DNA of 61,832 nucleotides, from contig JAGRGB010000024.1 in NCBI GenBank assembly GCA_020445745.1, positions 1 to 61,832 of the forward strand. The letters are read 5' to 3'. The position numbers and the translations under genes were made by a program. Under the pieces are notes generated by a model. The model saw nothing but the letters and a program-made list of their open reading frames with translations. It was not told where the DNA came from and made no database searches. The stretch is from Rhodocyclaceae bacterium. GTDB taxonomy: Bacteria; Pseudomonadota; Gammaproteobacteria; Burkholderiales; Rhodocyclaceae. Of the stretch, positions 1 through 61,832 are shown one piece after another (position 1 is the stretch's first letter; each line of letters opens with the position of its first letter).

Positions 1-96
1 AGCGACCGCGGCCCGAAGCGCTCGCCGCGCCGGGAGCAGCGCCGGGCCGCCGGCGGCGCCATGGCAGACGCGATGGCGCGCGCGCTGAGGCGATAG
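1..96 (+). CDS. C-terminal end of an upstream gene (partial)
   Basis: A frame open from the first base ends at a TAG at 94-96 and encodes a basic, Ala/Arg-rich tail ending in MADAMARALRR. The next gene begins 35 bases later, so this could be the end of an upstream gene in the same direction. The composition is low complexity, and in such GC-rich DNA a 31-codon frame can be open by chance. I do not recognise the family. Confidence 0.3.
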   Translation, partial: SDRGPKRSPRREQRRAAGGAMADAMARALRR

Positions 97-130
97 AATG
101 AACCATCCCGACGCTACGCCCCGAACGGCC

Positions 131-490
131 ATGACGACGATCTACGGCATCCGCAACTGCGACACCATGAAGAAGACCTTCGCCTGGCTCGAGGAGCACG
201 ACGTCGCCTACGACTTCCACGACTACCGCAAGGCCGGCATCGACTCGCAGCGCCTGCACCAATGGTGCAAGGTGCTGGGCTGGCGCACCCTGGTCAATAC
301 CCGGGGCACCACCTGGCGCCGGCTCAGCCCCGAGCAGCGCGAGTTCGACACCCAGTCGGCCGCGGTGCAGCTGATGCAGGAGAACCCGAGCCTGATCCGC
401 CGCCCGGTGGTGGAGACCGACGACGGCCACCTGCTGGTCGGCTTCGCGCCGGCCACCTTCGCCAGTTTTCTCGGGCGGCGCGATGACTGA
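131..490 (+). CDS. ArsC/Spx/YffB-family thioredoxin-fold protein
   Basis: This 119-residue protein belongs to the ArsC/Spx/MgsR family, small thioredoxin-fold proteins. Members of the YffB branch have no firmly established reaction; some use glutathione, and arsenate reduction is often annotated without proof. The family start is visible: GIRNCDTMKK with the conserved cysteine at residue 10, followed by FHDYRKAGI and, near the end, RRPVVE, which fits the cis-proline region. I chose the ATG at 131 rather than the one at 98 because MTTIYGIRNC begins exactly where homologues begin. Its last 8 bases overlap the start of hslO, so the two are probably translated together. Arsenate reductase activity is not supported by context, because no ars genes are near. 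Confidence 0.88.
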   Translation: MTTIYGIRNCDTMKKTFAWLEEHDVAYDFHDYRKAGIDSQRLHQWCKVLGWRTLVNTRGTTWRRLSPEQREFDTQSAAVQLMQENPSLIRRPVVETDDGHLLVGFAPATFASFLGRRDD

Positions 491-1349
491 CACCACCGGC
501 GACAGCTTCGTGCGCCGCTTCCTGTTCGACGATCTGGAGATCCGCGGTGCCTTCGCACGCCTCGGCAGCGTTTGGCTGCGCATCCAGCACGGACGGGGCT
601 ACCCGCCGGCGCTCGGCAGCGTCCTCGGCCAGGTGGCCGCGGTGACCGCGGTGATCGCCGGCAACCTGAAGCAGCCCGGTCGCCTGACCTTCCAGCTCCA
701 GGGCCACGGCCCGGTGGAGCTGCTGGTGGTCGACTGCGACGCCAGCCTGAACATTCGCGGCCACGCCCGTGCCGGAGCCTTCGACGCGGCCTTGCCGCCA
801 GCGCGGCTGTTCGCCGACGGCCGCCTGATGCTGACCCTCGACGTGCCCGGACTGGACCGCCCGTACCAGAGCTTCGTGCCGATCGAGGGCGAGTCGGTGG
901 CAGCAATGTTCGCGGGCTACCTTGAGCGCTCCGAGCAGCAGCACACCGGCCTGTGGCTGGCCGCCGACGAACAGGCCGCGAGCTGCCTGTTCGTGCAGAA
1001 GCTGCCCGGTGCCGACAGCCGCGATGCCGACGGCTGGTCACGGGTCCATCGGCTCGCGACGACGGTCACCGAGGACGAACTTCTGGGGCTCGATTGCGAA
1101 GATTTGTTGCGGCGGCTGTTCCATGAAGAGACCGTCCGCCTGTTCCGGAGCCGCGCGCTGCGCCACGACTGGCCCCGCGACCGCGAACGCATCGCCGACG
1201 TGCTGCGCAGCCTCGGCCGCGACGAAATCGAGCGCATCATTGACGAACAGGGAGAAGCGCGGATCCACGACGAACTGTCGAACCACGAGTACGTGTTCGA
1301 CGCGGACGAACTGCGCGACCTGATCGAGCATCCCCCGACCCTTCAGTGA
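483..1349 (+). CDS. hslO: Hsp33-family chaperonin lacking all four zinc cysteines
   Basis: This 288-residue protein matches Hsp33 along its length: the N-terminal FVRRFLFDDLEIRGAFARL, the central GLWLAADEQAASCLFVQKLPG and the C-terminal redox-switch region. In E. coli Hsp33 that region holds a C-x-C ... C-x2-C zinc site whose oxidation by hypochlorite or peroxide activates the chaperone. Here the surrounding helices are conserved (DRERIADVLRSL, then IHDELSNHEYVF), but the cysteine positions are W230, R232, D263 and S266. The protein therefore cannot bind zinc or form the two activating disulfides in the known way. It may be constitutively active, or controlled by unfolding alone. It overlaps the upstream gene by 8 bases. 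Family assignment is firm; function without the switch is inference. Confidence 0.92.
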   Translation: MTDTTGDSFVRRFLFDDLEIRGAFARLGSVWLRIQHGRGYPPALGSVLGQVAAVTAVIAGNLKQPGRLTFQLQGHGPVELLVVDCDASLNIRGHARAGAFDAALPPARLFADGRLMLTLDVPGLDRPYQSFVPIEGESVAAMFAGYLERSEQQHTGLWLAADEQAASCLFVQKLPGADSRDADGWSRVHRLATTVTEDELLGLDCEDLLRRLFHEETVRLFRSRALRHDWPRDRERIADVLRSLGRDEIERIIDEQGEARIHDELSNHEYVFDADELRDLIEHPPTLQ

Positions 1350-1376
1350 GCAGCGCGGCCGGCAGGCCACGCCAAC

Positions 1377-1405
1377 TTGCCGGCAGCAGCGGCGAAAAGT
1401 AGACT
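1377..1405 (+). promoter_or_regulatory. Putative sigma-70 promoter of minCDE
   Basis: TTGCCG at 1377-1382 and TAGACT at 1400-1405 are separated by 17 bases and lie 30 bases upstream of the minC ATG, in the gap after hslO. Spacing and position fit a housekeeping promoter; the match is by eye only. Confidence 0.45.
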
Positions 1406-1435
1406 TTCGCGATTTAGCCGGCATCCGCTACGCCA

Positions 1436-2194
1436 ATGACCGACGCATCAGTTCCAAAGCCCGTCGAATTCTGCGACAGCACCCTCGGCGTGATGGTCGC
1501 GCTGCTGCGCGAGACCGAGCCGGCCAAGCTCGCCGACGCACTGCACGTGATGCTCGGCGGCATGCCCGACTTCTTCAACGGCGAGCCCCTGGTGCTCGAC
1601 TTCGGCGCACTGTCGAAGATCCCGGCGCGAATCGACTGGACCGGCCTGACGAGCCTGCTGCGACGCTACCGCACCCAGCCGGTGGCGGCGTGCAACCTGC
1701 CGGAGAGCCTGGTCCCCGGCGCACGCCATGCCGGCATCGCGATCCTCGGCTCCGAACACACCCGCGCCGCCGCGCCGCCGCAGCAGCGGCCAGCCGCGGA
1801 ACCGGAACCGCAGCCGGCGCCACCGCCGCCGGTCCCGGTGGTCGCGCCGACGATGTACATCGACCGGCCGGTGCGCTCGGGACAGCAGATCTACGCCCGC
1901 AATGCCGACCTGGTGCTGCTCGGCGGTGTCAGCCACGGCGCCGAGGTCATCGCCGACGGCAGCATCCAGTGCTACGGCCCGCTGCGCGGGCGCGTGCTGG
2001 CCGGCGCCCACGGCGACACCGCCGCCCGCGTGATCAGCTCGAACTTCGGTCCCGAACTGGTCTCGATCGCCGGCGTCTATCGCACCTTCGAAAGGGGAAT
2101 CCCGCCCGCTGTCGCGGGCCGGCCCACCCAGGTCCGGCTGCGCCACAGCGCAGACCGGCAGGAACTGAACGTAGAGCCACTATCGCTGGACTGA
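1436..2194 (+). CDS. minC: Septum site-determining protein MinC
   Basis: MinC (252 residues) inhibits FtsZ polymerisation and is brought to the membrane by MinD, which keeps division away from the poles. Residues about 1-105 form the FtsZ-binding N-domain. A long linker rich in Pro, Ala and Gln (about 108-140) follows. The C-terminal beta-helix that binds MinD starts near VRSGQQIYARNADLVLLGGV and contains the family repeats GAEVIADGSI and GPLRGRVLAGA, then the SNFGPELVSIAGVYRTFE segment. It is the first gene of the minCDE operon, 36 bases ahead of minD, and has its own probable promoter. The linker is longer and more proline-rich than in E. coli, otherwise the gene is ordinary. Confidence 0.96.
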   Translation: MTDASVPKPVEFCDSTLGVMVALLRETEPAKLADALHVMLGGMPDFFNGEPLVLDFGALSKIPARIDWTGLTSLLRRYRTQPVAACNLPESLVPGARHAGIAILGSEHTRAAAPPQQRPAAEPEPQPAPPPPVPVVAPTMYIDRPVRSGQQIYARNADLVLLGGVSHGAEVIADGSIQCYGPLRGRVLAGAHGDTAARVISSNFGPELVSIAGVYRTFERGIPPAVAGRPTQVRLRHSADRQELNVEPLSLD

Positions 2195-2230
2195 ACCAGC
2201 CCACCGGGACAACAAGGACAAGAGGTCATC

Positions 2231-3043
2231 GTGCGCGTAATCGTCGTTACATCGGGCAAGGGTGGGGTCGGCAAGACCACCACGAGTGCTGCATTCTCAT
2301 CGGGCCTCGCGCTGCGCGGCTTCAAGACCGCAGTCATCGATTTCGACGTCGGCCTGCGCAACCTCGACCTGATCATGGGTTGCGAGCGCCGCGTGGTCTA
2401 TGACCTGGTCAACGTGATCAACGGCGAAGCCCGGCTGAACCAGGCGCTGATCAAGGACAAGAACACCGACAACCTGTTCATCCTGCCGGCCTCCCAGACC
2501 CGCGACAAGGACGCGCTGACCGAGGAAGGCGTCGAGAAGGTGCTTCACGAACTCGAGCACATGGCCTTCGACTTCGTCGTCTGCGACTCGCCGGCCGGCA
2601 TCGAGCGCGGTGCGGTGCTGGCCCTGACCTTCGCCGACGAAGCCCTGGTGGTCTCCAACCCCGAGGTGTCCTCGGTGCGCGACTCCGACCGCATCCTCGG
2701 CATCCTGCAGTCGAAGTCGCGCCGCGCCCAGGAAGGCCGCGACCCGGTCAAGGAGCACCTGCTGGTCACCCGCTACTCGCCCAAGCGCGTCGACGACGGC
2801 GAGATGCTCTCCTACAAGGACATCCAGGAACTGCTGCGGGTACCGCTGATCGGCGTCATTCCCGAATCGGAAAACGTCCTCCATGCCTCCAACCAGGGCA
2901 CGCCGGCGATCCATCTGAAGGGCACCGAAGTCGCCGAGGCCTACCAGGACGTGGTCGCCCGCTTCCTCCAGGAGGAGCGTCCGCTGCGCTTCGTCGATTA
3001 CGACAAGCCGGGAATACTCAAGCGCCTCTTCGGAGGGAAGTAA
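2231..3043 (+). CDS. minD: Septum site-determining ATPase MinD
   Basis: MinD (270 residues) is the membrane-binding ATPase that recruits MinC and is driven off the membrane by MinE, producing pole-to-pole oscillation. The deviant Walker A motif GKGGVGKTTT lies at residues 9-18. Also visible are DFDVGLRNLDLIMG (switch I region) and FVVCDSPAGIERGA (Walker B/switch II). The C-terminal amphipathic membrane-targeting helix ends in GILKRLFGGK. Translation starts at a GTG at 2231, preceded by an AGAGG-like ribosome site; MRVIVVTSGKGG is where homologues begin. It ends three bases before minE. Confidence 0.98.
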   Translation: MRVIVVTSGKGGVGKTTTSAAFSSGLALRGFKTAVIDFDVGLRNLDLIMGCERRVVYDLVNVINGEARLNQALIKDKNTDNLFILPASQTRDKDALTEEGVEKVLHELEHMAFDFVVCDSPAGIERGAVLALTFADEALVVSNPEVSSVRDSDRILGILQSKSRRAQEGRDPVKEHLLVTRYSPKRVDDGEMLSYKDIQELLRVPLIGVIPESENVLHASNQGTPAIHLKGTEVAEAYQDVVARFLQEERPLRFVDYDKPGILKRLFGGK

Positions 3044-3046
3044 GCC

Positions 3047-3319
3047 ATGTCCCTGCTCTCCTACCTCTTCGGCGAGAAGAAGCGCACCGCTTCCATCGCC
3101 AAGGAGCGTCTGCAGCTGATCATCGCCCGTGAGCACGTGGGCGGCGGCAGCGGCCCCGATTTCCTGCCGGCGCTGCAGCGCGACCTGATCCAGGTGATCT
3201 CGAAATACGTCCCGGTCAACCCGGACGACATCAAGGTCCAGCTCGAGAAGCAGGACAACTACGAGGTTCTCGAAGTCAACATCGTCCTGCCGGAACAGGA
3301 ACGTGCGCGCGGCACCTGA
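3047..3319 (+). CDS. minE: Cell division topological specificity factor MinE
   Basis: MinE (90 residues, the usual length) stimulates MinD ATPase and releases MinCD from the membrane. The N-terminal membrane-targeting and anti-MinCD segment reads [22 protein letters not shown]. The C-terminal topological specificity domain contains [16 protein letters not shown] and ends [10 protein letters not shown]. Start ATG at 3047 is 3 bases after the minD stop, with a GGAGGGAAG ribosome site inside the end of minD, so minD and minE are translationally coupled. Confidence 0.98.
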
Positions 3320-3336
3320 ACCCGGCCGGCAGATCC

Positions 3337-3421
3337 GCCCGGGTGGTGAAATCGGTAGACACACCGGACTTAAAATCCGGAGCCGCGAGGCGTGCGGGTT
3401 CGAGTCCCGCTCCGGGCACCA
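3337..3421 (+). tRNA. tRNA-Leu (anticodon UAA)
   Basis: The 85-nt gene folds with acceptor arms GCCCGGG/TCCGGGC, anticodon stem CCGGA/TCCGG with loop CTTAAAA (anticodon TAA at 3371-3373), a long class II variable arm and T-arm GCGGG-TTCGAGT-CCCGC. CCA is encoded at 3419-3421. It reads UUA/UUG codons. An integrase remnant begins 180 bases downstream, so the 3' end probably served as a phage or island attachment site. Confidence 0.97.
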
Positions 3422-3531
3422 AGAACTCATCTGCTGACCGCCACCTATGAATAGTTTGTTTATTAAAAACAACAAGTAAATCGATTTCTCTGTCCAAGAC
3501 TGGACACGAAGAAACAGGCGCAGCCAGCAAA

Positions 3532-3555
3532 ATTTGCGGGTAGATTTGCGGGTAG
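3532..3555 (+). repeat. Two tandem 12-bp repeats, candidate integrase arm sites
   Basis: ATTTGCGGGTAG occurs twice in perfect tandem (3532-3543 and 3544-3555), 50 bases before the integrase start and about 110 bases beyond the tRNA-Leu 3' end. P4-type integrases bind short direct repeats of this kind next to the attachment site. The surrounding 3425-3565 stretch is visibly AT-richer than its neighbours. Confidence 0.6.
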
Positions 3556-3604
3556 TTTCGGTAAGATGGACATCGGACGCATGCATTTACCCACAAGCTG
3601 GGCG

Positions 3605-4036
3605 ATGCTGACGGACAACCAGATCAAGAACGCCCGACCGCGTGACAAGGCCTACAGGCTTGCCGACGGCGCCGGCCTGCACCTGGAGGTGTCACCCGCC
3701 GGCGGGAAGCTGTGGCGCCTGCGTTATCGCTTCGGGGGCAAGGAAAAGGTTCTGGCGCTGGGGAAGTACCCCAACGTGCGCGGACCTGACGCACGCAAGC
3801 GGGCTGCGGAATCCCGCCAAGCCATCGACGAAGGCATTGACCCCGCGGCCGAGCGGAAAGCCGCCAAGGAACGCACGCGCGTCGCCGGTGATGGCAGTTT
3901 CGAGGCGGTGGCCCGGACCTGGATTGCCAAGGTGGCACCGACCCGCAACCAGAATACCCAGTCGAAGCACTTGGCGATTCGCGCAATCGACCCTGACCTG
4001 CCGCTCGATCGATCGATCAGCAGCTCAACGGCGTGA
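3605..4036 (+). pseudogene. Truncated P4-type tyrosine recombinase (integrase)
   Basis: The first 140 or so residues match the N-terminal arm-DNA-binding and start of the core-binding domain of P4-like integrases: MLTDNQIKNARPRDKAYRLAD, GLHLEVSPAGGKLWRLRYRF, KVLALGKYPNV, and the A-RKRAAESRQAIDEGIDPAAE segment. Full-length members are about 400 residues; this one stops at 4034-4036, before the catalytic domain with the R-H-R-Y residues, so it cannot recombine. The chosen ATG at 3605 matches the family start. The break falls about 30-70 bases before the end of the oppositely oriented msrQ. A deletion or later insertion probably joined the island's left end to the msr operon. Confidence 0.85.
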
Positions 4037-4068
4037 GTGCGAGTGGCGCAGCCATCCGTCTTGGCGAG

Positions 4069-4860
4069 TCAAAGACAGCGCGTCGTCTTGAAGATCGGGT
4101 GACCGGGCTTCTTCGGGTGGCAGATGGCTGCGGTGGCGTTTTCGGTGGTGGCGCCGCGGCATGGCGACCGGGCTCTGTCGGCGGCCAACTCGCCGTCCCG
4201 TTCGAGTTGTCCGCGGCCAGTGGCTAGTCGCACGACAATGCGGTAGCCGAGGAGAAGTGCAACCGCTGCCGCATAGGGCCAAGCCAGCGGATCGCCGGGC
4301 TTTGCCTGTAGATCGATGTGCAGCACGGCCAGGATCGACATCGGATATACCAATCTGTGCAGCGGCTTCCAGCGCTTCCCGAGGCGCTTCTTCGCTGCAT
4401 TCGTCGAGGTGAGCGCCAGCGGCAGCAGGCCGAAGAAGGTGGCCACACCGATCGCAAGGTGGCGCTTGTCGCGCAAGTCCTCGAGCAGCCATGCCCACTC
4501 GCCCTCGACCTCCAGCACGAAGTACGCGCCGGCGTGGAACGCGGCCCAAAGGAACGCCGACAGTCCCAGTGGGCGTCGCAATCGGATCAACCAGTTCCAA
4601 TCGCTCGCACGGCGGCCAAAACGGTAGCCGACGCGGGTACACACTCGCATCAGCGCGTGCTTCGCCGGCGTGATCGCCAGGCTGCCGATCAGCGCCAGGA
4701 TCGCCCATTGCCCACTCTCGGCGATCAGCGCTTCGATTGGATTGACGCCAAGGTGATCGAGCCGATATCGGAGCAGCAACACGGCCATCGGCGCTGTAAG
4801 CGCCGCCCAGACGAGGGCGGCCGAGCGTCCATGTCTTCCCTTTCCGGTGGTCCGGCTCAC
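4069..4860 (-). CDS. msrQ: Heme-binding membrane subunit MsrQ
   Basis: MsrQ is the inner-membrane b-type heme protein that passes electrons from the respiratory chain or flavin reductase to MsrP. The family pattern is clear: GSLAITPAKHAL, RRPLGLSAFLWAAFHAGAYF, LAIGVATFFGLLPLALTS, and RLGKRWKPLHRLVYPMSILAVLHI, giving about six hydrophobic helices and the heme histidines. I place the start at the GTG at 4860, which overlaps the msrP stop (GTGA). The protein is 263 residues, longer than the usual 200-220; the last 40 or so residues are polar, unlike the family, and run up to the edge of the integrase remnant. The native stop was probably lost at that junction. Confidence 0.9.
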   Translation of the reverse strand: MSRTTGKGRHGRSAALVWAALTAPMAVLLLRYRLDHLGVNPIEALIAESGQWAILALIGSLAITPAKHALMRVCTRVGYRFGRRASDWNWLIRLRRPLGLSAFLWAAFHAGAYFVLEVEGEWAWLLEDLRDKRHLAIGVATFFGLLPLALTSTNAAKKRLGKRWKPLHRLVYPMSILAVLHIDLQAKPGDPLAWPYAAAVALLLGYRIVVRLATGRGQLERDGELAADRARSPCRGATTENATAAICHPKKPGHPIFKTTRCL

Positions 4861-5771
4861 AAGCGGTCCGCTTCGTCCATGCCCTGGTACAGGCCCGTCA
4901 CCGCATCCCCATAGCCGTTGAAGGGTTCGGTGCGCCGCTTGCGGGATTCGCCGATCCGGGTCTCGCGCGAGTGGCTGCCACGCGCCAGTGCTCGGCTCGG
5001 GTCCACATTGGCGAAGAAGCCGTAGTCGTCCGGAGCGACCAAGTTCCAGGTGGTCGCCGGACGGGTCTCGACAAGATCGATCGCGACGATCGACTTGATG
5101 CTCTTGAAGCCGTACTTCCAAGGCACGACGAGACGGACCGGCGCGCCGTTCTGCGGCGGCAGGGGCTTGCCATACAGGCCGGTCACGAGCGTTGTATAGG
5201 GATGCATTGCCTCGGCGATGGTCAGCGCTTCGGTGTATGGCCATGGCAGGCTGTCGCGGCGCTGCCCGATCATGTGCTTGCGATCGAGCAGCGCGACGAA
5301 GCGCACGTAGCGCGCGCGGGAGGTCGGGCGCGCGAGCGCCAGCAACGGCGCCAGTGAGGCACCCAGCCAGGGCACGACCATCGACCAGCCTTCCACACAG
5401 CGGAGCCGAAAAATGCGTTCCTGCTGGGCGAAACGGCGGATCAGGTCGTCGACGCCGATCTCGAATTCATGCTCGACCTCGCCGCTGATCTTCACCGTCC
5501 AAGGATGCAACGGGAGTTCGCCGGCCAGCGTGGCGACCGCCTCCTTGTCCGGCGAGAATTCGTAAAAATTATTGTAAGTGGTTATTTCCCGCCAGGTGTT
5601 CAAGCGGTCGCCTGGAAGCAGACCAGGCAGCGCAGCGGCCCACGACGGTTTCGGCAGCCACGCCGCCACTGCCGTCGCAGCGGCCCCAAAGAGCACCCGG
5701 CGACGCGCGAGATACACCGCCTCGGGGGTGATCTCGCTCGCCGCGATCGCAGGCGGGTGGCAAATCAGCAT
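4857..5771 (-). CDS. msrP: Periplasmic methionine sulfoxide reductase, molybdenum subunit MsrP
   Basis: MsrP (formerly YedY, 304 residues) is a sulfite-oxidase-fold molybdopterin enzyme that reduces methionine sulfoxide in periplasmic proteins. A Tat signal is visible at residues 23-40: ARRRVLFG followed by a hydrophobic stretch. The molybdenum-ligating cysteine is C125 in FRLRCVEGWSMVVPW. Further family segments are MIGQRR, LPPQNGAPVRLVVPWKYGFKSIKSI and TTWNLVAPDDYGFFANV. The start at 5771 lies 7 bases downstream of the peroxidase gene and the end overlaps msrQ by 4 bases, so the genes form one transcription unit. Confidence 0.95.
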   Translation of the reverse strand: MLICHPPAIAASEITPEAVYLARRRVLFGAAATAVAAWLPKPSWAAALPGLLPGDRLNTWREITTYNNFYEFSPDKEAVATLAGELPLHPWTVKISGEVEHEFEIGVDDLIRRFAQQERIFRLRCVEGWSMVVPWLGASLAPLLALARPTSRARYVRFVALLDRKHMIGQRRDSLPWPYTEALTIAEAMHPYTTLVTGLYGKPLPPQNGAPVRLVVPWKYGFKSIKSIVAIDLVETRPATTWNLVAPDDYGFFANVDPSRALARGSHSRETRIGESRKRRTEPFNGYGDAVTGLYQGMDEADRL

Positions 5772-5778
5772 GCCGATC

Positions 5779-6810
5779 TCAGTAGGGCAGTTCCGGCAGC
5801 GCGAGGTTGATCTGCGGCGAAGTCAGGGCCTGCATGAAGGCGACGATGTCCTGCATTTCCTGCTGCGAAAGACCCAGCTCCCGCATCTCCGGCGAAATGT
5901 CCTTGCGAACGACGCCGCCCTTGTTGTAGTGCTCGACGACCTCCATCAGGGACTTCGCCGATCCGTCGTGGAAGTACGGTGCCGTGCGAGCGACTTCGCG
6001 CAGCGTCGGCGTCTTGAACGCGCCTTTCAGCACCGCGATCGGCTTGATCGCGTAACGGCCGACATCGGGTTCGGGCGCTCCGTAGGATGGCAGGCCAAGG
6101 TTGTGAAATCCGTTGTCCGTGAAGTTCGGTGCCTGGTGGCAAACCGCGCAATTGCCCTTGTTCTCGTCCGTGAACAGGCGAAATCCGCGGATCTGGCTGG
6201 CCGACATCGCATTGGCATCGCCTCGCAGCCAGCGGTCGAACGGCGAGTTGTTGCTGATCACGGTGCGCTCGAAGCTGGCGATTGCCTTCGACACCGTCTT
6301 GTCGTCGATCGCCTCGCCCGGATAGGCGGCAGCGAAGGCCGCTGCGTAATCGGCGTCCGACTTCAACCACGCGAACAGGCGATTGAGATTCATCGCCATC
6401 TCTACCATCGACTCCATCGGGCCCATGGCCTGGTCTTCGAGCGACTTCTTGCGCCCGTCCCACATCTGGATGCTGTTGAACGCGGCGTTCACGATGGTCG
6501 GCGACGCCCGCTGCAGGTCCTTGCCCTGGATGCTCTTGGCCGTCGCACGGCCGTCGGCCCAGCCCAATACCGGGTTATGGCAGGTGGCGCAGGAGACGCT
6601 GTTGTCCGCCGACAGCCGCGGATCGAAGAAGAGCTTCTTGCCCAGTTCCACGCGTTCCGGAGTCGGCGCGTTCTCGGTGGGATAGGGAACCCCGGGCAGC
6701 AGCCAGGTCATGTCATCGGCGTGCGCGAGGAGTTCGGCCGGGCCTGCCGCGCCGACGGATCCAGCCACGGCGATGGCACAGGCAGTCAGAATGTTCTTGA
6801 GCTTGTTCAT
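5779..6810 (-). CDS. Di-heme cytochrome c peroxidase (MauG/CcpA family)
   Basis: This 343-residue protein has a Sec signal peptide ([21 protein letters not shown], cut before about residue 23) and two c-type heme sites: CATCH at 74-78 and CAVCH at 221-225. Family blocks include [31 protein letters not shown], and [17 protein letters not shown] near the C terminus. Such enzymes reduce hydrogen peroxide in the periplasm with electrons from small cytochromes or cupredoxins; some, like MauG, oxidise protein residues instead. The two electron carriers just upstream are plausible partners. The gene lies 24 bases after the cytochrome gene. Confidence 0.93.
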
Positions 6811-6834
6811 GTGAATCCTCTGATCAAAGCATTG

Positions 6835-7251
6835 CTAGCGCGGGGCGTCTTCGGGTGCGATCGAGCGCAGGAAGGACACCACGTCGGAGATCTGTTCTTC
6901 GGTCAGTTCCGCCCCCCAAGGTGGCATGAACTCGGACCGAGCCATCGGCGCCCCGCCGCGGCGGATGATCAGTTCCTTGTACTCATCAGTCTTGTCGCTC
7001 TTGCGCAAATTGGCCGGTGGCGGGGTATAGAGTTTCGCTGCGCGTCCCTTGCCATCTGCATTCTGACCATGGCAGAGCACGCAGTAGTTGGAGAACACGA
7101 TCGAGCCGCGATAGACCCTCGCTTCTGGTGAATCGCGGTGAGGGAAGTCGACGTCGCTTGGCAGATCGACAGCGGCGGCCATCGGTGACGCGGTTGCTGC
7201 GCCGAGCAGCATCAGCGAGACAGCGGCAGCACGCACGCCGTGGCGCTTCAT
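6835..7251 (-). CDS. Periplasmic class I cytochrome c
   Basis: A 138-residue mono-heme cytochrome with a signal peptide (MKRHGVRAAAVSLMLLGAAT...). The heme site is CVLCH at 57-61 in IVFSNYCVLCHGQNADGKGR. The sixth ligand methionine probably lies in EFMPPWGAELTEEQ, and the closing helix is ISDVVSFLRSI. The ATG at 7251 overlaps the cupredoxin stop (ATGA), which fixes the start and shows translational coupling. It is probably the electron donor to the downstream peroxidase. Confidence 0.92.
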   Translation of the reverse strand: MKRHGVRAAAVSLMLLGAATASPMAAAVDLPSDVDFPHRDSPEARVYRGSIVFSNYCVLCHGQNADGKGRAAKLYTPPPANLRKSDKTDEYKELIIRRGGAPMARSEFMPPWGAELTEEQISDVVSFLRSIAPEDAPR

Positions 7252-7568
7252 TCCGAAACCTCGACCTTCAGGATCATGTCCGGATGGATCGCGCATTCCA
7301 CCTCGGCCTGCCCTGCCTTGTCGAAGACCACTTTCTTCGATTGCCCTTGTGGGTACGAGCCAAGATCGAAGGTCTTGATGTCGGAGAGCGAAAAGACGTT
7401 GTGGTTGAACGGATCCGCATTCACGAATTCGACGCTGTCGCCGACCTTGACATTCAGGCTCTTCACGGAGAAGGCCTTGCCCTTTTGCTCGACGACGTGG
7501 TTGGCGGCCAGCGCCGAAGAGACGAGGGCACAAAATGCGAGGGGAAACGCGAGGTATTTGTTGAGCAT
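7248..7568 (-). CDS. Periplasmic cupredoxin (plastocyanin/azurin-like)
   Basis: A 106-residue blue-copper-type protein. Signal peptide MLNKYLAFPLAFCALVSSALA is followed by a mature domain with type 1 copper ligands in the expected order: H56 in DPFNHNVFSL, and C92, H95 and M98 in VECAIHPDMILKVEV. The spacing C-x2-H-x2-M is that of small cupredoxins. I chose the ATG at 7568 because the signal peptide starts there; an upstream start would add 20 polar residues. It lies 62 bases after the chemoreceptor gene and overlaps the cytochrome gene. Confidence 0.92.
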   Translation of the reverse strand: MLNKYLAFPLAFCALVSSALAANHVVEQKGKAFSVKSLNVKVGDSVEFVNADPFNHNVFSLSDIKTFDLGSYPQGQSKKVVFDKAGQAEVECAIHPDMILKVEVSE

Positions 7569-7630
7569 GATGGCTCCTTGAGAATTGAAGCGTGCAGGAT
7601 TGGATGCGATCGACGTGGTGGCTTGCACGG

Positions 7631-9262
7631 CTACAGCTTGAACCGACTCAAGACTTGCCCCAGACCACTGGAGGAATGCTGCAGTTCCTCCGAACAGTCG
7701 CGCAGCAACGCCGCTTGCGCCGTACTGGTGCTGGTCATCGCGCTGAGTTTCTTGATCGTGCTCGGAAGCCCTGCCGCGGCGCCCTGCAGGGCGCGGCTGA
7801 GTGCGTCGATGTTGCGCATGACCTCGACCACCGCCGCGGTCTGCTGCTTCGAATCGTGGATCTCCGCGGCGATTTCCCGCAGCGCTTGCTGACTGGTAGC
7901 CGCATTGTCGCTGGCGGTTTCGAGCGAATCGAGCGTATCGCCGACAAAGCCGCGGACGCTTCCGGCAATTCCCTGGATTTCCTCGGTCGCGCTACGGGTG
8001 CGCTCGGCGAGCGTTCTGACTTCGTCGGCCACGACCGCAAATCCGCGCCCCTGATCACCGGCGCGCGCAGCCTCGATGGCCGCGTTCAGCGCGAGAAGAT
8101 TGGTCTGCTCCGAAATCTCTCCAATCGAACCGGTAATCTTGCTAATCGATTCCACCGCCTTGGCCAACTCGGCAGCGGTGCCGCGCGTGCCCGCCATCTG
8201 GCCATGGAAGGCATCGAACGTATTGAGCACGTCCGACATCCGCTGTGCATTGCGCTTGATCGCAGTGTCGGTGGCGTCGCTCGTTTCACCTAGGCGACCC
8301 ACCGCAACGGATGTTTCCGATGTTACGTGTCCAACCGATTCCGCAAGTCTGCGAACCTCGTCGACAGCCGCGATCAGTTCCAGCCTGCTGGCGTTCACGT
8401 CGTTTGCCAGCCCGTCCAATTTGGACGTGTGGGCACTCACTTGGCTGGAGCGGTCGTGGATGGATTGGACGACGCCTCGCAGCCCGTGGATGGTCTGCAG
8501 CAGTGTGCCCAGCGTGCGTCCCACTTCGTCGCTACCATTGACCTGCGCGGCCGGCAGCAGATGGCCTTCGGATAGTTTCCGGATTTCTCTCCCGAGCGAG
8601 GACAGCGATCGAACCAGCAGTTGCCGGCCGAGAATGGCGAAGAGCAGGCTCAGCAGGACCCCTGCCGCCGCTGCGATCGCCACCATGCGCGTTGCCGCCT
8701 CGGCCTCCATCTTCTTCTCGGTCGCCACTTCGTTGAGAATTCTGGGTGAATTGGCGACGATCGATTCACCGAGCGATGCGATTTCTTCCAGGTCGACCGA
8801 AATCCCTTTCAAGCTTGCCAGGGCCGCGGCATCCTGGTCGCGCTTGGCGAACTTGATCACCTGCAGGCGTGGCCCCTTGATCTTCTCGTTCAAGGCCACC
8901 AAACGGCCGACGGATCCATCATCCGGCCACTTGGCAGACAAGCCTTGCAGGGTCTCTTCCAGTTCCGACGCGAGGCGGATCGCGTTGACCGCGTTGCTGC
9001 GAATGTCGTCGGCCTCGGATGCCGTGATCAGGGCGTAAAGGGCACGATCCATCGCCACCGAGGCCCGCCGCGCATCGGAAGCCGAACTCAGGCTTTCGCC
9101 CGCCGATGCGACTGCTTCGGCGAACTCGTTCGCGAATTTGGTGGTCGTCTGCGCCGCAAAGAAACCGAGTCCTGCCACCGAGACGGCAGGTACTGCGACC
9201 ATCGTCACCAGCTTGGTCCCCCAGGGGACGTTTCCGAGCAACCGTTCAAACCAGCTGAACAT
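7631..9262 (-). CDS. Methyl-accepting chemotaxis protein
   Basis: A 543-residue chemoreceptor. A first membrane helix lies near residues 15-35 and a second near 190-215. Between them is a periplasmic, mostly helical ligand domain of about 150 residues resembling a four-helix bundle. A HAMP-like linker follows, then the cytoplasmic signalling hairpin whose tip is unmistakable: [19 protein letters not shown] and [18 protein letters not shown]. There is no C-terminal CheR-tethering pentapeptide. It is the first gene of the leftward operon that continues with redox carriers, a peroxidase and MsrPQ. By position it may sense a redox or halogenated signal, but the ligand is unknown. Confidence 0.93.
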
Positions 9263-9928
9263 AGGGACACCTTGCCGATAGCCAGTGGGCCAAGAAGCAT
9301 TCCTTCATCACCCGGGGGTTGTCGGCGCATTCGACGACAACTTGAGCAGGCCGCGGGGTTCTGGCTTGCAGGCTTCCGACGCCCGGTCAGAATCGGATGA
9401 CCTGCGAACGGGTGCTCGGTGGATCCGCCTCGGCAAGGGCCGCAGGCCGATAGCCGCAGCGACAGTTGCTTCGGCGCAATGGCAAAAAGTGCGTCCCAAG
9501 GGGTCGGAAGGATGGGTGGAATGGGCCTCGGAAGGTGATGCCGGGATCGCGTCCAGCGCCTTGCGGAGGCCGCCGGGTAGAGTTGCCGCTACCCGATAGT
9601 GGCAGGCCGGACGACCGCGACCGCCGAAGCGCCGAATGAGGCCGTGCGGCGGCATTCAGCGGTCTACCGTCGTTCAGACGGACGGACTCGGGCCTGAACG
9701 AGCGGCAGCAACTGGCCGCGGTCGTGTCCCTGGCCGCCTGCCGACCCAGCTGGAGTGGCTGCCGCTGATTGCCGCAGCGCGGCGAAAGGGCGCTGTCGGC
9801 GGTGACAGTCCCTTGGGGCTCCAGCGACAGTTGCTCTGGAGGCGCCGAGCGCCACTGACGAGGGGGGCGACAGAGGTCGCGTACCAGCTTTCCCCGAAAC
9901 CCCTTCCTTGGCGGCCGATCGGGCTTCG
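9263..9928. other. Intergenic stretch without a recognisable gene
   Basis: I see no credible gene here. The reverse frames to the left of 9929 read on from the serine recombinase remnant but match nothing. The stretch holds the upstream region of the chemoreceptor operon and probably decayed mobile-element DNA. Confidence 0.5.
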
Positions 9929-10434
9929 GATGCCTGCGCCGCGTGCCTCGCGGCCGGCAAGTACCGGTACAGGCTGGACGCGCCGACGCCAAGGCATCGG
10001 CTACACCTTCGACCGTGATTTCCGGGTCGGCGATCAGCGCCCGGGCCTGCTTGAGGTCCTTGTCCGAGATCGCCCGCGGCCGGCCGCCCATGCGGCCGCG
10101 ACTGCGCGCCGCATCCAGGCCCGCGCGGGTGCGCTCGCGAATGATCTCGCGCTCGAACTCGGCGATCGCGCCGAACACGGCAAGGATCAGACACCCGCCG
10201 GCGCTGGCCGTATCGACGTTCTGCGTGAGGATCTCGAGGCCGATGCCGCGCCGCTCCAGGTCTTCGACCGTCTCGAGCAGTTGCCGGCTCGAGCGCGCGA
10301 GCCGGTCCGGTTTCCATACCACCAGCCTGTCGCCGCCGCGCATGGACTAGAGCGCGGCATCAAGTGCCGCCCGATCGCGCTTCGCGCCGCTCGCGGCTTC
10401 CGCGAATACGCGCTCGCAGCCGGCGTCGCGCGAC
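9929..10434 (-). pseudogene. Decayed serine recombinase (resolvase/invertase)
   Basis: The remnant reads, right to left, DAGCERVFAEAASGAKRDR, a TAG stop at 10347-10349, then RGGDRLVVWKPDRLARSSRQ, GGCLILAVFGAIAEFEREII and RTRAGLDAARSRGRMGGRP. All are hallmarks of the resolvase/invertase family. The first 25 or so residues, including the catalytic serine of the YARVST motif, are absent. The in-frame TAG replaces an Asp codon of the usual LDAALDYLR. The C-terminal helix-turn-helix (GVGASSLYRYLPA) is in another frame from the body after about residue 115 of the long frame. Three independent lesions make this a dead gene. Its N-terminal part is joined in frame to the vapC remnant. Confidence 0.85.
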
Positions 10435-10808
10435 GTCCGTGTCTGGCTGCAATCCTGGCCGACGGACAGCAGAGGTTCCCCGCGGGCCTTGGCGGGCGCA
10501 TGAACCGCGCCATCGCCCAGGTCACGTGGGGCAGGATGGCCTCGGCCCTTGCCATGGCTCGGGCAGGCGGCATCGGCCAAGCGAGCCTGTTGCTCGTCGA
10601 ACGGCACGAGCGCGGCGCCGGTCTCGTCGATGAACCGGCGCGACTGGGCGCGCATCGTCGGTTGCCGGCGGGCGCGCGCCACGATGGGCGCCTCTGGCAG
10701 GCTGGCGGCCGAAATCCTGCAGACGGGGTTCGCTTCGAGCGCAGCGACGATGCGCTCGTGCTCCGGCTCGTGCATGCGCCATGGGAGCACGGCCGAGGCG
10801 TCGACCAC
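10347..10808 (-). pseudogene. VapC-like PIN toxin remnant fused to recombinase sequence
   Basis: Starting at a GTG at 10808, the frame reads VVDASAVLPWRMHEPEHER, SAASLPEAPIVARARR, VPFDEQQARLADAA, then GKGRGHPA, LGDGAVHAPAKARGEPLL and GQDCSQT. This is the order of a VapC PIN-domain RNase, with the acidic residues D, E and D still present. From about 10434 it continues as serine-recombinase sequence up to a TAG. The expected ATG overlapping vapB is absent, the FGKGRHPA block is altered, and the tail is foreign. I regard it as a broken toxin, although a toxin-like open frame of about 125 residues remains. Confidence 0.65.
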
Positions 10809-11057
10809 GATGCGCCGTGTTCGCCGTAGCCCAGGATTTCGTCGTCGGTGCGCATCCCGGCCGGCACATGGGGCGGCAGCGTATCGACCACGCGCGCCGG
10901 CGCTGCGAGTCTGTCGCGCAACGGCTGCTGCTGAGTCGGCACGGCACCCAGGCCCGCGCGGGACCGCAGGCTTTCGCGCACGGCCTCGGTCACGGGGAAG
11001 CCTTCGGCAGCGGCGACACTGCTGCGCCCGGTGTTCGATCTCAGGGTCGTCGATCAC
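10797..11057 (-). pseudogene. Frameshifted VapB-type antitoxin (Rv0623-like)
   Basis: The gene starts MIDDPEIEHRA from a GTG at 11057, with a GGAG ribosome site. It then shifts frame at about 11025, continuing as VAAAEGFPVTEAVRESLRSR, and ends with DEILGYGEHG. This is the layout of Rv0623-family antitoxins, whose last codons normally overlap the vapC start. A single-base change of frame after IEHRA separates the DNA-binding N terminus from the rest. The neighbouring vapC is also damaged, so the pair is probably inactive. Confidence 0.65.
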
Positions 11058-11357
11058 GATGGCCGCTCCAGTCTCCTGCTATTCATCCAAGCGATGTTGG
11101 TTGCGGGAGCATGAACAAAGAGTTGGTTTTGGGAGAGAATCCGGCGGTGTCGTAGGCCAGATGTGCCATCCGTCCCATCGGCGCGATGCGATGCGGCAGT
11201 CGCAGCATCGCTGCAGGCCTCGACCGCTATCATCGACACATCGGCCGCGCAGCCCGAGTCCCAGGTTGCGCCGTCGCGTCACACGTCGAAGCCGCTCGGC
11301 GTGGCCGGGCATGCGCGGCAGGCATGAACGTGCAGCGAGCACCTGGAGGGCAACGAG
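11058..11357. other. Intergenic region upstream of the patatin gene
   Basis: I see no coding sequence with family features here. It separates the vapB remnant (leftward) from the patatin gene (rightward) and should carry both upstream regions. A GGAGGGCAACGAG ribosome site for the patatin gene lies at 11343-11355. Confidence 0.5.
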
Positions 11358-12419
11358 ATGGCCAAACCCGCTTCACTGAAACCCACGCGACGCGTCGCAA
11401 TCGCCTGCCAGGGCGGTGGTGCCCAGACCGCCTTTACCGCCGGCGCGCTGAAGATCCTGGTGGCCGGCGAGAGGGAAGGCGGCTACCGCATCACCGGCTT
11501 GAGCGGCACCTCGGGCGGCGCCATCTGCGCTGCGCTGGCCTGGTGCGGCCTGGTCGCCGAAACTGCCAGGGAAAAGGGCAGGCAGCGGGCCATCGCGATG
11601 CTCGACGCATTCTGGCACGACAATTCGGCCCTGTTGCCGCCCGAGCTGATCTGGAACGGCTGGACGGTACTGACCGCGGAACTCCAGGACAGCGGCTTGA
11701 TGCCGACCTTCGGCACCAGCCCCTACCTGCCGCCGGTGGACGCGGCGACCGAGCTGCTCAAGTCGGTCGCGCCGCGTCGCCAGTTCTTCGACCTGCGCGA
11801 CCTCCTCGATACGCACCTGCCCCTCGCCGAGGCCGCCCAGCCGGTGGCGGAGCCGAGGCTGCTGGTCGGAGCGGTCGAGGTGCTCTCGGGTCAGTTCAAG
11901 GCGTTCGACTCGTCCCTCGCGGAGATCAGCCTCGATGCGATCCTGGCATCGACGACGCTGCCGACGATGGCCAAGGCGACCCGCATCGGCGACGCGGTCT
12001 ACTGGGACGGGCTGTTCTCGCAGAACCCGCCACTGCGCGAGTTCCTGCAGGGCGTCGAGCTCGGCGACAAGCCGGACGAGATCTGGATCGTTCGCATCAA
12101 CCCGCAGCTGCGCAACTCCGAACCGACCACCAGCGAGGCGATCCAGGACCGGCGCAACGAGCTGGCGGGAAATCTGTCGCTCAATCAGGAGCTGGACTTC
12201 GTCCGCAAGGTCAATGCATGGCTTGCGAGCGGCAAGCTGGCCGCCAGTGACAAGAAGCCGATCGCGCTCGCGGAAATCACCATGAGCGAGGGCTACGCCG
12301 AGCACCTCGACTACGCGTCCAAGCTGAACCGTGCGCCGACCTTCATCGCCGGCCTGATGGCGGACGGCGAGGAGCAGGCAGCCGCGTTCCTGCGGGGCCG
12401 ACGCGCTGGTCGCAAATAG
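11358..12419 (+). CDS. Patatin-like phospholipase
   Basis: This 353-residue serine lipase of the patatin family would hydrolyse acyl chains from phospholipids with a Ser-Asp dyad. The oxyanion-hole motif GGGAQTAF is at about 19-26. The nucleophile lies in LSGTSGGAICA (S52), a GTSGG form of GxSxG. The catalytic aspartate is D217 in YWDGLFSQNPP. A preceding GGAGG fixes the ATG at 11358. No signal peptide is present, so it acts in the cytoplasm. Patatin lipases serve as membrane-destroying effectors in CBASS and related defence systems; its place next to a TIR-NACHT gene makes that plausible here. A general lipase role is the alternative. Confidence 0.88.
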   Translation: MAKPASLKPTRRVAIACQGGGAQTAFTAGALKILVAGEREGGYRITGLSGTSGGAICAALAWCGLVAETAREKGRQRAIAMLDAFWHDNSALLPPELIWNGWTVLTAELQDSGLMPTFGTSPYLPPVDAATELLKSVAPRRQFFDLRDLLDTHLPLAEAAQPVAEPRLLVGAVEVLSGQFKAFDSSLAEISLDAILASTTLPTMAKATRIGDAVYWDGLFSQNPPLREFLQGVELGDKPDEIWIVRINPQLRNSEPTTSEAIQDRRNELAGNLSLNQELDFVRKVNAWLASGKLAASDKKPIALAEITMSEGYAEHLDYASKLNRAPTFIAGLMADGEEQAAAFLRGRRAGRK

Positions 12420-12610
12420 CCAGCGACGCAAAGCGGGCGGCCCGGGTGCAGCGGCGTCGGTGGCGCGCGGCCGACACCGGACCGAAATCGCCGCACCGGC
12501 CGGCCTGATCCGCCGGCCCGCCAGTCGCCCACAATGGCTGCGGGCGTGGAAGCTAACGTCATGGCGGGAGTAACATCCCCGCTGACATCCCGTCCGACCA
12601 TCCCGGAGCC

Positions 12611-15600
12611 ATGACCGAGCGCGCGCCCGACGGCTACTCGATCTTCATCAGCTATGCGCATGCCGACGAGGCGTTCAAGGACGCGCTCACCCTGCAATTG
12701 AAGGGCTTCCGGCGCGAGGGCCTGCTCGCGCCGTGGGACGATCGCTGCATCGACGGCGGTGACGACTGGCATGACGAGATCGCCCACGCGATCGAGCGCT
12801 GCGACCTCGCGCTGTTGCTGGTGAGTCCGGCCTTCATTGCATCGGACTTCATCTACGGCGAGGAGTTGCCACGGCTGCGCGAACGGTGCGAGCGCGATGG
12901 CATCCGCATCGTGCCGATCATCCTGCGGCCTTGCACCTGGCGGCTCCAGGAGCAGATCGCTTCGTTGCAGGCGCGGCCCGCCGACGGCAAGCCGATCATC
13001 GGTTTCGCCGAGCACACCGGCGAGCGCGACCAGGCCTGGCTCGAGATCGTCGAAGAGATCGTCGGCTGGGCCCGCCAGCCCCGGACCGCCGCTGTGCCGA
13101 CAGCCGGTCCTCGAGCCGCCGACGCAGCGCTGGCAAGCCTCGACCGGCTGCGCGCAGCCCTCGCCGCCGGTGAGCCGGAAACCCTCGACGCAGCGACCCA
13201 CCAGCGCCTCCTCTCGCACAGCCCGCGCGATCTCGACGACTATCGCATCACACGCTTTGCGCAGTGGTCGCAGCCACGCTACCGGATCGACAAGCGCTTC
13301 ACCCGCCTGAACGTGCTGCTCGACCAGGGGCCGAAGGCGCAAGGCCAGCGCTGGCAGGAGCAGGCCCAGGATTTCGTTGACCTGCGGGAAGTGCTGGCCC
13401 AGGTCGGTGCGCCGGCGCTGGTGCTGCTCGGCCCGCCCGGCTGCGGCAAGAGCACGCTGCTGCAGCGCCTCGAACTCGACCTGGCCATCGACGGGCTGCG
13501 CGCCGCCGACCCGGCGACCGCGCCTGTCACGCTGCTGCTGCCGCTCAACCGCTACCGCCCGGCGGCGGACGGCGAACCATGGCCGTCGCCGGTCCAGTGG
13601 CTCGCCGAGCAGTGGCAGCGCCCCCGCCACCGCCAGCTGCCGCGCTTCGAGGACCTCCTCGCCAGTGGCCGTCTGGTGCTGCTGCTCGACGCGATCAACG
13701 AAATGCCCCATGCCGACGCCGACGAGTATCGACAACGCATCGGACGCTGGCGCGATTTTCTCGCCGAATTGCCCCAGCTCGGGCCGGGCACCCGGGTGGT
13801 GTTCTCATGCCGCAGCCTGGACTACAGCGCGCCACTATCTTCGCCGCAGCTGGCGGTGCCGCATGTGCGGGTGAAGGCGCTCGACGACGGCCAGGTGGCA
13901 GACTTCCTAGATCGCCACGGCGGCGAGCACGGCGCCCGGCTGTGGCGTCAATTGCGGGGCACGCCACAGCTGGAGGTATTCCGCTCGCCCTTCTTCCTGC
14001 GCCTGCTGGTGGAGCTGCCCGGCGCCGGCGAGGCGCTGCACAGCGGCCGCGCCGCGCTGTTCACGCTGTTCGTGCGCCACGCGCTGGCGCGCGAGGTCGG
14101 CGAACGGCAGCACCCCCTGTTCGCGCCCGACGGCCTGCTGGAGCGACACGACTACGAGCGCATCCTGCGCAACGAATGGGCCGACAGCTTCGAGCTGGCG
14201 GCCAACAGCCTGCTGTTCGCCGCGCTCGCCGAATTCGCCGTGGCGATGCAGGCTGGCCGCGCCGAAGGTGCCAGCGCCCATGTCCGCCTGCGCTACGGCG
14301 AATCACTCGCGCTGCTGGCCGGCAATGCGCGTGCCGAGGACCTGCTCGAAGCCGCGGCGGCGCTGCAGGTGCTCGTCGTCGAACGCGACGAGGTGCTGTT
14401 CTGCCACCAGTTGCTGCAGGAATATTTCGCCGCGCGCTCCCTCGCCCTGGCACCCCAGCCGGAACACGCGAACAGCGCCTGGCGGGCCGACGAAGTCTCG
14501 CCGCCCCTCGACGAGGTGCTGGCGACGCTGGCCGACTCCGACCCGCTGCCGGCGCTGGCGGCCACCGGCTGGGAAGAGACTCAGTTGCTCGCCGCCGCGA
14601 TGAGCCCGGACGCGCTGGCCCATGTCACCGCGCTGGCCGAGCGCAACCTGCCTCTGGCCGGACGCTGCGCGGCCCAGCCGGACGTGCAGCTGCCGGAAGA
14701 AGCGCGCGACGGCTTGCGGCAGGCGCTGATCGAACGCAGCCGCGACCCGCAGGCCGACTTGCGCGCCCGCATCGCCGCCGCCCGCGCGCTCGGCGAACTC
14801 GGCGATCCGCGCTTCGCGCGTCGCGACGGCGCGAACGGCCCTTGCCTGTTGCCGCCGACGGTAGCCATCGAAGGCGGCGAATACCCGATCGGCAGCGACG
14901 AAGGCCTTTTTGACAACGAGTCACCCGTTCACCGGGTTGTGGTCCGGCCCTTCGCGCTCGGCCGCTTCCCGGTCACCAACGCCGAGTTCCGCTGCTTCGT
15001 CGAGGCTGGTGGCTACGAGGACGGACGCTGGTGGCATGGGGAGGCCGCGCAGCGCTGGTGGCGCGGCGAGAGCACCGCGGACGGTCCGAAGCAGCAATGG
15101 CGCGAGGATCGCAGCAACCTGCAGGTGCCGGGCCGGATCGACAAGGCGCTGGATCGGGGCCGCATCACCTCCAAGCAAGCCAGCGAATGGAAGCGGATCG
15201 CCGCGCTGAGCGACACCGAGTTCGAGGCGCAGCTCGACGAATGGTATCCGGCCGGACGCCAGACGCAGCCGGCACTCTGGAACGACCCGGCCTCCAACCA
15301 TCCGGCGCAGCCGGTGGTCGGCATCGGCTGGTTCGAGGCGCGCGCCTTCTGCGCCTGGCTGGCGTCACAGACCGGCGAGCCCTGGCGTCTGCCGAGCGAG
15401 GCCGAGTGGGAAGCCGCCGCGCGCGGCCACGCGGCCCGCCGCTACCCCTGGGGCGAGGCATTCAGCGCCGCACGCTGCAATGCCTTCGAGACCCACGTGC
15501 GCACCACCACGCCGGTCGGCATCTTTGCCGGCGGCGACGGCCCCGAGGGCTTCAGCGACCTCAGTGGCAACGTCTGGGAATGGACCAGCACCCTCTACCG

Positions 15601-15787
15601 GACCTATCGATACGATGCGGATGACGGCCGCGAAGATGACGCGGCCGACGGCCCGCGGGTGCTGCGCGGCGGTTCGTGGTTCAACGGTCGTGACAACACC
15701 CGCTGCGCCAACCGCGGCTGGGACCCCCCTGGCACCCGCAACGACAACATCGGTTTTCGGGTGTGTCGCGCACCCCGCGTCCGCTGA
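12611..15787 (+). CDS. TIR-NACHT STAND protein with C-type-lectin/FGE-like C-terminal domain
   Basis: This 1058-residue protein has three recognisable parts. Residues about 8-150 are a TIR domain: YSIFISYAHADEAFKDAL, and SDFIYGEELPRLRERC with a candidate NADase glutamate at 84-85. Residues about 230-560 are a NACHT-type P-loop NTPase: GPPGCGKSTLL near 273 and RLVLLLDAINEMP near 355. Helical sequence follows. From about 745 to the end is a formylglycine-enzyme-like (C-type lectin) fold: EGGEYPIGSDEG, WRLPSEAEWEAAARG, FSDLSGNVWEWTS, and RVLRGGSWFNGRDNTRC. The catalytic cysteines of true formylglycine enzymes are not at their positions after RGGSW, so I read it as a binding domain. By analogy with bacterial NLR-like proteins it may sense an invader and deplete NAD. 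Confidence 0.9.
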   Translation: MTERAPDGYSIFISYAHADEAFKDALTLQLKGFRREGLLAPWDDRCIDGGDDWHDEIAHAIERCDLALLLVSPAFIASDFIYGEELPRLRERCERDGIRIVPIILRPCTWRLQEQIASLQARPADGKPIIGFAEHTGERDQAWLEIVEEIVGWARQPRTAAVPTAGPRAADAALASLDRLRAALAAGEPETLDAATHQRLLSHSPRDLDDYRITRFAQWSQPRYRIDKRFTRLNVLLDQGPKAQGQRWQEQAQDFVDLREVLAQVGAPALVLLGPPGCGKSTLLQRLELDLAIDGLRAADPATAPVTLLLPLNRYRPAADGEPWPSPVQWLAEQWQRPRHRQLPRFEDLLASGRLVLLLDAINEMPHADADEYRQRIGRWRDFLAELPQLGPGTRVVFSCRSLDYSAPLSSPQLAVPHVRVKALDDGQVADFLDRHGGEHGARLWRQLRGTPQLEVFRSPFFLRLLVELPGAGEALHSGRAALFTLFVRHALAREVGERQHPLFAPDGLLERHDYERILRNEWADSFELAANSLLFAALAEFAVAMQAGRAEGASAHVRLRYGESLALLAGNARAEDLLEAAAALQVLVVERDEVLFCHQLLQEYFAARSLALAPQPEHANSAWRADEVSPPLDEVLATLADSDPLPALAATGWEETQLLAAAMSPDALAHVTALAERNLPLAGRCAAQPDVQLPEEARDGLRQALIERSRDPQADLRARIAAARALGELGDPRFARRDGANGPCLLPPTVAIEGGEYPIGSDEGLFDNESPVHRVVVRPFALGRFPVTNAEFRCFVEAGGYEDGRWWHGEAAQRWWRGESTADGPKQQWREDRSNLQVPGRIDKALDRGRITSKQASEWKRIAALSDTEFEAQLDEWYPAGRQTQPALWNDPASNHPAQPVVGIGWFEARAFCAWLASQTGEPWRLPSEAEWEAAARGHAARRYPWGEAFSAARCNAFETHVRTTTPVGIFAGGDGPEGFSDLSGNVWEWTSTLYRTYRYDADDGREDDAADGPRVLRGGSWFNGRDNTRCANRGWDPPGTRNDNIGFRVCRAPRVR
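15658..15787 (+). other. Region resembling a diversity-generating-retroelement variable repeat
   Basis: The last 43 codons of the TIR-NACHT gene encode VLRGGSWFNGRDNTRCANRG, then a short segment and DNIGFRVCR. This ending is shared by many C-type-lectin-fold targets of diversity-generating retroelements, in which AAC-rich codons are mutated. Six AAC codons lie between 15681 and 15755, and the 3' end is GC-rich. No template repeat and no reverse transcriptase were seen in the window, so active diversification is not shown. Confidence 0.4.
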
Positions 15788-15959
15788 AGCAGCGGACGGC
15801 GCGCCGCCGGCCCGTGGAACTGCGGACCACCGCCTCCCCGAACGGCGCACGCGGCGAGCCGTTCAGGCTAGCGTGCATTGCCGCCCGCCCCGTGCGTGCC
15901 GATCCACGTCGGGCCAGCCTCGTCCGGCAGGACACACGGCGTGCCGAACCGATCGCCGC

Positions 15960-17465
15960 CTAGAACCGCGCGTCTATCGTCTCGATCTCCCAGCCGCCGT
16001 GCTTCTCGTCGCGCACCGCGAACAGGATCCTGTTGCCGTCGGTGCGCACATTGACCAGCCCGTAGATCAGCCGGTGCTGGGTGCGCGAGCCGATCAGCCC
16101 GCGCTTGCCGCTGAAGCCCGAGCGAGGGCCGCTGGCCGTTCCCGAATAGTGGATCTCGGCCTTGCCGTCGTCCTTGTCGATGGCGAGCCCAGCGGCCGGC
16201 AACGGGAAGTCGGCATGGCTCGCCATGGTCAGCCTGGAAACCTTGCCGAGGGCGATGCTGCGGGCGATCTCGGTGCAGTACAGGAGCGGCGTGCGCATCG
16301 CCAGGCCGTCGTCGGCCAGGGTCTTGTGGCCGGTGACGGCATAGGCGGCGAGCGCGCTGGGGCGGGGATGCGAGTGGCTCTCGTTGTCGCCCGAGGACAC
16401 GATCGTCGCGGTCGCGTTCATCCGCTGCAGGAACCTGTAGGAGATCCTGTCGCTGCCGTGATGGCAGGCCTTGGCGACGTCGCAGCGAAAACGGCTGGTG
16501 TTCTCGCCCCAGCGCTCGAGCAACTCGGCATGGGCCTTGTCGTTGAGATCGCCGGTCAGCAGGATCCGGCTGTCGCCGTAGTCGAGGCGCAGCACCAAGC
16601 TGTGGCCATTGGTGTTGTAGTCGTCGCGACCGAAGTCGGTCAGCGCCGGTGCACCGCCCACCGTCTTCTCGACCGGTCCCAGGACGCGGATCGTGACCGC
16701 GCCGTCCCGCGGGCTGAAGCCCGGCACGCAGCCGGCGTCGTTCGCGATGTCGCTGAGCCGCCCCACCTCCGGGACATGGGTGGATACCAGCGACAGGAAA
16801 TCACCCCACTCCCCCTGCGGCGTGAAGCCGTCGGCGCCGCCCAGCACGTGGGCGAGGTGCGACTTGTCGCCGAGCAGCCGCGTCAGGCAGCCGCCGCTCT
16901 CCGGACCGAGCCAGCGCCCGTTGCCGCCCAGGTCCCGCCACCACGACACACCGGCGTGGAAGAACGCGTCCACCCGTGTCGAGCTGGTGTCCAGTTCGGC
17001 GGCGTTGCGCGGGCTGCCGCGGTCGAGCAGATCCCCCAGGCCGCCGTAGTGATCGGCATCGCAATGGGAGGCGATCATGCAGTCGAGATGAATTTCGTCG
17101 AGCCCGTAGTCCGAATGGAACTTCCAGTCGACGAAGTCGGCGGCGTTCTTGCCGGTCGGCTGGTATTTCCGGGTCCAGCCGCCGTCGATCAGCACGTGCT
17201 TGCGCTCCGGCGTGACGATCAGCGTGCCGTCGCCCTGGCCGACGTCGATGAAGTAGAGTTCGAGCAGCGGTCGGCCGCCCAGTGCGTCGTTGTCGATCCA
17301 GCGCTCGGCGGAACGCGAGCGCACGTGCACGCGCGTGCGTTGCGGCCCGCGGTGCAGCACGCGCACCGAGTCGCCCCACAGCGCCACGCCGCGCTCGGCG
17401 TCGCCCGCTTCGTCCATGAACATCCGCGCGGTCTCGGTGCTGACGTAATCGATCTCGGCCATCAC
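15960..17465 (-). CDS. ComEC/Rec2-type metallo-beta-lactamase-fold hydrolase
   Basis: A 501-residue soluble protein with the MBL fold of the ComEC/Rec2 branch. Motifs are YFIDVGQGDGTLIV, then HVLIDGGWTRKY, the metal site ASHCDADHYGGL (S-H-C-D-A-D-H), and later LVLRLDYGDSRILLTGDLN, CHHGSDR and IVSSGDNESHSHPRP. There are no membrane helices, so it is not the ComEC DNA channel itself. It probably cleaves a phosphodiester. Stand-alone enzymes of this type accompany STAND NTPases in some defence systems (type I AVAST carries an MBL-fold component). It lies convergent to the TIR-NACHT gene and downstream of the second TIR gene on the same strand. Exact substrate unknown. Confidence 0.85.
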   Translation of the reverse strand: MMAEIDYVSTETARMFMDEAGDAERGVALWGDSVRVLHRGPQRTRVHVRSRSAERWIDNDALGGRPLLELYFIDVGQGDGTLIVTPERKHVLIDGGWTRKYQPTGKNAADFVDWKFHSDYGLDEIHLDCMIASHCDADHYGGLGDLLDRGSPRNAAELDTSSTRVDAFFHAGVSWWRDLGGNGRWLGPESGGCLTRLLGDKSHLAHVLGGADGFTPQGEWGDFLSLVSTHVPEVGRLSDIANDAGCVPGFSPRDGAVTIRVLGPVEKTVGGAPALTDFGRDDYNTNGHSLVLRLDYGDSRILLTGDLNDKAHAELLERWGENTSRFRCDVAKACHHGSDRISYRFLQRMNATATIVSSGDNESHSHPRPSALAAYAVTGHKTLADDGLAMRTPLLYCTEIARSIALGKVSRLTMASHADFPLPAAGLAIDKDDGKAEIHYSGTASGPRSGFSGKRGLIGSRTQHRLIYGLVNVRTDGNRILFAVRDEKHGGWEIETIDARF

Positions 17466-17760
17466 GGCTCCTCCCCCGGTGGCGCCGGGCGGCTTTCGTC
17501 CGCCGGCAATCGCAGGGCAATGACATGTCGGCTGTCGGGGGCGTTGCCGCCCGCTCCCATTACAGGCTGTCGGCAGCGCCGGATCAAATCGAATCGCCCG
17601 CGGCCGGGCTTCGCCATGCCGCGGTGATCGCCGAAAGGTGCGCGGGCGGCCCGCTGGACGGCACCGATCGGGATCGCCCGTCGGGTACCGGCGCGATGCC
17701 GGCCGGCCGGCCCCAGCGCCTGGGTCGTCCCGCGTCCGGCCGGCGACCCGACCGTCCCCG

Positions 17761-18693
17761 CTAGCGGATCTGCTCGCGCCAGTTCAGCAGCCGCTGGACG
17801 GCCTGCCGCCGTGTCTGCCGGTCGTCGGAGAACAAGTCCACGGCATCCGCCTCCGACGCGCGCAGGCAACTGCGTGAAACCAGTATCGTCTGGTCGAGCG
17901 CCGACCGCGGCGACCAGGAGAACCAGCCGGTGGCGCGGTCGCGCTGCTCCGGGTCGAAGCTCAGCGAACCGACGCCGAAATGCTCCGAGACGACCGCTTC
18001 GCGGGGATGGATGCCCTGCCACGAATAGGTCAGCGTGTGGGTGGCCGGATCGAATCGAGAGCTGGTGGACCAGAACTGGGCGCGAAGCTCGCCGTCGGGA
18101 TCCCAGGCACGACCATTCACGATGTCGAGCGTGCCCGCGGCCCGGTGCCGCAGCTCGAACAGCGAGATCACCGATTTCTCGTCGCGGTTCACCACCGCGT
18201 CGGCCCACAGCCCGGCGACCAGTCGCGTCGGGTCGCCCTCCTCGAGTTCGCGCACGGCGCGGTCGATGGCCGTCCGAATCTCGCCCGCGGCGCGCCGGAT
18301 GCTGGCTTCGTCGGACCGGTTGAACGATGCGAATCCGATACCCAGGTAGTCGCTCGGTATCTTGATGTCGACACCCGCCTCGACCACCAGGAACACGCGC
18401 TGCGGGGACAACACACCGGCGAACAATCCGGCCTCGTAGACCACGTTGTCCCGCGTCGCCCAGCGCTGCCGGCCACGCTCCTTGTGCATCACGTCGGCAG
18501 CCCAGACGAATACCGCGAAGTCCACCTCATGGGTCATGCGCCACAGTTCGTCCAGGGTATTGCGCGCCAGGCCGAAGTTGCCGTGCCAGGGCACGGTGGC
18601 GAAACCCATGCCGCCCAGCTCGGTCTCGAGCGCGCGCATGTACTCCGCGACCTCGGTGGACGAGCCCAGAAAGACGCGCGGCGTCCCGTTCAT
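17761..18693 (-). CDS. TIR-domain protein with beta-rich C-terminal domain
   Basis: Residues about 1-140 are a TIR domain of the predicted nucleotide-binding type seen in TIR-STING and PycTIR effectors: PRVFLGSSTEVAEYMRALE, PWHGNFGLARNTLDELWRM, DFAVFVWAADV, RDNVVYEAGLFAGVLSPQRVFLV. The remaining 150-170 residues alternate short strands with many Gly, Trp and Phe (HRAAGTLDIVNGRAWDPDGEL, GVGSLSFDPEQRDRATGWF), suggesting a calycin-like or Cap15-like beta barrel that could bind a signal. That fold is inference. I prefer the ATG at 18693 since MNGTPRVFLGSS places the domain at the N terminus; 18723 and 18744 are alternatives. An N-terminal TIR and a ligand domain suggest an NAD-depleting defence effector, but no nucleotide cyclase gene is near. 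Confidence 0.8.
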   Translation of the reverse strand: MNGTPRVFLGSSTEVAEYMRALETELGGMGFATVPWHGNFGLARNTLDELWRMTHEVDFAVFVWAADVMHKERGRQRWATRDNVVYEAGLFAGVLSPQRVFLVVEAGVDIKIPSDYLGIGFASFNRSDEASIRRAAGEIRTAIDRAVRELEEGDPTRLVAGLWADAVVNRDEKSVISLFELRHRAAGTLDIVNGRAWDPDGELRAQFWSTSSRFDPATHTLTYSWQGIHPREAVVSEHFGVGSLSFDPEQRDRATGWFSWSPRSALDQTILVSRSCLRASEADAVDLFSDDRQTRRQAVQRLLNWREQIR

Positions 18694-18750
18694 CGGTCGC
18701 TGCTCGTCACGGAACCGCGGCATCGGAGCGGTCCGGCGCCGCACTCGACA

Positions 18751-19566
18751 TCATGCATGCTGCATCATCGCCATCACCGGCGCGATGTCCGGCATCACGC
18801 CTCGCCACAGGCGGAATGATTCGGCCGCCTGGGCCACCAGCATGCCGAGGCCGTCGCAACACAGCGCCGCGCCCTGCGCGCTGGCGTCCGCGAGGAATCG
18901 CGTCGTGCCCTTGCCGTAGACCATGTCGTAGGCGAGGGAGCCGGCCGCGAACACACCGGACGGCAATGGCAGGCCCTGGTCCGACAGGCTGGCCGAGGTG
19001 GCGTTGATGACGATGTCGAACTCGTGCTTGCCGAGCATGCCGAAGCCACCGGCATGCAGGCCGGCGCGCACGCCGTACGGCGCGATCAGCTCGACCGCGC
19101 GCTCCGGCGTGCGGTTGGCTATGATCAGTGACGAGGCGCCGGCCTCGAGCAGCGGCAGGACGACGCCGCGGGCGGCACCGCCGGCGCCGAGCACCAGCAC
19201 CCGGCGGCCGTCGATGTCGACGCCGAGCCGGTCGCGGATGTCCGTGACCAGGCCGACACCGTCGGTGTTGTCGCCGAAGATGCCGTCGTCGTCGAACTTC
19301 AGGGTGTTCACCGCGCGCGCCATTCGCGCCCGCTCGCTGTGCCGGTCGGCGAGTTCGAGGGCCGCCACCTTGAACGGCACGGTCACGTTGACGCCCTTGC
19401 CACCGGCCCGACGGAAGGCCTGGACGGCGTCGGCAAATCCGTCGGCGGGCGCGAGAATGGCCTCGTAGCGGATGTCCTGGCCGCACTGGCGGGCGAATTC
19501 GGCATGCAGCCGCGGCGACAGGCTATGGGCGATGGGGTTGCCGATGACGGCGTAGCGGTCGGTCAT
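18751..19566 (-). CDS. aroE: Shikimate dehydrogenase (NADP)
   Basis: AroE (271 residues) reduces 3-dehydroshikimate to shikimate in aromatic amino acid synthesis. Shikimate-binding serines lie in GNPIAHSLSPRLH, the catalytic pair is K66 (NVTVPFK) and D102 (DNTDGVG), and the NADP site is VLGAGGAARGV followed by IANRTPERA. Length and start are normal. It is a core gene and marks the right edge of the defence-like segment. The TIR gene starts within 60 bases of its stop on the same strand, so read-through transcription into the TIR and MBL genes is possible. Confidence 0.97.
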   Translation of the reverse strand: MTDRYAVIGNPIAHSLSPRLHAEFARQCGQDIRYEAILAPADGFADAVQAFRRAGGKGVNVTVPFKVAALELADRHSERARMARAVNTLKFDDDGIFGDNTDGVGLVTDIRDRLGVDIDGRRVLVLGAGGAARGVVLPLLEAGASSLIIANRTPERAVELIAPYGVRAGLHAGGFGMLGKHEFDIVINATSASLSDQGLPLPSGVFAAGSLAYDMVYGKGTTRFLADASAQGAALCCDGLGMLVAQAAESFRLWRGVMPDIAPVMAMMQHA

Positions 19567-19977
19567 GGTATGTCCTGTGGGTACTCGACGGGCGGCACAC
19601 GACGCCCCGGCATCGAATTTTAGCCCGCATCGGCACTGTTCACACGGGACGCCCCCCCTGTCGCTGCGCGACCTATCGGGGTGACCGCGAACGGCCAGCC
19701 GGTTCGTCGCGCGCCAAGCTGCGCTTCGCGCCCCCCATCGCCACCGAGGGAGGGTGAACGCTCCCCTCGGCCGGCCGGGTGACGGCGCGCACTGGACCCG
19801 CTATGCCAGCCCACGGCGCGCGCCCGGCCGCAGGCGCCCCGACACACGACGAGCCTGAGGAGCAGGCGCCGTTTGCTGTACATTGGCGGGGATGTACCGC
19901 GCCCGTGACACCTTCGCCCCCCCTCCCCTGACCCTCGGGCCCCCGCCGCGGCGGAGGGCTCGCTGCGGTTCGTCGCG
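19567..19977. other. Intergenic region between aroE and the DUF1178 gene
   Basis: Divergent upstream region of about 410 bases. I see no gene with family features and no convincing promoter motif by eye. Confidence 0.5.
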
Positions 19978-20400
19978 ATGATCGTAATCGACGTGCAATG
20001 CGAGCACGGGCACCGTTTCGAAGGCTGGTTCGCCTCGGGCGGCGAGTTCGAGCGCCAGCGCGGACACGGCCTGGTGGCCTGTCCGGCGTGTGGCAGCACC
20101 CAGGTGAACCGCCGCCCGTCGGCCGCTTATCTGCGCGCCCCGCGCCAGCAGCCGGACGGCTCGGCAAAGCCGCCGTCGGCCCGGATGCTGGCGGCGCAGC
20201 TTGCCGCCAGCCTGCGCGCGATGGCGGCCGCTGCCCACGACGTCGGCAATCAGTTCCCGGACGAGGCGCGCAGGATCCACTACGGCGAATCCGAGCACCG
20301 CAGCGTGCGCGGGCAAGCAAGCCGCGACGAGATCGAATCCCTGCTCGACGAAGGCATCGGAGTGCTGCCGGTCCCCCCCGCGAAGGACGATCTGCATTGA
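19978..20400 (+). CDS. DUF1178 family protein
   Basis: A 140-residue protein of the DUF1178 family, function unknown. It begins MIVIDVQCEHGHRFEGWFAS and has a zinc-ribbon-like CPACGS further on (C-x14-H and C-x2-C pairs), then a charged helix and the family ending EESLLDEGI-like (RDEIESLLDEGIGVLPVP). The start fits the family exactly. It is convergent with the phosphatase gene to the right. A zinc-binding role is inferred from the cysteines only. Confidence 0.92.
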   Translation: MIVIDVQCEHGHRFEGWFASGGEFERQRGHGLVACPACGSTQVNRRPSAAYLRAPRQQPDGSAKPPSARMLAAQLAASLRAMAAAAHDVGNQFPDEARRIHYGESEHRSVRGQASRDEIESLLDEGIGVLPVPPAKDDLH

Positions 20401-20513
20401 AGTTGACGATCACCGCCCCTCGGCCGGCGGCGATGGGCGGAGCGTGACCTCGCGCGTCAGCTCGCCATCGGTCGGCGACGCCGGCTGGCAACGGGCGGCG
20501 CCCCGGAGCGCCC

Positions 20514-21701
20514 TCAGGCGGCGCCGGCCACCAGCAGCGGCACGCCCATCTCCTCACGAGACAGGCCGCCGTGCACGGCCACCAGACGATGCACCTCGTG
20601 CGGCGCGGCGGCGTCCACGATCGTGCCGGCGCCGCGCGGCAGCAGCAACAGGTCGCCGAGCCGGATCGCCAGGTCCCGGTGGGGTCGCCCGGGCCCCAGC
20701 AGGCCCGCTTCCAGCACCTCTTCGGCGCTCATCACGTCGATCTGCTGCGGCCAGCGCGCCGCGATGGCGTCGCGGAACGCCTGCTCGCTTCCCGGCTTCA
20801 GCGCGCAGAAGGCGGCCCGCCGTTCCCCCCACAGCGGCAACGCCAGCATCGAGGCGATGGCGGGCTCGGCGCCCAGGCAGATCATCTGGTCCTCGGGCGC
20901 GTCGATCAGGCCATGATCGGCGGTCGCCAGCAGGATCGCGTTGCCGGTCCGGCAACAGGCGTCGAGCCGTGCGAAGCAGTCGTCGAGCCGCGTGAACACC
21001 GCCGCCAGGTCCTCCGAAGCCATGCCGTAATCGTGGGCAGCGCCGTCGAAATGCGGGAAATAGAGATAGACGAGACCCCGCGGGCCGAGCCGCTCGAGGG
21101 CGAAGTCGAGCAGTTCGGGCACCTCGTCCATCGACGAATAGCCGGCCACCGCGGCGCCCCGGCTGTGCAATTGGCTGAAGTCGGAGTAAGCCAGCCTGGC
21201 GGGGCTGACGATGAAGGCGATGCAACCGAGACGCTGGTACAGCGACGCATACGGAAACAGGCGCTGCAGGCGCAGGAGATGGCGCAACGGCTTGCCCGTG
21301 TCCTGATAGATCATCGGCAGCGGCTCGAACAGACCGACCCGACCATGTCCCCGGCAGACCCAGCCGTTGAGGCCATGCTCGGCGGGCGACAGACCGGTCA
21401 TCACCGTCGTCACCGCCGCTGCGGTGGTCGACGGAAACACCGACGTCAGGCCCGCGCGGCGGGCGGCCAGCATCGCCGACCCCGGGCCGCGCTGGCGCAG
21501 GTAACGATCGCCGAGGCCGTCGAACAGCGCCAGCACCAGCCGCTGGCCGCCTCCGACCGGCACGCCCGGGGGCACCGCTGCGGGACCGTCGCCAGGCTTC
21601 GACCGCAGCCGCGCCCTGATCCACTGGACCAGATCGAGGATGCTGCCCCCGCCGTAGGCCGGCAGCACGTGGTCCGGCCGAGGAATCGCCACGTCGTTCA
21701 T
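20514..21701 (-). CDS. Alkaline-phosphatase-superfamily phosphodiesterase/nucleotide pyrophosphatase
   Basis: A 395-residue metal-dependent hydrolase of the alkaline phosphatase superfamily. Metal and nucleophile motifs appear in order: LALFDGLGD (D61), FPSTTAAAVTTVMTG with nucleophile candidate T92, then HFDGAAHDYG, LLATADHG and LVAVHGGLSREEMGVPLLV. No signal peptide is evident, so it is probably cytoplasmic. The substrate cannot be read from the sequence; homologues hydrolyse phosphodiesters or pyrophosphates. It starts 21 bases beyond the tRNA-Gly terminator U-tract and has no operon partner. Confidence 0.85.
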   Translation of the reverse strand: MNDVAIPRPDHVLPAYGGGSILDLVQWIRARLRSKPGDGPAAVPPGVPVGGGQRLVLALFDGLGDRYLRQRGPGSAMLAARRAGLTSVFPSTTAAAVTTVMTGLSPAEHGLNGWVCRGHGRVGLFEPLPMIYQDTGKPLRHLLRLQRLFPYASLYQRLGCIAFIVSPARLAYSDFSQLHSRGAAVAGYSSMDEVPELLDFALERLGPRGLVYLYFPHFDGAAHDYGMASEDLAAVFTRLDDCFARLDACCRTGNAILLATADHGLIDAPEDQMICLGAEPAIASMLALPLWGERRAAFCALKPGSEQAFRDAIAARWPQQIDVMSAEEVLEAGLLGPGRPHRDLAIRLGDLLLLPRGAGTIVDAAAPHEVHRLVAVHGGLSREEMGVPLLVAGAA

Positions 21702-21721
21702 GTCCCTTCGCAGCGTAAACC

Positions 21722-21756
21722 AAAAAAGGGAGGTGCATCCGCTGGATGCGCCTCCC
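21722..21756 (-). terminator. Intrinsic terminator of tRNA-Gly
   Basis: On the minus strand GGGAGGCGCATCC, loop AGC, GGATGCACCTCCC and then TTTTTT form a 13-bp hairpin with one G-T pair and a U-tract, 10 bases beyond the tRNA 3' end. This is the clearest Rho-independent terminator in the window. Confidence 0.92.
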
Positions 21757-21765
21757 CGACATTTC

Positions 21766-21841
21766 TGGAGCGGGAAACGAGTCTCGAACTCGCGACCTCA
21801 ACCTTGGCAAGGTTGCGCTCTACCAACTGAGCTATTCCCGC
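21766..21841 (-). tRNA. tRNA-Gly (anticodon GCC)
   Basis: A 76-nt gene reading GCGGGAATAGCTCAGTTGGT at its 5' end, anticodon stem AACCT/AGGTT with loop TTGCCAA (anticodon GCC, complement of 21806-21808), T-arm with GTTCGAGAC, acceptor 3' half TCCCGC and encoded CCA. It is followed by a strong terminator. Confidence 0.97.
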
Positions 21842-22159
21842 ATCGCGCCACCCGGCCGCTCGGCCACCCGGGACCGCCACCGCCAGCGCGGCGCGAATGA
21901 TGCCGCTTTTCGTTGCCGGGTGCAAGCCGCTGCGCGCATCCCGTCGTGGCGCGCGCCGGCCACCTTCGATCGACCCCAGCCGCGCGGCCGCATGGGCAGG
22001 TTCATCGCAACGTATTCGTGTTTCCTGCAACGCTTTCCACGATTCTCGCGTAAAGCCCGACCTGCGCTCGTCCGTTGACGACACGAGAGATCCGGGGCGG
22101 CGGGCCGCTGCCGTGCATGGATCACCCGGCAACCGAAATCTTCGACGGAGAGGCGTCCC
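21842..22159. other. Divergent upstream region of tRNA-Gly and the histidine kinase
   Basis: About 320 bases with no supported gene. It should hold the tRNA-Gly promoter on the minus strand and the kinase-operon promoter on the plus strand. CGACGGAGAGGCGTCCC just before 22160 serves as the kinase ribosome site. Confidence 0.5.
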
Positions 22160-23779
22160 ATGGCCTTACTTCAGTCCGCGTCGCGCGTCGTCGTCAGTTC
22201 GATCGTCGTCGCCATCGCGGCGACCTTGAGCATCCAGTGGCTCAGCCACTGGGCCGCCGACAGCGCACGGACCGAGCGCCACCTGATCGAGTTCCAGAGC
22301 GCGCTGAATGAGATGAACGCGATCGAATGGCGCGCGATCAGCTTGCACAGCTTCGACGAGGAGACCAGCGAAGCCTATAGCCGGGTGCGCGGCCGGGCGT
22401 CGCAACTGCTCGGTAGCATCAGCGCCGGCGGTTCCAATGCCGGCGGCGTGCTCGACAGCGGCTACCGGCATTACCTGGGCGTCCTCGATCGCGAGTTCTC
22501 GTTGATCGACCGGGGTCTCGTCGACCAGGCGATCGAGGTCGACGAGAACGAGGTCGATCCCGCCTTCGTGGAACTCTCCCAGGACATCGGCGAAGCCGCC
22601 ATCGCACGGCGCAGCGAGAGCGAACGGGTAGGCACGCTGGCGTCGTACGGCACCAGCATCTCGCTGCTTCTGGCCGCCGTCGTGATCGGCTGGATGTTCA
22701 CCCGTTTCACCGTGCTGCGCAAACGCCAGACGCGCCAGCTGGCGACCGCGATGGAAGATCTCCGGCAAACCCAGGCGCAGCTCGTGCAATCGGCGAAGCT
22801 CGCCGCGCTGGGGCAATTGATCGCGGGCATCGCCCACGAAATCAACTCGCCGCTCGGTGCGATCCGGGCAGCAGCCGGCAACGGCGACGCCGCGCTGCAC
22901 AGCAGCCTGCGCGATCTGCCGGAGCTGGCGGAATCCATTGACGCCCCGACCCGCAGACAGTTCTTCGCGATGGTCGACGATGCGCTGAAGCGCCCACCAC
23001 TGGTAACCTCGGCCGAACGCCGCCCGGTGATGCGTGCCCTGTCCCGCAAGCTAGAGGAAGCCGGCATCGCCAATGCCCGATCGATCGCCGACCTGCTGGT
23101 GGACATCGGCGTGCGGGCGCCATTCGATCGCGTGATGCCCTTGCTGCAACACCCGTCACGCGACCGGCTGCTCAAGCTCGCCTACGACCTCACCCGCCTC
23201 AACGAGAACAACCACACCATCCTCAGCGCGGTCGAGCGTGCCGCCAAGGTGGTCTTCGCGCTGAAGAACTACGCCCGCGTCGAGCACGACTCCGAAGTAC
23301 AGCGCTTCGACCTGCGCGCGACGATCGACACGGTACTGGAACTCTATCGCAACCAGATCAAGCAAGGCGTCGAACTGCGCTGCAATTTCGAGAACCTGCC
23401 TTCGCTCGAGGGCCACCCCGACGAACTCGTGCAGCTATGGACCAATCTCGTCAACAACGCGCTGCATGCCTTGCAGGGCAGCGGCCGGATCACGATCGAC
23501 GCGCTTCGTCGCGACGACGAGGTGGTGGTGAGCATCACCGACGACGGCCCAGGCATCCCCGAGGCGGTACGCAGCCGCATCTTCGAGCCGTTCTTCAGCA
23601 CCAAGCCGCGCGGCGAAGGCACCGGCCTCGGCCTGCACATCTGCCGTGAAGTGGTGGCCAGGCACGACGGTACGATCGAGGTGGACAGTCGGCCTGGCCA
23701 GACCACCTTCCGTGTCTGCCTGCCGGTGCCGGCATCGACTGCCGATGCCGGCGGCGCGCCGGTGGCGCTGGCGGCATGA
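22160..23779 (+). CDS. Membrane sensor histidine kinase
   Basis: A 539-residue kinase. Transmembrane helices lie near residues 8-28 and 163-185, enclosing a helical periplasmic domain of about 135 residues. After a coiled-coil (AMEDLRQTQAQLVQSAKLAA) comes the H box GQLIAGIAHEINSPLGAIRA with H226. Roughly 120 residues then separate the H box from the second half of the dimerisation helix (ENNHTILSAVERAAKVVFAL), an insertion also known from related kinases. The ATPase domain shows LVNNALHAL (N box), DDGPGIPEAVRSRIFEPFFSTKP and GTGLGLHI. It begins an operon with two response regulators and probably phosphorylates one or both. Confidence 0.94.
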   Translation: MALLQSASRVVVSSIVVAIAATLSIQWLSHWAADSARTERHLIEFQSALNEMNAIEWRAISLHSFDEETSEAYSRVRGRASQLLGSISAGGSNAGGVLDSGYRHYLGVLDREFSLIDRGLVDQAIEVDENEVDPAFVELSQDIGEAAIARRSESERVGTLASYGTSISLLLAAVVIGWMFTRFTVLRKRQTRQLATAMEDLRQTQAQLVQSAKLAALGQLIAGIAHEINSPLGAIRAAAGNGDAALHSSLRDLPELAESIDAPTRRQFFAMVDDALKRPPLVTSAERRPVMRALSRKLEEAGIANARSIADLLVDIGVRAPFDRVMPLLQHPSRDRLLKLAYDLTRLNENNHTILSAVERAAKVVFALKNYARVEHDSEVQRFDLRATIDTVLELYRNQIKQGVELRCNFENLPSLEGHPDELVQLWTNLVNNALHALQGSGRITIDALRRDDEVVVSITDDGPGIPEAVRSRIFEPFFSTKPRGEGTGLGLHICREVVARHDGTIEVDSRPGQTTFRVCLPVPASTADAGGAPVALAA

Positions 23780-23813
23780 ACGCGCAGCGAATGCCGCGAA
23801 CCGGAGCGCTCCG

Positions 23814-24203
23814 ATGAGCAGGTCAGCGATTCTCTGCGTCGATGACGAGATCGCCGTGCTGAGCAGCCTCAAGGAGCAGCTGAGGCGCCGCTTCGGCGAC
23901 CGCTACCTGTACGAGACCGCCGCCAGCGCCGAGGAAGCTTGGGCGCTGATCGACGAGTTGGCCGAAGACGGCATCGGCATCCTGATGATCATCTCCGACT
24001 GGTTGATGCCGGGCGTCAAGGGTGACGAGTTCCTCGCGCAGGTCCACGATGCCCACCCCACGGTGATGACCGTGATGCTCACCGGCCAGGTCGAACCCCT
24101 GGCGATCGAGCGCGCCCAGCGCGAGGCCAACCTGCTGGCCTGCATCCACAAGCCGTGGAACGAGGGCGAGTTGCTCGACCTGGTCGGGGCGTCGCTCGGA
24201 TGA
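23814..24203 (+). CDS. Single-domain response regulator
   Basis: A 129-residue receiver domain with nothing attached. The acidic pocket is CVDDE (10-12), the phosphoacceptor D62 is in IISDWLMPGVKGDEF, the conserved Thr is in TVMLTGQ and the Lys in CIHKPW (K113). The SDWLMPG/HKPWNE signature is that of the RpfG/VieB-like receivers often linked to c-di-GMP proteins. The stop overlaps the next start (ATGA at 24200-24203). It may compete for, or relay, phosphate from the upstream kinase. Confidence 0.93.
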   Translation: MSRSAILCVDDEIAVLSSLKEQLRRRFGDRYLYETAASAEEAWALIDELAEDGIGILMIISDWLMPGVKGDEFLAQVHDAHPTVMTVMLTGQVEPLAIERAQREANLLACIHKPWNEGELLDLVGASLG

Positions 24204-26359
24204 CCTCGGCTCGGAGCACCGCCGTCCCGACCATCGTCTGCGTCGACGACGACAGGTTGATCCTGAGCGCACTGCGCGAGCAACTGCTGCGCGGTCTCGA
24301 CGACAGCTGCAAAGTCGAACTGGCGACCACTGCCGAGGAGGCGCTGGCGCTGCTCGACGAGCTCGCGGCGGAAGGCGCCGAGGTGCCCCTGCTGATTTCC
24401 GACCAGAGCATGCCGGGCCAGCATGGCGCCGACTTTCTCGCCGAGGTGCACCGGCGCAGGCCATCGATGCTCAAGGTCCTGCTCACCGGCCAGGCCGACG
24501 TCTCGGCCATCGGCACCGCCGTCAACCAGGCCAATCTGTACCGGCTGATCGGCAAGCCGTGGCAGGAGGCGGACCTGGTGCTGACCGTGCGTGAAGCATT
24601 GCGGCGGGTTGTCCAGGAACGCGAGCTGCAATGCCGCACGGCCGAACTCGAACGGGTCAATCTCGAACTCGAGCGCTCGATGCAACTGCTCAACGCGACC
24701 ATGGATGCGACCCTCGACGGGCTGCTCGTGCTGGATCGCGACGGGCACTCCTCCCAGGTCAACCGCCAGTTCGTCGACTTATGGGCGATTCCCGAGTCCA
24801 TGGCCCGGCACCTGTCCGCCCAAGCCCTGCTCGCGCACTTTCGTACGCAACTGCATGACCCGTCGCTGATTCGGCTCGACCCGCAGGCGGATGTCGCCGC
24901 CCCCACCCTGCTCGAACTCAAGGACGGGCGGTCGGTCGAGTACCTGATCCGCGCCCAGTGCCTCGACGGCAATCGCATCGGCTCCGTCTACAGCTTTCGC
25001 GACGTCACCGAGCGCGAGCGATCGATCGACCGGATCCGCTTCGAGGCCCTGCACGACCCGCTCTCCGGCCTGCCGAATCGCAACCAGTTCGACGGCGCGC
25101 TGGCCAGGGCGATCGAGCGCGCCTCGCGCAGCGGCGCCTCGGTCGCCGTGATGTTCGTCGATCTCGATCACTTCAAGCGCATCAACGACGAACTCGGCCA
25201 CGACGCCGGCGACCGCCTGCTGCAGGTCGTCGCGAAACGCCTCGACGCCTGCCTGCGCGATGGCGACCTGATCGCGCGCTGGGGGGGCGACGAATTCACC
25301 GTGCTGCTGTCGCGGCTGCGTCATCCGGACGAGGTGGAGGCCGTCGCCCGGCGCCTGCTCAAGGCCCTCGAACCGCCGATTCAGCTGGGCGAGCTGTCGG
25401 TACGCATCAGCGCCAGCATCGGCACCGCCGCCTATCCTGGCGATGGGCGCGATTGCCAGACCCTGTTGCGGCGTGCCGATTCCGCCCTCTACGAAGTCAA
25501 GGCCTGCGGACGCAACGGCCACCGCGCCTACCACCCGGCCAGCAGCGGTCATTTCGAATCCAGCGCTCTGGCGCTGGAAAGCGATCTCCACGGCGCGGTC
25601 GAGCGCGGCGAACTGCTGCTGCACTACCAGCCCCAGGTGGACTCCCGCAACGGCGAGGTCGTCGCGGTCGAGGCCCTGGTGCGCTGGAACCATCCCCGGC
25701 GCGGCCTGCTCGGCCCGGCACAGTTCATCCCGATCGCCGAGCAGTCCGGCCTGATCGTCGACATCGGCGAATGGGTGCTGAAAGCCGCCTGCATGCAGGC
25801 CGCACACTGGCATGCGACAGGCTTCGATCGCCTGCAGGTGGCGGTCAACCTGTCCGCGGTCCAGTTCGAACAGGGTGATCTGCTGGCCAGCGTGGACGCC
25901 GCGCTCGAAACGAGCGGACTGTCGCCCCGCCACCTCGAGCTGGAGATCACCGAAGCCCTCGGCCTGCGCAACCTGGGCGCCACGGTGCGCATCCTCGAAG
26001 CGCTGCAGGCGCGCGGCATCAGCGTCGCACTCGACGATTTCGGGACAGGCCACGCGTCGCTGAGCTATCTCCGCGACCTGCCCTGCAATACCGTCAAGAT
26101 CGACCGCTCCTTCGTGCGCGAGCTGACGCCGGTCAACCGCGAGGCCGCCATCATCAGCGCCCTGGTGACCCTCGGCACGCGCCTCGGGATGCGCATCGTC
26201 GCCGAAGGCGTGGAATCGTGGCCGACCGCCGATCTGCTGCAGCGGCTCAATTGCTGGCTGATGCAGGGCTATCTGTACGGGCGGCCGGTGGACGCGGCGG
26301 CACTGCTCCCGATGCTGGCCGGCGCGCGACAGGCGATGACGACCGCCAGCCTCGCCTGA
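24200..26359 (+). CDS. Response regulator with PAS-like, GGDEF and EAL domains
   Basis: A 719-residue c-di-GMP enzyme. Residues 1-130 are a receiver (VCVDDDRLIL, LLISDQSMPGQ, LLTGQAD, IGKPWQE). A coiled-coil and PAS-like segment follow (about 150-275: LDGLLVLDRDGHSSQVNRQF). The diguanylate cyclase domain carries an intact RWGGDEFTVLL near 362 and MFVDLDHFKRINDELGHDAGD. The phosphodiesterase domain has VAVEALVRWNHP near 490, then SVALDDFGTGHASLSYL and VKIDRSFV. Both catalytic motifs look intact, so the direction of activity cannot be read. The ATG at 24200 overlaps the previous stop. Confidence 0.96.
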   Translation: MTSARSTAVPTIVCVDDDRLILSALREQLLRGLDDSCKVELATTAEEALALLDELAAEGAEVPLLISDQSMPGQHGADFLAEVHRRRPSMLKVLLTGQADVSAIGTAVNQANLYRLIGKPWQEADLVLTVREALRRVVQERELQCRTAELERVNLELERSMQLLNATMDATLDGLLVLDRDGHSSQVNRQFVDLWAIPESMARHLSAQALLAHFRTQLHDPSLIRLDPQADVAAPTLLELKDGRSVEYLIRAQCLDGNRIGSVYSFRDVTERERSIDRIRFEALHDPLSGLPNRNQFDGALARAIERASRSGASVAVMFVDLDHFKRINDELGHDAGDRLLQVVAKRLDACLRDGDLIARWGGDEFTVLLSRLRHPDEVEAVARRLLKALEPPIQLGELSVRISASIGTAAYPGDGRDCQTLLRRADSALYEVKACGRNGHRAYHPASSGHFESSALALESDLHGAVERGELLLHYQPQVDSRNGEVVAVEALVRWNHPRRGLLGPAQFIPIAEQSGLIVDIGEWVLKAACMQAAHWHATGFDRLQVAVNLSAVQFEQGDLLASVDAALETSGLSPRHLELEITEALGLRNLGATVRILEALQARGISVALDDFGTGHASLSYLRDLPCNTVKIDRSFVRELTPVNREAAIISALVTLGTRLGMRIVAEGVESWPTADLLQRLNCWLMQGYLYGRPVDAAALLPMLAGARQAMTTASLA

Positions 26360-26383
26360 GTCGCCGGGCGGCTGGTCCGACGC

Positions 26384-28402
26384 TCACTTGCCCGGCAGCA
26401 CCGCGACCCCCGCGGGGCCGGTTGCGCCGACCGCGGCGGCAGCCTCGCACTGACGCAGATAGAATGCCGCCGGCCCGTCGTCACCCGCGGCGACGGCCGC
26501 TTCGAATGCCGCCTTCGCCTGCCCAAGATCGCCGCGCTGGTAGGCCGCGAGCCCCTCCGCGAAGCGATCGACGACAGTCGCCGATGCCGCGCCACGCCCC
26601 AGTTCCAGCAACTCGAGGACCTGCTCCTTGCCGGCCAGCGCGAATCGCCCGAGGGGACGCAGCGCGGAATCGTCGCCGATGTGGTCGGACAGCTGGCCCG
26701 ACACCAGCACCCGCGTGCCGAGGTACTTGTTGGCACCCTCGATGCGGCTGCTGGTATTGACGATATCGCCCACCGCGTGCAGCTCCCGTCGCCCGCCCCG
26801 GCCGACCGCACCGTAGAAGATCGGGCCGCAGTGAAGCCCCAGGCGGGTCCGCAGGGCACCCGGCGCCGGGTGGGGCCCGTTCATCTCGCGATCGAGGCGC
26901 AGCGCGGCGGCGCAGGCCCCGGCCACTGCCTCAGCGGAATCCTCCTCGGCGAACCACAGCGACAATACCGAATCGGCGACCATGTCGGCGATGTGCCCGC
27001 CGTGGGCCTCGACGGCCTGCGCAAAACGATCCAGGTACAGGTCGAGCATGTCGCGCACCGCTTGCGGCGTGCGGCCCTCGCTGAGTCGCGTGAAGGCGAC
27101 GATGTCGCTGCACAGGCAGACCGCGAACAGGGTCCGCCCGCTGCCGACGTCGCCGATCCGCGACGACAGCCTGGCCAGGGCTTCGGGCGACAGCCCGAAC
27201 TCGATCGCATGCTCGAGTTCGCGGCGACGCCGGGCGCCACGCCGTTGCTGATGGCTCGCGCCGAGGGCCACGGCAATCATCGGCGACACCGCCAGCGGCA
27301 GGACCACCGGCAGCCACAGCTGGTAGCTGGCGAACGCGACCACCGCGCCAACCCCGTAGAGCGCCTGCATGCCCAGCATCGCCACCAGCGCCGCCCGGGT
27401 GCCGACGAGCGTCCAAGGCAGGACCAGCACGCCGGCGTGCAGCATCAGCAGGGCGATCACCACGCCCGCCCCCGGCCGAGCCAGCCACGAACCGTCCTGC
27501 AGATTGGCTAGCGCCGTGGCGCACAACTCGACACCGCTGACATCCACGCCATCGGCGCGCGTGTAGGGCGTCTGATAGGCATCGACCTGGCGCGACTGGT
27601 TGGTCTCCGAATAGCCGACCAGCACCGCCTTGCCCGCAAAATGCGCTGACCGGGCCGGATCGGCGAGCATTTCCAGCGCGGTCGGATAGGCGATCGTCTC
27701 GAAGCTGCCGATCGGACCATAGAGGTTCATCGCTATGGCACCGTCCGGAATCCCATCGGACGCGACGCCGAGAAGCTCGGCGAGACGCCCCGGCAGCGAG
27801 GGTCGATCGCCCAGGGTCGGCACCCGCCCCCAGAACTCGAACACGCCGTACGGCGTCTTGGGGAGCACGAACGGCGCGGTCGCTCTCGCGGCGTCGGCAA
27901 ACAGTGGCAGCGGCGGCCGGCTGGCCTCGACGGCGGCGACGACCCGTCCACCGTCGTCGCGAACGAAGTCGCGCTCGACCGTCTCAGCCAGCACCACGTT
28001 CCCCGACCGTCGAATGGCCTGGGCGAGGGCGGCGTCGTCGCCCGCGTCGCGTGGCCGCGCGAACAGCAGATCGAAGCCGATCGCCCGCACGCCGGCCACG
28101 TGCAGCCCGTCCACCAATTCGGCATGCAGGCGACGCGGCCAGCGGTCGGCCCGCGGCGGCACCCCGAGCGCCCGGGCCGATGCGCCATTCATCGCCACGA
28201 CGACGATGTTGGCCGGTGTCGGGCGCGGGCCACGCATCGCATACAGGAAGTCGAGCCCGAGCGCCGGCTCGAGCGTCGCCAACGGCGTCAGCCAGCTGGC
28301 GCCGGCCAGCAGGCCGCCGAGCAGGCTCAGGACGAGCACCGGCCGCCGCCCCGCACCCGGCGAACGCTGGCGAATCATTCCGGCCGCCCGGTCATCGAAC
28401 AT
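26384..28402 (-). CDS. CHASE2-domain class III adenylate/guanylate cyclase
   Basis: A 672-residue membrane cyclase. A first helix (VLVLSLLGGLLAGASWL) is followed by a periplasmic CHASE2 sensor of about 300 residues (FLYAMRGPRP, GVRAIGFDLLFARPR, FAGKAVLVGYSE). Three further helices then lead to the cyclase domain near 425-600. Metal-binding aspartates are in CSDIVAFTRLSE and ADMVADSVLSLW, and the transition-state residues are in AVGDIVNTSSRIEG. The usual substrate Lys before the second Asp is Asp here (HIADMVAD). A TPR-like tail closes the protein. It is divergent from the FecR-TPR-barrel gene. Confidence 0.92.
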   Translation of the reverse strand: MFDDRAAGMIRQRSPGAGRRPVLVLSLLGGLLAGASWLTPLATLEPALGLDFLYAMRGPRPTPANIVVVAMNGASARALGVPPRADRWPRRLHAELVDGLHVAGVRAIGFDLLFARPRDAGDDAALAQAIRRSGNVVLAETVERDFVRDDGGRVVAAVEASRPPLPLFADAARATAPFVLPKTPYGVFEFWGRVPTLGDRPSLPGRLAELLGVASDGIPDGAIAMNLYGPIGSFETIAYPTALEMLADPARSAHFAGKAVLVGYSETNQSRQVDAYQTPYTRADGVDVSGVELCATALANLQDGSWLARPGAGVVIALLMLHAGVLVLPWTLVGTRAALVAMLGMQALYGVGAVVAFASYQLWLPVVLPLAVSPMIAVALGASHQQRRGARRRRELEHAIEFGLSPEALARLSSRIGDVGSGRTLFAVCLCSDIVAFTRLSEGRTPQAVRDMLDLYLDRFAQAVEAHGGHIADMVADSVLSLWFAEEDSAEAVAGACAAALRLDREMNGPHPAPGALRTRLGLHCGPIFYGAVGRGGRRELHAVGDIVNTSSRIEGANKYLGTRVLVSGQLSDHIGDDSALRPLGRFALAGKEQVLELLELGRGAASATVVDRFAEGLAAYQRGDLGQAKAAFEAAVAAGDDGPAAFYLRQCEAAAAVGATGPAGVAVLPGK

Positions 28403-28608
28403 CGAACGGCCCTGCTGCCGGACACATCCGGGCCGCGGCGTCCGGCACGGAGGCGTCGAGCTTCGCTCATGGCATCGATTTCCAGGCAGAGGCCGCCCAT
28501 TTTAGGCATTCCGGCGGCGGCAAGGGCAAACGCCACGCCGGCCCACGGCCGGGCAGCGAGCCTTCGTGACATAGTTCATGCTGCCAACGAGGCGTGCGTC
28601 ACCCCGCC

Positions 28609-28637
28609 TTGTGATCGTCATAGCGGGTCGCTAGAGT
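28609..28637 (+). promoter_or_regulatory. Putative promoter of the FecR-TPR-barrel gene
   Basis: TTGTGA (28609-28614) and TAGAGT (28632-28637) are separated by 17 bases, 51 bases upstream of the chosen start. The 286-base divergent region otherwise shows nothing clear. Match by eye only. Confidence 0.4.
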
Positions 28638-28688
28638 GTCATATGCGGCGTGCAACAATTCGTAATGACTTCTGGCGAGGCGCACAAC

Positions 28689-31600
28689 ATGCACTGCTGG
28701 CCGACGCGACCCGGGGTCGCGCGATGTCTGGGGAGGATCGTCGTCGCCACGCTGGCCGCTTCGGTGTCGACGCTTGCCACTGCCGCCTGTGACGAGCCGG
28801 CGGGGCAATTGATCAACGCCGAGGGCCTCGTCGAGCGACGGGCGACGGAGACCTCGCCGTGGCAAGTGATCGAAGTGCCGGCGACCCTGTGCGCCGGCGA
28901 CATGATCGCGGTGCGCCCGCCGGGGCGGGCGGCCGTTCAACTGCGGGACGGCTCGCTGCTGCGACTCGACGAGAACAGCACCCTGCACGTGCTTGCCGCC
29001 AGCCGCGAGCGGCAGACCGAGCTCGGCCTGGTCGAAGGATTCCTCCACGTGATCACGCGCATGCGCAAGCATTTCAGCGTGACCACGCCGTTCATCAACG
29101 CCCTCGTCGAGGGTACCGAATTCAGCGTGGCGAGCCGCAAGCGCCGCGCACAGGTCGTCGTCGAATCCGGCACCGTGCGCACCGAGAACGCCCACGGCAG
29201 CGTCGTGCTGCCGGCCGGCGCAGCGATCGAGGCGATCGCCGACGCCGGGCCGCGCCAGATCGAGGTGCGTCCGCTCGACGCCCTGCGCTGGGCGATCCAC
29301 TATCCGCAGATCGTCTGGCACGACGACGACGCGCTGGCGAGGCTGCCCGCCGCACAGGCAGATGCCCTGCGGGCGGCCCAGGCGCAGATGGCCGCTGCCC
29401 GCTATGGCGACGCGCTCCGGCTCCTCGACGGCGTCGGCAACGGGCCGGAAGCGACCAGTACCCGCGTCTCGCTGCTGCTGGCCCTCGGCCGCGTCGATGA
29501 CGCGGTGGCGACCCTCGATCGCGTGCAGCACGAGGGCGATCCCGCCCTGGCGGCCCTGACGGCACTCATCCAGGTGGCCCGCAACCAGCCCCAGGGCAGC
29601 GATACCGCCCGGCAGGCCGCCGCGGCGGGCCCGGATTCCGCCGCCGCCCGGCTGGCCCTGAGCCACGCCAGGCAGGCCCGCGGCGCACTCGACGAGGCGC
29701 TCGCCGCGGCCCGTGACGCCACCCGGCTGGCACCGCAGAACCCGTTCGCGTGGGCCCGCCGGGCCGAGCTGGAACTGTCCCTGACCCTCACCGCGGCCGC
29801 CCGCCGTTCGCTCGCCGAACTGACCGCCCGGGCACCGCAGCTGCCGCGCGCCAAGACCTTGCTCGGATTCGCCGAACTGATCGACGGCGCCACCGGCGCA
29901 GCCCGCCAGCGCTTCGGCGAAGCGCTCGCCGCCGACGATTCCGATCCCCTCGCCTATTTCGGACAGGGCCTGGCGGCCGTGCGCAGCGGTGACTACGAAG
30001 ACGGCCGTCGCGACATCGAGCGCGCGGTACTGCTCGACCCCGGCAATGCCGAACTGCGGGCCTATCTGGCGCGAGTCTATGTCGAGGAAGACCGCAGCGC
30101 GCTTGCCGGCAAGGAACTCGAGCTGGCCCGCCGTCTGGATCCCGCTTCACCGACGCCGTGGCAGTTCGATGCCCTGCGCAAACTGCGCGACAACGATCCG
30201 GTCGGTGCGCTGGCCGACGGGCGGCGGGCGATCGAATTGAACGACAACCGGGCTGTGCTGCGCTCGCCGCACTTGCTGGATATCGATCGGGCTGCGCATA
30301 GCGCGAGTCTGGGGCCCGCCTACTCGCGTCTCGGGTTCGACCTTTCCCTGAGACGCGCAGCTATCGACGCCCTCTTCGACGACCCGATCGGCGCCTCCGG
30401 TCACCGGCTTCTCGCGGATGCATTGACCCTGATGCCCCGGCATCAAGCCGCCAGAACCTCGGCATCGCTCAAGGCGCGGTTGCGACAGCCCTTGGGCCGT
30501 GCGCCGCTTCCCCAGCACGTCGTCGCGCAAAAGTTCCCGATTGCAGAGGGTTCCCGAGCCCTGTCGCCCGAAGAGGGGACAGACCTCTTCCTGCGCGGCA
30601 CCGGACACCTGTTCGTCACCGCAGTTGCCGGCAATCAAGAGACGCGGGCGGCGAGCATTGCCGCGATGAGGGCCGCCGAACGAGCCGAGGTATCGCTGAA
30701 CCATTATCACTATCAACGCAGCGGTCTGGATGGATTTCCGGACACCCGCATATCCGGAACACACCTCGGCATGCGCTTTGCGCCGAGCGCCACCCATACG
30801 GTACTGGCGGAGCTATCGACGGCCGAGCTGAAGGGCGGGCCCGACGTGCCCGGCCTGCTGCAAGACAGCATGCCCCCGCTCGTGGATAATCCGCTGAATC
30901 GCGACACGGCGCGGCTGGCATTTCGCCATGCCCCCGGGACAGATTCCGAAACGCTGATCGTCGCCTCGTCGGATCGGCTGCGCGAGAGGTCGGAGTTCGA
31001 TTTTGGACCAGTATTCGGCTCATCGACACTGAGCACCACGGCATACGCCAATACAGTCGAAATCCTGCATAGTTCGCACCTGTCCGAACACCGGCTCACA
31101 CTGGGCGCAGGCCATTACCGCGAGAACTCGAAAGGGGTCCAGATACCGTCCTTCGGATTTCCACCGATGTGGGCGCGAAGCACTCATACGACCATATATG
31201 GCCGCGTGGACTACAAACATTCGAACAAGATGACCGTTCACGTCGCCGCGACACACGACGACCTCGACGACATGCCGCCGGCCTCGGCCACTCGGGCGGG
31301 AGGCAAGATCGGCCTCAGCTACGATCTCGCTGCTCCCACGAGGCTGCAATTGGCGATTGCGCAGGGGATCAAAGGTCCGAAGTATTACGACCAGACGATT
31401 CTCCCCACGGATTTCGCAGGTTTCAACCAGACCTTCGACGACTTCACCGGAACTCGTTGGCGTTCCCAGGCGATTTCGGTCGATCATCGTCTCGGCAACG
31501 GTGGCCGGATTGGCGCAGGGGCCTCACATCGGCTCCTCGATGTGCCGAATGCGGGTTGCGGCTTTGCAGTCGGCTGCAGAACGGACTGGGACGAGTGGCT

Positions 31601-32039
31601 GTACGAGGCCTATGTCGAAAAGCCGCTGACAGCGGACATCGCGCTCTCCTTGAACTGGATCGTCGAAAAGCTGGACTTTACCGGCGACGCATCCGACTCG
31701 CCGACGCTGCCATCGTATGTCCGTACCGAACTCGTGCCGATCGGCATTTGGTGGCACCTAACCGATCGGCTTTCCAGTCGCATCGAGGCGACGCACCTTC
31801 GCCAGCACGCGATGATCGATCCTGGCGGTGGCATCGTCGATCGCACCGAGGACGTCTGGCTGGCGAATGTTCACCTCTCGCACGAAGAACCTCGTCAGCG
31901 ATTCGGCTTTTCGATTGACGTACATAATCTGTTTGATCGTCGCTTCCGGTTCCAGAACACGGACTGGAACGGAAGCCCGCGCACACCGCTTTTCTATGCC
32001 GATCGAACAGTCTTGCTGCAGCTAACCATGCGGTACTGA
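28689..32039 (+). CDS. FecR-TPR protein with C-terminal outer-membrane beta-barrel
   Basis: A 1116-residue exported protein. The signal peptide is CLGRIVVATLAASVSTLATA, cleaved before about residue 34. A FecR-like domain follows (about 40-200: AVQLRDGSLLRLDENSTL, FSVTTPFINALVEGTEFSV, VESGTVRTE). About 300 residues of TPR repeats come next (AARDATRLAPQNPFAWARR, DIERAVLLDPGNAELRAYL). The last 500 or so residues are amphipathic strands and end HNLFDRRFRFQ ... TVLLQLTMRY, with a terminal aromatic, as in TonB-dependent-receptor barrels. No plug domain is seen. I chose the ATG at 28689 for its GGCGAGG ribosome site and clean signal peptide. It may be an outer-membrane pore or receptor regulated with the CHASE2 cyclase. 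Confidence 0.85.
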   Translation: MHCWPTRPGVARCLGRIVVATLAASVSTLATAACDEPAGQLINAEGLVERRATETSPWQVIEVPATLCAGDMIAVRPPGRAAVQLRDGSLLRLDENSTLHVLAASRERQTELGLVEGFLHVITRMRKHFSVTTPFINALVEGTEFSVASRKRRAQVVVESGTVRTENAHGSVVLPAGAAIEAIADAGPRQIEVRPLDALRWAIHYPQIVWHDDDALARLPAAQADALRAAQAQMAAARYGDALRLLDGVGNGPEATSTRVSLLLALGRVDDAVATLDRVQHEGDPALAALTALIQVARNQPQGSDTARQAAAAGPDSAAARLALSHARQARGALDEALAAARDATRLAPQNPFAWARRAELELSLTLTAAARRSLAELTARAPQLPRAKTLLGFAELIDGATGAARQRFGEALAADDSDPLAYFGQGLAAVRSGDYEDGRRDIERAVLLDPGNAELRAYLARVYVEEDRSALAGKELELARRLDPASPTPWQFDALRKLRDNDPVGALADGRRAIELNDNRAVLRSPHLLDIDRAAHSASLGPAYSRLGFDLSLRRAAIDALFDDPIGASGHRLLADALTLMPRHQAARTSASLKARLRQPLGRAPLPQHVVAQKFPIAEGSRALSPEEGTDLFLRGTGHLFVTAVAGNQETRAASIAAMRAAERAEVSLNHYHYQRSGLDGFPDTRISGTHLGMRFAPSATHTVLAELSTAELKGGPDVPGLLQDSMPPLVDNPLNRDTARLAFRHAPGTDSETLIVASSDRLRERSEFDFGPVFGSSTLSTTAYANTVEILHSSHLSEHRLTLGAGHYRENSKGVQIPSFGFPPMWARSTHTTIYGRVDYKHSNKMTVHVAATHDDLDDMPPASATRAGGKIGLSYDLAAPTRLQLAIAQGIKGPKYYDQTILPTDFAGFNQTFDDFTGTRWRSQAISVDHRLGNGGRIGAGASHRLLDVPNAGCGFAVGCRTDWDEWLYEAYVEKPLTADIALSLNWIVEKLDFTGDASDSPTLPSYVRTELVPIGIWWHLTDRLSSRIEATHLRQHAMIDPGGGIVDRTEDVWLANVHLSHEEPRQRFGFSIDVHNLFDRRFRFQNTDWNGSPRTPLFYADRTVLLQLTMRY

Positions 32040-32098
32040 GTTTTTATCGCACCATCCAGACGACAGTCGATTCCGACGGTCAATTCGAGGAGGAAGAC

Positions 32099-32500
32099 AT
32101 GGACATCAAGACAAGCGGTTTCTTGCCCCTCAGGTCGGCACGGACCTTCGTGGTCCTTCTGGCGCTTGCGGGCTGCGTCACCGTACAGGCGCAGGATGCA
32201 GCCGACACCCTGCCGGAAACCAAGGTCCTCGTTTCGGTAACGGCGGACGGCAGCGTCAGGGTGACCGACGTCGACGGCAAGAGCCTCACGCCCTGTGTGA
32301 TGCGGGAGCAATATGCCTACCTGAAGAAGTATGACCCCAAGTTCCTGGAACGCGTCTCCGTGTGCGGAAAGACCTCCGCTACCGAAATCAAGTCGATCTC
32401 GACGCTGTCGGTCGTCCGTCACTCGGGATCCCAGTGCATCGAGTATGGTCCCGTATTCCATTGGGGGCGCCTGGTGATGATGCAGAAATGTACCGACTGA
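32099..32500 (+). CDS. Small predicted lipoprotein
   Basis: A 133-residue exported protein beginning MDIKTSGFLPLRSARTFVVL with a lipobox LALAGC, so it is probably lipid-anchored. The mature part contains four more cysteines (in TPCVMREQ, VSVCGKT, SQCIEYG, MQKCTD), which could pair in the periplasm. I do not recognise the family. A strong GAGGAGGAAGAC ribosome site precedes the ATG at 32099. It is 59 bases after the barrel gene on the same strand and probably co-transcribed. Confidence 0.75.
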   Translation: MDIKTSGFLPLRSARTFVVLLALAGCVTVQAQDAADTLPETKVLVSVTADGSVRVTDVDGKSLTPCVMREQYAYLKKYDPKFLERVSVCGKTSATEIKSISTLSVVRHSGSQCIEYGPVFHWGRLVMMQKCTD

Positions 32501-32630
32501 CCGTCTTTCCTCCGGACTGCAGATCCGGGGAAGCGGTCCTGATCGGCACTGTCCGATCAGGCATGCCACGGTCTCTCGAACGATTTCGAACGCCGGATCA
32601 GCGGCCGTCGCCGGGATGATTTCGTCATGC

Positions 32631-32661
32631 GCCCGCCTTCGATCCTGTATCGTAGGCGGGC
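32631..32661. terminator. Hairpin between convergent genes, possible bidirectional terminator
   Basis: GCCCGCCT-T-CGAT and ATCG-T-AGGCGGGC form a 12-bp stem with one internal mismatch around CCTGT, between the lipoprotein gene (rightward) and the LanC-like gene (leftward). A second perfect 9-bp inverted repeat, CCTGATCGG/CCGATCAGG, lies at 32538-32561. Neither has a U-tract, so termination is inferred. The rest of 32501-32844 shows nothing. Confidence 0.45.
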
Positions 32662-32844
32662 CGGCGAAATCGCGCGTCGCATCCGGCCTGGCGAGGTGAA
32701 CCCGCCCCCGAAGCGGACCGCCACCAGGCCTGCGGCGCTTCGCCTGGCGCAGGAGCGGACCTTGGACAGCGCCCCTTGCCGCGACCGACCCGGACAGTCC
32801 TGTCGCGCCAGGCTCGATTGGGCGGCGCCTTGAATATTCGCGGG

Positions 32845-35283
32845 TCAGGCGCGAACGCGTCGATCACCGGCAGCCGGTTCCGACTCGAACAGCGGCATCG
32901 CCGATGCCCCCGGCGATGCCAGGTCGAACACCAGTGCGGCGACGCCCAGTTCGCCCTTGTAGAGGCTGTCCTGGTAGCCATCCGCGCTGTCCGACAGGGC
33001 TGGGCCGATCCACTCGGCCGCCCGCTCGGCGGCGATCCGGGCCCGTGCCAGCCAGGCCGGGTCGCCGGTGTGCTTGTAGCAATGCAGCAGTGCGTAGCCG
33101 CGCCCCGCCCAGCCGCAACAGAGGTTCGCTGCCCGGCCGGGTTCTTCCCAGGCGTTCCAGGCGGCCATCTCGGCCAGTTTCCCGTAGCGCGAGTCGTCCA
33201 GCATGCGATGGGCCAGGGCCCACAGGAAGACCAGCCCTGCGCTGCCGTTGCACCAGCCGGGCATGTAGCTCGGATCGCCGGCGACCACCTGCCATGGCCA
33301 GCGCGCGCCGCGGCCGATCGGTTCGGCGTAGGCGGCCAATTGGTCGAGCCGCTCGGACACGCCCTCAGGAGGCACCTGTCCGCTTGCCTCGCACCAGCGC
33401 AGCAGGGCGTAGATCAGCCCGGCCCAGCCGTGGGCGATGCCCAGGGTGGTGATCCGGTCGTTGCGCGCGATCGGCGGCGAGGCGCCGATGACCTCGGCGA
33501 TACGCGCCGCGCCGGATTCACCCAGGGACAGCAGGCCCGCCCGTTCGGCCAGTTCGAGCGAGGGGAGTGCTTCGACGAGCAAGGTGTTCGCCAGCAGCAC
33601 GCCGCTTTGACCGAGCGTCAGGTCGAGGTTGTCGCACGGCGCCCGCGCAGCCGCGCCGAAGGCCGCCAGCGCTGCCTGCAGTGACGCGTCGTCGCCCCTG
33701 GCCAGCGCGATCATCGCCTGCACCGCGAAGACCCCGCTCGGGGAATGGTAGGGCGACACACGGCCGACGGTGTCTGCAGTGATCTCGATCGCCGGGTTGT
33801 GGAAGGCCCCTTCGTCGCCGACCATCGCCGCGGCCCGCGTGGCCCAGACGTCCGCCAGGGCCAGCGGGGCCGGATCGCCGCCGACGGTGGCCACGTGGTA
33901 CAGGACATGGGCTGCACCGCTTGCGCCGTAGTTGATCGACGCGGTGGGTGACCGGGTCCACCCGTCGCGCATCAGCGCACCATCCCAGCCCAGCCTTTGC
34001 AGCACGCGTGACAGCAGAGCTTGTCCGTGCCCGCTTGCCGAGCGGGCCGAATCGGCGGCATCGGAGTCCACGCTCTCCGGATCGGGCCGCCGATCGCCCG
34101 CCGCCTTCAGTGCCGCCGCGAAAGCGTCGAGATCGGGGTAGCGCTGTCGTGGATCCTTGCTCAACGCGCGGCGCAGCACGGCCTCGACCGCGGGCCATGG
34201 CCGCGCCCCCCGGCGCGCGAACGCCAGCGGTTCCTCGCTGGCGATCTCGCGCAACATCTCGTCCTGGCCAAGGGAAAAGTCGCAATAGTGATGCCCGGTG
34301 AGCAGCAAATAGACGAGCGCGCCGAGCGCGTACTGTTCGCCCGCGAGCGAGGCCGCCGGGAGCGCCTGTTTCGCCAGGCGCGCCGATGCGTATTCGGGCT
34401 CGAAGAAGAAGCCGACGCCGCCGCGCTGCACGCCGGCGGAAGCATCCCGGGCACCGACGATGCGCGCCAGCCCGAAATCGATCAGGTGGATCCGGCCGTC
34501 GGCGTCGACGAGGATGTTGCGGGGATGGATGTCGCCATGAACCACGCCGCGCGCATGCAGCCCGGCGTAGGCATCGAGCATCGCAACGCACAGCGACAGC
34601 AGCTTCCCCCCGCGGGCCGCGAGCGGTGCCTGGCGGCACTCCGCGGCGGCCACGTCGGCGGCGACGCCCCCCAGCCAGGGCTGCACGAGGTAGGCGCGCC
34701 CGTCCCAAAGCCCGGCCTCGACGGCGATCGGCAGGCCCTTCTCCGCCATGTGCCGCAGCACGCGCGATTCGTGCTCGATCAGCCGCGCGGCCAGGGCGCC
34801 ACCCTTCGCGCGGACCAGCTTGAGGGCGACCAGCGCATCGCCGGGCCCCCGCGCCTGGTACAGCTCGGAGTCGTCGAGGGACTGCACGCAGCGGACGATG
34901 GTGTAGCGGTCGACCTCGGCGCCGGGCGCAAGGCTGGTCACGATCTCCTCGGCCTGAGGCGTGTCGCCGGGCACCAGAAGCTGGGAATTGACCAGCTCCT
35001 GGATCAGTGGAAAGGCCTCCCGGAGCGTCTCGTGCGGGTCGCTGCCGATGGCGATGCTGTAGCGCAGCACGCCGTCGCCCAGGGTCGTCGGCGTGCGGAA
35101 CTCCTTCAGCAGGCCGGCCGCCGCCGCGTTGATGACCTTCGACGGCGTACGCGAGCGATGGCGGGTTATCGCCACGTCGCCCGCGTCGCAGGCCAGGCGT
35201 CGGCGAAGTTCCGGGCTCAGCTCGCCGACCGGCGAGAAATCCACGTCTTCGGGTACTACCAGGGGATCCGCTATGCTCGCCAC
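32845..35283 (-). CDS. Ser/Thr kinase-LanC-like cyclase fusion (lanthionine synthetase-like)
   Basis: This 812-residue protein has three parts. Residues about 1-110 form a small domain (SKVINAAAAGLLKEFRTPTT, FPLIQELVNSQLLVPGD) resembling PqqD-like RiPP recognition elements; this is inference. Residues about 120-390 are a protein kinase: VALKLV (Lys), EHESRVLRHM (Glu), VVHGDIHPRNILV near 249 and LIDFGLAR near 270. Residues about 420-800 are a LanC-like alpha-toroid: LGIAHGWAGLIYALLRW, zinc Cys in PGWCNGSAGL near 674, LCCGWAGRGYALL near 720, and SLYKGELGVAAL. The CCG in place of the usual CHG resembles three-cysteine zinc sites of some LanM enzymes. There is no lyase domain here; it seems to be the preceding gene. 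Starts at GTG 35283, directly after that gene's stop. Confidence 0.88.
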   Translation of the reverse strand: MASIADPLVVPEDVDFSPVGELSPELRRRLACDAGDVAITRHRSRTPSKVINAAAAGLLKEFRTPTTLGDGVLRYSIAIGSDPHETLREAFPLIQELVNSQLLVPGDTPQAEEIVTSLAPGAEVDRYTIVRCVQSLDDSELYQARGPGDALVALKLVRAKGGALAARLIEHESRVLRHMAEKGLPIAVEAGLWDGRAYLVQPWLGGVAADVAAAECRQAPLAARGGKLLSLCVAMLDAYAGLHARGVVHGDIHPRNILVDADGRIHLIDFGLARIVGARDASAGVQRGGVGFFFEPEYASARLAKQALPAASLAGEQYALGALVYLLLTGHHYCDFSLGQDEMLREIASEEPLAFARRGARPWPAVEAVLRRALSKDPRQRYPDLDAFAAALKAAGDRRPDPESVDSDAADSARSASGHGQALLSRVLQRLGWDGALMRDGWTRSPTASINYGASGAAHVLYHVATVGGDPAPLALADVWATRAAAMVGDEGAFHNPAIEITADTVGRVSPYHSPSGVFAVQAMIALARGDDASLQAALAAFGAAARAPCDNLDLTLGQSGVLLANTLLVEALPSLELAERAGLLSLGESGAARIAEVIGASPPIARNDRITTLGIAHGWAGLIYALLRWCEASGQVPPEGVSERLDQLAAYAEPIGRGARWPWQVVAGDPSYMPGWCNGSAGLVFLWALAHRMLDDSRYGKLAEMAAWNAWEEPGRAANLCCGWAGRGYALLHCYKHTGDPAWLARARIAAERAAEWIGPALSDSADGYQDSLYKGELGVAALVFDLASPGASAMPLFESEPAAGDRRVRA

Positions 35284-36492
35284 CTAGATGCTCCTCGTTT
35301 CGTCCCGGACCTGTCTGGCCGGTGCCCAGGTCTTGATGTCCACGCCTTCGATGCTCAGCCGGCGCAGCGCAAACTGCCATGGCTCGATATCGCCTGGCGC
35401 CGATTTGGCGGTGACGAGCGCGACGGCCAGCCGATTCGTCACCCACAGCCGCCAGCTTTCCGGAAGGCTCGAACCGGGCATTCGATCCTCGCCCGGCGGA
35501 TCCATGCCCCACGACAACAGACCGGCGTCGTCGATGCCCGCGGTAAAGGGCGTGCCTTGTGCCGGACAGTCCTGCAGGTGCTCCTGCAAGGTCGCCGCCA
35601 GCGCGGCCAGTTGCTCGAAGGAGTCCGGATAGGCCACGATCTTGTCCGGGCGCAGCAGGCCGGAGACATCCCGCCCGACCTTGAACGCCGCCACCTGGCA
35701 CCGCGCGAAGAGCTCGACGATCACCGGCCAGAAGCGCGGCAGCGCGTCGGCGCTCGGGCTCAGATACAGCTTGCATTGGCGGACCGTTGCCCACCGGGTG
35801 CCTGCGCAGCGCGGTTCACGCCGCCGCCACATGATCCAGCCCTCGCTGCCTTCACGCTCGTCCAGCCGCGCCCAGTGGCGCTCGAGGGATCGGCTCGTGG
35901 CGGCATCTCCGCGAACGCCGAGGAAATCCTCGACCGCGGCGAGGGTGGGAAGCCGTTCACGCCAGGCCGACGTGATCGGGATGGTGTTGTACGCATAGAG
36001 GCGGGACGAAAGCTCGGCCACGCCATCGACGCGCAGCAGTTGCCCGTAGCGGAGGGCCTCCCGGGACAGCACCGAAATCCTTCCGCTGCCCAGCTCGATG
36101 GCTTCGTCCTGGTAGATCAGGCCGTGGGCGGCGGGGCCGGAGACGAATGGCGCGTCCGGACCGGTCGCCAGTTCGAGCACGCCGTCCAGCACCAGCTCGG
36201 CGATGGCCTGGTTGCAGCCAGAGCCGAGACGGGTTCGAACGTAGGCCGGCAGGCTGCCCGGTTGGCGCAGGGAGTGCAGCAGCAAGGCCGTCTCGTGGCA
36301 CAGGGTCTTCGGCGACAGGCCCTTGTTCTCGGTCGGCCACAGCACGCCGTGCAGCGCCGGGTCCTTGTCCGCCTCGGCCTGGAACTGCCTGCGGTATTCC
36401 TCCGGCATCCGATCGATCAGCACGATCTCGTAGTCCGGATTGGCTCGGAAGACCGCTCCGGTGATCGTTCTCAATGCCGCCGAATCGATCAC
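35284..36492 (-). CDS. Stand-alone HopA1-like lyase candidate
   Basis: A 402-residue soluble protein between a Cys-rich peptide gene and the kinase-cyclase gene. The C-terminal half has the layout of the HopA1 family, which supplies the phospho-Ser/Thr lyase in class V lanthipeptide synthesis: CKLYLSPSADALPRFWPVI, then AFKVGRDVSGLLRPDKIVAY, GTPFTAGIDDAGLLSWGMDP and a final helix RLWVTNRLAVALV. The N-terminal half is unfamiliar. Resemblance is by pattern, not alignment, so the assignment is moderate. Context is strong: stop and next start are contiguous, and the neighbouring enzyme has kinase and cyclase but no lyase. Confidence 0.6.
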   Translation of the reverse strand: MIDSAALRTITGAVFRANPDYEIVLIDRMPEEYRRQFQAEADKDPALHGVLWPTENKGLSPKTLCHETALLLHSLRQPGSLPAYVRTRLGSGCNQAIAELVLDGVLELATGPDAPFVSGPAAHGLIYQDEAIELGSGRISVLSREALRYGQLLRVDGVAELSSRLYAYNTIPITSAWRERLPTLAAVEDFLGVRGDAATSRSLERHWARLDEREGSEGWIMWRRREPRCAGTRWATVRQCKLYLSPSADALPRFWPVIVELFARCQVAAFKVGRDVSGLLRPDKIVAYPDSFEQLAALAATLQEHLQDCPAQGTPFTAGIDDAGLLSWGMDPPGEDRMPGSSLPESWRLWVTNRLAVALVTAKSAPGDIEPWQFALRRLSIEGVDIKTWAPARQVRDETRSI

Positions 36493-36555
36493 CTCGTCAC
36501 CTCCTGCGTGGCTGGACAGCGCTTGCCGCGCCAGGCGGCCCGGCCATCTTCCGCC

Positions 36556-37026
36556 TCACTTGCCCATCTCCTTCCTGGCCGCCTGGACCTCCTCCAGCGC
36601 GGCCTTCAGCCCTGCCTCGAGCATCTCTGCCTGCTCGACGGTCTTGGGTTTCATGTCGTGCGAGATCTCCTCGCTGCGCACGCTCAATGCCTTGAGGGCC
36701 TCGTTGAGCTGGCCCTGCACGGCCTTGATGTCGTCCGGATTGATGACGAGACGCTCGAAGTCGATCACCCACAGGCGGGTATCCATGCAGGTCGAATAAT
36801 TGACGCCGCAGCCGTCGGAAAGGAAGCACGAACCCCGGAAGCAGGCCGTCAATGTCGGATTCCTGCACAGCAGGCTGCGATCGGGACAGTGGTATGTGTT
36901 GAGCCGGCAGTGCAGCGTGAAGTTGACACACGCGTTGGTCGGGAAATGACAGATGGCACCTGCGATCTCGTCCAGTTTGGCGGAGGCGATGTCCACCATC
37001 AGGTTTTTCACTTTGAATTGGGCCAT
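36556..37026 (-). CDS. Nine-cysteine peptide, candidate RiPP precursor
   Basis: A 156-residue protein with an excellent AAGGAG ribosome site 7 bases before its ATG. Residues 1-25 (MAQFKVKNLMVDIASAKLD...) could be a leader. Residues about 26-85 hold nine cysteines interspersed with Ser and Thr: ICHFPTNACVNFTLHCRL, TYHCPDRSLLCRNPTLTACF, RGSCFLSDGCG, STCMDT. From about 90 to the end it is a charged, amphipathic helix (LNEALKALSVRSEEISHDMK ... ALEEVQAARKEMGK). A central Cys/Ser/Thr-rich block between two other segments is unusual; a C-terminal follower would be the alternative to a leader. It precedes the lyase-like gene by 63 bases. Role as substrate of the neighbouring enzymes is inferred. Confidence 0.8.
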   Translation of the reverse strand: MAQFKVKNLMVDIASAKLDEIAGAICHFPTNACVNFTLHCRLNTYHCPDRSLLCRNPTLTACFRGSCFLSDGCGVNYSTCMDTRLWVIDFERLVINPDDIKAVQGQLNEALKALSVRSEEISHDMKPKTVEQAEMLEAGLKAALEEVQAARKEMGK

Positions 37027-37030
37027 GGAC

Positions 37031-37870
37031 CTACTCCTTGCTTGTTGCCCGGTACTCGAACCGGGTGGTTGAAAGAATCGGCCGAGGATTGAGGACGGTT
37101 GCCGGGTCCATGCACATCGCGGGCGCGGTGTTGCGCCGATTCCGGTCGCGCCGCCCTCCCCGCGCCTGCGATCGCAGCCGCATCCACGAACAGCAGGACA
37201 GGGCCATCGCCACCAGCGCCAGCGCGGACGGCTCCGGTATCGTTGCGGCCCGATCCGAGACATCGATCGCGGAACCCGCGACCTCACCGTTGTCGCCGAC
37301 TTCGCCGATGTACAGGAACAGCCCGGCGGAAGAGACCGGCGAGACCAGGTTGAAGATCACCTGACCGAAGTCGCCCAGGCTGATGAAGCCGTCTGCCCCG
37401 GGAATCACCGTGGTGGCGTTGCCGTCGAAGATGCCGAGGGTCGCGACGATGTCGTCGACCTCGGTGCCGGAGGCGTCGCTGCCGAACAGCTTGGCGTCGA
37501 ACGGTGGCCGCTGCGCACCCGCGTTGAAGATCGTCCCGGACGGCAGGTAGTCGAACACCGGCAGGCCGCTGAGGCCGGCCGCGCAGGCGGCGCTCGCGCA
37601 GAACACGTTGGACAGGATCGCGGCATCGAGATCGAAACCGCTGAACTGCCCGGCGGCACCCCCGAAGCCACCGCTGACATCGCGGATCGACAGCGACAGG
37701 ATTTCCATGATGCCGATCGCGCCGAGCTCCGCCCGATAGACCGCGGTCGCGGCGGGCACGCCGCCGGTGACGCCGGTCAGCTTGGTGAGGGTGACGGGCA
37801 GCGCATGGACCGCCGTCGACATGACGGTGCCGACGACCAGCGCCGCGAGCCTTGATTCGAGTCTTGCCAT
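37031..37870 (-). CDS. PEP-CTERM sorting-domain protein
   Basis: A 279-residue secreted protein. Signal peptide: MARLESRLAALVVGTVMSTAVHA. A PEP-CTERM sorting signal lies near residues 213-233: IPEPSALALVAMALSCCSWM then RLRSQARGG, the substrate type for exosortase/EpsH systems. The family usually ends just after the basic cluster, but here about 45 further residues follow (RNRRNTAPAMCMD...). The gene ends 4 bases before the Cys-rich peptide start and contains that gene's ribosome site, so the tail may be a run-on frame that couples translation. CAGGAG precedes its own ATG. No exosortase is in the window. Confidence 0.8.
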   Translation of the reverse strand: MARLESRLAALVVGTVMSTAVHALPVTLTKLTGVTGGVPAATAVYRAELGAIGIMEILSLSIRDVSGGFGGAAGQFSGFDLDAAILSNVFCASAACAAGLSGLPVFDYLPSGTIFNAGAQRPPFDAKLFGSDASGTEVDDIVATLGIFDGNATTVIPGADGFISLGDFGQVIFNLVSPVSSAGLFLYIGEVGDNGEVAGSAIDVSDRAATIPEPSALALVAMALSCCSWMRLRSQARGGRRDRNRRNTAPAMCMDPATVLNPRPILSTTRFEYRATSKE

Positions 37871-38200
37871 GATTTCGTCTCCTGTCCGGGCGCGCAGCTC
37901 GCCGCCGGGCCATGGCGGGCGATCGCAGCAGCCAACTCGTCCTGCCGACGGACCGTCAGCGGCGGGCGGCGAAGCCGTACCGACACGGTTGCCGGTTGAT
38001 GGCTCCAGGATGCGGGTTGGCGCGCCGACGGCCTATGACGTGGCACACCTGCGTGCAGTGACGGGATTCACTTGACGGCGATCGGCGAGCCCCGGCGATC
38101 GACGCCGGTGGCGCACCCTAACGGCAGCGAGGCGCGGCAGCGGCCGCGGGCGAGGTGCAATGCGGATCGGACGAGCCCCGACGGGCGTTCGCGGGAGGTG
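37871..38200. other. Upstream region of the candidate RiPP operon
   Basis: About 330 bases between the PEP-CTERM gene and the stop of the Crp/Fnr gene, both leftward. No gene is supported. It must contain the operon's promoter; I see no convincing -35/-10 pair or operator by eye. Confidence 0.5.
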
Positions 38201-38863
38201 CTACCAGCGCGCCGGCAGCTTGCGGCGGATGACGATGCGATTGCGCTCGGTGGCGATGTAGCCGCCGGCCACCAGATCGCGCACGATGCGATTGACCATC
38301 TCGCGCGAGGCGCCGACCAGGTTCGCGATCTCCTGCTGGGTCAGGCGCGGCTCGACGACCCAGTGCTCGCCCTCCGGCGTGGCGACGGTATCGAACAGGC
38401 GGTGGATGCGGCCGAACACGTCCTCGAGCGCGAAGGCATGGACATTGCGCGTCAGGGTGCGGATGCGGGCCACCAGGTTGCGCAGCAGGGCACCCATCGA
38501 ATCCGGGCTGGCCTTCAGCATCGCCAGGAAATCCGCTCGGCCGATGTACAGCAGTTCACAGGGTTCGAGCGCCATCACCGAGGCCGAACGGGGCGCCTCG
38601 TCGAGCAGCGCGAGTTCGCCGAAGTAGTCGCCGGGACCATGATGGGAGAGGGTCAGTTCCCGGCCGTTCTCGTTCATCAGGAAGGCCTTCAGGTTGCCGC
38701 TGCGGACGACGAACATGCCATGGGCCTCGTCGCCCTGGCTGACCACCACCGCACCCCGCGGGTAGCTGCGCAGCTGCGCGCTGCGGCCGAGCATTTCGAG
38801 CTTTTCGCAGGGCAGACCGGCAAACAGGTCGACCCCTTCGAGATCCGTTGCCATCGTTTCCAT
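38201..38863 (-). CDS. Crp/Fnr-family transcriptional regulator
   Basis: A 220-residue regulator with an N-terminal cyclic-nucleotide-binding fold (residues about 10-130: YPRGAVVVSQGDEAHGMFVV, GPGDYFGELALLDEAPRSASV) and a C-terminal winged helix-turn-helix (LTQQEIANLVGASREMVNRI). APRSASV matches the phosphate-binding cassette of cAMP receptors (RxSAxV). No Fnr-type N-terminal cysteine cluster is present. It ends IRRKLPARW, very like the second Crp/Fnr protein at 60151 (LRKPPAHW), so the two are probably paralogues. The ATG at 38854 is an alternative start. Confidence 0.94.
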   Translation of the reverse strand: METMATDLEGVDLFAGLPCEKLEMLGRSAQLRSYPRGAVVVSQGDEAHGMFVVRSGNLKAFLMNENGRELTLSHHGPGDYFGELALLDEAPRSASVMALEPCELLYIGRADFLAMLKASPDSMGALLRNLVARIRTLTRNVHAFALEDVFGRIHRLFDTVATPEGEHWVVEPRLTQQEIANLVGASREMVNRIVRDLVAGGYIATERNRIVIRRKLPARW

Positions 38864-39074
38864 CCATCAAGGGCAACCGCGCTCGACCACGACAGCGCCG
38901 GAGCGCGGCGCCGGACTCGGCTGGTATGCCGGTCCGGACGTCCTGCGGCGACCGATCGGCGGCGACTGCCGGAGGCTACGCAGCCTGTGGTCACCCGTAG
39001 GACATTCAGATTGTAGATGCCGCTGTCAATGGCCCAAAGCCGTTGCGGCCGACTTTCGACGCCGACCGTGGCGC

Positions 39075-39093
39075 GTGTCACAGTCTGTGTCAC
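39075..39093. promoter_or_regulatory. 19-bp near-palindrome, candidate operator
   Basis: GTGTCACAGTCTGTGTCAC is a palindrome around a central T with one mismatched pair, located between the divergent Crp/Fnr gene and the RNase Z gene. Its GTG...CAC half-sites recall dimeric regulator sites of the Crp/Fnr type; it could be an autoregulatory site. The rest of 38864-39189 shows no gene. Confidence 0.4.
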
Positions 39094-39189
39094 GGAATGG
39101 CTCAAGTTCGCGGCGACCCGGCCGATCGCCGGCGATTGCCTGCTCGACGGCGCGGCTGCAGGCGCACCCGCGCCTGCTAAGCTCCGCGG

Positions 39190-40173
39190 ATGAAGTTCCA
39201 GTTCCTCGGCACCTCGTCGGGCGTTCCGACCACGACCCGCAGTCTCTCCGCGCTGGCGATACAGGCGCCGGGCCGGCGCCGGTGGCTGCTTGTGGACTGC
39301 GGCGAGGGCACCCAGCACCGGCTGCTTCACAGCGGATTTTCACCGGCCACGCTGGATGCGGTGCTGATCACCCACCGCCATGGCGACCATTGCCTCGGCC
39401 TGCCCGGTCTGCTCGCGCACGCATCGATGAATGGCCGAAGCGAGCCCTTGACCATCGTCGCGCCGGACGAAGTGCGTCGCTTCGTCCAGGGCGCCCTGGC
39501 GCTGACCGACTCCCGCCTGGACTTCGAGCTGGCCTTCGTCGATGTCGCCTGCAGCGACGCCCCGCTCGGAATCGCCGGGCTGCTCGTATCGACGGTGCCG
39601 CTCTCGCACCGCGTGCCGTCGTTCGCCTTCGCATTGCGCGAACAGTCGCCACCGCGCCGGCTCGATCGAGCTGGCCTGCTGGCCGCAGGCGTGCCGCCGG
39701 GGCCGTTGTGGGGCCGCCTGCAGCGCGGCGAGGACGTGTTGCTGGACGACGGCCGGCTGCTCGAGGCTGCACGGTTCGCGCCCGAGGCCAACGCACGCTG
39801 CGTGGTGGTCGCCGGCGACAACGACACCCCGGAGCTGCTCGCCGACGCCTGCCGCGATGCCCAGGTGCTGGTCCATGAGGCGACCTACACCAGCGACGTC
39901 GCGACCCGCATCGGGCCCGCACCGATGCACAGTTGCGCCGCCCGGGTGGCACGCTTCGCGGCAGCCGCCGCGCTGCCGAACCTGGTGCTGACCCACTTCA
40001 GCCCACGCTATCGGGACCACGGGCGTGGTCCGCTGATCGCCGACGTCGCCCGCGAGGCCGCCGCCCACTACGCCGGCACCCTCCACCTCGCGCGGGATCT
40101 CGACCTGTGCGAACTCGCCGACGACGGCGGGCTGAGCGTGACCCGGTTCGATCGCTCGGCCGCGCCGGGCTGA
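39190..40173 (+). CDS. rnz: Ribonuclease Z
   Basis: RNase Z (327 residues) trims the 3' ends of tRNA precursors. It opens with the family sequence MKFQFLGTSSGVPTTTRS, followed by LLVDCGEGTQHRLL, the metal site LITHRHGDHCLGLPGLL (H-x-H-x-D-H), VPLSHRVPSFAF, VVAGDND, LVHEATYT and LVLTHFSPRY. Length and start fit the short bacterial form. In this window all seen tRNAs encode CCA, so its role may be RNA turnover rather than obligatory maturation. It is a single gene, convergent with the flavin reductase. Confidence 0.96.
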   Translation: MKFQFLGTSSGVPTTTRSLSALAIQAPGRRRWLLVDCGEGTQHRLLHSGFSPATLDAVLITHRHGDHCLGLPGLLAHASMNGRSEPLTIVAPDEVRRFVQGALALTDSRLDFELAFVDVACSDAPLGIAGLLVSTVPLSHRVPSFAFALREQSPPRRLDRAGLLAAGVPPGPLWGRLQRGEDVLLDDGRLLEAARFAPEANARCVVVAGDNDTPELLADACRDAQVLVHEATYTSDVATRIGPAPMHSCAARVARFAAAAALPNLVLTHFSPRYRDHGRGPLIADVAREAAAHYAGTLHLARDLDLCELADDGGLSVTRFDRSAAPG

Positions 40174-40309
40174 GGGGAGGCGGACCGCAGCAACTGGCCG
40201 CGAGGTCCCTCGCCCGGCAGCGCCGGCGCGTCGCGGCGACCTCGATCGGGCTCCCGCCGGCGCCGGGCCTGCCCGCGTGCCGTCACTGGTCGCTGCGCTC
40301 GGACCGCGA

Positions 40310-40879
40310 CTAGCGCTGCCCGCCCTGCGCGCCGGCTGCCTGCGCACCGGCCCAGGCGACGTAGCCCTGCAGATACTTCTGCAGGAAATCCGCGCTGGCC
40401 GCATCGACGAGCCCGCCGGACTCGTCGAACGCCTTGTGGGCGGAGGCCAGCAGGAAGTCCGGCGACGGAAACACCGGCGTCAGGGTTGCACTCAGGATGT
40501 CCCGCAGGTGGACCTGGGCGCGGACCCCACCGAGGGTGCTCGGCGATGCGCTGACGATGGCGCTCGGCTTGCCGCGCATCACCGAGGTGTACGCCGGACG
40601 CGACGCCCAGTCGATGGCGTTCTTGAGCACGCCCGGTACGCTGTAGTTGTACTCCGGCGTCGCGAACAGGATGCCGTCCGCCGAGGCGATCGCCTGCAAC
40701 AGTTCCCGCACCGGCGCCGGCTTCGCGTCGCCATCGAGATCGGCGTCGTAGAAGGGCAGCTTGGCGAGGTCGAAGATGTGGACGCTCGCGGCCTCGCCCA
40801 GCATCGCGTCCGCCGCCTGCAAGAGGCGCCTGTTGTAGGAATTCCGTCTCAGACTGCCGCTGATGCCAAGAATCTTCAT
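40310..40879 (-). CDS. NADPH-dependent FMN reductase (ChrR/YieF-like)
   Basis: A 189-residue flavodoxin-fold oxidoreductase. FMN-binding motifs are LGISGSLRRNSYNRRLL at the N terminus and TPEYNYSVPGVLKNAIDWAS in the middle, with KPSAIVSASPSTLGGVRAQ after it. These match the quinone/chromate reductase group that reduces quinones by two electrons and so limits radical formation. No special genes flank it. Start ATG at 40879 is preceded by GGAGACTTTGAA, a fair ribosome site. Confidence 0.92.
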   Translation of the reverse strand: MKILGISGSLRRNSYNRRLLQAADAMLGEAASVHIFDLAKLPFYDADLDGDAKPAPVRELLQAIASADGILFATPEYNYSVPGVLKNAIDWASRPAYTSVMRGKPSAIVSASPSTLGGVRAQVHLRDILSATLTPVFPSPDFLLASAHKAFDESGGLVDAASADFLQKYLQGYVAWAGAQAAGAQGGQR

Positions 40880-41162
40880 TTCAAAGTCTCCGAAGTCGGT
40901 GATATCCGGCGCCCGCCACTGGCGTGCCGCGAAAGTTGCGGTGCCGGTGCGGTGGGCCGTAGATGCGAAAAACCGACTCTACCGGCGACGGCACCCGGAA
41001 TAAACGCGCCGATCGTTCACACGTCATCCCGTCTTTCGCAACAGTGACTTCGCCGGCATCGGGACTTGGACGCGCGCTTCGACCGACCGGAATTCGCGGC
41101 AACTCCGTTTCGTCCGGGTCGGCAGCGGCGCACTCGCGTGGCCGCCGGCCAGGGCGCACGGC

Positions 41163-44100
41163 CTACAGGTTCTCGGCCTGCGGCCGCCGTGGCGCGCCGG
41201 CACCCTTGCCGCCCTTGAGTGCGACCTCGAATTCCCACAGCGCCGCCAGCGCTTCGTCGTAGCGCAGTCCCTCGACCAGATCGAGGATCGGTTCGAAGCG
41301 CACCAGCCACGACGAATCGCGCAGGATGTCGACGATCCGGCGGGCACAATTCTCGGCGGACAGGGCAAAGCTCTTCAGCAGACCGCGCAGCTCGCCGACC
41401 AGGGTCAGGACTTCGGCCGTCGGCACGGTCTCGCCGAGTTCGGCCTGCGGGCCCGGGCGCGCCTGCGTCCACGGCTCGATCGCCTGCAGGAAGCCCTGGA
41501 TGGTTTCCTCGAACTGCTGCCGCAGCGTGGGCAGGGTGTCCGCGCCATCGACCAGCGCTGCATTGAGCGCCTGCGCGTGGTCGAACACCGCGCTGGCGGC
41601 AAGATACCCCGCCTGGCTCTGGAGCCGTTCCAGATAGGCCGCCGCGGCATCGATGTCCCGGCCATCGATCAGGCTGCCGAGGCGTGCCACGGCGTGGGCG
41701 TGCTCGGTCGAGAAACTACGCAACAGGCTGAAGAACAGCACCTGGTCGCCCTGCAGCTGTCGCATCGCGAAACGGCGATCGATGCCCTCGATCGCCGGGA
41801 ACGACACTTCGTCGCCCCGTGGCTCCGCCTGCCGCGGCACGACCGACACCGGCTCGTCGCGCACGCGCTCGACGTGGCTGCGCAGCGACAGCACGAGAGC
41901 GGCCGGATCGATCGGCTTGGCCAGGAAATCGTTCATGCCGGAGGCGAACGCGCGATCGCGTTCGCTGGCGATCGCGCTCGCAGTCAGCGCGATCACCGGC
42001 ACCGTGCGCCAGGCCTCGGCCTGGCGCAATCCGCGTGTGACCGCACAACCGTCCATGCCGGGCATCTGCATGTCCATCAGCACCGCATCGTAGCGTTCGC
42101 CGACCGTGGACATGCGAGCCAGCACGTCTTCCCCGGAGCGGCACACCGTCACGACGGCCCCTTCGTGCTCGAGAATCCGCTGGCAGACATCCAGGTTCAT
42201 CGGACTGTCGTCGACGACGAGGACGCGGATGCCGTACAGCCATTGGCAATCGTTGCCGTCGATGCGGGTGTGGCGCATGACGTGGTCGACGCCGAGACCA
42301 TGGGCACAGGCCGCGCCGTTCATCGCGTTGAACAGGCTCGACGCATCGATCGGCTTGGTGACGACGGCATCTGCCAGCATCGCCCCGTCCTGTCTGCGGA
42401 ATTCGGCATCTTCGGCCGCCGGCACCATCACGACGCCCGCCAGCGGCACATCCCACAGCCTTGTCCGGATCCGCTTGATCGCCTCGATGCCATCCATTTC
42501 CGGCAGGTGCCAGTCGGCCAGCACGCCGTCCAGGCGCAGCCCGGATTCGTAGGTCTTCAGCACGCGCTCGACCAGGGCCCTGCCACTGTCAACGGTGTCC
42601 ACCTGCCAATTGAAGCGCTCGCCGATCTGCACCATCACCTGGCGCTCGGCAGCGTCGCCGACCGCCACGACCAGGCGCAACTGGCCCTCGGCAATCGCCG
42701 CTTCGGAGGCGCTCGATGCGGCTTCCGCCCGTTCCACGAGGACCTCGAACCAGAACGTGCTGCCCTCGCCCTCGACGCGGTCGAGGCCGGCACGGCCGCC
42801 GAGCATCTCCGACAGATGGCGGACGATCGACAGGCCCAGGCCGGTGCCGCCGAAGCGTCGCGAGGTGGACACGTCGGCCTGCACGAACGGCGCAAAGAGC
42901 TTGTCGCGCAGCGCCTGGGGCACACCGATGCCGGTATCGGTCACCCAGCAACGCAGGCGCAGGTCGCCGGCAGCCGGCGCCGGGTCGACAGCCTCCATGC
43001 CGACCGTGACGCTGCCCTGGTCGGTGAACTTGATCGCGTTGCTCAGCAGATTGGCCAGGATCTGCTTGAAGCGGCGGACATCGCCGATCACCGACGGAGG
43101 AATTTCTGCCGGCAGCGGCAGCACCTTCAGCGCCAGCCCCTTGTGTCGCGCCAGCGCATCGAACATCGACCGAAGCTCGCCGAGCAGGGCTGCCGGCGCG
43201 AACGGCACCGGGTCGAGCTGCATTTCGCCGGCCTCGATCTTGGACAGGTCGAGCACGTCGTCGATCAGTTCGAGCAGGGAGCGACTGGCAATGCCGATGG
43301 TCTCGACGTGCTTGCGCTGCTCGCCGCTGAGCTTGGTGAGGCCGAGCAGATAGGCCGAACCGATCACCGCATTGAGCGGCGTGCGGATCTCGTGACTGGT
43401 GTTGGCCAGGAATGCCGACTTGGCACGGTTGGCACGCTCCGCCTCCTGGCGGGCCGCTTCGGTTTCCGATCGGGACACCGTGAGCCGTTCGACGGCGGCC
43501 TTCAGGCCACGCTCGGCAACCCGCTGATTCTCGATCGATTGTTTCAGGGAGCGGTTCGCGTCGGCGAGCAGCTCGGCCTCCCGGCGATAGGCCTGCTGCG
43601 CCTGCAGCCGACCCTGGGCCGCCACCGAAAAGCGCCACAGGGACCACGCGGCGACCGCCAGGATCAGCAGCGCGCTGGCCCCCACGATGCCCCAGGCGAC
43701 CGCGCACCTGTCGCGGATCTCCGCCGGCGGCACATGGGCGACGATCCGCCAGCGCAGCGAAGGGTCGCCCTCGGCAAACTCCGGCAACACGGTCGGCGTC
43801 GTCCATGTCCAGAAGCCCGACGCGTTCATCAGGCGGCCCTCCGCCTGCGCCCCCATCTCGGCCCACACCGCCGGATGGCGCTGTCCGAAGGTCTCGCCAC
43901 GCCCCAGCATGAAGCCCCATTCGTCCTCGCTACGCACGCTGCTCAACCAGAACCCGTCCGCGTTCAGCAGATACGTCCGGGTGGCGCCGGAAATCGCGCG
44001 GAAGCGATCGAGGATCCGTGCTGCATGGACGTTCAGCACGAAGATGCCGTGGGCACCCCCTGCCCGGTCGAACACCCGCGAGACCAGCCGGAGGGTCGGC

Positions 44101-44672
44101 ACATGGGGCTGCGAGATCACGCCGTGCTCGACATTGAGGTCGAGCGCCGACACGTAGACCTCGCCCGGCGCCAGCCCGAGCCCGGCCACCACGTAGGGCC
44201 GCCCGGACTTGTCCTGCAGATCGGCGTCGCCGACCCGCCGTATCACGCCGCTCCCATCCTGGTCGAGGCGGACCTTTTCGATGCCTTTCTCGTCGATCCA
44301 GCGGATCTGGAAGCGATCGTCGGCCCGGGACAGCATCGTCAGGAACTCGTCGGCGACCACCTCGAGATCCGGCGTCGCCGCGTTGAACTGGCGGATCAGC
44401 CTCGGCTCGCGCCGGGTCATGCTGCGCAGGGCGTCCGCATAGACCAACAGGACGTCGTCGAGGTGGGTCTTCAGCTGGGCCGCGACGCGGATCGCCGGCC
44501 GCTCGACATCCGCCTCCACGTTGCGCTCGGCCAGCAGCCCCACCGCCAGCGCGCACAGCGCGACCAGCCCGAAGATCGGCAGGAACAGGCCCCAGAATCG
44601 TCGTGCGACGCCTTCCGGCGTATCCTTCGACCGCCCCGCCAGCCGGGGCACGGGTTCAGCAATCGACGACAT
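41163..44672 (-). CDS. Hybrid sensor histidine kinase with two receivers and a degenerate HPt domain
   Basis: A 1169-residue membrane kinase. A helix near residues 27-48 and another near 330-350 enclose a large periplasmic Cache-like sensor (PYVVAGLGLAPGEVYVSALD). The kinase core has HEIRTPLNAVIGSAYLLG, NLLSNAIKFTDQGSV, DTGIGVPQALRDKLFAPF and GGTGLGLSI. Receiver 1 is partly degenerate at its acidic pocket but keeps LADWHLPEMDG; receiver 2 is intact (VLVVDDSPMN, LMDMQMPGMDG, LAKPID). Near residue 1015 the HPt helix reads YLERLQSQAGYLAAS, where families have H-x-LKG: the phosphoacceptor His is replaced by Glu. The final phosphate step must use another protein, or not occur. Confidence 0.94.
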   Translation of the reverse strand: MSSIAEPVPRLAGRSKDTPEGVARRFWGLFLPIFGLVALCALAVGLLAERNVEADVERPAIRVAAQLKTHLDDVLLVYADALRSMTRREPRLIRQFNAATPDLEVVADEFLTMLSRADDRFQIRWIDEKGIEKVRLDQDGSGVIRRVGDADLQDKSGRPYVVAGLGLAPGEVYVSALDLNVEHGVISQPHVPTLRLVSRVFDRAGGAHGIFVLNVHAARILDRFRAISGATRTYLLNADGFWLSSVRSEDEWGFMLGRGETFGQRHPAVWAEMGAQAEGRLMNASGFWTWTTPTVLPEFAEGDPSLRWRIVAHVPPAEIRDRCAVAWGIVGASALLILAVAAWSLWRFSVAAQGRLQAQQAYRREAELLADANRSLKQSIENQRVAERGLKAAVERLTVSRSETEAARQEAERANRAKSAFLANTSHEIRTPLNAVIGSAYLLGLTKLSGEQRKHVETIGIASRSLLELIDDVLDLSKIEAGEMQLDPVPFAPAALLGELRSMFDALARHKGLALKVLPLPAEIPPSVIGDVRRFKQILANLLSNAIKFTDQGSVTVGMEAVDPAPAAGDLRLRCWVTDTGIGVPQALRDKLFAPFVQADVSTSRRFGGTGLGLSIVRHLSEMLGGRAGLDRVEGEGSTFWFEVLVERAEAASSASEAAIAEGQLRLVVAVGDAAERQVMVQIGERFNWQVDTVDSGRALVERVLKTYESGLRLDGVLADWHLPEMDGIEAIKRIRTRLWDVPLAGVVMVPAAEDAEFRRQDGAMLADAVVTKPIDASSLFNAMNGAACAHGLGVDHVMRHTRIDGNDCQWLYGIRVLVVDDSPMNLDVCQRILEHEGAVVTVCRSGEDVLARMSTVGERYDAVLMDMQMPGMDGCAVTRGLRQAEAWRTVPVIALTASAIASERDRAFASGMNDFLAKPIDPAALVLSLRSHVERVRDEPVSVVPRQAEPRGDEVSFPAIEGIDRRFAMRQLQGDQVLFFSLLRSFSTEHAHAVARLGSLIDGRDIDAAAAYLERLQSQAGYLAASAVFDHAQALNAALVDGADTLPTLRQQFEETIQGFLQAIEPWTQARPGPQAELGETVPTAEVLTLVGELRGLLKSFALSAENCARRIVDILRDSSWLVRFEPILDLVEGLRYDEALAALWEFEVALKGGKGAGAPRRPQAENL

Positions 44673-45075
44673 GTATCTCGGGCCTATGGCGAGACAGACG
44701 AATCCGGGCGGCGGGCCGGATGGTCATCGAGACGGAGCATACGTAGGGGTGCTTGCGGCCCATGACGCCGATTAGACATCAAATCGGCATTCCATGTCGC
44801 AAACGAGGTCTTTGTCGATCGTCCGCCTGGCCATCGCCCCGGGCCGCGCCGGCGCGCGATCCGCACGCCCCGCCCCGCCCCGGCGTCGATTCGCCCGCGG
44901 GGCGCGAGCCGCAGCGCAGGCCACCGCAGCCCGGTCCGCCGCTCGCGCGCACGGTCGGGGAGCCGGTGACCTACGGGCGAAAGGGGTGCGACGGGGCACG
45001 AGCGCTTCCGCCGGTGGCTTGCCGGCCAGCGCGACGTGGGGCCGACAGCTCGCGCGACGGCCCACTCGACCGGCC
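44673..45075. other. Intergenic region without a recognisable gene
   Basis: About 400 bases between the methyltransferase stop and the hybrid kinase start, both leftward. It should hold the kinase promoter. No RNA gene or conserved frame is apparent. Confidence 0.5.
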
Positions 45076-46017
45076 TCAGGCGTCGAAGGCGCGGGCGATC
45101 GCCGCGACGTGACGGTAGTCGGTGCCGCAGCAGCCCCCGACCACCGCCAGCCCCGGCAGCAGCCGCCGCAGCTCGCGGTAGTCGGTGCCCAGCTCTTCCG
45201 GGTCGCCCTCGTCCAGTTCGCTCGCCTCGTCCAGCTCCGCGTGGCTGAGTCGCGAGGCGTTGGCGCGCAGGCCGCGGATGCGCTCGCGCCAGTCGCCGCC
45301 CTCGGCCAGCCGCTGCCGGAAGTGGCTGGGATGGGCGCAGTTGATCATGTAGTAGGCCGGCGTGGCGTCGGTCGCGGCATCGGTCTCGCGGATCGCGTCG
45401 TCGAGGCTCTGGCCCGACGGCAGCCGGCCGTCGGTTTCGAGGGTGAACGAGATCACCACCGGCATGCCGGCCGTCCGCGCGGCGCGGGCGATGCCGATCG
45501 CCTCCTCGACGTAGTTCAGCGTGAACGCCGAGATCAGATCGGCCTCGGTGTCGGCGAAGGTGGCGATCTGCTCGCCGTGGTAGTCGGCGGCCTCGGCGGC
45601 ACTCATCCGACGCTCGGCGCGGTAGCCGTCGCCGCGCGGCCCGAGGTTGCCGCTGATCACCGCGTCCGGCGTCGTGGCCGCGGTGCGGTCGCGCAGCTCG
45701 ACCATCAGCGCCAGCGCTTCACGGTTCGCCTCGCGCAGGGTGTCTACCGAGTAGCCCAGCAATGCGCCCCAGTCGCGGCTGGCCCGCCAGGTCGGCGCCT
45801 CGAGGACGATGCCGCGGCCACTCGCCGCGGCCAGCTCGAGATAGCGCCGGTAGTAGCGGCGCAGGGTTTCACGGCCGTCGGCATCGCCGGCCAGCGTGAA
45901 GGCGGCGAAATGGGGCAGGTCGACGCCGTGGTGGAAGATCAGGTCGGTCTCGAGGCCGCCGTCGGTGACGAAGGCGCGGCCGGCGAGTTGCGGCAGTTGA
46001 TGGCGATAGCGTGGCAT
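45076..46017 (-). CDS. Homocysteine S-methyltransferase family protein
   Basis: A 313-residue zinc-dependent methyltransferase of the BHMT/MmuM family. It begins with FVTDGGLETDLIFHHGVDLP, and the zinc cysteines are in MINCAHPSHF and VVGGCCGTDYRHV. Such enzymes transfer a methyl group from S-methylmethionine, betaine or AdoMet to homocysteine to make methionine; the donor cannot be read here. I chose the ATG at 46017, preceded by AAGGAGAGAGACAG. It lies 29 bases after the fatty acid hydroxylase gene and is probably in an operon with it. Confidence 0.92.
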   Translation of the reverse strand: MPRYRHQLPQLAGRAFVTDGGLETDLIFHHGVDLPHFAAFTLAGDADGRETLRRYYRRYLELAAASGRGIVLEAPTWRASRDWGALLGYSVDTLREANREALALMVELRDRTAATTPDAVISGNLGPRGDGYRAERRMSAAEAADYHGEQIATFADTEADLISAFTLNYVEEAIGIARAARTAGMPVVISFTLETDGRLPSGQSLDDAIRETDAATDATPAYYMINCAHPSHFRQRLAEGGDWRERIRGLRANASRLSHAELDEASELDEGDPEELGTDYRELRRLLPGLAVVGGCCGTDYRHVAAIARAFDA

Positions 46018-46046
46018 CTGTCTCTCTCCTTGTCGGGTGGTCGGTG

Positions 46047-46847
46047 TCACTTCTGAGCGTAGCCCAGGGGCCGCAACGGCTCCCGCGGCTGCCCGCCGGC
46101 GTCCTGCGCGATGTCGCGCGCCAGCAGCATGTCGGTCACGCGCTGCGAGGCGCCGTGCCAGAAGCCGGTCGGGGCGTCGAAGTCGGTCGGATTGCGCCAC
46201 GTGCCGAAGATCATGTCGATCACCGGCAGGTCACTGTAGTTGTAGCCGTGGATGCCGCGCCCGTGATGCAGGCGGTGGGCCTCGGGGCGCTGCACGAGGT
46301 AGCCGAGCCAGCGCGGGGTGCGCACGTTGGCATGCTGGAGCACGGCCAGCAGGGTGACCGTGACGAGCACGATCGTCGCCGCCGCCGGCGTGATGCCGAC
46401 CAGCAGCACCAGGCTCAGGCTGCCCAGCAGGGTCCATCCCACCATGTCCGCGGGGCTGAACCAGAACGCGCCCCAGGTATCGATCCGTTCGGCGCTGTGG
46501 TGCATCTGGTGAAAGGTCCGCCACAGGCGGTCCGAAGCGTGCATCGCGCGATGCCAGACGTATACCGCGGCCTCGTAGATCAGCAGCCCGGCCAGCGCAC
46601 CGCCGACGGTGCCGAGGCCGCTCAGGTCGAACAGCTGGAAGGTGGCCAGGTGTTCGTCCCAGACCAGCGGCAGATAGCTCGACAGCATGAAATAGGCGGC
46701 GAAGGACAGCGCGGTGCGGGCCTTCCAGCCGGGCACGTCGGGAAGCTTGCGGGCCGGCCGGCTGGCCTCCCACAGCATCAGCAGGCCAAAGGCGGCGAAC
46801 AGGCCGAGGTTGATCGGATCGACTAGTATTTCAATCGGACTTGGCAT
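46047..46847 (-). CDS. Sterol desaturase/fatty acid hydroxylase family membrane protein
   Basis: A 266-residue di-iron membrane oxygenase. About four hydrophobic helices surround the histidine clusters WHRAMHASDRLWRTFHQMHH and AHRLHHGRGIHGYNYSDLP, which match the H-x3-H, H-x2-HH and H-x2-HH pattern of the superfamily. These enzymes hydroxylate or desaturate lipids. The ATG at 46847 has GGAG upstream and a sensible N terminus (MPSPIEILVDPINLG). It is divergent from the GlxA-type regulator, 80 bases away, which suggests control by that regulator. Confidence 0.92.
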   Translation of the reverse strand: MPSPIEILVDPINLGLFAAFGLLMLWEASRPARKLPDVPGWKARTALSFAAYFMLSSYLPLVWDEHLATFQLFDLSGLGTVGGALAGLLIYEAAVYVWHRAMHASDRLWRTFHQMHHSAERIDTWGAFWFSPADMVGWTLLGSLSLVLLVGITPAAATIVLVTVTLLAVLQHANVRTPRWLGYLVQRPEAHRLHHGRGIHGYNYSDLPVIDMIFGTWRNPTDFDAPTGFWHGASQRVTDMLLARDIAQDAGGQPREPLRPLGYAQK

Positions 46848-46927
46848 GACGGGTTCTCCTTCGCTGTTGTCGTGGTGCAAAGGTAGGCCCGACCGAGCCG
46901 AGGCACTAAAGCCATATCGGAAGCAAA

Positions 46928-47986
46928 GTGGACAAATCGGCCAGTTCGAAGCCAGCGCGGCACGATCCGCGGCCGGTCCCGGTCGCAATCGTCGCCATCC
47001 CCGAGACCACCGCCTCGGTCGTCTACGGGATGTACGACATGTTCAAGTGCGCCGGGCGCGACTGGTCGCTGATCACCGGCGAGGGAACGGCGCAGAGCCT
47101 GATGGCGCCGGTGGTGGTGTCCGAGCACGGCACGCCGATGACGGTAGGCAACGACGTGCGCATCGTTCCCGACCACGCCTTCGCCGACTGCCCGCCGGTG
47201 GCGCTGGTGTGCGTGCCGGAGCTCGCGGTGCCACCCGGCGAACCGATCGAAGGCCGCTTCGACGCCACCGTGCGCTGGCTCGCCCAGTGCCACCGGCAGG
47301 GGGCGATCCTCGCCACCGCCTGCTCGGGTGCGCTGCTGCTCGGCGAGGCCGGCCTGCTCGGCGGACAGGATGCGACGACCCACTGGGCCTACTGCGGCAT
47401 CCTCGCCGAGCGCTATCCGACCGCCCGCGTGCACCCCCAGCGCGCGCTGGTCGTCTCCGGCGAAGGCCAGCGCCTGGTGATGGCCGGTGGCGGCACCACC
47501 TGGCTGGATCTGGCCCTGTACCTGATCGCCCGGCTGGTGGGCGTCGAAGAGGCGATGCAGGTGGCACGCATGAACCTGATCGACTGGCACGCGATCGGCC
47601 AGCAGCCGTTCGCCCGGCTCGCTCGTACCCGCCAATCCGAGGACGCCCTGATCGCCGACTGCCAGGTATGGATCGCGGACAATTACCGGTGCCCCTCGCC
47701 GGTCGCGGCGATGGCCGGGCGTTCTGGACTGCCCGAGCGCTCGTTCAACCGGCGATTCCAGGCGGCGACCGGCCTGTCGCCAATGGAATACGTGCTGACC
47801 CTGCGGCTCGAGGAGGCGAAGCAGATGCTGGAAGCCGGTGACGAGCCGGTCGAGGGCATCGCGCTGGCCGTCGGCTACGAGGACGCCGGCTTCTTCAGCC
47901 GGCTGTTCCGGCGCAAGGTCGGCCTGACGCCGGCCCAGTACCGCAAGCGCTTCGGCGCGCTGCGGCGGGCCCTGGCCGCCGCCTGA
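46928..47986 (+). CDS. GlxA-type AraC-family transcriptional regulator
   Basis: A 352-residue regulator. Residues about 15-190 form the DJ-1/PfpI-like domain typical of GlxA regulators (ACSGALLLGEAGLLGGQDATTHWAY). Residues about 240-345 are an AraC DNA-binding domain: VAAMAGRSGLPERSFNRRFQ, GLSPMEYVLTLRLEEAKQML, IALAVGYEDAGFFSRLFRR. GlxA-type members such as GbdR and CdhR regulate betaine and carnitine use. The start is a GTG at 46928, 80 bases from the divergent hydroxylase gene, so it probably controls that pair. The neighbouring homocysteine methyltransferase would fit methyl-donor catabolism, but this is inference. Confidence 0.93.
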   Translation: MDKSASSKPARHDPRPVPVAIVAIPETTASVVYGMYDMFKCAGRDWSLITGEGTAQSLMAPVVVSEHGTPMTVGNDVRIVPDHAFADCPPVALVCVPELAVPPGEPIEGRFDATVRWLAQCHRQGAILATACSGALLLGEAGLLGGQDATTHWAYCGILAERYPTARVHPQRALVVSGEGQRLVMAGGGTTWLDLALYLIARLVGVEEAMQVARMNLIDWHAIGQQPFARLARTRQSEDALIADCQVWIADNYRCPSPVAAMAGRSGLPERSFNRRFQAATGLSPMEYVLTLRLEEAKQMLEAGDEPVEGIALAVGYEDAGFFSRLFRRKVGLTPAQYRKRFGALRRALAAA

Positions 47987-48049
47987 CGCCGCCGGGCGGC
48001 GGCGCATCGATCCCCCGGGCCGCGTCGCCGAGGGCGGCGCGATCACCGC

Positions 48050-48682
48050 TCATGCCTGCAGCACCGGCTCGGCCGCGTCGCTCAGTCTCTCGGCATCGTC
48101 GCCGTCGATCGGCCGGCCGACGCTCAGGCCCTGCCGGAACGCTTCGTCGAGCGCCAGCATCGCCGCGTCGCCGAGCACGCCGAGGCCGTCGAGCAGCTTG
48201 GTGAAGAACGCGCGCCCGGCCGCGGTGGCGACGATGTCGAAGATTTCCGCGTCGCTGAAGCCGTACCCGCGCAAGGCTTCCACGTCGCCCTGGTCCACCG
48301 CCGCGGCGTCGATCGCGACCTTGCGCGCCAAGCCGATCATCGCGCGCTCGGCCGGGCCGAGCGTGCCGGTGTCGCCATGCTCGGCCAGCGCCAGCACCTG
48401 CTCGGCACTGAAGAATGCGGTCAGCGCCTTGCCATGGGCCAGCGCACAGGCGGTGTTGCGCAGCGCATGGGCGGCGGCGAAGGTCACCAGCTCGAAGCGG
48501 CGGTCGTCCATCGGCCGGCGGATCTCGGCCAGCAGCCGGCCCCAGCGCGCCAGCACCTCGGGACGGTGGCTGAACACCTTGGCATAGTTGGGCACGTAGC
48601 CCCAGAACGCCTGCTGGCGCTGGTACATGTCGCGCACCTCGCCGGCAGCCCGGCTCGCGGCAATGGTATCGATGAAGGCCAT
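48050..48682 (-). CDS. AhpD-like/carboxymuconolactone decarboxylase family protein
   Basis: A 210-residue all-helical protein of the AhpD/CMD superfamily: FIDTIAASRAAGEVRDMYQR, VPNYAKVFSHRPEVLARW, FELVTFAAAHAL. The AhpD active site is normally C-x2-C-x3-H. Here it reads NTACALAHGKAL, keeping the second Cys and the His while the first Cys is replaced by Asn. A peroxidatic dithiol mechanism is therefore unlikely, but other CMD chemistry remains possible. It is the last gene of the leftward unit that starts with the CysK-glutaredoxin fusion. Confidence 0.88.
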   Translation of the reverse strand: MAFIDTIAASRAAGEVRDMYQRQQAFWGYVPNYAKVFSHRPEVLARWGRLLAEIRRPMDDRRFELVTFAAAHALRNTACALAHGKALTAFFSAEQVLALAEHGDTGTLGPAERAMIGLARKVAIDAAAVDQGDVEALRGYGFSDAEIFDIVATAAGRAFFTKLLDGLGVLGDAAMLALDEAFRQGLSVGRPIDGDDAERLSDAAEPVLQA

Positions 48683-48693
48683 GGTCTCGGCTC

Positions 48694-48861
48694 CTAGATC
48701 GCGTAATGTTGCAGTGGCACTTCCTCGCCGTGATCGGCGCAGTCGCCGGCGGCGCGGAGCGCGTGCACCGCGCCCCGGCCGATCGGCCGGTCGAGGGCGC
48801 GCAGCGTCGCCCTTTGCCCCGGCGCGGCGAAGTCGATCACGGGAACGTCGGTGGCATCCAT
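48694..48861 (-). CDS. Small 55-residue protein of unknown function
   Basis: A short frame (MDATDVPVIDFAAPGQRATL ... GEEVPLQHYAI) between the CysK-glutaredoxin gene and the AhpD-like gene. It has an excellent GAGGAGG ribosome site 8 bases before its ATG, and starts 13 bases after the upstream stop and ends 11 bases before the next start. One Cys is present (DCADHGEE). No family is recognised. The tight spacing on both sides argues that it is a real gene. Confidence 0.65.
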   Translation of the reverse strand: MDATDVPVIDFAAPGQRATLRALDRPIGRGAVHALRAAGDCADHGEEVPLQHYAI

Positions 48862-48874
48862 CAGGGCCTCCTCC

Positions 48875-50368
48875 TCAGGCGCTCGCGCGCGGCTGCAGCC
48901 ACCGCGGGAACAAGGTGTAGGGATCGAGATCGACGCCACCGTCGTAGGCGATGCCGCAGGCGTCGAAGCGCGCCTGCAGCGATCCTTCGCGCATCGCGTC
49001 GAACAGCTCGGTGCAGCCACCGACGTGCTCGCCGCCGACGTAGATCTGCGGGATCGTCGGGCTGCCGGTGTGGCGCGCCAGCACCGCGCGGATCTTGCCG
49101 CCACGGCCACCGGCCTGATACGCGACCGAGTCCAGGTCGACACTGCGATGGGCGACGCCGAGACGCTTGAACAGCTTGCGCACCGACCAGCAGAACTCGC
49201 ACCACTCGAGCGCGAACAGCACCACCGGCTCGTCGCGCACCAGGTCGGCGACGAAACCCTCGGCCTGCGGATCGAGCGCGGCGGCGAACGGGCTGCCCGC
49301 CGCCGCGACCTCGCAGACCTTCGGCAGGTCGAAGCGGCAGGCGGGCGTCGAACGCGACAGCGCGATCTCCTCGGCGTCCATCTCCTCGCCGATGCCGTCG
49401 AACAGCGGTGTCGACAGGTAACGCTCGCCGGTGTCCGGCAGCATGCACACCAGGTTGCTGCCCGGCGCCGCGCGGCGCGCCACCGCCAGCGCCCCGGCCA
49501 GCGTGGCACCGCTGGAGGTGCCGACGAAGATGCCCTCGCGTCGCGCCAGTTCGCGCGCGATGCGCATCGCCTCGTCGCCCGACACCGGCACGATCTCGTC
49601 CACCAGCGCCTCGTCGATCGCCGCTTCGGTCAGGCTCGAGACGAAGTCCGGGCTCCAGCCCTGCATCAGGTGTGGGCGGAAGCTCGGGTGGCTGGCGCTC
49701 GGCCGCCCGTCGGCAGCACGCGGCTGGGGGATGCCGCTGCCCAGCACCTGGGAATTGTCCGGCTCCACGGCGACCACGCGGGTGCCCTTGGCGGCCGCCT
49801 TGAGACCCCGCGCGACACCGAGCAGCGTGCCACCGGTACCGAAGCCGGAGACGAAGTAGTCCAATGGCTCGCCGTGGAAGTCCTTCAGGATCTCGTCGGC
49901 GGTGGTCCGCGTATGGGCCTCGGGGTTTGCCTCGTTGTCGAACTGGCGACACAGGAAGTAGCCGTGGGCGTCGGCCAGCTCGACGGCCTTGTCGAGCATG
50001 CCGGTGCCCTTCTCCGAGGCCGGCGTCAGCACCACCCTGGCGCCGAGGAAGCGCAGCATCTTGCGCCGCTCGACGCTGAAGTTCTCGGCCATCACGATCA
50101 CCAGCGGATAGCCGCGCTGGGCGCAGACCATCGCCAGGCCGATGCCGGTGTTGCCGCTGGTGGCCTCGATCACGGTCTGGCCGGGCTCGAGTTCGCCGCG
50201 GCGCTCGGCGGCCTCGATCACGGCCAGCGCCATGCGGTCCTTGACCGAGCCCATCGGGTTGAAGGACTCGAGCTTGACGTAGACGTTGACGCCCGTCGGC
50301 GCCAGCCGCGCGAGCTTCACCAGTGGCGTGTCGCCGACCGTGCCGAGTATGTTGTCGTACCTGGCCAT
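48875..50368 (-). CDS. Cysteine synthase-glutaredoxin fusion protein
   Basis: A 497-residue fusion. Residues 1-310 are a PLP-dependent O-acetylserine sulfhydrylase-like enzyme: GTVGDTPLVKLARL, NPMGSVKDR with PLP lysine K43, IEATSGNTGIGLAM, and the PLP phosphate loop FGTGGTLLGVARGL. After a linker of about 70 residues comes a glutaredoxin domain: PVVLFALEWCEFCWSVRKLF with a dithiol C390-E-F-C393, then TGSPTIPQIYVGGEHVGGC, including the cis-Pro and GG glutathione-site residues. A glutaredoxin joined to a cysteine synthase suggests coupling of thiol reduction to sulfur insertion. GAGGAGACAGCA precedes the ATG at 50368. It is divergent from the BTAD regulator. Confidence 0.93.
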   Translation of the reverse strand: MARYDNILGTVGDTPLVKLARLAPTGVNVYVKLESFNPMGSVKDRMALAVIEAAERRGELEPGQTVIEATSGNTGIGLAMVCAQRGYPLVIVMAENFSVERRKMLRFLGARVVLTPASEKGTGMLDKAVELADAHGYFLCRQFDNEANPEAHTRTTADEILKDFHGEPLDYFVSGFGTGGTLLGVARGLKAAAKGTRVVAVEPDNSQVLGSGIPQPRAADGRPSASHPSFRPHLMQGWSPDFVSSLTEAAIDEALVDEIVPVSGDEAMRIARELARREGIFVGTSSGATLAGALAVARRAAPGSNLVCMLPDTGERYLSTPLFDGIGEEMDAEEIALSRSTPACRFDLPKVCEVAAAGSPFAAALDPQAEGFVADLVRDEPVVLFALEWCEFCWSVRKLFKRLGVAHRSVDLDSVAYQAGGRGGKIRAVLARHTGSPTIPQIYVGGEHVGGCTELFDAMREGSLQARFDACGIAYDGGVDLDPYTLFPRWLQPRASA

Positions 50369-50477
50369 TGCTGTCTCCTCTCTATCGGGGTCCGGGGCTG
50401 TCGATACGCTTGCCATGCTCGGCGGCGAGCGAGGAATCCAGCGTTGGAGTGATCGTGGTTTTTGGCCCTCGCGGGAT

Positions 50478-50499
50478 GCCGCGGGGGCCTTGCCGCGGC
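50478..50499. promoter_or_regulatory. Inverted repeat abutting the BTAD-regulator promoter
   Basis: GCCGCGG and CCGCGGC (50478-50484, 50493-50499) form a perfect 7-bp inverted repeat ending just before the putative -35 element, in the 192-base region shared by the divergent cysK-grx and regulator genes. It could be an operator; in DNA this GC-rich, chance is also possible. Confidence 0.3.
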
Positions 50500-50529
50500 T
50501 TGTCGCGCGTGCGCCGACGGTCCTATAGT
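50500..50529 (+). promoter_or_regulatory. Putative promoter of the BTAD-AAA regulator gene
   Basis: TTGTCG (50500-50505), an 18-base spacer and TATAGT (50524-50529) lie 32 bases upstream of the regulator ATG. TATAGT is a strong -10 match in otherwise very GC-rich DNA. Confidence 0.5.
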
Positions 50530-50560
50530 CGAATACGGGCAACCCTCCCCGCGGACATCG

Positions 50561-53551
50561 ATGGCCAGGCTGGAACTGAAGTTCTTGGGTGAGTTCGGCG
50601 TCTTCCGCGACGGCCGGGCGCAGCCCTTGCCACCTTCCAGGAAAACCCGGGCGCTGCTCGCCTATCTGTGTCTCGCCGACCGGCGGCTGCGGCGCGAGCA
50701 GCTGTGCGAGCTGCTGTGGGAAGTGCCGGATGATCCGCGCGGCTCGCTGCGCTGGAGCCTGTCCAAGCTGCGCCGCCTGCTCGACGACGAAGGGCGCGAG
50801 CGCATCCTCGCCGATCGCAGCCACGTCGCACTCGACGCCGGCGACCTGTCGATCGACAGCCGCGCGCTGCAGCTGCTGGCCGCCGGCGAGCTGGCCCGGG
50901 CCCCGACCGAAGCGCTCGAACAGGCCGCCGCACATCACGCCGGCGCCTTCCTGGAAGGACTGGAATTCAGCGACTTCCACGACTTCCATTGCTGGTGCGT
51001 CGCCGAGCGGGAGCAGGTCGCGCGCGCCCAGGCTGCGGTGCTGCACGAACTGGTGCGCCGGCTGGCCGGCCAACCGCAGCGCGCCCTGCCCCATGCGCGC
51101 GCGCTGGTCGGCCTCACGCCCTACGACGAAGCGGCGCGGGCGACGCTGATCCGGCTGCTGGTCGCCGCCCAGCACATCGACGAGGCGGAGCAGCAATTCC
51201 AGCTCGGCATGCGGATGCTGGCCGAGGCCGGCATTGCCGCCAGCGGCGCGCTGCTGCAGGCTCGCCGTGGCACTGCCCAGGCAGGCGCCGCGACGCGCGC
51301 CGACGCCGCCGCAGCGGTGCGACCCGCGGCGCCGCCGGCAGCGCTGCCGGCCGATCACACGCTGGTCGGCCGCGAGCGGGAACGGCAGGTGCTGGCCGAG
51401 GCGCTGGTCGCCAGCGGCGCCGGCCGGGCCCGGGTCGTGCTGGTCCGCGGCGAAGCCGGCATGGGCAAGTCTCGCCTGCTCGACGACCTGGCCGACGCGG
51501 TACGCGCCGACGATCGCCATCTGCTCGCCGCGAGCGCCTTCGAGACCGGGGCGATGCGGCCGTTCGCGTTGTGGATCGATGCCTTGCGATCCCGTCGCGC
51601 CGAGGCCGCGCAACGCATCTTCGGCGACATCCAGGCCGACAACCGGGACCGCCTGTTCGCCGAACTGAGCGAGCTGGTCGCGACCGAATCCGAACGCGGC
51701 GCAGCCGTGCTGATGTTCGACGACGTGCATTGGTGCGACGAATCGAGCGCGGCGGCGCTGCACTACGTGATGCGCATGAATCGCGGCCGGCCGGTGCTGG
51801 CGGTGCTCGCGACGCGGGAGGCCGAGCTGCGCGACAACGCGCCGTTGCAGCAGGCCTTGCGCGGCCTGCGCCGCGATGCGCTGCTGCACGAGCTGAAGCT
51901 CGAGCCGCTGACCGAGCCGGCCATCGCCGAACTGGTCCGCAGCCGCGCACCGGGGGCCGACGCACGCCGCCTGTGCCGCGAGTGCGGCGGCAATCCGCTG
52001 CTGGCGATCGAACTGGCGCGGGCCGAATGCGAGGGCGGAGCCGAGGGCGGCGGCTCGCTGGACGATCTGGTGCGCGAGCGCCTGGCGCGCTTCGACGTCG
52101 AAGGGGCGGACGTCCTGCGCTGGGCGGCGGTGCTCGGCCCGCGCATCGAGTTGCCGACGCTGACCCGCTTTGCCGGCGTCGACGCGGCCACCGTCACCCG
52201 CGCCCTGGAACTCGCCGAACGGCAGGCGACGCTGCGCACCGCCGACGACGGCACCCTGCGATTCGCCCACGATCTGATCGCGCGCGCGATCTACGACGAC
52301 ATCTCGCCGCTGCGCCGCCAGCTGATGCATCGCAAGGTCGCCGAGTGGATGGAGCACGACCTCGGCTTCGAGCTGTCGCGTGCCGCCGACCTCGCCCACC
52401 ACGCCGGCCACAGTGGCGACCCCGGCCTGGCGGCGCGCGCGCTGGTCTCCGCGGGGCGCCTGTGCCTGCGCTTCTTCGCCAACGACGAGGCCCATTCGCT
52501 GGCGGACAAGGGCCTGCAGCTGGCCGCGCAACTGCCGGCGGCCGAACAGGTGCGGGTGGCGATCGATCTCCACATGGTGATGCTCGACGCGGCGCCGGTC
52601 GAAGACTGGGAAGCGGCGGCGCAGCGCTACGTGGCGCTGGCCGAGCAGGCCCTCGACCACGGCGCGGCGGCGCATGCGCGCCAGGCCTACCAGATGGCCT
52701 CCTACCTGCGCTGGCAGCACGGCCACTGGACCGGCGCTCGGGAACAATCCCTGCAGTCGGAGCGCGTCGTGCGCGGCGGCAGCGAGGACGAGCACATCGT
52801 CGGCATGGCCGAGACCGCCAAGTGCCTGGCGATGCTTGAGCGCGACCTGGCCCAGGCCGACGCGATGCTGATGGAAGCCCAGGCGCTGGCCAGCCGACGC
52901 CAGCTTGTCCACCGGGCGATCCCGGCCGGGCTGGGCATGCTGCGCTTCTACGAGAATCGCCTCGACGAGGCCGAGGAGCTGTTCCAGCAGACGCGCACGC
53001 TGTGCAAGGCGGCCGGCGACCGCATCAACGAGTACCAGGCCAACGAATACCTGGTGATGATCGACATCCAGCGCGCACGCTGGTCGGCCGCCCGGGCACG
53101 CTGCGACGAGCTGGTGGTGCTCGGCGAGAAACTGCGCGAGGGCAGCGAGGCGCCGTTCGCCCACGCGCTGGTCGGGCTGTGCGAATACGCGCTGCACGAT
53201 CGCTGTGCGACGCTCGACGCCGCGCTGGCAGCGCTGCGGGCGGCCGATGCCAAGCACCGCACGGCCTTCGTCCAGACCCGCGCCGCGCTGCTCGACTGCG
53301 AGCGCGGCCGGCACGCCGCATCGCAGGCCCGTGCCGCCGAGGCGCTGGCCTGTGCCGAGGTGCTGGAGCGTGCCACCGAGATGCTGGTCGCCCATGCGGT
53401 GCTGTCCCAGTGTGCACTCGCCGCCGGCGACGACACCGTGCTGCAGGCCCACCTGGATGCGGTGGCGCGGCTCGAATCCGAAGGCGTCGCCGCGTGGGCG
53501 CTGGAGATCGCGCGCCGGGCCCGGGAATGCGGGAGGGAGCGCCGTGCCTGA
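50561..53551 (+). CDS. BTAD-AAA-TPR (AfsR/SARP-like) transcriptional regulator
   Basis: A 996-residue regulator. Residues about 1-100 are a winged DNA-binding domain (LELKFLGEFGVFRDGRAQPL, RREQLCELLWEVPDDPRGSL), and 100-250 a bacterial transcriptional activator domain (AGAFLEGLEFSDFHDFHCW). An ATPase follows with Walker A RGEAGMGKSRLLDDLA near 300 and Walker B VLMFDDVHWCDESS near 385. The rest is TPR-like helices. No LuxR helix-turn-helix ends the protein. The ATG at 50561 begins where the family begins (MARLELKFLGEFG). It overlaps the next gene by 8 bases and faces the cysK-grx gene, so it probably controls both sides. Confidence 0.93.
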   Translation: MARLELKFLGEFGVFRDGRAQPLPPSRKTRALLAYLCLADRRLRREQLCELLWEVPDDPRGSLRWSLSKLRRLLDDEGRERILADRSHVALDAGDLSIDSRALQLLAAGELARAPTEALEQAAAHHAGAFLEGLEFSDFHDFHCWCVAEREQVARAQAAVLHELVRRLAGQPQRALPHARALVGLTPYDEAARATLIRLLVAAQHIDEAEQQFQLGMRMLAEAGIAASGALLQARRGTAQAGAATRADAAAAVRPAAPPAALPADHTLVGRERERQVLAEALVASGAGRARVVLVRGEAGMGKSRLLDDLADAVRADDRHLLAASAFETGAMRPFALWIDALRSRRAEAAQRIFGDIQADNRDRLFAELSELVATESERGAAVLMFDDVHWCDESSAAALHYVMRMNRGRPVLAVLATREAELRDNAPLQQALRGLRRDALLHELKLEPLTEPAIAELVRSRAPGADARRLCRECGGNPLLAIELARAECEGGAEGGGSLDDLVRERLARFDVEGADVLRWAAVLGPRIELPTLTRFAGVDAATVTRALELAERQATLRTADDGTLRFAHDLIARAIYDDISPLRRQLMHRKVAEWMEHDLGFELSRAADLAHHAGHSGDPGLAARALVSAGRLCLRFFANDEAHSLADKGLQLAAQLPAAEQVRVAIDLHMVMLDAAPVEDWEAAAQRYVALAEQALDHGAAAHARQAYQMASYLRWQHGHWTGAREQSLQSERVVRGGSEDEHIVGMAETAKCLAMLERDLAQADAMLMEAQALASRRQLVHRAIPAGLGMLRFYENRLDEAEELFQQTRTLCKAAGDRINEYQANEYLVMIDIQRARWSAARARCDELVVLGEKLREGSEAPFAHALVGLCEYALHDRCATLDAALAALRAADAKHRTAFVQTRAALLDCERGRHAASQARAAEALACAEVLERATEMLVAHAVLSQCALAAGDDTVLQAHLDAVARLESEGVAAWALEIARRARECGRERRA

Positions 53552-54071
53552 ACTCTATCTCGAGCGCAAATTCGACAAACCCTTGTCTCCCGCCGACGTG
53601 CTGGCGATGGCGCACGACGGCGCCGGCTGCTTCGCGCTGCATCGCGTGGACTGGCTCGCCAGCCTGCTGTCGCGCGACGGCCGCCGGATGGTATGCCGCT
53701 TCCGCGCGGCGGACGCCGAGTCGGTGCGCATCGCGCTGCGCACGATAGGGGCCGACTCGCGCCGGCTGTGGCCCGGCACGGTGCACGACCGCCCGGACCT
53801 CGGCGACGCGGAGCGGGGATCGGCCAACGTGCTGGTCCGGCGAGGCTTCGCGCAGCCGGTCACGCTCGACGAAATCCAGGCGCTCGAGGACGCCGGCGCC
53901 TGGTGCCTGGATGCGCGCGACGTGCGCTTCATCCGCAGCTTCTTTTCCGTCGATCGCAAACGCATGGTGTGCCTCTATCGTGCGCCGGACGCCGAAGCGG
54001 TGCGCCAGGCCCAGCGCCAGGCCGGCATGCCGGTCGAGGACGTCTGGGCCTTCCGCACGGTCGCGATGTAG
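53544..54071 (+). CDS. Double DUF4242 (SCO4226-like) protein, paralogue 1
   Basis: A 175-residue protein made of two DUF4242 repeats. The first runs from PELYLERKFDKPLSPADVLA to DGRRMVCRFRAADAESVRIA, and the second from VLVRRGFAQPVTLDEIQALE to DRKRMVCLYRAPDAEAVRQA. A related single-domain protein, SCO4226, binds nickel; the reaction here is unknown. Translation starts at a GTG at 53544, with GGGAGG just upstream and an 8-base overlap with the regulator, so the two are coupled. A second copy lies at 56126. Confidence 0.85.
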   Translation: MPELYLERKFDKPLSPADVLAMAHDGAGCFALHRVDWLASLLSRDGRRMVCRFRAADAESVRIALRTIGADSRRLWPGTVHDRPDLGDAERGSANVLVRRGFAQPVTLDEIQALEDAGAWCLDARDVRFIRSFFSVDRKRMVCLYRAPDAEAVRQAQRQAGMPVEDVWAFRTVAM

Positions 54072-54237
54072 CGCCGCCACACCCGCGCGCCCCGATTCGT
54101 TGCCGGTGGCGGCGGCGCGGCGGCGGCAAATTCCGCAATTTCCACGGTCGTTATCACGCTGGTTCCAACGCTGGGGGCCGAAAGTCGCTGCTGTCCGATG
54201 CGCCTTCGGACGCTTTCAACCAACCAGGAGAATCACC

Positions 54238-54798
54238 ATGGATACCAAGACCATCCTCGCCGATAACGGCGTCAACGTCGAAGCCCTGCTCGGCGCCCGC
54301 GAGGCCCTCACCCAGGCCCCCGAGGCTGCCCGGTTCAAGTGGCGCGCGAGCTGCGAGTGGGCCCACGGCACCCACGCCCGCAGCACCATCGACACCTTCT
54401 ACGGCCTCGGCGAGGAGCAGAAGCACCGGCAGCCCCACCGCATCGAGACCGACCACCCGGAGCTCTTCGCCGCCGAGGACCACGCCGCCACCCCGGTGGA
54501 GGTGGTGCTCGCCGGGCTGGCCGGCTGCCTCACCGCGGGCATCGCCGCCGTCGCGCAGAACCGCAACATCCAGCTGCGCTCGGTCAAGGCGACGCTGGAG
54601 GCCGGCATGGACCTGCAGGGCATCCTCGGCATCGACGGCGACGTGCGCAACGGCTTCGACGGCATCCAGGTGAAATACACGATCGACGCCGACGCCACCC
54701 GGGAGGAGATCGAGGCACTGGTGGCCCAGTCGCAGAAGCGCTCGGCGGTGTTCGACATCATCACCAACCCGACCGACGTGTCGGTCACGGTGTCATGA
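54238..54798 (+). CDS. OsmC-like family protein
   Basis: A 186-residue protein of the OsmC/Ohr superfamily, many of whose members reduce organic hydroperoxides with two cysteines. The first is present: VVLAGLAGCLTAGIAAVAQN (C97). In the second region the usual Cys-Pro is replaced: AQSQKRSAVFDIITNPT has Ser where the second Cys is expected. Peroxidase chemistry by the known route is therefore unlikely. ACCAGGAGAATCACC supplies the ribosome site. Its stop overlaps the next start (ATGA), so it is coupled to the flavoprotein. Confidence 0.9.
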   Translation: MDTKTILADNGVNVEALLGAREALTQAPEAARFKWRASCEWAHGTHARSTIDTFYGLGEEQKHRQPHRIETDHPELFAAEDHAATPVEVVLAGLAGCLTAGIAAVAQNRNIQLRSVKATLEAGMDLQGILGIDGDVRNGFDGIQVKYTIDADATREEIEALVAQSQKRSAVFDIITNPTDVSVTVS

Positions 54799-56129
54799 AC
54801 GCCGCCGCCAACGGACGCGCAGCGGGCGCCGCGGTGCGCCCGCCGGTGCGCAGCATCGACGTGGCGGTGATCGGCGCCGGCCACAGCGGGCTGGCGATGA
54901 GCCACTGCCTGGCCGCGCTCGGCATCGAGCACGTGGTGCTCGAGCGCGGCGAGGTAGCCAACGCCTGGCGCAACGAGCGCTGGGATTCGCTGCGCCTGCT
55001 GACACCGAACTGGCTCAGCCGGCTGCCCGGCTACCAATACCGCGGTCCGGATCCCGACGGCTACATGGAGCGCGACGCAGTCGCCGAGTTCATCGCCGAC
55101 TATGCCCGGGCCACCACCGCGCCGGTGCGCACCGGCACCGCGGTGTGTTCGGTCGAGGCCGGCGGCGGCGGCTACCGGGTACGGACCTGGCGCGGCGACT
55201 GGCAGGCGCGCGCCGTGGTGCTGGCCAGCGGGGCCTTCAACCGGCCGGCCATCCCGCGGCTGGCCGCGGACCTGCCGGCCGGCGTCGCGCAGCTGACGCC
55301 GCTCTCCTACCGCAATCCGTCGCAGGTCGCGGATGGTGGCGTGCTGGTGGTCGGCGCCTCGGCCAGCGGCCTGCAGCTGGCCGACGAGCTGCAGCGCGCC
55401 GGCCACCCGGTGACCATTGCCACCGGCGAGCACGTGCGCATGCCGCGGCACTACCGCGGGCGCGACATCCAGTGGTGGATGGAAGCCGCCGGCCTGCTGG
55501 ACGAGCGCTTCGACGCGTTGCGCAACGGCCGCGACGACCTCGCCCGCGCCCGCGCGGTGGCCTCGCCGCAGCTGGTCGGCTCCCGCGAACGGGCGATCAT
55601 GGACCTCAATGCGCTCGCCGGCGAGGGCGCGCGGATCGTCGGCCGGCTGGCCGCAGTGCGCGACGGCAGGGCCTTGTTCTCCGGGTCGCTGCGCAACGCC
55701 TGCGCGCTGGCCGACCTCAAGCTGGGACGGCTGCTGGCGGCACTCGACGAGTGGGCGACCGGCCGCGGCCTCGGCGACGGGCTGCCCGCCGGCGAGCGCT
55801 TCGCGCCGACGCGGACCGACGCCTCGCCGGCGACCAGCCTCGACCTCGAGCGCGAGAACATCCGCACGGTGCTGTGGGCGACCGGCTTCCGGCCCGACTA
55901 TTCATGGCTGCAGCTGCCGGTGCTGGACCGCAAGGGCGCGCTCCGCCACCAGGGCGGCGTAGTCGATGCGCCGGGCCTGTACGTGATGGGCCTGCCTTTC
56001 CTGCGCCGGCGCAAGTCGAGCTTCATCCACGGCGCCGAGGACGATGCGCGCGACCTCTCCGAGCATCTCGCCGACTACCTCGACGCGATGGCCGGCCGCT
56101 GCCGCGATTGCATCGCGGTGCCGTCATGA
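54795..56129 (+). CDS. FAD-dependent monooxygenase-like flavoprotein (CzcO family)
   Basis: A 444-residue flavoprotein. The FAD-binding motif VAVIGAGHSGLAMSHCL begins near residue 23, and the second dinucleotide site VLVVGASASGLQLADEL near 184. WRNERWDSLRLLTPNWLSRL and VLWATGFRPDYSWLQLPVLD are typical of CzcO-type oxidoreductases and flavin monooxygenases. The substrate is unknown; members oxidise N- or S-containing small molecules. Given the CysK, OsmC and glutaredoxin neighbours, an organosulfur substrate is plausible but unproven. It overlaps genes on both sides by 4 bases. Confidence 0.92.
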   Translation: MNAAANGRAAGAAVRPPVRSIDVAVIGAGHSGLAMSHCLAALGIEHVVLERGEVANAWRNERWDSLRLLTPNWLSRLPGYQYRGPDPDGYMERDAVAEFIADYARATTAPVRTGTAVCSVEAGGGGYRVRTWRGDWQARAVVLASGAFNRPAIPRLAADLPAGVAQLTPLSYRNPSQVADGGVLVVGASASGLQLADELQRAGHPVTIATGEHVRMPRHYRGRDIQWWMEAAGLLDERFDALRNGRDDLARARAVASPQLVGSRERAIMDLNALAGEGARIVGRLAAVRDGRALFSGSLRNACALADLKLGRLLAALDEWATGRGLGDGLPAGERFAPTRTDASPATSLDLERENIRTVLWATGFRPDYSWLQLPVLDRKGALRHQGGVVDAPGLYVMGLPFLRRRKSSFIHGAEDDARDLSEHLADYLDAMAGRCRDCIAVPS

Positions 56130-56650
56130 GCGAGTCGATCGACCCGGCCTGGCCGGACATCGTCTGGGTATGCGGCGGCGAGGATGCGGCCTGCGCACGC
56201 CTTGCCCAGGCGATCGCCGATGGTGCCTGCCTCGGACTGCACCGCGTGCGCTGGCAGGGTGCCTACCTCGACGACGAGGCCCGGCGCCTGGTGTGCCGCT
56301 TCCGGGCGCCGGACGCCGAATCGGTGCGCCTCGCGCTGCATTGCGCCGACGGCTGCAGCCACATCTGGCCCGCCACCCTGTTCGGCAGCGATGGCGCGGC
56401 GGCCAACCTGGTGATGCAGCGCGAATTCGAGACTCCACCGTGCGGCGATCCGCGGCGCCTGCTGGCGCTCGCCCGCGCCGAATGCCTCGAAGCCACCGGC
56501 GGCGAGCCGGGTCACGTTCTGCTGTCCCGCGACCGGCGGCACCTGCTGTGCCTGTGCCGGGTGCCGCAGGCCGCCGCGGCGCGGCTCGACGGCGTGCACC
56601 ATCTGGGCGGGCGCTGGCGCTGCTGGCGCTGCCGCTACCAGGCGGCCTGA
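56126..56650 (+). CDS. Double DUF4242-like protein, paralogue 2
   Basis: A 174-residue protein related to the one at 53544: its first repeat has LGLHRVRWQGAYLDDEARRL then VCRFRAPDAESVRLALHCAD, almost the same as VCRFRAADAESVRIAL. The second repeat is more diverged (HVLLSRDRRHLLCLCRVPQA) and the end is Cys/Trp/Arg-rich (GRWRCWRCRYQAA). The start overlaps the flavoprotein stop (ATGA). It closes the rightward operon. Function unknown; retention of both copies in one operon suggests distinct roles. Confidence 0.82.
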   Translation: MSESIDPAWPDIVWVCGGEDAACARLAQAIADGACLGLHRVRWQGAYLDDEARRLVCRFRAPDAESVRLALHCADGCSHIWPATLFGSDGAAANLVMQREFETPPCGDPRRLLALARAECLEATGGEPGHVLLSRDRRHLLCLCRVPQAAAARLDGVHHLGGRWRCWRCRYQAA

Positions 56651-56702
56651 ACCCGGCCACCGGCGCACCGCTGCCGCGGCTGCCGGGACTCGCCAGGACC
56701 GC

Positions 56703-57629
56703 TCAGCCGGGCCCGCCGCCCAGCCATGCCGCGCCGCGCACGCCGGAGGCATCGCCGTGGCGATGGCATTCCAGACGGGTGGCGAGTTCGTCGCTGTGGA
56801 TGTGGTCCCGCCAGCGCCGCGGCACCTCGCGATAGATCTCGGCGACGTTCGACATGCCGCCGCCGAGCACGATGACGTGGGGATCGAGGAAATTGACCGC
56901 GGTGGCCAGCGCCCGCGCCAGGCGGTCCGCGTAGTCGTCGAAGCAGCGGCGTGCCAAAGGCTCGCCGGTCCGCATGCGGGCGACGATCGCGGCCGGCGCG
57001 AGGGGCTCGCCGCCGGCCATCGCGTAGGCACGCGCGAAGCCCGGACCCGACAGCCAGCTCTCGATGTGCCCGGGCCTGCCGCAGGAACAGGACGGGCCGG
57101 GCAGCTCGTCGCCCCGCGGCCACGGCAGCGGATTGTGGCCCCACTCGCCGGCGATCGCATTGGCGCCGTCGACGAGCCGGCCATGCACCACCAGGCCGCC
57201 GCCGACGCCGGTGCCGAGGATGACGCCGAACACGACCCCGGCACCGGCGGCCGCGCCATCGACCGCCTCGGACAGCGCGAAGCAGTCGGCGTCGTTGGCG
57301 ACGCGCACTTCGCGCTGCAGGCGCTCTGCCAGGTCGCGCGCCAGTGCGTGCCCGACCAGCGGCGTCGAGAACGCGTTCTTGACCCGCCCGTCATGCCTCA
57401 CCGAACCCGGGATGCCGACACCCAGCGTCCCGCGCGCGCCCAGCTCGGACTCGCATTCGCTCACCAGCGCGACGATCGCGTCCAGCGCCTGCCGGTAGTC
57501 GTGGCGTGGCGCCGACACCCTGCGGCGCCAGCGCTCCTGGCCACCCGCGCCCAGCGCGAGCAGTTCGATCTTGGTACCGCCCAGGTCGACACCCAGGCGC
57601 AGGCACGGCAGTTCCGGCATCAGTCGCAT
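56703..57629 (-). CDS. ROK-family sugar kinase
   Basis: A ROK kinase of about 308 residues. Phosphate motif LGVDLGGTKIELLALG, then LGVGIPGSVR, catalytic region VRVANDADCFALSEAVDG, and GVILGTGVGGGLVVHG. The zinc site reads GHNPLPWPRGDELP and SCSCGRPGHIESW, where the usual third Cys is His. HNPLPW is typical of fructokinase-type (Mak) members, so fructose or another hexose is the likely substrate. Starts at 57653, 57629 and 57620 are all possible, with only weak ribosome sites; I give 57629. Confidence 0.9.
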   Translation of the reverse strand: MRLMPELPCLRLGVDLGGTKIELLALGAGGQERWRRRVSAPRHDYRQALDAIVALVSECESELGARGTLGVGIPGSVRHDGRVKNAFSTPLVGHALARDLAERLQREVRVANDADCFALSEAVDGAAAGAGVVFGVILGTGVGGGLVVHGRLVDGANAIAGEWGHNPLPWPRGDELPGPSCSCGRPGHIESWLSGPGFARAYAMAGGEPLAPAAIVARMRTGEPLARRCFDDYADRLARALATAVNFLDPHVIVLGGGMSNVAEIYREVPRRWRDHIHSDELATRLECHRHGDASGVRGAAWLGGGPG

Positions 57630-57715
57630 CGCTCGATCGCTCGGGCCCAGCATAGCCGAGTTCCTGCCGCAGCGATCCGGGGCCGCGGACGTCGATCGGA
57701 CGCGGACCGGATCGC

Positions 57716-57751
57716 GCGGCCGCCGCGCGATCCGGGGATTGCGGCGGCCGC
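57716..57751 (-). terminator. Hairpin after the MBL-fold gene
   Basis: GCGGCCGCCGC and GCGGCGGCCGC form a perfect 11-bp stem 11 bases beyond the stop of the leftward MBL gene and before the ROK gene. No U-tract follows, so it may only weaken read-through. Confidence 0.5.
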
Positions 57752-57761
57752 CCGGCGGCGG

Positions 57762-58859
57762 CTAGCGAACGCTCGCCAGGGCCAGTGCGAGAAAACCCTC
57801 CGTCCCGTGCGCAAGCATCCGCAGCGGATTGTCGTCGCTTTGTGCCATCAGCAGATCGTATTCACGCAGATCCTCGGTGGCATACATGCCCGGCCCCGCC
57901 GCCTGGCCGGATTCGTCCATGGCGGTCACCGTGGCACCGAGCGTGATGGTCGTGCCCAGACCCGCATAGACGTAGCGATCGGCGAACGCCTCCCGCAGCA
58001 GGCCGAAGGCGGCCTCGCCGGTGCAATGGACCGGGGCGATGTAGTCAACCTTCAGTTCGTCGCGCAGGCGCAGTGCGATGCGTCGGATCTCGTCGGGCTT
58101 GGCCGGCAGCAGATGGGTGCCGCCGACGATCAGGTGGATCGGCTTGGTCGACAAGCTTCGGGCCGCATCCACCACCTTTTCGAGGGTCGGGTGGCTGCAA
58201 CCGACCACCAGCACGATGCCTTCCGGCGTATCGATCGCGAGCGACACTTCCATGACCTCGAGATCGACGCCCCACGGCCCCTTGAGCAGGATCAGGTGAA
58301 AGCCCGGCGCGACCTCGACGTTCTCCGTCACCCACTTGAAATTGCCCGCGGGCCAGGCGCTGCCGAACTGCAGGCGCGCCGGGACCTGACCGTCGAAATA
58401 GCGCATTTCCGGCGGCAGCGCTTCGTTCGGCTTGAGGAACTTGCCCGGCAACGCGGCGCCGAAGACGCTGAAGTTCTCCTTCGGCACGTAGATCGGCACC
58501 TGCGGATTGACCTTGGTCAGATGGTTCAGGCCGCTGGTGTGGTCGCCGTGGCGGTGCGAAACCACGGCGAAATCCAGTTGGCCCAGATCGATGCCCTTGG
58601 CCGCGACGTTGTGGGCGAAGATCTCGGCGTCGTTGCCGGTATCGAACAGGATGCGCTTGCCGCCGTATTCGATGTACGCGGAAAAGCCCCAGTCCTTCTT
58701 CATCGTCGATGACGTGCCGAAGGCGTCGTAGAGCATCGTGATGCGGGCCGCGTCACCGGCAGCCGCCATCGACGGGTCCGCCGCGGCCGGCGCCGACGGC
58801 GCGGCCAGGATGCCGAGGCAGGCCAGCACGGCCGATGCCAATCGTGCGATGGGTTTCAT
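57762..58859 (-). CDS. Exported MBL-fold metallo-hydrolase
   Basis: A 365-residue protein with a Sec signal peptide (IARLASAVLACLGILAAPSA, cut near residue 27). The metal-binding motif is AVVSHRHGDHTSGLNHL (H-x-H-x-D-H), with further ligand regions VVGCSHPTLEKV and APVHCTGEAAFGLL. The branch resembles the dihydropteridine/methanopterin-associated MBL proteins (LYDAFGTS, GFSAYIEYGGKRILFDTGND at the start). The substrate is unknown and the cellular place is probably the periplasm. GGAGGAA lies just before the ATG at 58859. Confidence 0.9.
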   Translation of the reverse strand: MKPIARLASAVLACLGILAAPSAPAAADPSMAAAGDAARITMLYDAFGTSSTMKKDWGFSAYIEYGGKRILFDTGNDAEIFAHNVAAKGIDLGQLDFAVVSHRHGDHTSGLNHLTKVNPQVPIYVPKENFSVFGAALPGKFLKPNEALPPEMRYFDGQVPARLQFGSAWPAGNFKWVTENVEVAPGFHLILLKGPWGVDLEVMEVSLAIDTPEGIVLVVGCSHPTLEKVVDAARSLSTKPIHLIVGGTHLLPAKPDEIRRIALRLRDELKVDYIAPVHCTGEAAFGLLREAFADRYVYAGLGTTITLGATVTAMDESGQAAGPGMYATEDLREYDLLMAQSDDNPLRMLAHGTEGFLALALASVR

Positions 58860-59231
58860 GGTTCATTCCTCCTGATGTTGGGCGTGCAAGTTGCGCTTCG
58901 GTACCGACACCCGTGGTCGTCACGCCGGGTGTTCCGATACGTGCCAACGACGGTAACAGGTCGCGCCTAACGGATTGCTAACGCAATGGCGCAGGCTGCG
59001 GCCGCGGGTTTCCGGACCGCGGCCACGCCGGAGCGGTGCACGCCGATCGCGGCGTCGGCGCCCGCCATCTCCGTGGGCAGCCGGGGCCGGAACTGTGCAC
59101 TCCTGCCCATTTCTCGATGGTCGTTTGCACGCCTGATTGACTCGCGAAGCGCCTACATTGGAAGCAGATCCCCGGCCCCACGGCAGGTTCGCCGCATGCG
59201 GCGGCCGGGGCAGACTCAGGAGCCGAGGCAA
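58860..59231. other. Divergent region between the MBL gene and the second BTAD regulator
   Basis: About 370 bases. A rightward frame is open through it, but its composition and lack of family features suggest it is not coding. GAGCCGAGGCAA at 59219-59230 is the ribosome site of the next gene. No clear promoter is visible. Confidence 0.45.
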
Positions 59232-60101
59232 ATGTACGTTCCAGGCGAATTCGAAGCAGCATTGCACCACGACCGCAGTCGGTCAGAACTCTGCCGGCCG
59301 GCCCGGGGCCGGTCCGGTCGCGGTCGCGCGCTGGCGCCGCGCGCCGGCGACCGCACGACAACCCGCCAGCCGATCCGCATTCGAACCCTCGGCGGTTTCT
59401 CGGTAACGGTCGATGGCGACCCGCTGCGATTCGGGCACAAGATCCCGAAACGCCCGCTCGCCCTGCTCAAGGGGCTGATCGCCCTGGGGGGCGACGACGT
59501 GCCCGAGCATCGACTGACCGATGCACTGTGGTCCGACCTCGATGGTGACTTCGCCCACGATGCCTTCACGATGGCCCTGCATCGCCTGCGCAAGCTCCTT
59601 GGGCGGCGCGAGGCGCTGCGCCTTTGCGCAGGACGGCTCGGACTCGACCGGCGCTGGTGCTGGACCGATGCCGACGCGCTGGACCGCCTGGAACTGGAGC
59701 TGGACAGCGGCGAGGTGGCGGCAGAGCCCACGTCGGCCTTGCTGTCCGCGGCGCTCGATCTCTATCGCGGCCCGTTCCTGGCCGCCGACGAGGACGACGC
59801 GTGGACGTTCTGCCGCGCCGAGCACCATCGGCAACAGTTCGTGCGGGTCGTGACGACTTGCGCGCAACGCCTGGCGAGCGCCGACAGCTGGCAGGCGGTG
59901 CTGAGCGGCTGCCGCCAGGCGATCGAACGGGAGAGCGCGGCCGAGGCCTTGTACCAGTGGCTGATGCGCGCCGCGCTGCGGCTCGACGCGGCCAGCGAAG
60001 GCCTCGCCGCCTTCGGGCGCCTGCGGCGCATGCTGCGGGCGCTCGAAGCGTCGTCGCCGTGCCCGGAATCCTTGCGTCTCGCCGACCAGCTGCGCGGCTG
60101 A
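59232..60101 (+). CDS. BTAD-domain transcriptional regulator without ATPase
   Basis: A 289-residue SARP-like regulator. A disordered Arg-rich N terminus of about 50 residues is followed by a winged helix (IRIRTLGGFSVTVDGDPLRF, EHRLTDALWSDLDGDFAHDA, LHRLRKLLGRREALRL) and the BTAD helical domain (LDLYRGPFLAADEDDAWTF, ESAAEALYQWLMRAALRLDA). It lacks the ATPase and TPR parts of the larger relative at 50561. The ATG at 59232 has GAGG 6-9 bases upstream. It is divergent from the exported MBL gene and may control it. Confidence 0.88.
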   Translation: MYVPGEFEAALHHDRSRSELCRPARGRSGRGRALAPRAGDRTTTRQPIRIRTLGGFSVTVDGDPLRFGHKIPKRPLALLKGLIALGGDDVPEHRLTDALWSDLDGDFAHDAFTMALHRLRKLLGRREALRLCAGRLGLDRRWCWTDADALDRLELELDSGEVAAEPTSALLSAALDLYRGPFLAADEDDAWTFCRAEHHRQQFVRVVTTCAQRLASADSWQAVLSGCRQAIERESAAEALYQWLMRAALRLDAASEGLAAFGRLRRMLRALEASSPCPESLRLADQLRG

Positions 60102-60150
60102 GCGGCCGCGCCCGCGCGGAGCCGCGAAGCGGGCCCGGATGCACGGGGCG

Positions 60151-60813
60151 CTACCAGTGCGCCGGCGGTTTGCGCAGGATGTGCAGCCGCCCCTTCTCCA
60201 TGCGCACATAGCCGCCGGCGGTCAGATCCTTGAGTATCCGGCTCACCATTTCCCGCGAGGCGCCGATGCGATCGCCCATCGCCTGCTTGGTGAGCTTCTC
60301 GCCCACCACCAGTTGCCCGTCCCGTTCTTCTGCCAGCGCCATCAACAGCTTGGAGAGCCGCCCGTATACGTCCAGCAGCGCAAGGTCCTTGGCATTGCCG
60401 GTCAGGATGCGGCAACGATGGATCAGGTTGTGGATCATCGCCACCGCGAGGGACGGATTGGCGGCGATGCAGTCCTGCAGGCTGCGCCGCGTGATCATCG
60501 CCAGTTCGCAGGGCTCGAGGGTCATCACCGAAGCCGAACGCGGTCCTTCGTCGAGCACCATCTCGCCGAAGTAGTCGCCCTCGCCCTGGATGTTGAGCAC
60601 CAGCTCGTGGCCGGTCGCGTCGCTGACATAGATCTTCAGGCGCCCCTGCAAGACCAGGAACATGGTGTCGTTCTTTTCGCCCTCATTCACGATCACCGCG
60701 TTCTTCGGGTAATGGCGGGTCACCACGATGGCCGCCAGCGCGGCCAGGTCGTCATCGGACAAGCCATTGAAAATCGATATCTTCTTGAGCGTTTCGATCA
60801 TCGCCGCCAGCAT
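60151..60813 (-). CDS. Crp/Fnr-family transcriptional regulator, second copy
   Basis: A 220-residue regulator with a cyclic-nucleotide-binding fold (YPKNAVIVNEGEKNDTMFLV, GEGDYFGEMVLDEGPRSASV) and a winged helix-turn-helix (LTKQAMGDRIGASREMVSRI). GPRSASV matches the cAMP phosphate-binding pattern. No Fnr cysteine cluster. Length and end (LRKPPAHW) parallel the regulator at 38201. The ATG at 60801 (MIETLKKISIF) may be the true start. A cAMP signal could come from the CHASE2 cyclase in this window, but that link is inference. Confidence 0.93.
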   Translation of the reverse strand: MLAAMIETLKKISIFNGLSDDDLAALAAIVVTRHYPKNAVIVNEGEKNDTMFLVLQGRLKIYVSDATGHELVLNIQGEGDYFGEMVLDEGPRSASVMTLEPCELAMITRRSLQDCIAANPSLAVAMIHNLIHRCRILTGNAKDLALLDVYGRLSKLLMALAEERDGQLVVGEKLTKQAMGDRIGASREMVSRILKDLTAGGYVRMEKGRLHILRKPPAHW

Positions 60814-60896
60814 CGTGTCGGGCAGGTAGGGGAAATCCTACAGGACGCGGTCCGATTCGGGAGCCCTCTCCAGGTGCCGATGGGCCCCCATGGCGC

Positions 60897-61250
60897 TCAG
60901 GGACCACCCGGTCGCTGCGCACCCTCGGTCGTTTGCTCGCCAGGGCCGGTCGCGGCTGTGGCGTCGGGCTCGTCGACGAGGATCGGCGACACGTAGCCGC
61001 AGGCCATCACGCGCGGCTTGTCGGACACCGCACCGGAGTTCTCCGCCTGCTGCGCCGCCAGGCGGCCGTCCGCCAGCGACAGGATCATCGCGGCCAGGCC
61101 ATCGAACGCGCCACACGACATGACGAGCGCGACGATCAGCGCCGGAATCATGACGGCGAACAGCACCGGTCGATCGGCGATTCGGCATGGTCGGGATGTG
61201 CGGCGCCTGGCACCGGCCAGCGCCCGCACGAGAGGTCGGCAAGCGTGCAT
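60897..61250 (-). CDS. Small predicted membrane protein
   Basis: A frame of 117 residues with a basic N terminus, one hydrophobic helix near residues 28-46 (PVLFAVMIPALIVALVMSCG), then a polar stretch and a Gly/Pro/Thr-rich tail. No family is recognised. A competing leftward frame (60838-61242) is Arg-rich and has no such helix, so I prefer this one. Start uncertain; MIPALIVALVMSCG is a possible internal start. Confidence 0.5.
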   Translation of the reverse strand: MHACRPLVRALAGARRRTSRPCRIADRPVLFAVMIPALIVALVMSCGAFDGLAAMILSLADGRLAAQQAENSGAVSDKPRVMACGYVSPILVDEPDATAATGPGEQTTEGAQRPGGP

Positions 61251-61302
61251 AAGAAAGCGGCCGGCGAAAGGGGCCGGCCGTGGTTGGTCGCGCGATGGGG
61301 AT

Positions 61303-61832
61303 TCAGCCGATGCTGACGGTCACGCCGTCGCCGACGTCGACCGCAAGCAGTCCGTTCGGTGCGGCGTAGTGCGAATCCGGCGCGTAGATGTTGTCCCAGC
61401 CGCCGCGGTCCAGCGTGTCACGGGTGTAGGAGGCGACGATGTGATTCAACTGGTCGTCGGCGGACATCTCGATGGCGACGTAGTCGCCCGAGGCCTCGGG
61501 CACCAGCCTGTTGACCCAGCGGGCCTCCTTCGGGCCGGTGAAGGTCCTGAGCATGCGCTGGAATGCGAGGTCGGCGGACTCGGCTTCCGCTGCGCCATCG
61601 ACCGGCAGGCCCAGCGGCGCCGTCCAGCCGCTCTCGAAGCCGGGCGCATAGCCGTTGCGGTGCTCGACGCGGCCATGCTCGTAGTCCGGCGACAACTGCC
61701 GGTCGCTGGTGCGATAGCCCAGATTGTCGGCCCAGTTGCCGACGTGGCCCGGCCGGTAGACCTGGGCCGGGCCGTCGTCCGCGGCGAGGGCGGCGCCGCC
61801 CAGGGCGAAGGTGGCGGCGATGGCGATGATGG
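61303..61832 (-). CDS. Secreted protein, N terminus cut by the window edge
   Basis: The leftward frame enters from the window end with a hydrophobic signal-peptide core (IIAIAATFALGGAALAADDG) followed by about 160 residues: QVYRPGHVGNWADNLGYRTS, SPDYEHGRVEHRNGYAPGFE, and a C-terminal VDVGDGVTVSIG. It was open in this frame throughout, so the start codon lies just beyond 61832. The mature part is rich in Asp, Gly and aromatic residues and probably acts outside the inner membrane. I do not recognise the family. Confidence 0.7.
   Translation of the reverse strand, partial: IIAIAATFALGGAALAADDGPAQVYRPGHVGNWADNLGYRTSDRQLSPDYEHGRVEHRNGYAPGFESGWTAPLGLPVDGAAEAESADLAFQRMLRTFTGPKEARWVNRLVPEASGDYVAIEMSADDQLNHIVASYTRDTLDRGGWDNIYAPDSHYAAPNGLLAVDVGDGVTVSIG

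What the first reader, a model, noticed from the sequence alone, without database searches (positions are those of the whole stretch)
32845..37870. Candidate lanthipeptide-like RiPP cluster with a split synthetase
One leftward operon encodes a PEP-CTERM protein, a nine-cysteine Ser/Thr-rich peptide, a stand-alone protein patterned like HopA1-type lyases and a kinase-LanC fusion. Known classes: III/IV fuse lyase, kinase and cyclase; V has three separate proteins. Here lyase is separate and kinase plus cyclase are fused, with a possible recognition domain at the N terminus. Contiguous stop/start (35284/35283) and a 4-base gap (37031/37026) argue for one functional unit. Seen: motifs and spacing. 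Inferred: lanthionine formation and substrate identity.
Basis: partly seen in the sequence, partly recalled or inferred. Interest (0 to 1): 0.85.

Follow-up and report, generated by a model that had tools for sequence, protein, structure and literature searches.

The report
Split lanthipeptide synthetase with Cys-rich precursors
A three-gene unit that appears to make sulfur-bridged peptides with a two-protein enzyme of an unusual layout; the same genes sit together in bacteria of eight phyla, so it looks like an overlooked, widespread variant of lanthipeptide biosynthesis.

Summary
The 402-aa protein hits no Pfam model by itself, but its AlphaFold model (pLDDT 87) matches, at E<=0.001, 23 PDB chains that are all phospho-Ser/Thr lyases or synthetases containing one. 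Its K271/R281/Y288 spacing equals that of CaoY of class V. The 812-aa protein joins an N-terminal domain, a Ser/Thr kinase and a LanC cyclase with a CCC zinc triad. The same lyase lies beside the same kinase-cyclase at 22 of 22 loci in eight phyla, with a precursor gene upstream at 21; the other is cut by its contig end. Precursors share an N-terminal FxVKDLMI-type motif, a variable, mostly Cys-rich middle and a C-terminal, probably helical, region. The PEP-CTERM gene is not part: the sister genome lacks it. A PqqD-type fold of the N-terminal domain is unproven, but in two Cupriavidus loci this domain is also fused to a 2OG-Fe(II) oxygenase. Ten paper searches showed me no description of this layout. 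Lanthionine formation itself is inferred.

The parts
36556..37026 (-). Precursor peptide gene (156 aa, 9 Cys), start ATG at 37026
   Evidence: dN/dS 0.065 against G001; homologous precursor genes upstream of the lyase at 21 of 22 loci
37034..37039 (-). Ribosome-binding site AAGGAG of the precursor gene
   Evidence: read from the sequence
36994..37017 (-). N-terminal motif FKVKNLMV of the precursor (residues 4-11), family consensus FxVKDLMI; proposed recognition motif
   Evidence: motif pattern in 16 of 21 precursors; of 2277 ORFs of 60 aa or more in the loci 9 match and all 9 are precursors
36787..36951 (-). Cys/Ser/Thr-rich middle (residues 26-80), Cys at 26,33,40,47,54,62,67,73,80; proposed core
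   Evidence: five of eight Cys gaps are exactly 7 (p about 2.5e-5, chosen after seeing the spacing); Ser/Thr at Cys-3 and Cys+4 above shuffles (p 0.01, 0.0015)
36559..36780 (-). C-terminal charged, probably helical region (residues 83-156), alike across most of the family
   Evidence: helical nature inferred from sequence
35284..36492 (-). Stand-alone HopA1/LanY-type phospho-Ser/Thr lyase (402 aa); K241, K271, R281, Y288 invariant in 21 aligned rows
   Evidence: spacing compared with CaoY
32845..35283 (-). Kinase-cyclase fusion (812 aa)
34939..35283 (-). N-terminal domain (about 115 aa), proposed recognition domain; also fused to a 2OG-Fe(II) oxygenase in Cupriavidus L009 and L020
   Evidence: PqqD relation inconclusive
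34084..34926 (-). Ser/Thr kinase domain with K155, E172, HGD, N256, DFG
32875..33996 (-). LanC cyclase domain with H618 and zinc triad C678, C722, C723
   Evidence: PF05147 E=8.2e-22; triad in 15 of 20 aligned rows, lost in 3, cut off in 2

Best explanation
The unit encodes a lanthipeptide-type RiPP pathway with a two-component synthetase. The kinase of the 812-aa protein phosphorylates Ser/Thr in the Cys-rich middle of the precursor. The separate HopA1/LanY-type lyase eliminates the phosphates to give dehydroamino acids. The zinc LanC domain, on the same chain as the kinase, adds Cys thiols to form (methyl)lanthionine rings. The N-terminal domain of the kinase-cyclase probably binds the precursor, most likely its FxVKDLMI motif; the C-terminal helical region may be a second docking site. 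In the window peptide the near-heptad Cys spacing, with Ser/Thr three before or four after Cys, would give a chain of small rings. Shown: gene order, co-conservation, lyase fold (predicted), presence of catalytic and zinc residues. Inferred: each chemical step, ring pattern, recognition and product function.
For: Lyase fold: all 23 PDB chains at E<=0.001 are phospho-Ser/Thr lyases or contain one; 3 of 21 family members reach Pfam HopA1, best E 7.6e-4; K-10-R-7-Y as in CaoY in 21 of 21 aligned rows and in L076 and L089. Kinase and zinc residues present. Lyase and kinase-cyclase together at 22 of 22 loci, precursor upstream at 21 of 22. Lyase and kinase-cyclase distances correlate, r=0.90 over 18 loci (shared descent alone could give this). 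Precursor motif specific. The three kinase-cyclases that lost the zinc triad (L023-L025) go with one-Cys precursors, while 14 of the 15 rows with the triad go with 5 to 28 Cys (the fifteenth, L017, has no precursor in reach).
Against: No product known and no chemistry tested. No exporter or leader peptidase was seen among the neighbours scanned (not every neighbour was scanned). Paracoccus L028 has a one-Cys precursor but keeps the zinc motifs, and L076 keeps them with a three-Cys precursor; the triad loss is one clade, so the Cys/zinc link is weak. L090 has lyase and kinase-cyclase but no clear precursor, and its lyase has His in place of the Tyr and one residue less between Lys and Arg. Ser/Thr at Cys-3 is not enriched over the family (p 0.10). 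Foldseek TM-scores are modest (0.33-0.39 by query, 0.40-0.58 by target for the five best hits) and several alignments have an rmsd over 10 A.
Confidence: 0.8

Rival explanations
1. The enzymes dehydrate Ser/Thr but the LanC domain only binds metal or scaffolds, so the product carries dehydroamino acids or free Cys and binds metal rather than holding thioether rings.
For: Very Cys-rich precursors (up to 33 Cys), no exporter seen among scanned neighbours, and the L023-L025 clade has no zinc ligands.
Against: H618 and the CCC zinc triad are kept in all 15 rows that reach that region outside the L023-L025 clade; Ser/Thr lie at preferred offsets from Cys.
Confidence: 0.12
2. A regulatory phospho-system: the kinase modifies cellular proteins and the lyase removes the marks irreversibly; the Cys-rich protein is a structural or sensor partner.
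For: The lyase fold is shared with effectors that remove phosphate from host protein kinases; neighbours in the window include Crp and CHASE2-cyclase signalling genes.
Against: LanC fusion, precursor family with variable Cys-rich middle at 21 of 22 loci, and LanB and 2OG oxygenase genes beside it in Cupriavidus.
Confidence: 0.05
3. It is a divergent class V (LanK/LanY/LanC) system in which the kinase happens to be fused to LanC, not a separate kind.
For: Best PDB hits are chain B of the class V complex LxmKY, taken to be LxmY; stand-alone lyase as in class V; the kinase also passes the Pfam APH cut-off (30.6 against 23.2 bits).
Against: The kinase-cyclase scores best against class IV LanL (1.7e-49) and its best Pfam kinase model is Pkinase (7.8e-13) before APH (3.8e-7); class V precursors have a C-terminal core, these have a C-terminal region after it; extra N-terminal domain.
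Confidence: 0.25

Closest known systems
Class V lanthipeptide dehydratase LanK/LanY (CaoKY, LxmKY)
   Same: Separate HopA1-type lyase; K/R/Y active-site spacing; best PDB hits
   Different: LanK is an APH-family kinase not fused to LanC; CaoY uses Arg187 where this family has Lys241 by motif order; precursor ends in the core
Class IV synthetase LanL
   Same: Ser/Thr kinase followed by LanC; best NCBIfam match of the 812-aa protein (168.9 bits, cut-off 650)
   Different: Lyase is not in the chain; another N-terminal domain takes its place; zinc triad is CCC, while a survey calls type IV CCH (33 peptides) and lists only 8 peptides with lyase and CCC (PMC11251773, passages)
Class III synthetase LanKC (ThurKC)
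   Same: Lyase and kinase domains, lyase fold
   Different: Lyase separate here; the class III cyclase lacks the zinc motif (PMC10676316, passages)
Class VI (Streptococcus LanKCb)
   Same: Another recently added layout of kinase, lyase and cyclase
   Different: A single synthetase with kinase and truncated lyase and cyclase domains (PMC10676316, passages)

Membership tests
Class IV lanthipeptide synthetase (LanL) | Lyase, kinase and LanC in one chain | tested here: not met
   Lyase and kinase-cyclase are separate reading frames at 21 of 22 loci; L028 lies in pieces
Class IV lanthipeptide synthetase (LanL) | Score above the NCBIfam NF038150 cut-off | tested here: not met
   168.9 against 650 bits
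Class V (LanK + LanY + LanC) | Separate HopA1-type lyase | tested here: met
   Predicted fold and residues
Class V (LanK + LanY + LanC) | Stand-alone APH-family kinase | tested here: not met
   Kinase is fused to LanC; Pkinase is the best Pfam model, although APH also passes its cut-off
HopA1/OspF-type phospho-Ser/Thr lyase | Fold | tested here: met
   All 23 hits at E<=0.001; TM-scores modest
HopA1/OspF-type phospho-Ser/Thr lyase | Pfam PF17914 match | tested here: not met
   Window protein no hit at E<=1; 3 of 21 relatives hit, best 7.6e-4
HopA1/OspF-type phospho-Ser/Thr lyase | Catalytic Lys, Arg, Tyr | tested here: met
   K271, R281, Y288 in 21 of 21 aligned rows, spacing as CaoY; L090, outside that alignment, departs
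LanC cyclase | Pfam PF05147 and zinc triad | tested here: met
   77.7 bits, cut-off 23.2; CCC triad
RiPP recognition element (PqqD-like) | PqqD sequence profile or fold | tested here: inconclusive
Lanthipeptide | Lanthionine or methyllanthionine in the product | not testable with these tools
   needs mass spectrometry

The most novel reading that the evidence does not exclude
A further class of lanthipeptide biosynthesis, spread over at least eight phyla, defined by a stand-alone lyase, a fused recognition-domain/kinase/zinc-LanC protein and mostly long precursors whose Cys-rich core lies between an N-terminal FxVKDLMI motif and a C-terminal helical follower; its products may be large chains of thioether rings kept for a conserved cellular role rather than small antibiotics, since the window precursor evolves more slowly than its enzymes.
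Probability: 0.5. Interest if true: 0.85.

Novelty: new variant of a known kind. Interest (0 to 1): 0.75.

Why it matters
Lanthipeptide classes are defined by how the dehydratase and cyclase are split and fused. This layout differs from the layouts of classes III to VI in the papers I saw and is co-conserved across eight phyla, several represented here only by metagenome bins. A stand-alone lyase that must work with a fused kinase-cyclase makes the evolution of split and fused synthetases testable. It also points to precursors that searches for short ORFs would miss: the 21 aligned here are 124-282 residues long, while one published class V survey took ORFs under 110 residues.

Tried and rejected
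PEP-CTERM gene as a member of the unit: rejected, absent in G001. PqqD relation of the N-terminal domain: Pfam, NCBIfam, PDB profile and hhalign all inconclusive (27 of 30 PqqD loci used, three were cut by contig ends, strand picked by eye). First AlphaFold job with two sequences gave pLDDT 39 and was not used. The scan of genome contigs with the window lyase alone found nothing; the four-sequence alignment found 19 loci. The precursor alone found itself and one match at E=0.009 in 299 genomes, not followed up. With single window proteins or the two-row profile, the lyase turned up in 2 of 150 relatives and 1 of 398 phylum genomes, and the kinase-cyclase at E<=1e-30 in 1 of 369 class genomes, the window's own genome counted each time; at most two and four candidates per genome were scored in the rows shown, except the own genome. 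NCBIfam hits of single precursors (best E 0.0014, two of 21) name unrelated proteins and I read them as chance.

Rows dropped: L028 (reading frame in pieces) from A7-A9; the two plasmid rows from A9; L011 (98 residues) and L028 from the kinase-cyclase alignment A8; the cut first precursor of L013 and that of L028 from A10. L003 and L010 are the same locus and were counted once. The 13 members in the family test are one per group, chosen by hand. Some lyase starts used for gaps (L012, L021, L026, L027) are my choice or the match start.

Paper searches (ten, listings seen). Passages seen in PMC12328550, PMC10676316, PMC9486802 (also section 7 whole), PMC11251773, PMC10604976, PMC12141560, PMC12710340, PMC7794033, PMC10676384. 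Most subscription papers, and preprints not deposited in PMC, could not be searched.
Full report
What is there. The leftward genes at 32845-37026 encode a 156-aa peptide with nine Cys, a 402-aa protein and an 812-aa protein. The 812-aa protein carries a Ser/Thr kinase (PF00069, 7.8e-13) and a LanC domain (PF05147, 8.2e-22), and its best NCBIfam match is the class IV synthetase LanL, far below that model's cut-off. The 402-aa protein matched no Pfam or NCBIfam model at E<=1 and no solved structure by sequence beyond two weak Cas matches (best E=0.066).

Sister genome. Of the six genomes of the genus searched for the lyase, two have it. The peptide is 92% identical, the enzymes 73 and 74%; dN/dS is 0.065, 0.27 and 0.24. 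The PEP-CTERM ORF is missing there, so I leave it out of the unit.

Relatives elsewhere. tblastn against plasmids found kinase-cyclase and lyase together in Paenibacillus peoriae and Cupriavidus oxalaticus at 39-42% identity. A lyase alignment then found 19 loci in a collection of one genome for each of 84,980 species. Together with the window and the two plasmids this makes 22 loci, from Pseudomonadota, Bacillota, Acidobacteriota, Chloroflexota, Armatimonadota, Gemmatimonadota, Actinomycetota and Eremiobacterota/Vulcanimicrobiota by record title. All 22 have a kinase-cyclase homologue near the lyase, most of them directly after it; three are cut by contig ends (L011, L013, L016) and one lies in pieces (L028). 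In Cupriavidus (L009, L020) the kinase-cyclase lies on the other strand about 0.9 kb away, and in L014 about 1 kb downstream. The kinase-cyclase profile, run over 17 genomes that hold the loci, gave one further full gene (L076); the other matches listed are kinase-only, parts of the same genes on the same or other contigs, or the oxygenase fusion, and more matches existed than were listed. Over 297 genomes of the phylum of L012 it gave four genomes and five genes, three of them outside the 22 loci (L076, L089, L090), each with the lyase beside it (three candidates scored per genome). I found no kinase-cyclase of this family without the lyase, apart from pieces cut by contig ends.

The precursors. 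At 21 of the 22 loci a gene lies upstream of the lyase on the same strand; in the 20 loci measured the gap from the nearest precursor runs from -28 to 195 bases. L017 has only 121 bases upstream, and in L028 the precursor is the start of a longer ORF. L014 has a second precursor further up, and L013 the cut end of one. Of the three extra loci, L076 and L089 have one and L090 only a doubtful 73-aa ORF. Across 21 aligned precursors from 20 loci the ends are alike and the middles are not. Sixteen of 21 have F-x-[VI]-[KRN]-[DNE]-[LI] in the first 16 residues, and among 2277 ORFs of the loci the nine that match are all precursors. They hold 1 to 33 Cys. In the window peptide five of eight Cys gaps are exactly seven residues (p about 2.5e-5, a test chosen after seeing the spacing), with Ser/Thr enriched at -3 and +4 of Cys (p 0.01 and 0.0015). 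Over 13 members +4, +1, -2 and weakly +3 are enriched, while -3 is not (p 0.10) and -4, -1 and +2 are depleted; internal repeats inflate these figures. The Paenibacillus precursor repeats a Cys-bearing unit three times between charged units.

The lyase. Alignment of 21 lyases leaves K241, Y243, K271, R281 and Y288 among the invariant residues. CaoY, the class V lyase, uses R187, K219, R229 and Y236 (PMC9486802, passages): K-10-R-7-Y is the same spacing as K271-R281-Y288, and it holds in 21 of 21 aligned rows and in L076 and L089, but not in L090, which has one residue less and His for Tyr. Lys241 by order stands where CaoY has Arg and OspF-type enzymes have Lys; the OspF His is replaced by Tyr243. 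This equivalence is by motif order, not by superposition. An AlphaFold model from 19 sequences reached pLDDT 87.4. All 23 PDB chains at E<=0.001 are phospho-Ser/Thr lyases or synthetases containing one: chain B of LxmKY (taken to be LxmY), HopA1, OspF, SpvC, VirA, ThurKC, SalKC, PneKC, CuvL; the next four are too, and unrelated RNA-binding folds begin at E=0.014. TM-scores are modest and several alignments have an rmsd over 10 A, perhaps partly because the query has a large extra N-terminal part. Three of 21 relatives hit Pfam HopA1, best E 7.6e-4.

The kinase-cyclase. K155, E172, H249, D251, N256, D269 and G271 are present in all 20 aligned rows. H618 with the zinc triad C678/C722/C723 is present in 15, the triad is absent in three (Nitrosomonas L024, L025 and Sphingomonas L023) and cut off in two. 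Those three have precursors with a single Cys; 14 of the 15 with the triad have precursors with 5 to 28 Cys, and L017 has none in reach. Paracoccus L028 also has a one-Cys precursor but keeps the zinc motifs, and L076 keeps them with a three-Cys precursor, so the correlation is suggestive only, and the loss is one clade.

The N-terminal domain. It is recognisable in all 19 rows compared. Two Cupriavidus loci carry the same domain fused to a 2OG-Fe(II) oxygenase, next to a LanB and a cupin-like protein. A domain shared by different modifying enzymes of one cluster is what a substrate-recognition module would look like. I could not show that it is PqqD-like: one of 19 members hits PqqD at E=0.22, and hhalign gives probability 2.7%, less than the 4.1% of a kinase control.

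Mechanism. Kinase phosphorylates, lyase eliminates, LanC cyclises; the N-terminal domain holds the precursor. The gene set, predicted fold and residues are shown; the chemistry, ring pattern and the use of motif and follower are inferred. The slow evolution of the window precursor speaks against an arms-race antibiotic, but its function is open.

Known or new. Classes III and IV fuse lyase, kinase and cyclase; class V uses separate LanK, LanY and sometimes LanC (PMC10604976; PMC12328550; passages); class VI is one synthetase with truncated domains (PMC10676316, passages). None of these has a separate lyase with a fused kinase-cyclase. In ten searches of an open-access library no title, abstract start or passage that I saw describes it; most subscription papers were out of reach. 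I call it a new variant of a known kind.

Noticed in passing
L009:12375-13448 and L020:8936-10069: The N-terminal domain of the kinase-cyclase is fused to a 2OG-Fe(II) oxygenase beside the same lyase and precursor, with a full-length LanB and a Cupin_8 protein close by.
   Followed up: partly
L023, L024, L025 (Sphingomonas, Nitrosomonas): A subfamily with a shortened lyase (243-254 aa), a cyclase domain without zinc ligands and similar one-Cys precursors containing a conserved NPDCGGTS stretch.
   Followed up: partly
L091:2213-2740, L013, L014, L027: Precursors with long tandem Cys repeats (up to 33 Cys) and, in L013 and L014, two precursor genes in tandem (one of L013 cut by the contig end).
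   Followed up: no
window 12611-15787: A 1058-aa protein with TIR, NACHT and FGE-sulfatase domains, a layout seen in defence or conflict proteins (recalled).
   Followed up: no
window 26384-32039: A CHASE2-adenylate cyclase divergent from a FecR-TPR protein; the latter differs much between the two species (54% identity).
   Followed up: no
window 37031-37870: A PEP-CTERM-like ORF that runs 46 residues past its sorting motif and is absent from the sister genome; possibly a degraded or recently inserted gene.
   Followed up: partly
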